Source: a virus
DNA: 25,671 nucleotides
Virus record (IMG/VR): IMGVR_UViG_3300043436_000900
Location: 1 to 25,671 of that record
Direction: 5' to 3' (one strand)
Positions 1 to 25,671 of this stretch are shown here, in pieces. The notes under the pieces were generated by a model that ran no database searches, was not told the DNA's origin, and saw nothing but the letters and a program-made list of their open reading frames with translations. Position numbers and translations under genes: made by a program. Positions within the stretch are counted from its first letter, which is position 1. Every line of letters starts with the position of its first letter.

Positions 1-19
1 ATACCTGAGGGTATGTCAT
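1..19 (-). CDS. Possible start of a further gene, cut by the window edge
   Basis: An ATG at 19-17 opens a frame reading M-T-Y-P-Q-V before the window ends. It lies 9 bases after the stop of the HNH gene, which fits the tight packing of this operon. A G-run (GGGGG) about 13 bases upstream is further away than an ideal ribosome binding site. Only six codons are visible, so function cannot be judged. Confidence 0.25.
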
Positions 20-28
20 GCGCAGATT

Positions 29-373
29 CTAACCCCCATAGGTGTGCTTCGTCTTCTTGCCGTGGCAAGAGCGGCACAAGACTGCGAGCAGGTGCTTGGG
101 CACCACGGGCGACTGCCCCGGCTGCAGCGGCGTGATGTGGTCAACGGTCAGGTCAGTCGTCGCTCGACATGCGAAGCACCACGGGAACTCTTCACGCATC
201 TCACGGCTCAACTTGCGCCACTCAGGGTCAGCGTAGGGGCTGCGCCCGACTGGCCCGTATCGCTCACGCTCTCGCTTCGTCACGATCTTATTGGCGCAGG
301 GCTGGCAACGGTTGCCGACGCGCTGCAAGATTCCGCAGGTCAGGCACGCACGGGCGAAGCGTAGGGGACTCAC
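29..373 (-). CDS. HNH endonuclease with N-terminal zinc-ribbon cysteines
   Basis: The protein has 114 residues. The N-terminal part has two cysteine pairs (C-L-T-C and C-Q-P-C), which suggests a zinc knuckle. The C-terminal part is a typical small HNH nuclease: 'DPEWRKLSREMREEFPWCFAC', then 'LTVDHITPL' carrying the catalytic histidine, and 'LCRSCHGKKT' completing a C-x2-C...C-x2-C zinc site around the beta-beta-alpha-metal fold. The family cuts or nicks DNA, and in phages it often acts in packaging or as a free-standing homing nuclease. The GTG start at 373 forms a GTGA overlap with the upstream metallopeptidase stop. It is not next to the terminase genes here, although genome circularity could bring it close to them. 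Confidence 0.85.
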   Translation of the reverse strand: MSPLRFARACLTCGILQRVGNRCQPCANKIVTKRERERYGPVGRSPYADPEWRKLSREMREEFPWCFACRATTDLTVDHITPLQPGQSPVVPKHLLAVLCRSCHGKKTKHTYGG

Positions 374-843
374 GCCTTGAAGTTGGGCAGCGGCAAGACG
401 CCAGCCACAATGAAGCTCAGGGCTTCGGCGACTCTCTCGCCTTCCGTGTCCCAGAGTTTCTCCAGCACCTCATACGCTTGCGAGCCGAGCACTCCTTCGA
501 GTGAGCCCATCAGTCGCTCCATGGCGGCAAGGTGCACGTGCATCAGTTCGTGGGCAAGGATGCGGCGCTGGCTCTCGGGAGTCTCCTTGAAGAAGTCCCC
601 AGAGATGCGCACCGTGGCTTCCCAGAGATTGTCACTGACTTCGACGTCAGCCCACGAGTCATCTGCTGGGATGTCGGCACTCACCTTCAGCGTCCACTGC
701 TTCAGGTGCATGACGTCACGGTTGGCGTTCAGGTATGCAGCGACCTGCTCACGCAGTGGGGGAGTCGCTCCCCGACGCTGGGAGGATGCAGCGCCGGGGA
801 GGGGGCCGCCACTAGGTGACGGCGTGCGGCGATTGTATGGCAT
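370..843 (-). CDS. Putative zinc metallopeptidase (HExxH protein)
   Basis: The protein has 157 residues from the ATG at 843, which forms a TGATG junction with the upstream gene. This is preferred over the GTG at 852. The first ~30 residues are Pro/Ser/Gly-rich and probably disordered. Residues about 95-110 read 'RRILAHELMHVHLAAMERL', a gluzincin HExxH zinc motif, and 'TEGERVAEALS' about 38 residues later could supply the third (Glu) ligand. This layout resembles small phage and ImmA/IrrE- or SprT-like minimal metallopeptidases. The substrate is unknown. Possible roles include cleaving a host regulator or a phage protein. The motif is clear, but the subfamily is not. Confidence 0.65.
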   Translation of the reverse strand: MPYNRRTPSPSGGPLPGAASSQRRGATPPLREQVAAYLNANRDVMHLKQWTLKVSADIPADDSWADVEVSDNLWEATVRISGDFFKETPESQRRILAHELMHVHLAAMERLMGSLEGVLGSQAYEVLEKLWDTEGERVAEALSFIVAGVLPLPNFKA

Positions 844-1322
844 CAGTCCCACCTATCGGGTGACGCCACACGCTTCGTTGCGGCATTGCTTGCAAGTGGC
901 AGCGGCGACGCTGGACGTAGCACGCAGGTTGCATCAGGGCAGCGCAGCACTTCACTGCTGCCCATGTCGCCACCCACGCACCAGTTGCAGAATCGTGCCA
1001 CCAGCATCTGCAGTCGGCGTGACTCTTTCTCAGCTGCAGTCATCTCTGGACGCTTGCGGCTCATGTACGGCTTGGGCAACTCCTCCCGCTCGATCCAGTC
1101 ATCCTGCTCGAAGGGCCCGTATGCCTGCGCGAAGATGGCGCAGAACTTCTCCGACGGTCGGCGCTCAGCCTTGGCGTAGGAGCGGATGGTGCGCCCAGTG
1201 ATCTTCACGCCGCAGTCCCTCATGTGGGCGGCGACCTTCTCGCTGGCGACGACGGACGTTGAGCCGGGGTAAGACTCCAGCACGCGCTTATTTATTACGT
1301 CAGGGCGCAGGCTCTTACTCAT
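843..1322 (-). CDS. HTH-like DNA-binding protein with C-terminal zinc cysteines
   Basis: The protein has 159 residues and an ATGA overlap with the RlpA-like gene. Residues about 25-68 ('SEKVAAHMRDCGVKITGRTI' and on to 'RRPSEKFCAIFAQAYG') look like a Cro/XRE-type helix-turn-helix, with a recognition helix around 'TGRTIRSYAKAERRPSE'. A C-terminal stretch has C-N-W-C followed by C-P-D-A-T-C, a four-cysteine zinc-binding pattern common in small phage proteins. It may be a regulator or a replication accessory protein. There is no divergent partner gene, so a lysogeny-repressor role is not supported. The fold is moderately supported; the function is inferred. Confidence 0.5.
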   Translation of the reverse strand: MSKSLRPDVINKRVLESYPGSTSVVASEKVAAHMRDCGVKITGRTIRSYAKAERRPSEKFCAIFAQAYGPFEQDDWIEREELPKPYMSRKRPEMTAAEKESRRLQMLVARFCNWCVGGDMGSSEVLRCPDATCVLRPASPLPLASNAATKRVASPDRWD

Positions 1323-1816
1323 GGGAGCAACTCCACGGTCACCTTCTGAATCCCCCGCCCAAGCGGTACGCCCAGCGCTTGAAAGACTTGCGGCGATAGG
1401 TCAATGATCTTATCGTCGGAGTGATCCTTCGGGGTGCCCGAGTAGCAGCCGCAGGTGTCCGTGATGTAGACGGTGACGGCAATGCCAGTCTTAGCGTTCG
1501 TGATCTTGGCAAGCACTGGAGTCTTGCGCCAGTAGCGGTGCCCCGGCTTCATGGCTTCAATCATCCTGCGCAGTTCTTGCCCAGCGGCGGCGTACTGTAG
1601 CGTCCCCTTGAACCACTTAGTCGTTCGCGTGTACCACGCACCGTTCTTCTTGGCGTCGTACCACGAAGCAACCCCGCTCAGTTCAATCTTCTTCGGCGCT
1701 GGGGGCACGGGCGGCTGATCCGCCAATACGATCGGAAGGGGTGGCAGCGGCGCCGACGCGGGCTGCGGGTTGCTGAACGGCGCGAATACCAGCGCCAGTG
1801 CGAGTGCGATCTTCAT
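1319..1816 (-). CDS. Exported RlpA-like double-psi beta-barrel protein
   Basis: The protein has 165 residues. It starts with a short, weakly charged hydrophobic leader ('MKIALALALVFAPF...ASA'), then a Pro-rich spacer to about residue 43. The barrel domain follows, with the family marks 'SGVASWYD' (47-54), 'AKITNAKTGIAVTVYITDTC' (103-122) and 'KIIDLSPQVFQALG' (136-149). RlpA proteins act on peptidoglycan outside the membrane. The aspartate of the usual D-R-G motif is kept (D120), but the Gly-Glu of the family's T-A-x-G-E motif reads G-Q here (79-80), so catalysis is uncertain. An exported wall-directed protein inside an early replication operon is odd. It could modify the host envelope early in infection. 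Confidence 0.7.
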   Translation of the reverse strand: MKIALALALVFAPFSNPQPASAPLPPLPIVLADQPPVPPAPKKIELSGVASWYDAKKNGAWYTRTTKWFKGTLQYAAAGQELRRMIEAMKPGHRYWRKTPVLAKITNAKTGIAVTVYITDTCGCYSGTPKDHSDDKIIDLSPQVFQALGVPLGRGIQKVTVELLP

Positions 1817-2196
1817 GACTTCTCCTCCCGCTGCTGTAGCAGCTGAACCAGTGTCTCCCAGTGGATGACGACCATGCGACGGGCCTTGATACCTGAGCCG
1901 GGGGCGTCTTCCACCACCAGCGCGGCGACTTCGTCAGCCTTCGGCGTGAGTTCGTTGAGCCACTTATCGAATCGCTCACTGAACGCTCCGCCCTTCTTGG
2001 CGCTGATGATCAGCCCCAGTGCGCGCACGTCCGTCTTCCCGCCGTACTGCCCGACGCGCTCACCAGCCAGCCCAGCCTCAGTGAGTTCGGAAGCCAGTCG
2101 GCGCTCCAGCCCGTGCCCACGCTGGCGGTTATTCTTTCCCATGCGGCTGCGTGCTGCGTTCTTCAAGTCGATGTCAAGGTCACTCATGCGGCTCAT
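1813..2196 (-). CDS. Resolvase-like PD-(D/E)XK nuclease candidate
   Basis: The protein has 127 residues from the ATG at 2196, which overlaps the upstream stop as ATGA. The pattern 'NNRQRGHGLERRLASELTEA', 'GKTDVRALGLIISAKKGG' and a C-terminal 'MVVIHWETLVQLL' resembles the small Holliday-junction resolvase/VRR-type nucleases of phages: an N-terminal helix with Glu, an Asp before a beta strand, and a later Lys. Normally the strand ends in E-x-K. Here it reads S-A-K, so one metal-binding acid is missing or shifted. The location in a recombination gene cluster supports a junction-processing role, but it may be a degenerate, non-cutting relative. Confidence 0.5.
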   Translation of the reverse strand: MSRMSDLDIDLKNAARSRMGKNNRQRGHGLERRLASELTEAGLAGERVGQYGGKTDVRALGLIISAKKGGAFSERFDKWLNELTPKADEVAALVVEDAPGSGIKARRMVVIHWETLVQLLQQREEKS

Positions 2197-2357
2197 CGTA
2201 GCGCCTGCCCTAGCCCGACGATGGTTAGCAGGCTGATCGTGAACCACGCGATGACGATGCCCGAGCTGGCGCGGTGATTCGTGACGCCAATCCAGCCCAT
2301 AGCCAACGCGATCAGCGTGTGCACCACCATCAGGCAGATGATCAGTGAGTCGATCAC
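2193..2357 (-). CDS. Small two-helix membrane protein
   Basis: The protein has 54 residues. The GTG start at 2357 forms a GTGA overlap with the upstream gene, and the TGA at the end overlaps the next ATG (ATGA). Both junctions match the rest of the operon and support a real gene. It has two hydrophobic segments, 'LIICLMVVHTLIALAMGWIG' (residues 5-24) and 'GIVIAWFTISLLTIVGLG' (33-50), joined by a short polar turn with Asn-His-Arg, and a C-terminal Arg. This is the general shape of a small holin or other inner-membrane phage protein. It lies far from the lysis genes, so a different membrane role such as superinfection control is possible. I do not recognise a family. Confidence 0.65.
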   Translation of the reverse strand: MIDSLIICLMVVHTLIALAMGWIGVTNHRASSGIVIAWFTISLLTIVGLGQALR

Positions 2358-2557
2358 TTGACGCAGCCCTTGTGACGCCAGTGCAGGCGCACGTTGCCCT
2401 TGGCGCCGTTGAAGGTGATGACCTTCACCCGGCTCGCTGGGAAGACGGGCTTCTTCGGATCAGCGACGCTGATCACCTTGCCACACTCCGTGCAGTCAGT
2501 CTCAGTCCAGCGTGGGGGCAACGATGGCCCGCCGCGCTTCGCCTTTACTCCTGCCAT
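2354..2557 (-). CDS. Small zinc-ribbon-like protein of unknown function
   Basis: The protein has 67 residues. The C-T-E-C pair near residue 22, with a late H-W-R-H-K-G-C, could form one zinc site. The rest is basic and includes a beta-rich stretch ('SRVKVITFNGAKGNVRLHWR'). The ATG at 2557 overlaps the upstream gene by 13 bases without a strong ribosome binding site, so translation is probably coupled. No specific family is recognised. A nucleic-acid-binding role is plausible from charge and cysteines but is inference. Confidence 0.6.
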   Translation of the reverse strand: MAGVKAKRGGPSLPPRWTETDCTECGKVISVADPKKPVFPASRVKVITFNGAKGNVRLHWRHKGCVK

Positions 2558-2766
2558 GTCTGACCATCCCGCTGGAGCATTGCGCCCAGCTTCACCATCA
2601 TGGCGCTCATTGCGTTGCTGAGGGTGTCGGCTTCAACGGTCAAAGTCTGCCCGTCATGGTCTTCGCACTGCAGGGTGACCTTGCGAGTCTCCGTGTCGAT
2701 GCTGCAGTTGGCGTAGCGGAAGCCAACCATCTCCGCCATAGTCTCAAGTTCGCTCAGTTCGCTCAT
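2545..2766 (-). CDS. Small acidic hypothetical protein
   Basis: The protein has 73 residues. The ATG at 2766 overlaps the dNMP kinase stop as ATGA, which fixes the start. Its N-terminus is acidic and Met-rich ('MSELSELETMAEMVGF'). A two-strand pattern follows ('RKVTLQCEDHDGQTLTVEAD') and then an amphipathic helix ('LSNAMSAMMVKLGAMLQRDG'). It has no catalytic motif, signal or membrane segment, and I recognise no family. Confidence 0.6.
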   Translation of the reverse strand: MSELSELETMAEMVGFRYANCSIDTETRKVTLQCEDHDGQTLTVEADTLSNAMSAMMVKLGAMLQRDGQTWQE

Positions 2767-3323
2767 GCTTCAACCTCCAAGTGTGCCGCCTCAAGAACGG
2801 CTGCGATGCACTCTGACGGACTCAGTGCCTCCGTGTCAAGAACTAACTCAGCCTCCATGTCGCCAGCCTGTCGCTCCGTGATGTCATGCTGCCACGTCTG
2901 TTCTTCCCCGACCGGGGGGCGCACCAGCCGCACGAAGAGCGTGTCGGGGTACCACGCCGCAATGAAGGCCCGCTCAGCGTCCAGCCTGACGTCGTCCACC
3001 ACGAAGGTGATCGGGTCAAGGGTGCCGTCATCAGCGCCACGCTTCGTCCGAAGAAGCCACACGCGCATCCAGAAGAGCGAGTCCATCTCACGGAGAGCAG
3101 CCCCGATCTCCTGCAGCAGCTCACGCCCAGTCAGCAGGCGAGAGAGTCCCAGCGTCTGCTGCGGGTACTTCATAGCCTTGTCGAACTTGCCATACGCCAT
3201 GACGGCGATCTCACGAATCGGCGCTGCGATGCTGGTGACCTCAAAGCCGTGATGCTCCGAGAGCATCTGGCTCAGGGTCGTCTTGCCAGTGCCTGCCTTG
3301 CCAATGAACGCCACGCTCCTCAT
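2763..3323 (-). CDS. Deoxynucleoside monophosphate kinase-like P-loop protein
   Basis: The protein has 186 residues. The Walker A loop 'GKAGTGKTTLS' lies at 8-18, an LID/substrate region contains 'TGRELLQEIGAALREMD' (about 65-81) followed by W-M-R, and a Walker B-like strand reads 'ITFVVDDVRL' (about 105-114). This arrangement matches phage dNMP kinases (T4 gp1-like), which phosphorylate dNMPs to dNDPs to feed phage DNA synthesis. Some members handle modified nucleotides. The ATGA overlap with the upstream replication-like gene supports the start. Substrate specificity cannot be read from the sequence. Confidence 0.75.
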   Translation of the reverse strand: MRSVAFIGKAGTGKTTLSQMLSEHHGFEVTSIAAPIREIAVMAYGKFDKAMKYPQQTLGLSRLLTGRELLQEIGAALREMDSLFWMRVWLLRTKRGADDGTLDPITFVVDDVRLDAERAFIAAWYPDTLFVRLVRPPVGEEQTWQHDITERQAGDMEAELVLDTEALSPSECIAAVLEAAHLEVEA

Positions 3324-3754
3324 CCGACAATCCTCCTCAAGATTTCTCCCGCCTGTAAGGGGGTAGGGGGTCTCTCTCTCTCTCTCTTCTCTTCTCTCTC
3401 TCTATGCTGTTTGGATTCCGTTATCCCACCCGATTCTGAACGGCGCCGAGCCACGAACGCAGCCTGACGTCGGGTTGATGTCGGGTCGACCTGATAGCGA
3501 TCCCACCCCGTAATGGCAACGACCCCAGCCTGATCTACCCCAAGAAGGCCCTTCGTGATCAGCCCGCTGATCGCCTTGCCAAAGCGGTTGCCGATGCACG
3601 CCTTCAGGTGCTCCCGGCTCTTGAAGATGCCGCCGCTGCGCAGCTGCTTGGCTTCAGCGATCGCCGTGACGAACGCCCTGAACTCCGTGTCCGTGAGCAG
3701 TGCGATCTTGTCGTCCTTGTGGGCGTTAGCGTCCCACTTGATCCAGAGTCCCAT
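3320..3754 (-). CDS. Replication-initiator-like winged-helix protein with a charged tail
   Basis: The protein has 144 residues. Residues 1-92 follow a pattern common at the N-terminus of phage replisome-organiser/DnaD-like proteins: 'WIKWDANAHKDDKIALL', a helix rich in Ala/Lys, 'GGIFKSREHLKACIG', then 'GLITKGLLGV' and 'ITGWDRYQVDPTS'. The later part is very basic and acidic in alternation ('REREEKRERERPPTP'), because it is encoded by a GA-rich dinucleotide repeat. No helicase-loader or primase domain follows, so the protein is short for a full initiator. The ATG at 3754 lies next to the endonuclease VII stop. The assignment rests on pattern only. Confidence 0.5.
   Translation of the reverse strand: MGLWIKWDANAHKDDKIALLTDTEFRAFVTAIAEAKQLRSGGIFKSREHLKACIGNRFGKAISGLITKGLLGVDQAGVVAITGWDRYQVDPTSTRRQAAFVARRRSESGGITESKQHREREEKRERERPPTPLQAGEILRRIVG
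3371..3403 (-). repeat. GA/TC dinucleotide-rich tract inside a coding region
   Basis: About 33 bases are almost pure TC on the plus strand (GA on the coding strand), with two interruptions. They encode alternating Arg and Glu near the C-terminus of the winged-helix-like protein. A change by one 2-base unit would shift the frame after residue ~117 and alter only the tail. Confidence 0.85.
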
Positions 3755-4120
3755 TTACTCCTCCTCCTTCAGATACTCGCTGACCTTCGCATCATGCGCC
3801 GCGAGATGTGCATAGTAGGGCAGCCCTTGATTGCATAGTCGGCAAAGCAGCCCACGAACTCTGCCCGTTGCATGGTCATGGTCGATGTGCACGCCACCGT
3901 GCTTGCGACCATCCGCGTGCAAGTTGATGACTTCGCTGCAGATAGCGCACTGACCATGTTGACGTTGATGCATGGCTTGCAGCTCATAGACGGTCAATCC
4001 GTAGAGCCGCGCCCGCATGCGTAGCAGGCGAAGTTGTCGCTGCTCAGGTGTCTCCTTCTCTCGCATACGCCTACCCCATAGGGCCTGCGGCGTCGCCAAG
4101 ATGTGCGGTCGTCTTCCCAT
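3755..4120 (-). CDS. Recombination endonuclease VII-like nuclease
   Basis: The protein has 121 residues. It has a basic N-terminus, then 'YGLTVYELQAMHQRQHGQC' (40-58), C-A-I-C (58-61), 'HIDHDHATGRVRGLLCRLCN' (78-97) and a final helix with 'AKVSEYL'. This is the standard order of the T4 gp49 endonuclease VII family: zinc held by two C-x2-C pairs, and a His-me active site at the D-H-D-H motif. The family cleaves branched DNA such as Holliday junctions and debranches DNA before packaging. The start is fixed by a strong GGAGG ribosome site before the ATG at 4120. It sits directly after the annealing protein, which fits its role. Confidence 0.85.
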   Translation of the reverse strand: MGRRPHILATPQALWGRRMREKETPEQRQLRLLRMRARLYGLTVYELQAMHQRQHGQCAICSEVINLHADGRKHGGVHIDHDHATGRVRGLLCRLCNQGLPYYAHLAAHDAKVSEYLKEEE

Positions 4121-4139
4121 GTGATCCTCCGATGCTGGC

Positions 4140-4167
4140 GGGGGCGAGCCGTCCAGAGCCCGCCCCC
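4140..4167 (-). terminator. Stem-loop between annealing protein and endonuclease VII genes
   Basis: On the minus strand, GGGGGCGGGC pairs with GCTCGCCCCC (10 pairs including one G-U) around an 8-base loop. The G-U pair makes the fold better on the minus-strand RNA than on the plus strand. There is no U-tract, so it is more likely a weak attenuator or mRNA-stabilising hairpin than a full terminator. It occupies most of the 57-base gap between the genes. Confidence 0.4.
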
Positions 4168-4177
4168 ATGTGATGAC

Positions 4178-4882
4178 CTAGAACGGCAACTCGCTGAGGT
4201 CTTCTTCAGCGCGCACTGGCTCGCCGACTGGCTCCGATTGCTTTGCAATCCAGTCAATGCTCGGCTTCTTCTTGCAGAAGGCCCCATCGCCGCTGCGGGC
4301 AGAGCATGCCCAGAACGGTGCATACGGCTTCTGAGTCGCCTTCGATACGCCGCCCGGCTTCTTCGTCCACGGCTGCCCATGGTCGGGGCAGTTGTCAGCG
4401 CCGAACATGTCCATGGCTGCCTTGAGCACCACGGTGTCATGCCCCTGCTGGGCTGGCGCTGGAGTCTGAGGCAGGCTCATTGCTTTCAACGGAGGCAGGG
4501 CAACGCGCCCCGCTGCGGGCTTTTCCCCGCCGTACAAGTACCTTGCCACCCCGAAGAGTGACGCGCAGCGCCTGAGGGCGTCTGAGGCTGCCTCCTTGAG
4601 AGACTCCCCTGAGCCGCCAGTCTCATAGCCAAAGTCTTGGCGACGGGCAACCGTGCCGTCAGGGAAGCGGCAGGTCAAAATTCCGACCACCGTGTTCGTG
4701 TCGCCGACTGGCTCAACGGCGAAGTCCCAGCCATTGACGCCGAGCACCTCATCCAGCCGAGCTGCGACGGTGCGGGCGTCCACCCATGTCAAGTCCTTGC
4801 CCCCGGCACCAGTGCGGTGACGGATCACCTCAGGCGGGAAGGGTGCCGATAGCGCGGCGAGAATCTCCGAGTGCTTGTTCAT
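4178..4882 (-). CDS. Rad52-family single-strand annealing protein with zinc site and SSB-like tail
   Basis: The protein has 234 residues from the ATG at 4882, which overlaps the upstream stop as ATGA. The N-terminal domain (about 8-120) carries the Rad52/Rad22 pattern: 'FPPEVIRHRTGAGGKDLTWV', 'VLGVNGWDF', 'ETGGSGESLKEAASDALRRC' and 'FGVARYLYG'. The family anneals complementary single strands and works with a phage exonuclease. After a linker, C165, H168, C193 and C203 could bind zinc. The last ten residues, 'AEEDLSELPF', look like the acidic protein-docking tail of bacterial SSB. Its partner exonuclease is encoded two genes upstream. Confidence 0.8.
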   Translation of the reverse strand: MNKHSEILAALSAPFPPEVIRHRTGAGGKDLTWVDARTVAARLDEVLGVNGWDFAVEPVGDTNTVVGILTCRFPDGTVARRQDFGYETGGSGESLKEAASDALRRCASLFGVARYLYGGEKPAAGRVALPPLKAMSLPQTPAPAQQGHDTVVLKAAMDMFGADNCPDHGQPWTKKPGGVSKATQKPYAPFWACSARSGDGAFCKKKPSIDWIAKQSEPVGEPVRAEEDLSELPF

Positions 4883-5379
4883 AGTGCCTCCTTCTTGGGG
4901 AAGAGTCCCCAGTCGTTCAGTTCTTCGATCGGCTTGAGCCACTGTGGCGCCCGACCGTTGCCGAAGTCAGTCTTCGGACTTGCCTTGAGTGCTTCCAACC
5001 CTGCGACGTCCAGCCAACCCACGATGCGCTTGACTGGCCCGTTGCCAGTCACTAGCACGTGAGTCTCGTGACGCCCTTCGTTGCGGACGATGAGCCCAAT
5101 GCCCGACGTCCACTTCACCTCCACTCCGCCGAGCCACGGCACCTCCACGTCGGGCTCGTTGAGATAGGTGTCGATGTTTGCCGACCATGGCAACCCGAGA
5201 GCGATGCATACTGCCAGTTCAGCAGCTGCGCCGTCAATGTGATTCTGCAGGCTGCGGTCAGGTGATTGCCCTGCGCGCCCCTGCTGCCCCTTCGCCTTGC
5301 TGGATTCGTCACGCGCGGTGCCGACCTGCTTGGCGTGCGCCCACTCGTACGGGTCAAGGATGATTGTCTGCTCAGTCAT
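4879..5379 (-). CDS. PD-(D/E)XK-like protein of unknown function
   Basis: The protein has 166 residues. 'NHIDGAAAELAVCIALGLPW' gives a helix with Glu. It is followed by 'EPDVEVPWLGGVEVKW', in which Asp and E-V-K are spaced as in the PD-(D/E)XK nuclease core, and then by a strand ending in 'HVLVTG'. Catalytic residues therefore appear present. Similar small phage proteins near recombination genes are usually left as hypothetical. Its start at 5379 overlaps the exonuclease gene by 8 bases, with a GGAGG ribosome site. It could be a structure-specific or restriction-like nuclease. The cellular role is not known. Confidence 0.55.
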   Translation of the reverse strand: MTEQTIILDPYEWAHAKQVGTARDESSKAKGQQGRAGQSPDRSLQNHIDGAAAELAVCIALGLPWSANIDTYLNEPDVEVPWLGGVEVKWTSGIGLIVRNEGRHETHVLVTGNGPVKRIVGWLDVAGLEALKASPKTDFGNGRAPQWLKPIEELNDWGLFPKKEAL

Positions 5380-6322
5380 GAAGCCCTCCGTCGTTGATGA
5401 TGAAGCGGCGCGAGCCGGGCTTCACGTCCGTGTAGGTGGTGATCACTGACTGCAGTGCACCTGATGCCTGCGCGACCATCTTCCAATCCGTGACTTCGGA
5501 CGGGCGTGCCTGCTTCCAGTACACCGTCCAGCCGTTGCCAGCCAGCCCCGCCTTCTCGCCGATCGCCTCCTTGATGATGATCTCAAGCGAGCCCTTCTTC
5601 TGCTCCAAGAAGTGCAGCTCAGTGTTCACTTCACGGAGTTGCGCGTAGACGCGCTCCAAGTCAGGCGTCGCTTCCACGAACTCCTGCGAGCCCTGCGGCG
5701 TGGCAATGGCGAAGGCTTGAGCGTCTAGTGCTTCCAACTGCGGCGGCGTCTTAGAGTCCACGGCTGCCAAGAAGAGCAGCGCCGCGCGCTGAATCTCCTC
5801 CCAGAGCACGGGGTCAAACTGCACGCGCTCGATCTTGAACACCAGCCCGCCGAGCAGGGCGACGACGTCGCACCAGTCAGCGCCGACGATGCCCATCTGC
5901 ACGTGTGTCTGGATGACGACCTCAGGCGGCACGGGCCACATGCTCCAGCGTGGGCTGGCTGACGTCTTCACCTCAACGATGCCCTTGGGCTCGCCGACGA
6001 TGGTGCGATCCAGCGACGCCATGATCCGGGGCTGCGCCTTCAGTCGGACGATGCCGTTCGACTTGCGCAACTTCACGCCGCGCTCCTGCTCGTAGTACTG
6101 CGCCACGGCATCCTCAAGGATGACGCCACGGTTGGCAGCGGCTCCGACCTTCTGCTCTGGGGTCGCCCCAGTCTTCTCAGCCCAGAGCTGGTAGGGCGTC
6201 TTATACGGGCTGACGCCCATCACTGCCGCCATGTCAGACGCTCCCAGCCCCTGACGTCGCAACTCCAGCCACTCGGGGCTGCGCTGCGGTGCCTTGACGA
6301 ACTCAAACTGCTTCTTGCTCAT
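5372..6322 (-). CDS. YqaJ-type phage exonuclease (lambda exonuclease fold)
   Basis: The protein has 316 residues from the ATG at 6322 (ATGA overlap, GGAGGGAAAGCA ribosome site). Residues 13-50 hold 'RSPEWLELRRQGLGASDMAA', the start of the YqaJ domain. The catalytic set follows: E in 'RGVILEDAVAQYYE' (about 70), D in 'MASLDRTIV' (about 105) and 'GIVEVKTSAS' (E-V-K at about 117-119), then 'VVIQTHVQMGI'. The family degrades double-stranded DNA 5' to 3' and hands single strands to an annealing protein, here the Rad52-type gene. The C-terminal ~100 residues contain a predicted coiled coil and a small beta domain, as usual for the phage type. Confidence 0.9.
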   Translation of the reverse strand: MSKKQFEFVKAPQRSPEWLELRRQGLGASDMAAVMGVSPYKTPYQLWAEKTGATPEQKVGAAANRGVILEDAVAQYYEQERGVKLRKSNGIVRLKAQPRIMASLDRTIVGEPKGIVEVKTSASPRWSMWPVPPEVVIQTHVQMGIVGADWCDVVALLGGLVFKIERVQFDPVLWEEIQRAALLFLAAVDSKTPPQLEALDAQAFAIATPQGSQEFVEATPDLERVYAQLREVNTELHFLEQKKGSLEIIIKEAIGEKAGLAGNGWTVYWKQARPSEVTDWKMVAQASGALQSVITTYTDVKPGSRRFIINDGGLHD

Positions 6323-6510
6323 TGCTTTCCCTCCTTCTTTCTGTCTTGCTTGGCCCATCCTTCGCCCTTGAACTGCACGCTGCTTGGGCTGATCTGCAGC
6401 TGCATCCACGCCCCGCATCCGTCGCAGCGCGGCACTACGGGCTGGTATCCCGTCTGTAGTCGCTCCTCAGTGGTGCAGCACGTCCAGCACTCGAACACAT
6501 AGAGCGGCAT
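6319..6510 (-). CDS. FmdB-like zinc-ribbon protein
   Basis: The protein has 63 residues from the ATG at 6510, fused to the upstream stop as TAATG. It starts 'MPLYVFECWTCCTTEERLQT', continues with 'PRCDGCGAWMQLQIS' and ends 'FKGEGWAKQDRKKEGKQ'. This is the regular layout of FmdB-family regulatory zinc ribbons: M-P-x-Y-x-F-x-C-x2-C, a second C-x2-C, and an F-x-G-x-G-W/F tail. These proteins are thought to bind nucleic acid or act as small regulators. The role in phage is unknown. Confidence 0.75.
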   Translation of the reverse strand: MPLYVFECWTCCTTEERLQTGYQPVVPRCDGCGAWMQLQISPSSVQFKGEGWAKQDRKKEGKQ

Positions 6511-6707
6511 TACCAGCGCCCCGTCGGCGTCTTGCGCGGCTTGCGCGCACGTCGCTCTTCTAGTCGGATGCAGTAGGAGCACTCCCCACACACGGGCGCA
6601 TTGTCAACAAGTGGACGCTCGCACTTGCCACACATGAGCACCCGAACGCAGGGGCGGTGCTTGCCGATCCCGCTGATGTCCCCCGGCTTGCATAGGTCAG
6701 CGATCAT
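6510..6707 (-). CDS. Small double C-x2-C zinc-binding protein
   Basis: The protein has 65 residues. The ATG at 6707 shares a base with the upstream TGA and follows a GAGGGGG ribosome site. C-G-K-C-E and C-G-E-C-S-Y-C supply the cysteines of a probable zinc ribbon. The tail is very basic ('RLEERRARKPRKTPTGRW'), suggesting nucleic-acid binding. No family name is recognised. Confidence 0.65.
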   Translation of the reverse strand: MIADLCKPGDISGIGKHRPCVRVLMCGKCERPLVDNAPVCGECSYCIRLEERRARKPRKTPTGRW

Positions 6708-6853
6708 CAGAGCCCCCTCACCAGCGCCACCACGATGATGACGGCGATGCACAAGATGATGGTGACGTCGCTGCGCTTGCGCGCTTCGATGCGCTCCTTC
6801 GGCTTATAGAAGCTGGTGATCGTCTTCGGATCACGTGCACGGTTCAGTCTCAC
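6707..6853 (-). CDS. Small single-helix membrane protein, basic N-terminus
   Basis: The protein has 48 residues. The GTG at 6853 overlaps the upstream TGA as GTGA, with a GGGGGT ribosome site. About 28 strongly basic, polar residues are followed by a hydrophobic segment 'VTIILCIAVIIVVALV' near the C-terminus. Positive charges before the helix predict the N-terminus inside the cytoplasm. The gene is too short for homology by eye, and its function is unknown. Confidence 0.6.
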   Translation of the reverse strand: MRLNRARDPKTITSFYKPKERIEARKRSDVTIILCIAVIIVVALVRGL

Positions 6854-6933
6854 GATGCACCCCCAACCACTAGCACGATGTAGATGCACGCCACGAATAG
6901 CGTGAACCCGAGAAAGTCCTTGACTGCGTTCAT
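6850..6933 (-). CDS. Tiny single-helix membrane peptide (27 residues)
   Basis: The ATG at 6933 is joined to the upstream stop as TGATG and is preceded by GGAGGTGAAGTG, a near-ideal ribosome site. The TGA at 6852-6850 overlaps the next GTG. The product is a short polar start (M-N-A-V-K-D-F) and one hydrophobic segment 'FTLFVACIYIVLVVGGA'. Both junctions follow the operon's overlap rule, which makes translation likely despite the size. Confidence 0.55.
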   Translation of the reverse strand: MNAVKDFLGFTLFVACIYIVLVVGGAS

Positions 6934-7079
6934 CACTTCACCTCCAGAAGATTCTTGCGCCCCTTCACTGGGACGTAGCACTTGGAGCAGACGGCGATGA
7001 GGCCCCCCTGCTCGTTCTTCACCACGCGCAGATACCCGTGGCGCGCCGATACTGGGCAAAGATTCCAGAAGGCGCTCAT
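6933..7079 (-). CDS. Tiny zinc-binding-like protein (48 residues)
   Basis: The ATG at 7079 shares a base with the upstream TGA, and the stop shares a base with the next ATG. The product has C8-P and H14 near the start, and C31-S-K-C34 later, possibly one C-H-C-C zinc site. The remaining residues form a basic beta-rich stretch. No family is recognised; the gene call relies on the two tight junctions. Confidence 0.55.
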   Translation of the reverse strand: MSAFWNLCPVSARHGYLRVVKNEQGGLIAVCSKCYVPVKGRKNLLEVK

Positions 7080-7321
7080 CAGCGCACCGTCGCAATCGCG
7101 TCTTCAAGCAGCTCAGCGGTGAACGTGTCGCCCATCTTCTCGAAGGCAGACGCCGTGACGCTTGCTTCAATCTTGACGCTGCGGAAAGTCTCCAGCGTTG
7201 GGACGATCTCCTTGATGCGCCCAGCCCAGAAGGCTGCGTCTTCGTTGGCTGGATTCAAGAGCACGCCGTCAGCGATGCTCTCAAGAGTCGCCTTGACCTG
7301 TCGCAACGTTGGGCGGCTCAC
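7079..7321 (-). CDS. Small hypothetical protein
   Basis: The protein has 80 residues from the GTG at 7321 (GTGA overlap). It starts M-S-R-P-T-L-R-Q and is mainly helical, with 'LESIADGVLLNPANEDAAFW' in the middle and an acidic C-terminal helix ('FTAELLEDAIATVR'). It has no cysteine clusters, signal or membrane segments, and I recognise no family. Confidence 0.6.
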   Translation of the reverse strand: MSRPTLRQVKATLESIADGVLLNPANEDAAFWAGRIKEIVPTLETFRSVKIEASVTASAFEKMGDTFTAELLEDAIATVR

Positions 7322-7497
7322 GCTGCCACCTTGACCGTCAGGTCGCTTGGATACCAGACGTCGCCCTTGCCAGCGCACTTACGCTGCAGGCGCTTGTCGA
7401 TGAACTGCACTCGAACTGCGGCGGAGTGCGGAAGCTGCTCGATGACGATTGCTTCCCCGACCGGGGTGATGACTGTTGCGCCGATTGCAATGTTCAT
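7318..7497 (-). CDS. Small SH3/KOW-like beta protein
   Basis: The protein has 59 residues. The ATG at 7497 has an excellent AAGGAGG ribosome site and lies just downstream of a candidate promoter. The TGA overlaps the next GTG. The pattern 'IGATVITPVGEAIVIEQL', then 'AAVRVQFIDKRLQRK' and 'DVWYPSDLTVKV' is like a small five-strand barrel (KOW/SH3-like) that binds nucleic acid or protein. It is the first gene of the tiny-gene cluster. The fold is inferred from pattern. Confidence 0.6.
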   Translation of the reverse strand: MNIAIGATVITPVGEAIVIEQLPHSAAVRVQFIDKRLQRKCAGKGDVWYPSDLTVKVAA

Positions 7498-7500
7498 TTT

Positions 7501-7579
7501 TTCCTCCTTGCCAGTCGCCCCGCATGGGGCTGTCTTGCCTGACTTCGTAATCCTACACCTAACGGTTTTAGTCCGTCAA
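7501..7579 (-). promoter_or_regulatory. Candidate early promoter and leader upstream of the tiny-gene/recombination operon
   Basis: On the minus strand, TTGACG (7579-7574) is followed after 18 bases by TAGGAT (7555-7550), a fair sigma70-type pair. The -35 overlaps the end of the preceding zinc-ribbon gene. The leader then has a short GCCCC-ATGC-GGGGC hairpin and the AAGGAGG ribosome site before the ATG at 7497. Confidence 0.5.
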
Positions 7580-7780
7580 CCCACCCTCCAAGGAGTCAAG
7601 GGTGCCGTCCTTGGCAGCCTGCACCACCACGCTCAGGCACCCCTTGCAGACGCCTTGGCTGAGCACCCAGTCCACCCCGTGAGCGCCCGTGTTGACGACC
7701 TGCTCCCCGTAGGCGTACACCTGCCCCAGCTCGCCACACACGGGGCAGGTGCTCACCTCAGTCTCAGGCTTTCGCGGCAT
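7568..7780 (-). CDS. Small zinc-ribbon protein
   Basis: The protein has 70 residues. C-P-V-C near residue 12 and C-K-G-C near residue 45, separated by a beta-hairpin-like stretch ('YAYGEQVVNTGAHGVDWV'), form a standard zinc ribbon. The ATG at 7780 overlaps the metallophosphoesterase gene by 17 bases. It has no enzymatic motif and is probably a nucleic-acid or protein adaptor. Confidence 0.65.
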   Translation of the reverse strand: MPRKPETEVSTCPVCGELGQVYAYGEQVVNTGAHGVDWVLSQGVCKGCLSVVVQAAKDGTLDSLEGGLTD

Positions 7781-8789
7781 CCAGTCTCACCAGATACTCG
7801 GCGGTCGGGCCCTCCTTGCCGAAGAAGAGCGCCCACTGCGCAGGGGTGCCAGACGCTGCCAGCCACTCCTGCGCGTAGCGGTTGCTGCTCTCGATGCTGG
7901 CGTTGCCCCAGCAGGTGTGGGCGCCGTCGCTCAGCACCAGTCGGCTTGGCGTGTGCCAGTGCCCATAGAAGAGAAAGTCGAACGGCTGCACTGATAGGTT
8001 CCAGCCCTGCGCGCGCTTGGCGATCGCGTAGAACGGAAGCCCGAAGGCGCCGCCCTTGAACTGATCACCGTGCACCAGCATGGCAGTCTTGCCGCCCGGC
8101 AACTCAAGCATGTCGTACCAGTGACGCCCACCCAGTGTGAGCGACTCCTTCCAGTCAACACGCTTCTCGCCCTTCAAGTGCTCGGCTGCGATGCGGTAGA
8201 GAATCGCATCAGCGTTGCTCTCATTGGAGTGGTCGCCGTAGCGCCCGAGTCGCCCGTGGTTGCCGATCGCACCACGCACCGTGACCTTCGGAGCGAGTGC
8301 TGCCATGGCCCGCACGAACTGCGCGAGCATCCCAGCACCCTCAAAGATTTGCACGTACAATCCGCCGCGCTCTACTTCGTAGGCTTGGCTCGGGAAGATG
8401 TTCCCGTCCGACTCCACGAAGTCGCCGAGCAGCACCACGGCGATCTCCTTGACGGGAGTGCCGTGCAGTTCCACCAGCCGCTGAATCTTCTTGGCGAGCA
8501 ACTCGATGCGAGCCTTCGCCACTTCGATGCTGTACGTCTCCGAGTACTTGCCGAGCTGCCAGTCGCCAACAAGGCACACCAGTGTCTCGGCTTCGCCCTT
8601 CTTGCCTGACGCCTTAGGCTTTGGCACGGGCGGGATGGTGATGCTCAGCGCGGCATCCTTCGCCGCCTGATAGACGGCAGCCACTAACTCCTCACGGGCA
8701 GCGTCACGCTTCGCCAGTTGGCGGAGTGCACGCTTGTGGGCTTCAGTGACTTCTTGAAGTCGCTGCTCCATCTGCAACTCGTCGCTCAT
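7764..8789 (-). CDS. Mre11/SbcD-like metallophosphoesterase
   Basis: The protein has 341 residues from the ATG at 8789, an ATGA overlap that is preferred over an in-frame start 78 bases upstream. A coiled-coil-like N-terminal helix (1-45) and a Pro/Lys linker precede the calcineurin-like core. The core holds 'VGDWQLGK' (about 74-81), 'LLGDFVESDG' (121-130), 'GNHGRLGR' (176-183), 'VHGDQFKG' (239-246) and 'GHWHTPS' (276-282). These are the five metal-binding motifs, with G-N-H-G in place of the usual G-N-H-D and D-x-Q in place of D-x-H. The family includes nucleases that process DNA ends. A DNA-repair or recombination role fits the operon, though other phosphoesterase activity is possible. Confidence 0.8.
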   Translation of the reverse strand: MSDELQMEQRLQEVTEAHKRALRQLAKRDAAREELVAAVYQAAKDAALSITIPPVPKPKASGKKGEAETLVCLVGDWQLGKYSETYSIEVAKARIELLAKKIQRLVELHGTPVKEIAVVLLGDFVESDGNIFPSQAYEVERGGLYVQIFEGAGMLAQFVRAMAALAPKVTVRGAIGNHGRLGRYGDHSNESNADAILYRIAAEHLKGEKRVDWKESLTLGGRHWYDMLELPGGKTAMLVHGDQFKGGAFGLPFYAIAKRAQGWNLSVQPFDFLFYGHWHTPSRLVLSDGAHTCWGNASIESSNRYAQEWLAASGTPAQWALFFGKEGPTAEYLVRLDAAKA

Positions 8790-9016
8790 GAGTTGCACGC
8801 GCACTCGCCCCGGCGGTGCCTTCCAATCGTCCAGAAGCTCACGGTGAAGCCGCGCTTGTCGAGCCATGAGCTGAGCGCCTTGGCGGTGATCGCGGGATCA
8901 GCCAGCCCTGCGTGCAGCGTCTCCCAGTCCTTGCCCTCAAGGTGCACGGTCGTCATCCCGCAAGGTGGCCCCTTGCGTGGCTTGCTCAGCGCCCTGAGCT
9001 CTTCAAGTCCGTCCAT
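8786..9016 (-). CDS. Small HTH-like protein, first gene of the early module
   Basis: The protein has 76 residues from the ATG at 9016 with a GGAGGTG ribosome site. An internal stretch 'AITAKALSSWLDKRGFTVSF' continues as 'WTIGRHRRGECAC', a motif often seen in small phage DNA-binding proteins where the T-I-x-R-H-R-R segment would be the recognition helix. It follows the main gap between late and early genes, so it would be made first. A regulatory role is inferred from size, motif and position only. Confidence 0.55.
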   Translation of the reverse strand: MDGLEELRALSKPRKGPPCGMTTVHLEGKDWETLHAGLADPAITAKALSSWLDKRGFTVSFWTIGRHRRGECACNS

Positions 9017-9109
9017 GTAAACACCTCCAACTGCTTGCGGCACCTGCAAGGGTGCCTGCTCGCAGCCTACACCAGCACCTGTGTCAAGTGTCTGGCGCGG
9101 TGTTTGTGT
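9017..9109 (-). promoter_or_regulatory. Late/early boundary leader with promoter-like and operator-like sequences
   Basis: This 93-base gap separates the lysis genes from the early module. On the minus strand it contains TTGACA (9087-9082), G-G-T-G followed by TAGGCT (9069-9064), and a 6-bp hairpin GGCACC/GGTGCC (9039-9056). An imperfect palindrome CACCTG-TGT-CAAGTG (9076-9090) covers the TTGACA. The TTGACA-TAGGCT spacing of 12 is too short for a normal sigma70 promoter, so the exact promoter is unclear. Confidence 0.4.
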
Positions 9110-10288
9110 TTAGTTCTTGGCTTTCAACCCGTACGCTGTCTGCTGGGGGTCTAGGTACTTCACGAGCACCTGCAGCCCGCTTGCCAAGCCCGAACTCAAC
9201 ACTAGTTGCATGTTTGGCCCGTCAATCTGAAGCAGTGGCACGCCTAGTCCCAACGCGCAGGAGATGGATACGAGCAAGAAACTGCGCATGAAGTCGTAGG
9301 CAGCCTCATCGATTCCCGTGTTGTCCTTGATGTACTTCAAGAAGGTCAGCATCTTGGCTGGTGCCCCTTTCACCTTGGCAGCCGCAGCCGCTGCACCACT
9401 CGCAGCGTTGAACGCCCTCCCAGCCACTGCTCCGAAGTCTACCTTGCCGAGAGCCTCAAGCTGGGCATCCACGGCGCTGACCTTCTTCTCGACTGGAGTG
9501 GTGGACGCGGCGGGGAGTTGCACCCCGCGTGTTGGCTCAGGTGCCACTACGGGCTCCGCTGCCACTGCTACGCGCGCCCCTGCGTTGACTGGTGCTGCAA
9601 CTGGCTCGGGTACTGCGACGGGCGCAGGAGCCGGGGCTGCTGCCTTCTTCGGGTAGGTGACAATCAGCAGGCACTTGTAGTCGACGCCCGCCTTCTTCGC
9701 CTTGAACTTGCTGTTGGCAATCTGGCGCAGCTGCTCCTCACTGACCTGCGCGCCGTACTTCTCAGCGGCGACTTTCTCGTCACGGGTTGGGCAAGCCCAC
9801 TGCCAGCCGTGATCTTCGCACCAGCCTGCAGACGTCATGTGACCGTAGCCTGCTTTGATCTTCTCGGGGGCGTTCTTCGTCCACCACTTCACCCAGCGGT
9901 CATGCCACGCGCTGATCTTCAACCCTGCTGGGTAGAAGGCTGGCCCCTGCTGCACCCACACCATCAGGGCGGCGCCAGCCTTGGCGGCGGTCACGGCATC
10001 GTCCCAGCTCTTGGCGTAGCGGGCTTTCCCTCCTAGAGCCGCAATGACCTTGACGGCTTCGGCGAGACTGCCGCCATTGTCGGACTTGCCTTGCACGTCC
10101 TTGCGACCTGTGACTCTCTTCATGACGATCACTGCCTCAGCGGCGCTGGGATTTGCTGCCCCGGCTGACGCCCATGTAATAACTGCAGCGCATGATGCCC
10201 ATGTGCAGTCGTCAAGAATCTGCTTGGCGCCCTTTAGTTGGGCTTCACTGTCCGAATAGAGCTGGCTCTTCACAAGGTAGCGTGGCAT
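9110..10288 (-). CDS. Putative endolysin: papain/C39-like cysteine peptidase with C-terminal hydrophobic domain
   Basis: The protein has 392 residues, with the ATG at 10288 joined to the upstream stop as TGATG. Residues about 20-210 resemble a C39/papain-like peptidase: 'DDCTWASCAAVITWAS' with candidate nucleophile C28, and 'GYGHMTSAGWCEDHGWQWAC' with candidate base H150 (or H160). Residues 215-265 are an Ala/Pro/Val linker. The C-terminus (about 330-385) has two hydrophobic stretches, 'SFLLVSISCALGLGVPLL' and 'LVLSSGLASGLQVLVKYL', with a polar turn between. Position at the end of the lysis genes supports a wall-degrading role. The hydrophobic end could anchor it in, or help open, the membrane. 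It has no N-terminal signal. The catalytic assignment is tentative. Confidence 0.55.
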   Translation of the reverse strand: MPRYLVKSQLYSDSEAQLKGAKQILDDCTWASCAAVITWASAGAANPSAAEAVIVMKRVTGRKDVQGKSDNGGSLAEAVKVIAALGGKARYAKSWDDAVTAAKAGAALMVWVQQGPAFYPAGLKISAWHDRWVKWWTKNAPEKIKAGYGHMTSAGWCEDHGWQWACPTRDEKVAAEKYGAQVSEEQLRQIANSKFKAKKAGVDYKCLLIVTYPKKAAAPAPAPVAVPEPVAAPVNAGARVAVAAEPVVAPEPTRGVQLPAASTTPVEKKVSAVDAQLEALGKVDFGAVAGRAFNAASGAAAAAAKVKGAPAKMLTFLKYIKDNTGIDEAAYDFMRSFLLVSISCALGLGVPLLQIDGPNMQLVLSSGLASGLQVLVKYLDPQQTAYGLKAKN

Positions 10289-10539
10289 CAGGCAATGTCC
10301 TTCTTCACAAGCACTGCGACGGCTCGCCCTGCGGCATCGTGGCTCAGTGCGGCGCTGACGGGGAAGCCCTCAGTGGCGCCTTCGGCGTAGTCGTTGCCGT
10401 CGGCTGCGCGCTTCCAAAGCGTGCCACCGTAGGCGCTGTTGTTGTCGTTGGGCACCAGTGCAACCCACTCGCCCGGAGCCGTCTTAATGCGAGTCCAGCC
10501 CTGCGCGTGAATCTCTTCGATGTGATCAGCCGCCGTCAT
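10288..10539 (-). CDS. Small hypothetical protein in the lysis cassette
   Basis: The protein has 83 residues. The ATG at 10539 has a clear AAGGAG ribosome site and follows the holin-candidate stop by two bases. The N-terminus is 'MTAADHIEEIHAQGWTRI', followed by a compact aromatic/Asn-rich region ('WVALVPNDNNSAYGGTLW') and an Ala/Val-rich end. It has no signal or membrane segment, and I recognise no family. It might be a lysis accessory or simply a small virion protein. Confidence 0.6.
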   Translation of the reverse strand: MTAADHIEEIHAQGWTRIKTAPGEWVALVPNDNNSAYGGTLWKRAADGNDYAEGATEGFPVSAALSHDAAGRAVAVLVKKDIA

Positions 10540-10541
10540 GT

Positions 10542-10721
10542 TTACTCCTTGCCCCAACGTAGGGGCCCTGTCACTGCCCACAATGCGAGCAGCACTAAGA
10601 TGCTGATGCCGACGAAGTCGCGCGTGCCAGACTCCGGGAGCACGATAAAGGCGGTCGTCATCCCCAGCCACGTCCAGCTGGACGCCGCAAGGTCGAGTGC
10701 AAAGTCCTTCAGATGCTTCAC
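10542..10721 (-). CDS. Holin candidate with two membrane helices
   Basis: The protein has 59 residues. The GTG at 10721 forms a GTGA overlap with the upstream exported-protein gene, behind an AAAGGGAAAG ribosome site. Two hydrophobic segments, '[17 protein letters not shown]' (13-29) and '[17 protein letters not shown]' (36-52), are linked by a short charged turn (E-S-G-T-R-D). The N-terminus is charged and the tail ends 'LRWGKE'. This is the classic size and layout of a class II holin, which forms the membrane lesion that triggers lysis. The endolysin candidate lies two genes downstream. Confidence 0.7.
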
Positions 10722-11707
10722 TGCTTTCCCTTTCGTGAGCCTCCGATTGACGCCGCACCAGCCGCCGCAATAGCCGCCTGAGCGACTTGCGTGATGATGA
10801 CTGCGGGGATGATTGTAGCGGCTGCCTGCTTCTTTTCTTCAGGCGTCAAGTCGTGTCCAAGATTCCCGACGAACGCAGCGGCTTCGCTCAACGCTTCGGC
10901 GACGGCTTCGGCTGCAGCGCCGGGGTCAATCACCAGCGGCTCGGGCGTAGGCTCAGGAGAAGGCACTGGTGAGGGTTCTTCAGAAGGCTCTGGGAGGGGT
11001 GTTTCCGCCACGCTGGGGCTAGGTGAAGGGGATTTTGGGGTAGGTGTAGGGGTCGGCGTAGGCGTCGCCGTAGGGCTCGGCGCTACGGTTGGCGTAGGAG
11101 AAGGCTCAGGGCTAGGAGTAGGAGCAGGGCTAGGTTCAGCCGTAGGAGTTGGCGAAGGCTCAGGTGATGGTGTCGGCTCGGGCGACGGCTCGGGTGTGGC
11201 AGTCGGGTTCGTGGACGGTTCAACACTTGGCACCTCAATGCTTGGCTCCACGGATGGGAGCGGGCTTGGCTCTGGTGATGCTGGCACGAAGTCGGGGTCA
11301 GTGATGGTCAACACACCAGCGCCGCAGCAGGTGTCCAGCGCCCACACTCTGAAGCCGTAGACGTCCCCCGGCATGACGTCCAACTGGATGCTGCCGTTGC
11401 CTTGCTGCCCTTGCTGCATCAGGTCAGTGGTGACGCCGTTGATGACGAACTGCGGGCGGTCGAACCATGCGCCGTCAATGGTGCTGTACGCCCACAAGAA
11501 CGCGATGGTGCCAGCGGCGTCAGCCGTGGTGGAGTAGGTGACGGTGTTGGAGCCCACGCCAGCGTCGGGGCCAGTGATGACGAAGCCGCCGTCTACGAGC
11601 TGCACGCTGCCATTGAAGGTAATGTCAGCAGTCCAGTCGGATGCGATGACGGGCACTGCACGCAGCAGCACGAAGGCAGCCAGCAGCGGGATGAGTACGC
11701 GGCGCAC
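10718..11707 (-). CDS. Exported proline-rich protein with C-terminal membrane anchor
   Basis: The protein has 329 residues from the GTG at 11707 (TAGTG junction). A longer GTG start at 11731 is possible but would bury the signal. '[20 protein letters not shown]' followed by I-A is a strong signal peptide. Residues about 24-145 form a beta-rich domain with two adjacent cysteines (D-T-C-C-G-A-G). About 110 residues of Pro/Ser/Thr/Glu repeats ('[16 protein letters not shown]' style) follow, then an Ala-rich helix and a terminal hydrophobic segment '[19 protein letters not shown]' with a basic tail (R-K-G-K-Q). The predicted state is a type I membrane protein with a stalked outer domain. It lies among lysis genes, so it may aid lysis (a spanin-like bridge) or coat the host surface. 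The family is unknown. Confidence 0.7.
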
Positions 11708-11892
11708 TACTTGCCCTGCGATTGCAGCCACGCCAGCAGCGCGCCGATTCCCCCAACTCCGAGCATGGCACCCAGTGCCCGAAGGACGGCGAGCCCGCCC
11801 CGCATCTCGTCAATCTGGCTCTGCAGTTTGTCGATCTTCGCGCTCTGCGAATCTAGTCGCTCAATGATCGCTTCGGCTTGACTGCGGGTCAT
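11707..11892 (-). CDS. Coiled-coil plus one-helix membrane protein (XhlA-like holin accessory candidate)
   Basis: The protein has 61 residues from the ATG at 11892 (ATGA overlap). Residues 1-32 form a heptad-like helix ('[20 protein letters not shown]'), and residues about 33-56 are hydrophobic ('[20 protein letters not shown]') before a short polar end. This is the layout of XhlA-type hemolysin/holin accessory proteins, where a cytoplasmic coil is tethered by a C-terminal helix. Its place at the head of the lysis cassette supports the idea. Confidence 0.6.
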
Positions 11893-12092
11893 CGTGCCTC
11901 CAGCGCGGCAGTCAGCGCGAGCAGCGCGGCGGTGCGCGTCGTGCCTGTGCCTGTCACAGTGGGGTCGCCCCAGATACTGTCTGACGCGCCAGCAGTCCAC
12001 ACGCCGTCAATCTGATCGAGCAGGGTGACTTGCCAGCCGTGAACGGCAGCGGCAGCCAGCGCATTGTTGAGTGCCTGAAGTTCAGCGTCCAT
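11889..12092 (-). CDS. Small hypothetical protein after the tail fibre
   Basis: The protein has 67 residues, with the ATG at 12092 joined to the fibre stop as TAATG. It has an amphipathic N-terminal helix ('MDAELQALNNALAAAAVHGW'), a short beta region with W and D, and a C-terminal Ala/Leu helix. It might be a fibre chaperone by position, but nothing in the sequence shows this. Confidence 0.55.
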   Translation of the reverse strand: MDAELQALNNALAAAAVHGWQVTLLDQIDGVWTAGASDSIWGDPTVTGTGTTRTAALLALTAALEAR

Positions 12093-13369
12093 TATGCGCC
12101 GATCCTTCCGACGCTAAGAACAGGAGAAACGCCAACTCCAGCAGTAGTGTTGAGAGCGCCGCCTGATTGCTGCAAGGCGTGGAGTTCAACTTCGTCGCCG
12201 CTAAAAAGGTAAACATTAGTGGTGACGCTCAGAATCGTTGTGCCACCAGGAGATGCCCCTACCTGCACATTTGCTCTCTCGGATCCGTTTACAAAGATTC
12301 GTAGTAGTCGCCTTCCTGTTGTATTTGTTGCAAACGCAAGGCCGCCATTGACGCAATAAAAGCCATCCTGCCCAATCACGATTCTGTCGTTGGCATTATC
12401 AAACCAGCCTTGCGGATCGTAGGAGTCAATAGTTGGCGTGCTGCTCGCAGTGTTGAAAGTTAGTTTGACTGAAGTGTTATTCGCCAGCGACTGCGCGGCT
12501 GTCGCAGTGACACGCGCGAGCCAGTTGGAGTTAGCGCCATCAAGCCTAGCATCACCGCTCACGCTAAAGGTGCCAGCGATTCCAGTATTCCCAGTTCCAC
12601 CATTTGCACCGATGATCAGGTCGCCGCCACCCTGCTCAAAGACAGCGGCCTGATAGGTTGCGGAATCGCTATTGTCGGTGATAAAGAATGCTGAGAAGAA
12701 CGAGCGAAGTTTTACTTCTGCAATGTCGCCAGTCAGCGCAGCAGTTGTTCCTGTAGTTTCTGCTGTGATAACTAGGTAGACATAGGCAGCGTCAGACGGC
12801 GCAGTTTGAGTAGTTCCTGAAGCTGGAACAAGCGATCCGACTGTCGTCCTAGTACCAGTTGCGCCAGTTCCAGTCGTCGTCAAGTCCTGCTTGACATAGG
12901 AGTAGGTGAGCCTGAATCGTGCATTTGTTCCGAGTGCTTCAGAGACATACGCATCTGGCACGATGGTAAGAGCGCGATCTCGGCTCGTTGCGATTGGGAT
13001 GTATCGGCTGATCTGCGCGCTCTTGCCAGTCAGCGTGCCGGTGTTGATCGTCCAGCGAAGCACATTGCCAGAGCCAGCTCCTGCATCTGCGACGACGGCG
13101 CAGGTGATTGCGCCTGCGCTGTTGACATCGGTGAAAGTCCAGTACGGCAGCGCGTTGTCTTCGGTGATAGTTGCGTCAGCGTTAGGAGGCGCAATGGCGA
13201 AGTCACCGTTGGCAACTCCAGCCTGAATCTCGCGCAAGGCAGCGGGCCCAAAGAGCAGGGCAGTCTCGCCGTCGCTGTCGCCGTTGACAAGCACGGCGTC
13301 ATCCTGCGAGATAACACTGCCGCCCGAGTTGGCGAGCTGCTGCTGGTCGGAGCCGAACTTATCAACCAT
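12092..13369 (-). CDS. Tail fibre/receptor-binding protein with C1q-like tip
   Basis: The protein has 425 residues. The N-terminal ~65 residues probably attach to the tail. Residues about 70-225 form a Ser/Thr-rich beta-sandwich like a carbohydrate-binding module. The last ~140 residues read as a C1q/TNF-type jelly roll: 'WLARVTATAAQSLANNTSVK', 'IVIGQDGFYCVNGGLAF', 'RRLLRIFVNGSERANVQV', 'YLFSGDEVELHALQQSG', ending in a Gly-rich strand. Such trimeric tips bind host surface sugars or proteins. The gene is much lower in G/C than the rest of the window and uses codons rare elsewhere, pointing to separate acquisition. Confidence 0.75.
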   Translation of the reverse strand: MVDKFGSDQQQLANSGGSVISQDDAVLVNGDSDGETALLFGPAALREIQAGVANGDFAIAPPNADATITEDNALPYWTFTDVNSAGAITCAVVADAGAGSGNVLRWTINTGTLTGKSAQISRYIPIATSRDRALTIVPDAYVSEALGTNARFRLTYSYVKQDLTTTGTGATGTRTTVGSLVPASGTTQTAPSDAAYVYLVITAETTGTTAALTGDIAEVKLRSFFSAFFITDNSDSATYQAAVFEQGGGDLIIGANGGTGNTGIAGTFSVSGDARLDGANSNWLARVTATAAQSLANNTSVKLTFNTASSTPTIDSYDPQGWFDNANDRIVIGQDGFYCVNGGLAFATNTTGRRLLRIFVNGSERANVQVGASPGGTTILSVTTNVYLFSGDEVELHALQQSGGALNTTAGVGVSPVLSVGRIGA

Positions 13370-13372
13370 GTC

Positions 13373-14794
13373 TTACCCCTGCAAGAACTTCTTCAACGGA
13401 TTGCGTGGTACTCGTTCACACGTCAAGTCGAACTGCCGAATCATAGAGCCCGGCTCGAAGGTCATGGTCAGCGACTCGATGCGGTAGAGCCCGCTGAGGT
13501 CGAGCGACGACGCCACGATGCTGACGTACTGCCCAGCCTCCCAACCATCCTGCAAGATGAAGGTGCTCACGGCTGTCTGCTTGTACCCCTTGACGAAGCC
13601 GTAGGGGTTGTTTGTGGTGTCAGCCCCGCGCACGCTGAAGGAGATGCTGCGCTGCGGCGCGGCGCGGTTTGGGTAGGTGTCTGTCCCGAAGTACTTCTTG
13701 CCGTAGTCTGTGATCTTGTCGCTCCACTGGACTCCGCCGCCTGCGCGCCTTGGCATCGGCGTCACGGTGATCAGCGTCTCAGGGCGTGGGCCGTTGCGCG
13801 TCGTCATGCCTGCACCGTTCGGCGCCGCCTGATCGTAGACGCGACCGTATGGGTCTTTCACGGTGTAAACGCCGCCGCTGATCTTGGCGTCGTACTTGCT
13901 GACGACTTCGTTCATGATAAAACGCGCCTTCTTGACGATGACGTCATGATCAAGGCTTACCTGAAGATTGCGCACCTGCAGCGTGGCTGCCGCAGCAACT
14001 GAGCCGTAGGGGTCATAGGTTGCCGTGGTGACGACCTTGAACGGAGCCGTGGCATAGGTTGGCGTGGCGCTGCCAAGTCGGGCGTAGTTGATAGTCCCGT
14101 TTGGCGCCACCCAGTAGCGGCGCTCTTCACCGTCTTTGGCTTCGGCTGCCTGCTTGATCGTGTCAAGGCATGCGCGCAGCGTGCCCGGCACCATAAGCAA
14201 CTGCCCGACTGTCACGGCGGTGCCCGTGTATGCGGGCGTGGTTGCAGTGTTGACGATCAGTCTGTTGGCGGTGCGCCCGCTGGTGCCCGTGCTGAACGCC
14301 ATGGCAGCGTCTGCTTTGCTCACCAGCGCGGTGACGGCTGCCTGATCCGTCGTGACGCTGGAGCCGATCACGAAGTTTCCCGTGAAGTCATTTCTCGTAC
14401 CTGTCACCAGTCGCCCCTTGTAGACGATGATCTTATCCAAGAAGGTTGACGCAGTGGAGCATTGCACCGTTGCGCGAGTTCCAAGCCCGTTCTCTGCAAG
14501 CTGCGCGTCAATCTGCACGATGTACCCCAAGAACGTGGTAGTGCCGCTGACTTGAAAGCGCACGCGGGCGTTGTCGTTGACTGCGCCTGACTTCCACCAT
14601 GGCCCGCCGACTGGAGTCTTGACCTGCACCACTTCGAACTGGAGAGAGCCGCCCTCACCGTTGGCGTCTTGCGTGAGCGTGACCGTCTCAGGGTCAACCC
14701 ATGGCGTCTCTGGGCTTGCGGTGCTGTAGTCGTCAAGGATGTTGGCGCCGCTGTTGACGCCGTCAACGATGATGGCGAAGGGGTGCGTCGCCAT
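13373..14794 (-). CDS. Minor tail (baseplate/distal tail-type) protein
   Basis: The protein has 473 residues. It lies directly after the tape measure, where siphophages encode distal-tail and tail-hub proteins. 'ATHPFAIIVDGVNSGANILD' is followed by beta-rich stretches such as 'VRFQVSGTTTFLGYIVQID', which resemble the N-terminal barrel of baseplate proteins. The C-terminus has another barrel-like region ('WEAGQYVSIVASSLDLSGLY', then 'RIESLTMTFEPGSMIRQFDL'). It has no enzymatic motif. The role as a tail-tip hub is based mainly on gene order and composition. Confidence 0.65.
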   Translation of the reverse strand: MATHPFAIIVDGVNSGANILDDYSTASPETPWVDPETVTLTQDANGEGGSLQFEVVQVKTPVGGPWWKSGAVNDNARVRFQVSGTTTFLGYIVQIDAQLAENGLGTRATVQCSTASTFLDKIIVYKGRLVTGTRNDFTGNFVIGSSVTTDQAAVTALVSKADAAMAFSTGTSGRTANRLIVNTATTPAYTGTAVTVGQLLMVPGTLRACLDTIKQAAEAKDGEERRYWVAPNGTINYARLGSATPTYATAPFKVVTTATYDPYGSVAAAATLQVRNLQVSLDHDVIVKKARFIMNEVVSKYDAKISGGVYTVKDPYGRVYDQAAPNGAGMTTRNGPRPETLITVTPMPRRAGGGVQWSDKITDYGKKYFGTDTYPNRAAPQRSISFSVRGADTTNNPYGFVKGYKQTAVSTFILQDGWEAGQYVSIVASSLDLSGLYRIESLTMTFEPGSMIRQFDLTCERVPRNPLKKFLQG

Positions 14795-14797
14795 GGC

Positions 14798-15928
14798 TTA
14801 GCGTGGCCCGGGGGTGGTGCCCAGAATCCTGCCCATTGAATCCCGCACGATCCCGTCCACTGGCTTTCCCCCAATGACGACGGTGAGCGGCGGCGTGGAC
14901 GAAGATGCTGGAGCGCCGGGGTAAGAAGGCCCGCCAGCGTAGCTGCGGAAGGCTCCAGTGGGCAGCACGTTGTTCGGATCTGGCGCACCAGAGATGAATC
15001 GAATACCCGCTGAGATGGCGTCAATGACGATTTTCATGGCTTCCAACAACTTGAGCAGTGGGAACATTGCGATCTGGGTCGTGGTGGCGAATACCTCAAT
15101 GGCGCCGCCAGTCGCTCCGAAGGACTTCGCAAGGTCGTCGACTGACTTGATCAGCGGCAGCACCTGCTTCTCGTAGGCGTCAAGGAGGATTGGCGCCAAA
15201 GCGCCAAGCGCAGCCTCAAACGCTGGCAGCCCTTTGTTCGTGATCCAGTCCAAGGCATCCTCAAAGATCGGCATCAGTTTGTATCCAAACTTCTCGATGG
15301 CTTCGTTGAATCGCACTTGCCCAGCGGCAAGTCGTCCACTCGTTGAGTTGGCGATCTCGGCAGCGATGCCGCCGTACTTCTCCGTCGTTGCGGTGAGGAT
15401 CTCCTGCAAGCCAGCGCCCTTCTTGACGGTGATGCCCAGCGCCATGAGCCCACGGGTTGAACCCCGGGCGCCCTTGCCGATGGTGGTGATGATCTCCGCA
15501 AGGTCGCCACCAGTGACGGCTGCGATGTCTGCTGCTGCGGCGTTGACGGCAAGGATGTCTGCCTGCTTGCTGAAGTAGCGGCTGGAGACTTCAATGCCTG
15601 CGCGCACTTCGTCGTCGGCGATGCCGAGCGCCGCCATGCTCTCGATCTGAGCGTCAATGGCAGTCTTCAGTCCGTCCGTCAGGATGCCGCGCGCCTTGAG
15701 GGCAGCGTTTAGCTTCAGCGTTGAGCGTTCGTCATCTAGTGCAGCCTTGACGGCTGCGACTCCGAAGCCAATGAGAGCAGTGGCGACTAGGGCTGACGCT
15801 GCGGCGATTCCCTTGAACGCAGCGATGCTGGTGTTCTTGAGATTGCCAAAGCCCTTGCCGATGGTGCGCAGGGTTGGCGTAGCGTTGTCGATCGCCTTGA
15901 TGACTAGGTTCATCGTGCCCTTGTTCAT
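14798..15928 (-). CDS. Tape measure protein (short)
   Basis: The protein has 376 residues, with the ATG at 15928 overlapping the upstream stop (ATGA). It is Ala-rich and helical, with an early hydrophobic segment ('IAAASALVATALIGFGVAA'), the usual N-terminal style of tape measures ('LVIKAIDNATPTLRTIGKGF'), and a Pro/Ser-rich C-terminal end. It scaffolds the tail tube and sets its length. Using the known ~0.15 nm per residue, the tail should be about 55-60 nm, short for a siphovirus. No lytic transglycosylase or peptidase domain is visible. Gene order (after the tail assembly chaperones) supports the call. Confidence 0.8.
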   Translation of the reverse strand: MNKGTMNLVIKAIDNATPTLRTIGKGFGNLKNTSIAAFKGIAAASALVATALIGFGVAAVKAALDDERSTLKLNAALKARGILTDGLKTAIDAQIESMAALGIADDEVRAGIEVSSRYFSKQADILAVNAAAADIAAVTGGDLAEIITTIGKGARGSTRGLMALGITVKKGAGLQEILTATTEKYGGIAAEIANSTSGRLAAGQVRFNEAIEKFGYKLMPIFEDALDWITNKGLPAFEAALGALAPILLDAYEKQVLPLIKSVDDLAKSFGATGGAIEVFATTTQIAMFPLLKLLEAMKIVIDAISAGIRFISGAPDPNNVLPTGAFRSYAGGPSYPGAPASSSTPPLTVVIGGKPVDGIVRDSMGRILGTTPGPR

Positions 15929-16437
15929 CGTCTGCCCCTTCGCCCCCTGTACTTGATCGTGCCGTCCAAGAACGCTTGGATCGTCTTGTTCAACGCTTCA
16001 ATGGCCCGCGCCTGAACGCTTGGCTCCGTGACTGCCTGCTTGACAAAGTCACGCGCTGGCACTCGCTGGATGTTGATCCTACCCCGCGTCTTCGTGATTC
16101 TGGTGCCAGATGTGCCACTCACCACAAACCAGCGGTACCACGCGCCTTGCATGTCGCCACGGCTCTTGCCTGCCTTGACTCCGACGACGGACGACGGGCG
16201 GTCGTTCTTACCCTTGCGGGCAGCCACTGCGCCACGCAGGCGTCCAGTGCGCACGGGTGCCTTTGCCTTGACTGGCTTCACCATGGTGCGAGCAGCGTTC
16301 AGCGTGGCGAGCTGCAACATAGCCTTGAACTTGCGGGGATTGCTGGCTTCCAAGAAGCCAAGGCGTAGGTCATCCGTCGCCTTCAGCGACTCAGGGGTGA
16401 CGAAGATTCTGACCTTCTCGTTGCCCTTAGCGACCAC
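15925..16437 (-). CDS. HK97 gp10-like tail-completion protein
   Basis: The protein has 170 residues, GTG start at 16437. The motif 'APVRTGRLRGAVAARKG' is the signature of the HK97 gp10 (tail completion/head-tail joining) family. It is followed by a beta region ('YRWFVVSGTSGT') and 'RVPARDFVKQAVTE', a pattern usual for the family's C-terminal part. Lys/Arg content is high. In HK97-like phages this gene comes before the major tail protein. Here it is between the assembly chaperones and the tape measure, so its function might differ. Confidence 0.65.
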   Translation of the reverse strand: MVAKGNEKVRIFVTPESLKATDDLRLGFLEASNPRKFKAMLQLATLNAARTMVKPVKAKAPVRTGRLRGAVAARKGKNDRPSSVVGVKAGKSRGDMQGAWYRWFVVSGTSGTRITKTRGRINIQRVPARDFVKQAVTEPSVQARAIEALNKTIQAFLDGTIKYRGRRGRR

Positions 16438-16899
16438 GCTTCACGTCCTTCGGCTGCATCTCGACGTGGAGAGCCCACGCCAGCAGCACGGAGTCTAGCG
16501 GAGCTTCGGCGACTTCCCACGGAAACTTGCCGTACTTCTCACCGAGAATCGCGAAGATGATTTCTACGGGGGGTCGAACTGCTTGCCCTAGGCTGATCTG
16601 CCGGGCGGCAAGCCTCACTCTTTTGGGACGTCGCCCGCCAGTGCTGCCCACTTCTCAGCCGCTGCGTTAAGCGCCGTGAGTGGCCCGTCTAGCGGGTCGT
16701 TCGTTGGATTGCCGTCGCAGTCCTTCCAGCCTTCAACGCTGAGGATCATCTTGCCGTAGGCGGTCAACTTCTTAGCGTTCGAGTCGCTCTCAAGGTCAAT
16801 CAGCACGCGCGCGCTGATGCGTGCAGGCGTTCGCATCGTGGCGTGCCAGCCAGCGAACTCTCCGTCTAGGTGAACGACGACGACGTCAGTGCTTGCCAT
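16427..16899 (-). CDS. Tail assembly chaperone, frameshift-extended form (gpGT-like)
   Basis: This is the predicted -1 frameshift product of about 157 residues. It consists of the first 93 codons of the upstream chaperone, then 64 codons in the -1 frame starting R-V-R-L-A-A-R-Q. The -1 frame is open from 16651 to 16427, has only a weak GTG of its own, and contains a conserved-looking block ('PPVEIIFAILGEKYGKFPWE'). Lambda gpG/gpGT and most siphophages make two such proteins in a fixed ratio to load major tail protein onto the tape measure. Position between tail tube and tape measure genes fits. Confidence 0.75.
16615..16899 (-). CDS. Tail assembly chaperone, short form (gpG-like)
   Basis: The protein has 94 residues. 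The ATG at 16899 has a strong GGGGAGGAGGAG ribosome site. It starts 'MASTDVVVVHLDGEFAGWHA' with a beta-rich head and ends in helices with V-P-K-E before the TGA. The N-terminal beta part and helical tail match the chaperone family. The slippery CCCAAAA lies two codons before the stop. Confidence 0.7.
   Translation of the reverse strand: MASTDVVVVHLDGEFAGWHATMRTPARISARVLIDLESDSNAKKLTAYGKMILSVEGWKDCDGNPTNDPLDGPLTALNAAAEKWAALAGDVPKE
16621..16627 (-). promoter_or_regulatory. -1 programmed ribosomal frameshift slippery heptamer
   Basis: The coding strand reads C CCA AAA in the zero frame, exactly the X XXY YYZ pattern (CCCAAAA). After slipping, CCC AAA are re-read and the -1 frame continues with AGA GTG AGG. 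The zero-frame TGA follows one codon later. I did not find a convincing downstream pseudoknot by eye. Confidence 0.75.
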
Positions 16900-16911
16900 G
16901 TGCTCCTCCTC

Positions 16912-16926
16912 CCCGCTAAGTGCGGG
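16912..16926 (-). terminator. Short stem-loop after the major tail gene
   Basis: CCCGC pairs with GCGGG around a 5-base loop, directly downstream of the major tail protein stop and upstream of the chaperone ribosome site. It has no U-tract. It may lower read-through or protect the abundant upstream mRNA. Confidence 0.3.
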
Positions 16927-16931
16927 CTACT

Positions 16932-17942
16932 TTATGGACGCGCCGAGAGTGGTGAATCCACCCAGCAGAGAATCGAGTTCGTGCCGTTGCTGGCGAGCTG
17001 CAGGGTCACGGTGTTCAAGATGAGTCCGTCGCTCTCCGAGCCGATGACGCTGACGTTCTCGACGACGCCGCACACGTTGGCGGTGAAGCCGTAGCCGTTG
17101 GCGTCAATGCCCTGCACCTGCACGAACTTCGTGGCGCCGATGTCGCCGACTGGGAAGGCGCTGGTGGCGGCGCTGTTCGATGCGATGGTCAACTCAAGGG
17201 TGCCGTCCAGCGCGCCCGTGTAGGCGACGCCGCCAGCGTTCACGTTCGTCGTGGAGCCGTTCAGCACCTGCAGCGGGGCAGCGCCCGGCATGAGTGTGAG
17301 GTTCCAGTTCGTGATGTAGCTGGAGTAGGCGGTGCCCGTGCCCGTCTTCGCGGTGATCATTGAGCCGTGCGTCTTCAGTCCGAAGAGTCGCCCCGGGATG
17401 AAGAACTGCTGAGCGAAGGCAGCGGTGCTGACGTCCGTGCTGGTGGTCAGCGCGCGTCCAGCCCACGTGGTGCCCATCTGGAGAAGGCCCGACTGATCGG
17501 CGCTCAGGCTGATTTCAGTTGGCACGCAGCCGTCAATCACGAAGCTCTGCACGCCGTCCGTGACGTAGAGCGAGTAGGTCTTGAGCGTGTCAACGTCCGT
17601 CTGGCTTGGAGCGTATGCCCACGTGTACGGGCCCGAACCCGACGGGGTGATGGTGGCGAGTGAGTCGAAGATGATCGGCAGCGTGCGGAGTGACGCAGGC
17701 GCTTCGCCGAAGGTGACGACTGGAGCCTTGGCGGTGATGGTTGCGGAAGCAGCGACGCGGCGTGGGCGGATGCCCACACTCTTGTCGTCTGCCATGTCGA
17801 CCTGCACTCCGGGGTCAACGATGCCCACGATGTCCGTGTGAAGCAACTGACCGTTGGCGTCGTTGAAGGTTGCAGGAGTGCCGTAGCCGCTCTCGCTCTT
17901 GACGACGACCTTCGTGAAAGACTTAGCGCCTAGCGTTGGCAT
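16932..17942 (-). CDS. Major tail (tube) protein
   Basis: The protein has 336 residues, ATG at 17942 in a TAATG junction. It starts 'MPTLGAKSFTKVVVKSESGY' followed by beta-rich Thr/Ser/Ala/Gly sequence ending in a domain ('GFTANVCGVVENVSVIGSES', then 'ILNTVTLQLASNGT') typical of tube proteins that polymerise by beta-barrel hexamers. It lies before the tail assembly chaperones, the invariant place of this gene. At 336 residues it is long for a simple tube protein, which suggests an extra surface domain in the middle or C-terminal part. Confidence 0.8.
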   Translation of the reverse strand: MPTLGAKSFTKVVVKSESGYGTPATFNDANGQLLHTDIVGIVDPGVQVDMADDKSVGIRPRRVAASATITAKAPVVTFGEAPASLRTLPIIFDSLATITPSGSGPYTWAYAPSQTDVDTLKTYSLYVTDGVQSFVIDGCVPTEISLSADQSGLLQMGTTWAGRALTTSTDVSTAAFAQQFFIPGRLFGLKTHGSMITAKTGTGTAYSSYITNWNLTLMPGAAPLQVLNGSTTNVNAGGVAYTGALDGTLELTIASNSAATSAFPVGDIGATKFVQVQGIDANGYGFTANVCGVVENVSVIGSESDGLILNTVTLQLASNGTNSILCWVDSPLSARP

Positions 17943-18139
17943 TACTTGGACTCCTTCTCAACTTTCGCCGTGGTGGCGTTGGGCTTATTGTCTACGATTT
18001 CAACGAGCCCGCTGGCTGCCAGCGATGTGGCAACTGCGGCGTCCAGTTCGACAACGTCGTCAGACGCTGGAAGGTAGGGGTTGCCCTCAGGTCGGGGCTG
18101 AACAACCTTCACCAGAACCGTGCGAAGCGTATCAGGCAC
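17942..18139 (-). CDS. Small head/tail-region protein similar to the protein at 19431
   Basis: The protein has 65 residues, GTG start at 18139 with a GGGAG ribosome site, overlapping the upstream gene by 8 bases. The centre 'VVELDAAVATSLAASGLVEI' has the same spacing of hydrophobic, Ala and Gly residues as the small protein at 19431-19661. The tail is Lys-rich. I do not recognise a proven function; it may be a small head or joining protein. Confidence 0.55.
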   Translation of the reverse strand: MPDTLRTVLVKVVQPRPEGNPYLPASDDVVELDAAVATSLAASGLVEIVDNKPNATTAKVEKESK

Positions 18140-18569
18140 TGACGTTTACTCCCTCAAGAATACTCACCTGCAGCTCCGCCGTGATCGTGAGATACGTCAC
18201 GTCTGCCCAAGTGTCAGTGCCGAGTGTAGTGCTTGCAACGATCGCCTGAGCGACGTCGGCTGTGTTGAGCTGCACCTGCCCGTCGAACACGCCACGGAGC
18301 CACGTGCGCCACGTGAGGAGGTCGGCGTACTTGCGGGCCATGTCTGCCTGATCCTGCGTGTAGATCGTCACGCTGACCGTGAGCACGGTGGTGCGGCTGC
18401 CGCCCGTGCCGTAGGAGATGCTGTCGCCGCCGGGGATGCAGACGGCTGCAGGCACCACGGCGAGATTGTCGGGTGGGGTTGCGTGGGCTGCTCGGAGCGT
18501 GTACCCCGCTGGCTTTGTGGCTGCGACTAGGCGAGCCGCCACGGCTTGGTGAATCGTGAGGTCGTTCAT
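18132..18569 (-). CDS. Tail-completion/terminator candidate
   Basis: The protein has 145 residues, ATG at 18569 (TGATG). The order is an N-terminal helix ('DLTIHQAVAARLVAATKP'), a central beta region ('TTVLTVSVTIYTQDQADMAR'), a W-rich helix ('LLTWRTWLRGVFDG') and a final strand ('ADVTYLTITAELQVSIL'). This mixed alpha/beta order is like the tail-terminator family (lambda gpU/HK97 gp10-region neighbours), which caps the tail tube. Location between the connector and the major tail protein fits. The call rests on position and pattern. Confidence 0.5.
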   Translation of the reverse strand: MNDLTIHQAVAARLVAATKPAGYTLRAAHATPPDNLAVVPAAVCIPGGDSISYGTGGSRTTVLTVSVTIYTQDQADMARKYADLLTWRTWLRGVFDGQVQLNTADVAQAIVASTTLGTDTWADVTYLTITAELQVSILEGVNVSA

Positions 18570-19171
18570 CAGATGGCGAGCCCGCCGCGCAGGCGGTACG
18601 GCTCAAGAAGGATGCGGGCTTCAGGGTGCAGGGCTGCACTCATGCGGAGCACGCCGCCCAAGTCTTGCGAGCCGATCACGCCGAAGGGGGCGGTGCGGCT
18701 TGACCAGATGGCGCCAGCCTGAATCAGCGCCGCCTGCTTGACGGCTGCTGGGACTGAGGGCCAGCCGAAGACTGCCGTCACGCGCGTTTCAAGGTACCCA
18801 ACTGGGAAGTTGTAGTCGGCATTGCTGAACGGGCTGGTGTCAATCTCCGTGTAGGGGCGACCATCCAGCGCCGCGTTGCGCGGAGCCAGCACGTAGTCGT
18901 TGGACGTCCACACCTGCGAATAGGTGCCGTCCCCGTTGATGTCCGTCGCCAACTGGCTGACGGATACGATCGGGTCAGTGAGGACGAAGTCAAAGCGGTC
19001 GGCGGTGTAGTAGCGCGTCTGGCTTGCCGTCTGTCCGAAGCCGACCTTCGTGTCGACGTAGTTGTTGATCAGTTGATCAGCAGCGTCAAGGCATGACTGC
19101 AGCGGGGTGTCGTCCGTGGAGTCAGTGATCCCGATGCTGCTCTTGAACTCGGCAAGCGTGGCGTAGCTCAT
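18569..19171 (-). CDS. Head-tail connector (HK97 gp6-like adaptor)
   Basis: The protein has 200 residues, ATG at 19171 (TGATG). It starts 'MSYATLAEFKSSIGITDSTD', then helix 'LQSCLDAADQLINNYV', a beta/loop insertion and 'AAVKQAALIQAGAIWSSRTA'. The opening 'YATLAEFKSSIGI...D' with a later 'AVKQAALIQAGAIW' helix is the standard pattern of gp6-like adaptor proteins. They bind the portal and form the first ring of the neck. Position after the capsid genes agrees. Confidence 0.75.
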   Translation of the reverse strand: MSYATLAEFKSSIGITDSTDDTPLQSCLDAADQLINNYVDTKVGFGQTASQTRYYTADRFDFVLTDPIVSVSQLATDINGDGTYSQVWTSNDYVLAPRNAALDGRPYTEIDTSPFSNADYNFPVGYLETRVTAVFGWPSVPAAVKQAALIQAGAIWSSRTAPFGVIGSQDLGGVLRMSAALHPEARILLEPYRLRGGLAI

Positions 19172-19431
19172 CAGTTGCCCACCGTCAGGAGGGTGACCGT
19201 CTGGGTGCCCGAGTTGCTCACGGCATAGAGCGCATCAGTAGGTTGCAGGCGAATCTCTACGGGCCCAGCCGCTGAGTCAAGGCGCATCCCGGTGCTGCTG
19301 CTCACAGTCGCTCCGCCCACCCAGATGGTGACCTGCGTGTGCAGGTAGACGATGCAGCCGTCAGTGTCAGCCTGAACGAGCAGCGTCGGCGTGGATGCGT
19401 TGATGCTTTTCTGAACGCTTGCAACTGCCAT
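19171..19431 (-). CDS. Small beta-rich head protein, possibly decoration
   Basis: The protein has 86 residues, ATG at 19431 with a GGGGAGAA ribosome site. Nearly the whole chain is short beta strands ('IVYLHTQVTIWVGGATVSSS', 'VEIRLQPTDALYAV', 'TQTVTLLTV'), as in a small jelly-roll or Ig-like head decoration protein. It has no catalytic motif. The function is inferred from location between capsid and connector. Confidence 0.5.
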   Translation of the reverse strand: MAVASVQKSINASTPTLLVQADTDGCIVYLHTQVTIWVGGATVSSSTGMRLDSAAGPVEIRLQPTDALYAVSNSGTQTVTLLTVGN

Positions 19432-19661
19432 TAGTTTCTCCCCTTGCGTGGCTTGGAGGTTGTCTTCGGGAGTGTAGCGCGCTCAGGCTCCTGCTCAAGC
19501 GTTGCACGCTCCTGCACCTGTGGCACGGGCACTGGCACGGCGTAGCCGTGGTTGATCAGGTTGATGGCTTCGCTGGTTGGCAGGTCAATCTCGCCGCCCA
19601 CTGCGGGCCATGGCTCCCCATTGCGGGTGCCGTCTAGTCGATAGATGAGTCGCACTTTCAT
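19431..19661 (-). CDS. Small head-region protein
   Basis: The protein has 76 residues, ATG at 19661 with GCAGGAGGG before it. 'MKVRLIYRLDGTRNGEPWPA' and 'GGEIDLPTSEAINLINHGYA' form a small beta/alpha unit commonly found after the capsid gene in actinobacterial phages. The remaining residues are Pro/Glu/Lys-rich and probably unstructured. Its core resembles the protein at 17942-18139. The function is unknown. Confidence 0.6.
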   Translation of the reverse strand: MKVRLIYRLDGTRNGEPWPAVGGEIDLPTSEAINLINHGYAVPVPVPQVQERATLEQEPERATLPKTTSKPRKGRN

Positions 19662-19680
19662 GTTGCCCTCCTGCTAATGG

Positions 19681-19716
19681 TGACGGGGAGCCGAGCCGAA
19701 GCCCGACTCCCCGTCA
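19681..19716 (-). terminator. 16-bp UUCG stem-loop after the major capsid gene
   Basis: The minus-strand RNA folds as TGACGGGGAGTCGGGC, tetraloop TTCG, GCTCGGCTCCCCGTCA: 16 consecutive pairs including two G-U. It lies 22 bases after the capsid stop. There is no U-run, so it may be a partial terminator or a 3' stabiliser. A second small inverted repeat (AATCC/GGATT) lies between it and the stop codon. Confidence 0.65.
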
Positions 19717-19737
19717 GCCAGCGTCAATCCCTAAGGA

Positions 19738-20871
19738 TTAGACGTTGGCGCCCTTGAACGTCTTCACGGCGTTAGGGTCAATGAGCCCGGTCGCGCCACG
19801 GAGAATTCCGCGATACGAGATGAGCCCTGTTCCGAACGCGAACGATCGGTCAGCTTCGATTGCAGGCGCCCCAGCGATGGCAGTGTACACGCTTCCAAGA
19901 TCGCCAAATGCGATCGAGAGAGCTTCGTCACCGTTGTCGACGAGAGCGGCTGAATACACTGGGAAGCCAAGGATCGTGTCTGGGCGGTTCTGATCGCCCG
20001 GCACGAAGATTGGTCGGCTTGCGCCGTCAACGAGTCCCATGACTGCACCAAGCGTGGTGTCGTTCATGAGGAAGCCGCGCTTCGCAGCGCGACGATACTG
20101 CTGCTTCACTGAATAGATGAGGCTGACAAGGTTCGCGTAGGTTGGGGCAACTGCCGCACCCTGAACGCCAACCGTTGCCGCAGCGGCAACAGCAGGAGCA
20201 GCAACTGCCCCGTGCGCGACGCTGAGTTCAGCAGCCAGCTTCTCCGTGGCCCATGAGGCTACGTCGAACATCTGGTCCTGAACAGTCTCGATACCGACCT
20301 GAAGAAGTGAAGCGTACTTCACTGGCGTCAGGCTGAGGGACGAGTTCGTGCCGTCCGACTCACCGATCGACGAGCCTTCGGAAACTGCGGCTGCAGTGCC
20401 GAGAGCGGTCGTTCGTGGAAGAGCAAGAACGTTGCCCTTCTCGAGCTGGATGACGGAAACAACGGCAGGGTCAACGAACGGGTTGACCTGACCAGCGGTG
20501 ATCCAGAAGCGGTCACCCTGCTCAACTGCCTGCGTGAAGGTCGCCTTCGTGATGTCACGAAGCTCAACCGTGCCGCCGTCTCGGGCGATTCGGCGAAGCT
20601 CAGCGGACAGGTCGCGGGTCGACTCAGCAGCCGGGGCGAAGGCAACAGCCTTCTCCGAGCGTGCAGCGTCGGCTGCGGCGCGGGCCTCAGCAGCGATCTT
20701 CTCTGACTGGATTGCGGAAGCAACAACTGAAGCCTCCGAAGTAAGGGCGTCAAAACGAGCCTGAGCCTCAGCCGTAAGGGCTTCGCCCTTGGCTGCGGCG
20801 TCTGCAACGATGCCCGAAGCATCAGTCAACAGCGCGGCGCGCTTCTCAGCCAGATTCTTGACGGTGTCCAT
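19738..20871 (-). CDS. Major capsid protein (HK97 fold)
   Basis: The protein has 377 residues, ATG at 20871 with an AAAGGAG ribosome site. Residues 1-75 form a long Ala/Glu-rich coiled coil ('SEASVVASAIQSEKIAAEAR'), the delta domain that acts as a scaffold and is cut off by the prohead protease. The shell domain follows, with the family's 'GTAAAVSEGSSIGESDGTNS', 'KYASLLQVGIETVQDQMFDV', 'GFLMNDTTLGAVMGLVD', 'TILGFPVYSAALVD' and 'IAFGDLGSVYTAI'. An Ala/Val-rich stretch ('HGAVAAPAVAAAATVGVQGA') in the A-domain region is unusual. Neighbouring protease and portal genes agree with the HK97 system. Confidence 0.9.
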   Translation of the reverse strand: MDTVKNLAEKRAALLTDASGIVADAAAKGEALTAEAQARFDALTSEASVVASAIQSEKIAAEARAAADAARSEKAVAFAPAAESTRDLSAELRRIARDGGTVELRDITKATFTQAVEQGDRFWITAGQVNPFVDPAVVSVIQLEKGNVLALPRTTALGTAAAVSEGSSIGESDGTNSSLSLTPVKYASLLQVGIETVQDQMFDVASWATEKLAAELSVAHGAVAAPAVAAAATVGVQGAAVAPTYANLVSLIYSVKQQYRRAAKRGFLMNDTTLGAVMGLVDGASRPIFVPGDQNRPDTILGFPVYSAALVDNGDEALSIAFGDLGSVYTAIAGAPAIEADRSFAFGTGLISYRGILRGATGLIDPNAVKTFKGANV

Positions 20872-20976
20872 GTTGGACTCCTTTCACTATCTGGGTTTAC
20901 ACAATACGCCGAGCCACCTATCCGATGCCCCTGATGATCAGGCAAGAGCGACCGTGGCGCGTGGGCTAACGGGAGT
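20872..20976 (-). promoter_or_regulatory. Capsid gene leader
   Basis: This 105-base gap lies upstream of the capsid gene. It holds a small inverted repeat CCTGA-TGA-TCAGG (20930-20942) and a weak promoter-like pair (TTGCCT, 17 bases, GATAGG) on the minus strand, ending in AAAGGAG. It is the longest gap in the late module, so a capsid-specific promoter or RNA processing site is plausible but not proven. Confidence 0.3.
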
Positions 20977-21726
20977 TTATCCCTTCAACTGCTCCAACTT
21001 CAGGCGGGCTGCCACAATGGTGTGGTGCTCGCCAGCCGGGGCAGTTGTCTCAGTGACGACTTCCTGCTCGGGTGCTGCGCCCAACTTGGCGCGCACTGCA
21101 TCGAGCAGCGCCGTCTGATCAGCGTCAAGTGCGTTGCCAGCCTTGACGGCTTCAAGTGTCTCAACGAGAGCGTCGCCGTCCACGCCGATCTTGCTCGGCG
21201 CGATCTTGCGCACGGCGGTCAAGCCGAGCGTTGCCGGGTAGGCGGGCGTGTGCCCCGAAAGTGTTGAGACTTCAAGCAGCCCAATCTCCGTCAGGGTGCG
21301 GCTGCCGTCTTCGTTCCACTGCTGCCCGTTCTTCGGCACGGTGAACCCGAAGGACATGCCCATTGCCTTGGCTTCGTTCGTCAGCTTGCTGATGACGGCT
21401 GCGGCGTCTGGGTCGGCTGGGTCAAGGCGAGCCTCAACCTTCAAGCCAACGGCATCTTCGCTCAGGGTCAGGCGCCCGCTCGCGGTCGTTGCCAGCATGC
21501 GGCTCTCATCATGACCATGCAAGAATTTGATGACGCGGCGCCCCTGCTCCGCCTGCTTGATAGCGCGCGCGAAGGCACCGTTGGCAATGCGCTCGATGAA
21601 GGGCAGCCCCTGCGATTCCGCGCCGAAGACGGCGGCGTATCCCGTGAAGGTCTTCTGTCCGTCTTCGCCTTCGGTGACGGTGAAGTCGCCGAGCGGCAGT
21701 GCGCGTGTTTCGTGCTCTCGTGCCAT
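20977..21726 (-). CDS. Prohead protease (S78 family), internal-start product
   Basis: This nested product has 249 residues and starts at an internal ATG (21726) preceded by GAGGAGAACTCA, a strong ribosome site with ideal spacing. It contains the HK97-type protease core: 'KTFTGYAAVFGAESQGLPFI', 'ANGAFARAI', 'FLHGHDES' with the catalytic histidine (about 72) and 'AMGMSFGFTV' with the serine (about 125). It processes the capsid delta domain during maturation. The C-terminal ~75 residues are acidic and end in a helix. Confidence 0.8.
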   Translation of the reverse strand: MAREHETRALPLGDFTVTEGEDGQKTFTGYAAVFGAESQGLPFIERIANGAFARAIKQAEQGRRVIKFLHGHDESRMLATTASGRLTLSEDAVGLKVEARLDPADPDAAAVISKLTNEAKAMGMSFGFTVPKNGQQWNEDGSRTLTEIGLLEVSTLSGHTPAYPATLGLTAVRKIAPSKIGVDGDALVETLEAVKAGNALDADQTALLDAVRAKLGAAPEQEVVTETTAPAGEHHTIVAARLKLEQLKG

Positions 21727-22479
21727 TGAGTTCTCCTCAAGCTGCGTTGTGTTGTTGATACTATCCGCCCAAGCCAGCACGCGATCCGCGCCGTTTGTGT
21801 CTACGGGATTGACGCCCCAGAGTAGGGCGGCAACGGCTCCGGGGCCCGGGAAGTTTTCGTCTTCTGGGTCGCTGTTCTGAGGGACGCCTTCCCAGTCACC
21901 ACGGTGTCGGCGAATCCACGCCGCCATGCGAACGACCTTCTCGTCATCCACGCGCCCGTCGGCAAGTTGGCGCGCTTCTCGGATGGTTGCATCCTGCAAG
22001 CCGTCTCCGCCGAGCCCGCCTTCGTAGGCTTCGAGTCCAGCCTTCGCTGCAGCTGCGACGTAGTTCGGCACGTTGACAATGGCGCGCTCTTCGTCCGTGA
22101 TGAACTGCTCTGGGGTGTAGGCTTCAATCCCCAAGCCCTGCGCCATCTCGCGCACGGCTGGATCGTTGTCGATTGCGTATTCAATCTCTGAGCCGTACTG
22201 CTCTTTCAGAAGTCCATACTTGTATTCTTTGAACGCCAGCCCAGTGGCGAAGGCGCTGCCCTCAAAGTCGTTCAGGTGAATCTCCTCAACGCCAGCCACG
22301 CCGTACTCCTGCAACCACGCGCGTGTCTCAGTCAGGCGGTCGATCTTGCGCGCGCTGACGATGATGACCTGCGTCTCGCCGCTCATGACTTTCTCGTTCA
22401 GTGCGTCAATCAGTGGCTGGTTCGGCTGCTCGTTCTCCAGCACCAGCGTGCCGTCTAGGTCGACGATCACGTAGCTCAC
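20977..22479 (-). CDS. HAD phosphatase - conserved domain - prohead protease fusion
   Basis: The full-length product has 500 residues, GTG at 22479 overlapping the portal stop (GTGA). Residues 1-125 form a HAD-type phosphatase like the 3'-phosphatase half of polynucleotide kinase: 'YVIVDLDGTL' (D7, D9), 'IIVSAR' (39-44), K near 86-92 and 'AIDNDPAV' (102-109). Residues about 130-225 form a conserved region with 'VPNYVAAAAKAGLEA', 'GDGLQDATIREARQLADG', 'MAAWIRRHRGDW' and 'FPGPGAVAALLWG', which I recognise as a recurring phage motif of unknown role. Residues 252-500 are the prohead protease. All motifs are intact, so this is not a decayed gene. How a phosphatase serves head assembly is unknown. 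Confidence 0.8.
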   Translation of the reverse strand: MSYVIVDLDGTLVLENEQPNQPLIDALNEKVMSGETQVIIVSARKIDRLTETRAWLQEYGVAGVEEIHLNDFEGSAFATGLAFKEYKYGLLKEQYGSEIEYAIDNDPAVREMAQGLGIEAYTPEQFITDEERAIVNVPNYVAAAAKAGLEAYEGGLGGDGLQDATIREARQLADGRVDDEKVVRMAAWIRRHRGDWEGVPQNSDPEDENFPGPGAVAALLWGVNPVDTNGADRVLAWADSINNTTQLEENSMAREHETRALPLGDFTVTEGEDGQKTFTGYAAVFGAESQGLPFIERIANGAFARAIKQAEQGRRVIKFLHGHDESRMLATTASGRLTLSEDAVGLKVEARLDPADPDAAAVISKLTNEAKAMGMSFGFTVPKNGQQWNEDGSRTLTEIGLLEVSTLSGHTPAYPATLGLTAVRKIAPSKIGVDGDALVETLEAVKAGNALDADQTALLDAVRAKLGAAPEQEVVTETTAPAGEHHTIVAARLKLEQLKG

Positions 22480-23648
22480 GCCTGCGGCTCCTCACCTACG
22501 GTGCCGATGTTCAGCGGCTGGCGGAAGGCGTCACCATCAGGGCCCACTGGCGGGCGATCCTCAAGGGTGCGCACTTCGTTCAGGCTGAGGAAGCCGTTGT
22601 TCAATGCGACGGCGTAGGCGTCGAATCGCTCCTTCGTCAACGGTCGCAGCATGCTGTCAACGTTGAACTTGATGAAGGTGGTGTCGCCAACGATGAGCCG
22701 CTGGAAGCCTGCTTCTAGCCGAGCGATCAGGCTGCCGAGTCCCAAGGTCAACCACTCTCGTGAGATGATCTCAAGACTATTGAAGCTGGAGTTGCCCCCG
22801 GGCAGCTGTAGAAGATGCAGCGGTACGCCGTAGAGTCGGGCGATCGCCTGCGTGCCTGCTTCCATGTTCTCAACGATTGCCAAGTCTGACGGGTTGAAGC
22901 CCATGCTCTTGAAGTCGGCGCCGCCCGTCAGCACTGCAACCTTGTGCATGTTGCGCAGCCCTTCGTGACGTCGTCCGAACGATGCGCGCAGGCTCTCTGC
23001 CTGATCCGCAGTGAGCTCCCCCGGCACGGTCACGAGCCCGCTGACGGATGCGCCCTGCTCGAAGAACTTCGCGGCGTACTCTGTCGTCGCCTTGGCAAGT
23101 CCGAGCGTTGTCTTGTGATGCTCAACTGGTGAGAGCCCGCGCAAGTCTTCGCCGACTCCGAAGAGTGTGATGTGCACGATGTCATCAGCCGTCAAGTCAA
23201 CGGCGCCCGCCGTCGTCTTGACGCGGTAGATTGGCGCACCGTTCTCGCCGCGCAACACGGTCACCTTTCTCGGATCAAGGAGGCGAATCTCGACAATCTC
23301 GGCACCATCACGCAGCACCATCAAGAAGGCGTTGCCGTCAATCATCAAGCTGCTGACGGTGCGATGCATCAGGTCGAAGCGGGTGTAGTTCGGATTGTTC
23401 GGCACTGGATTGTCAAGCCAGCGTGGGCGGGTCACTGGACGGCGTACGCCACGGTCACGGATGAAGACGCCGACTGGCATCGTTGCAACGGTGTCGGCGT
23501 AGAGTTTTACGGCAGCGTACAAGGCCCCGATTGTGGTGGCGTTCTTCTCGTTGAGACTGGTGCCTGCGGCGTCGACTTCAACGTTCCACATGCCGCCGAC
23601 GGCTCGCTCTTCGCTCTGACGTCCAAGAAGACGGTCAACGATTCCCAC
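22476..23648 (-). CDS. Portal protein (HK97 type)
   Basis: The protein has 390 residues, GTG at 23648 with an AAGGAG ribosome site. Features of the family are clear: 'ALYAAVKLYADTVATMPVGV', 'HRTVSSLMIDGNAFLMVLRD', 'EIRLLDPRKVTVLRG', 'KVAVLTGGADFKSMGFNPSD', 'AIARLYGVPLHLLQLPGGN' and the C-terminal 'GFLSLNEVRTLEDRPPVGPD'. The dodecamer sits at the head vertex and is the DNA channel. Gene order terminase-portal-protease-capsid is the HK97 standard. Confidence 0.9.
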   Translation of the reverse strand: MGIVDRLLGRQSEERAVGGMWNVEVDAAGTSLNEKNATTIGALYAAVKLYADTVATMPVGVFIRDRGVRRPVTRPRWLDNPVPNNPNYTRFDLMHRTVSSLMIDGNAFLMVLRDGAEIVEIRLLDPRKVTVLRGENGAPIYRVKTTAGAVDLTADDIVHITLFGVGEDLRGLSPVEHHKTTLGLAKATTEYAAKFFEQGASVSGLVTVPGELTADQAESLRASFGRRHEGLRNMHKVAVLTGGADFKSMGFNPSDLAIVENMEAGTQAIARLYGVPLHLLQLPGGNSSFNSLEIISREWLTLGLGSLIARLEAGFQRLIVGDTTFIKFNVDSMLRPLTKERFDAYAVALNNGFLSLNEVRTLEDRPPVGPDGDAFRQPLNIGTVGEEPQA

Positions 23649-23657
23649 TATGACTCC

Positions 23658-25277
23658 TTACAACTCAATGAACGCGACTGATGCGCGCGGCTTCTCCGCT
23701 GGTGTTGCGCCTAGCGTAGCAGCACGCCCCCACGCCATAATGGCTGCCACGCACAAGTCAATCTTCTTCCCTGAGTCCTTGCCCTTGCGCACCTGCACAC
23801 CGTAGCGCGTAGTGTAGGGCGTGGCTTGGCTGACGTGCCGGGCGATGCGTGGATCTCCGTCATGCTTGAGCCGTCCGTTCACCACGGCATCGTAGAAGGC
23901 GGCGGTTGCTGGGGTCATACGCGCTGGGCTCTGGGGATGCTCAACGACGGGAAGGCCCGCCTGCTGCCAACGCTCCATGACGGACTGCCACCTGAACGGG
24001 TCGCAGTTGATCTCGCGCACGGCGTAGGTTTTGCAGAGTTCTTCCATGCGCATCTCGACCTCCTCAACGGGGACGCGCCAACTCAGGTCGTCGATCGGAC
24101 GCTCCCAGAGTCCGAGCACGAAGACGGCGGAGTCCGTGGTGCGCACGCCAACGATCGCGGTGCTGTCGTTGCTGAAAGAGCCGTCGAACCCGACCACCAG
24201 CGGGTCACCATCCTGCAGCTGCAGGGTGGTATCGGCGCAGGCGTCCCACGTCCCAGCAGGCAAGAACGCCTGCCCAGATGCAGCGAACTGGTTCAGGCGC
24301 TTCGTCCGAAACTCTGCTTCGGGGGTGCGCATCTTCGCTGAAGTCAAGTCTTCAAGGCTCAGCAATGGCGGCGTTGAGAGCAGCCCGGGGTTGGCTTGCG
24401 CCCACTTCTCGGGGTGCGTGTAGGCGTCGTCGTCGGCTTCGTACCACGCCATCCCAAGCGTCGGGTCGTCATGTTCGCCCGTGATGCGACGGCGTGCCAA
24501 CTGGTAGAGCGTGTACGCGATGGAGTCCATGCCCGTCTGATCCGTGCGCTGCCCAGCCGTGGTGATCGCCAAGAAGAGCGGGCTGCGTCGGGCGCCCATT
24601 GAGAGCGAGAGCACGTCGAACAAGTCACGGTTGGGCCATGCTGCCAACTCATCAGCGAGCACTAGCGTGGCGCTCAAGCCCTCCTTCGTGTATGCCTCAG
24701 ACGAGAGCGCCCGCCAGATGGTGCCCGTCGGCTTGAACTCTAGGGTGTCCCTGAACACCTTGATCTGCTCAGCCAGCATCGGGCTCATCTCGACGGCGCG
24801 CTTGGCGTGCGCCATTACCAGCTTCGCCTGATCGCGGTCAGCAGCAGCCGAGTAGATTTCACCACCCTGATCACCGAAGAGTCCAAGCGCCAGCGGCACC
24901 GTTGAGAGCAGCGCCGTCTTCCCGTTCTTGCGGGCTGCGCCCACCATGAAGAAGCGGTGCGTGTAGGTGCCGTCTGCCTTGCGTGCTAGGGCATGGCGTA
25001 GCAGGTTGCGCTGCCATGGGCGGAAGGTGATCGGCTCGCCAGAGAGCCCGCCGATAGAGTCCTTGGCGATGGGCACCAGCGCCTCACCGAAGTCAGCCAC
25101 CTGATCGCCCTGCGAGCGGTCAAGGTCAGCCTGCGCGGTAGGCGTCAGCCAGCGCGGGGGCCAGTCGGGAGTGCCGCGAACTTCTCTCTGAACTCTTCGA
25201 GCAGAGTCCTTGCCTGCACCATTGCGATGCCGAGCCTTGCGCGGTCGCTTGGCGTCAGTCCCAGTGAGCTCATCCAC
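23658..25277 (-). CDS. terL: Terminase large subunit
   Basis: The protein has about 539 residues from the GTG at 25277, preceded by GGAGGAGAG at 9 bases. A TTG at 25316 is possible but lacks that site. The ATPase half has 'GEPITFRPWQRNLLRHAL', Walker A 'GAARKNGKT' (113-121) and Walker B 'ATLVLADELAAW' (203-214). The nuclease half has 'VVGFDGSFSNDSTAIVG' (D365), 'REINCDPFRW' (D426) and 'KKIDLCVAAIMAWG' (D507). It drives DNA packaging and cuts concatemers. Its start lies well inside the small subunit gene (about 130-base overlap). Confidence 0.92.
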   Translation of the reverse strand: MDELTGTDAKRPRKARHRNGAGKDSARRVQREVRGTPDWPPRWLTPTAQADLDRSQGDQVADFGEALVPIAKDSIGGLSGEPITFRPWQRNLLRHALARKADGTYTHRFFMVGAARKNGKTALLSTVPLALGLFGDQGGEIYSAAADRDQAKLVMAHAKRAVEMSPMLAEQIKVFRDTLEFKPTGTIWRALSSEAYTKEGLSATLVLADELAAWPNRDLFDVLSLSMGARRSPLFLAITTAGQRTDQTGMDSIAYTLYQLARRRITGEHDDPTLGMAWYEADDDAYTHPEKWAQANPGLLSTPPLLSLEDLTSAKMRTPEAEFRTKRLNQFAASGQAFLPAGTWDACADTTLQLQDGDPLVVGFDGSFSNDSTAIVGVRTTDSAVFVLGLWERPIDDLSWRVPVEEVEMRMEELCKTYAVREINCDPFRWQSVMERWQQAGLPVVEHPQSPARMTPATAAFYDAVVNGRLKHDGDPRIARHVSQATPYTTRYGVQVRKGKDSGKKIDLCVAAIMAWGRAATLGATPAEKPRASVAFIEL

Positions 25278-25630
25278 TTGTAGATTCTCTCCTCCGTTGC
25301 GGTGCGCATCCCCCAAGCCGGGTGAGCGTAGGCGTAGCCCTTGTCCGTGTAGAGTACTACGCCGTCGACCTCCAGCCGCGCAGTCAGTTGCGCCAGCATC
25401 TGCTCATCCTTGCAGAGCATCGTCAACGCTTCGCGGTCGGACTCAGCCAACCAGTCGCACGCCGACGTGATGCGCAGCCAGACGCCCTGACCTACGGGGT
25501 CAAGCCCTTCAGGCAGCGTCAGATTGTCCAGCGGAGCGACTCCTGAGCCCTGCTTCGCGGGCATGCGCGACGGCTTCAACGTCCCGCGTTTTGCTTTGAC
25601 TTCGTTCGGCAATGGTTTAGGCGACGCCAT
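25145..25630 (-). CDS. terS: Terminase small subunit (P27-like)
   Basis: The protein has 161 residues from the ATG at 25630, preceded by GGTGGGGG. A GTG six codons upstream is less likely. 'ASPKPLPNEVKAKRGTLKPS' and 'LPEGLDPVGQGVWLRI', then 'LTMLCKDEQMLAQL' and 'LGLTPSDRARLGIAM', are the standard P27-family blocks. The family binds the packaging site and regulates the large subunit. It is the first gene of the late operon visible here. The first 41 bases of the operon leader in the window are G/C-rich with no clear promoter. Confidence 0.85.
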   Translation of the reverse strand: MASPKPLPNEVKAKRGTLKPSRMPAKQGSGVAPLDNLTLPEGLDPVGQGVWLRITSACDWLAESDREALTMLCKDEQMLAQLTARLEVDGVVLYTDKGYAYAHPAWGMRTATEERIYKWMSSLGLTPSDRARLGIAMVQARTLLEEFREKFAALPTGPRAG

Positions 25631-25671
25631 AAAACCCCCACCCCCCACGGTTGGACACGCATACGCGGGGC

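Follow-up and report, generated by a model that had tools for sequence, protein, structure and literature searches.

In the analysed window, a stretch of 25,671 nucleotides of viral DNA, one frame of 500 codons joins a phosphatase of the HAD type, a helical middle domain (MID), and a prohead protease of the S78 family, and a conserved start inside this frame would allow the protease to be made also alone. The gene is read here as a nested one that encodes a plain protease and a protease-tethered fusion whose phosphatase enters the procapsid as cargo, a role to which about even probability is given. Such an arrangement points to the protease as a possible vehicle by which further enzymes reach the virus head. 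All domain families of the fusion except MID are already known. The coordinates of the features are collected in Table 1.

Table 1: Features of the fusion gene and its neighbours in the window.
Feature	Position	Strand	Details
Portal gene	22476..23648	-	PF04860, E 5.9e-74
Shine-Dalgarno site GAGGAG of the long form	22488..22493	-	8-nt spacer
Long-form start GTG	22477..22479	-	GTGA, 4-nt overlap with portal stop codon
Fusion ORF, 500 aa: HAD + MID + S78 protease + C-terminal tail	20977..22479	-	start GTG
HAD phosphatase domain, T4 Pnkp 3'-phosphatase-like, residues 1–126	22102..22479	-	profiles, AlphaFold model, structure matches, catalytic residues
MID, residues 133–242, helical, recurs on phage head proteins	21754..22083	-	profiles, model
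Flexible linker (low-confidence), residues 248–266	21682..21738	-	model pLDDT < 50
Shine-Dalgarno site GAGGAG of the internal start	21733..21738	-	6-nt spacer
Internal start ATG, residue 252, begins predicted 249-aa protease	21724..21726	-
S78 prohead protease domain, residues 255–420	21220..21717	-	His323 and Ser376 conserved
HK97-fold major capsid protein gene	19738..20871	-	PF05065, E 5.2e-27

Gene Order and Host

The genes stand in the usual HK97 order of small terminase, large terminase, portal, fusion gene, and HK97-fold major capsid protein, and the fusion gene thus has the location between portal and major capsid protein that belongs to the S78 family features. The GTGA overlap of its long-form start with the portal stop codon is the same in 70 of 77 close relatives, where the start codons of the long form are mostly weak (TTG in 40, GTG in 28, and ATG in 9). 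Near this start, at residues 8–14 (22438–22458, minus strand; codons of LDGTLVL), the window's clade shows stronger synonymous conservation than anywhere else in the frame. Since the large terminase of the window is closest to those of phage phiPsal1 and Streptomyces phages and relatives of MID+S78 are present in a Microbacteriaceae MAG, an actinobacterial host is likely. The fusion-bearing phages form a widespread environmental group, probably with such hosts.

Domains of the Fusion

The presence of a HAD domain, a middle domain, and a complete S78 protease in a single frame, as proposed in the original prediction from the letters of the window, was confirmed by profile searches. Residues 270–418 match Peptidase_S78 (PF04586) with E 3.6e-29 and 102 bits (cut-off 21), and the NCBIfam model proheadase_HK97 (TIGR01543) gives 85.9 bits, which is above its cut-off of 59. 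The residues H323 and S376 are invariant in 47 divergent sequences, and both also align in stand-alone S78 proteases.

In the HAD part residues 4–121 match PHROG 415 "polynucleotide kinase" (E 1.2e-12), with several other HAD models matching weakly. The Pfam HAD_PNKP score of 18.7 bits is below the gathering score of 27.6, and for this reason the domain is called Pnkp-like and is not filed as a Pnkp member. The motifs D7-L-D-G-T and D104-N-D106, predicted earlier to be intact, are accompanied by S42-A-R44 and K84, so that the features of the HAD superfamily, namely, DxDGT, the Ser/Thr of motif II, the Lys of motif III, the acidic residues of motif IV, and a Rossmann-like fold, are all found. 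The AlphaFold model of residues 1–251 has a mean pLDDT of 88 with a HAD core, and its best Foldseek match in PDB is the 3'-phosphatase domain of T4 Pnkp. Sequence-only search of solved structures with HAD gave no significant match; comparison of folds did. In DALI-like scoring the top eight of 1000 PDB chains all belong to T4 Pnkp or bacterial Pnkp1 (Z 15.7–16.5, rmsd 2.0–2.1 Å over 117–120 residues, 22–24% identity), and non-Pnkp HAD families rank below with Z of 15.0 or less, the gap between the best match, T4 Pnkp 3'-phosphatase with Z 16.5, and the lipin/Nir2-type phosphatases being small. With Pnkp chains at the head of this ranking, the closest relative in fold is a nucleic-acid 3'-phosphatase; nucleic-acid 3'-ends are somewhat more likely than not as the substrate. 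The kinase domain, which forms the N-terminal half of bifunctional Pnkp, had no match within the 500 residues, HAD itself starting at residue 1–4.

The active-site residues, whose loss would speak for an incidental fusion, are retained almost without exception among distinct S78-fused HAD sequences: D7 in 149 of 150, D9, S/T42, and R44 in 150 of 150, and K84 and D104 in 152 of 152. At the position of R44 an Arg is also found in Pnkp of two phages. The median dN/dS is 0.16 for HAD, 0.11 for MID, and 0.07 for S78. Together with the kept catalytic residues, these low values indicate purifying selection on an apparently active enzyme. According to these data HAD is very probably an active phosphatase, and the earlier view of it as a nucleic-acid phosphatase agrees with its likeness, in model and motifs, to the Pnkp type.

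The middle domain has no match in Pfam; nevertheless, its conservation, also anticipated from the window, was found in the relatives of the fusion. It is dispensable, as HAD is fused directly to S78 in six loci (L272, L290, L307, L314, L315, and L320). Relatives of MID occur in capsid-protease fusions of Roseobacter and Synechococcus phages, in portal proteins and one prohead protease of haloarchaeal viruses, and in minor head proteins of Nodularia phages, and in two Verrucomicrobiota MAG contigs they precede a coiled-coil-like, scaffold-like protein. MID thus appears to be a head-association module. Among tailed viruses of bacteria and haloarchaea it is a widespread part of head proteins (L232:3605-3950; H118, H119, H165-H173; L406, L407).

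Internal Start and the Predicted Short Product

The internal ATG sits between the end of MID (about residue 242) and the start of S78 (about residue 255), and it aligns with the N-termini of S78 proteases that Labrenzia, Ruminococcus, and Halomonas phages encode as stand-alone proteins. The strong ribosome site that the original prediction placed at this domain boundary proved to be conserved beyond chance. It is kept across divergent relatives while the linker peptide varies (QLEENS-M, QKEINA-M, DREIID-M, and QTERFD-M), different lineages encoding it by different codons and with spacers that range from about 5 to 9 nt. The codon at residue 252 is ATG in 20, TTG in 23, and GTG in 6 of 57 representatives, with Lys in 6 and Phe in 2. 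All 23 Leu cases use TTG, against 26% TTG among Leu codons, and all 6 Val cases use GTG, against 38% GTG among Val codons. The six Lys cases have a GTG few codons upstream, in most of them after GGAG, and the two Phe cases (L078 type) are without an internal site.

The Shine-Dalgarno test covered 13 codons at the domain boundary, with equal windows elsewhere in the same frames as background, in 61 divergent representatives taken from all searches. A start codon (ATG, GTG, or TTG) combined with a Shine-Dalgarno duplex energy of at most −4 kcal/mol was present in 52 of these 61 against 20% in the background, and at −7 kcal/mol or better in 51% against 3.5%, the significance of such counts being overstated by the relatedness of the sequences. 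Comparison thus strongly indicates both proteins predicted from the window, and with high probability the gene has two products, the 500-residue fusion and the 249-residue protease, from two starts in use.

The short form is usual and not universal, because 5 of the 61 representatives have no start codon at all at the boundary (L078, L204, L266, L320, and L367); in total the internal start is missing in a minority of about 5–9 of the 61. In these few lineages the fusion alone must suffice, and the protease apparently exists in fused form only. Among the loci without internal start (the five named and L164) some have long Pro/Thr/Glu-rich linkers instead.

Retention of the Fusion in Relatives

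Full-length queries found full-length relatives down to about 60% identity, and the occurrence of these in many independent metagenome contigs rules out a chance fusion or assembly error. As full-length rankings favour HAD-bearing loci, the 249-residue protease was used alone as query, and among the 80 loci obtained HAD was in frame in 75 of the 76 with enough upstream sequence, which rules out search bias and likewise the possibility, raised together with the original prediction, that homologues always lack the HAD part. These loci comprise 67 with HAD+MID+S78, 6 with HAD+S78, 2 that bear HAD and are cut by the contig end, one complete frame in which other modules replace HAD (L394), and 4 too short to judge. 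Some contigs had loci fetched repeatedly, and the counts therefore refer to distinct sequences or come from single searches. No stand-alone HAD gene was obtained from HAD-only queries, which returned only HAD-S78 frames and contig-end or frameshifted fragments. The window-clade alignment gave no match when scanned against genome contigs, and a broader alignment gave seven loci.

Exchangeable Modules and the Sister Clade

The original prediction described one fusion, which is real; the description was incomplete in that HAD is exchangeable, MID is dispensable, and the internal start is missing in some lineages. In the S78 tree, built by a quick method from 64 rows, the window's clade (29 rows, support 100) has HAD in every row that allows a judgement; in the sister clade (35 rows), which includes the cultured Pontimonas phage phiPsal1, its distribution is scattered, and the tree has at least 7 changes in all. 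Members of the sister clade possess before MID+S78 varying sets of DUF2188-like, DUF3721, CxxC/HIPIP-like, Hva1_TUDOR, and DUF5824 modules, and some of them a second, divergent HAD behind the DUF2188-like module; within the window's clade DUF3721-like or CxxC modules stand between HAD and MID in L193, L210, and L216. Judged from the frames compared, the modules that can replace one another N-terminal to the protease, HAD among them, number at least six. The DUF5824-type module, which is common to unrelated phages, was seen before prohead proteases and also in unannotated proteins near the portal of other phages, e.g., Actinomycetia phage DSL-LC01 (loci L103, L118, L147, and L234:3590-4633).

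All 26 representatives of the phiPsal1 clade (including L157, L098, and L135) have a synonymous element, TAGA(A/C)T, at a distance of 43 nt upstream of the internal start. Its Arg codon is AGA in all 26, against 7.5% AGA among Arg codons, the preceding codon always ends in T, and the element often follows TGN, which is the geometry of an extended −10 promoter. The element therefore looks like a candidate internal promoter of the extended −10 type for the protease of this clade. The conserved TAG was ruled out as the stop of an overlapping frame, since the open frame that precedes it is anywhere between 0 and 72 codons long. The element is not conserved in the window's clade, and a scan of the window for an internal promoter found no sigma-70-like site.

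Proposed Mechanism and Alternatives

A ribosome that starts at the GTG at 22479, coupled to the portal stop, would synthesize the 500-residue phosphatase-MID-protease fusion, and one that starts at the ATG at 21726 would synthesize the plain 249-residue protease, which is predicted to perform ordinary head maturation. S78 proteases enter the procapsid, as established for HK97, and the fusion may co-assemble into it via its protease part with the phosphatase carried inside. During maturation, cleavage in the linker would probably free HAD-MID; this segment, modelled as flexible and adjoining the protease, offers itself for a cut, and no cleavage site was identified in the fusion. The freed HAD-MID may then stay in the head and act on nucleic-acid ends or be injected with the DNA. 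A phosphatase inside the head is given no more and no less than an even chance. The cargo role fits because modules are exchanged, catalytic residues are retained, and MID-like modules occur on other head proteins. More tentatively, and with somewhat less than even probability, maturation proteases may be general carriers whose swapped N-terminal cassettes, enzymes as well as binding modules, are loaded into the procapsid, cut free, and injected, the internal start, in one clade apparently together with a promoter, supplying cargo-free protease and so keeping the cargo dose low.

Other explanations were weighed against this one. The phosphatase may work at the procapsid during packaging, tethered by the protease near the portal, where it would heal 3'-phosphate ends or nicks with no delivery to the next host, as would suit its Pnkp 3'-phosphatase-like fold and active site and the position of its gene within the portal-protease-capsid operon; nevertheless, no link to the terminase was found, the Pnkp kinase half is absent, and the other modules that sister-clade phages have in this place fit poorly with a general packaging need, which makes such repair unlikely. 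T4 Pnkp, the best structural match, is a cytoplasmic enzyme that acts on cleaved tRNA, and the fusion could accordingly be a matter of co-expression only, with a cytoplasmic phosphatase, separated by proteolysis or left attached, whose targets in the infected cell could be, for instance, RNA or DNA ends produced by host-defence cleavage. This explanation is slightly less probable than packaging repair, because the late structural gene position and the coupling to portal translation imply activity late in infection, and the window genes examined included no ligase partner.

The N-terminal part may also be an assembly regulator that holds back protease activity or determines how many copies of the protease the procapsid receives, with HAD mainly as a structural block; it is always N-terminal to the protease, unrelated modules replace HAD in relatives, and the helical MID recurs on assembly proteins. 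A structural block, however, needs no near-perfect catalytic conservation such as that of the 150 distinct HAD sequences, and stand-alone S78 proteases manage without any N-terminal part, so that this is still a little less likely than co-expression. Very improbable is that the internal start is not used, GAGGAG being a chance product of a glutamate-rich linker, and that only the fusion is made. Some lineages indeed have no start there and the linkers are Glu-rich, but the codon stays ATG, GTG, or TTG through changes of amino acid, with Leu always as TTG, Shine-Dalgarno sites are enriched (85% versus 20%), and the site coincides with the canonical protease N-terminus.

Relation to Known Systems

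By scores, His/Ser residues, and gene order the C-terminal half of the fusion is a complete member of the HK97-type prohead proteases, from which the fusion differs by 251 extra N-terminal residues with an enzyme domain and by the predicted additional synthesis without them from the internal start. The likeness to T4 Pnkp 3'-phosphatase and bacterial Pnkp1 consists in the HAD fold (Z about 16), DxDGT, S-x-R, and the acidic motif IV; here the kinase domain is missing, identity is about 23%, and the enzyme is fused to a capsid protease. The phiPsal1 protein gp6 (MG835450), annotated only as prohead protease, shares MID + S78, the gene order, an N-terminal extension, and GTG/TTG internal starts with Shine-Dalgarno-like sites, while DUF2188-like and CxxC modules occupy the place that HAD has in the window.

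An in-frame internal start in a head-protease gene is known from lambda C/Nu3, where the S49-type protease is N-terminal and the short product is the scaffold. The fusion gene resembles it, at the sequence level, in the conserved internal start with ribosome site and in the C-terminal product, but its short product is the S78 protease. The architecture is also compatible with polyvalent proteins of phages and mobile elements, multidomain proteins whose shuffled domains, in some cases including protease domains, are encoded among late or packaging genes and for which packaging and injection have been proposed (Iyer et al. 2017, PMC5512222), whereas here the carrier would be the maturation protease itself. 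In a term search of PMC5512222 "prohead" occurred only in the reference list and "phosphatase" was absent. The original prediction named no described function for the combination, and no description of the HAD-S78 fusion, nor of its dual start and module exchange, was found in the open-access literature searched; searches of it for phiPsal1 or the DUF modules likewise brought up nothing that describes the architecture.

Provided that the fusion is packaged, the capsid protease would offer a route for loading enzymes into phage heads, a subject so far discussed mainly in connection with giant phages, T4 internal proteins, and MuF/polyvalent proteins; a nucleic-acid-end phosphatase would be available as soon as infection begins, and the system would represent a natural capsid-loading tag with built-in dose control. 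Annotators should note that the long ORF conceals where the protease really starts and that enzyme modules go unseen under the label "prohead protease".

Other Genes of the Window

An HNH endonuclease (29–373, minus strand) at the left end of the contig would adjoin the small terminase if the genome were circularly closed, as in HK97-like packaging systems. The replication part includes a deoxynucleotide monophosphate kinase-like gene (2763–3323), an endonuclease VII-like gene (3755–4120), and a YqaJ recombinase gene (5372–6418), all on the minus strand, and past the tail gene region a protein with a long Pro/Ser/Thr/Glu repeat stretch is encoded (10718–11731, minus strand).
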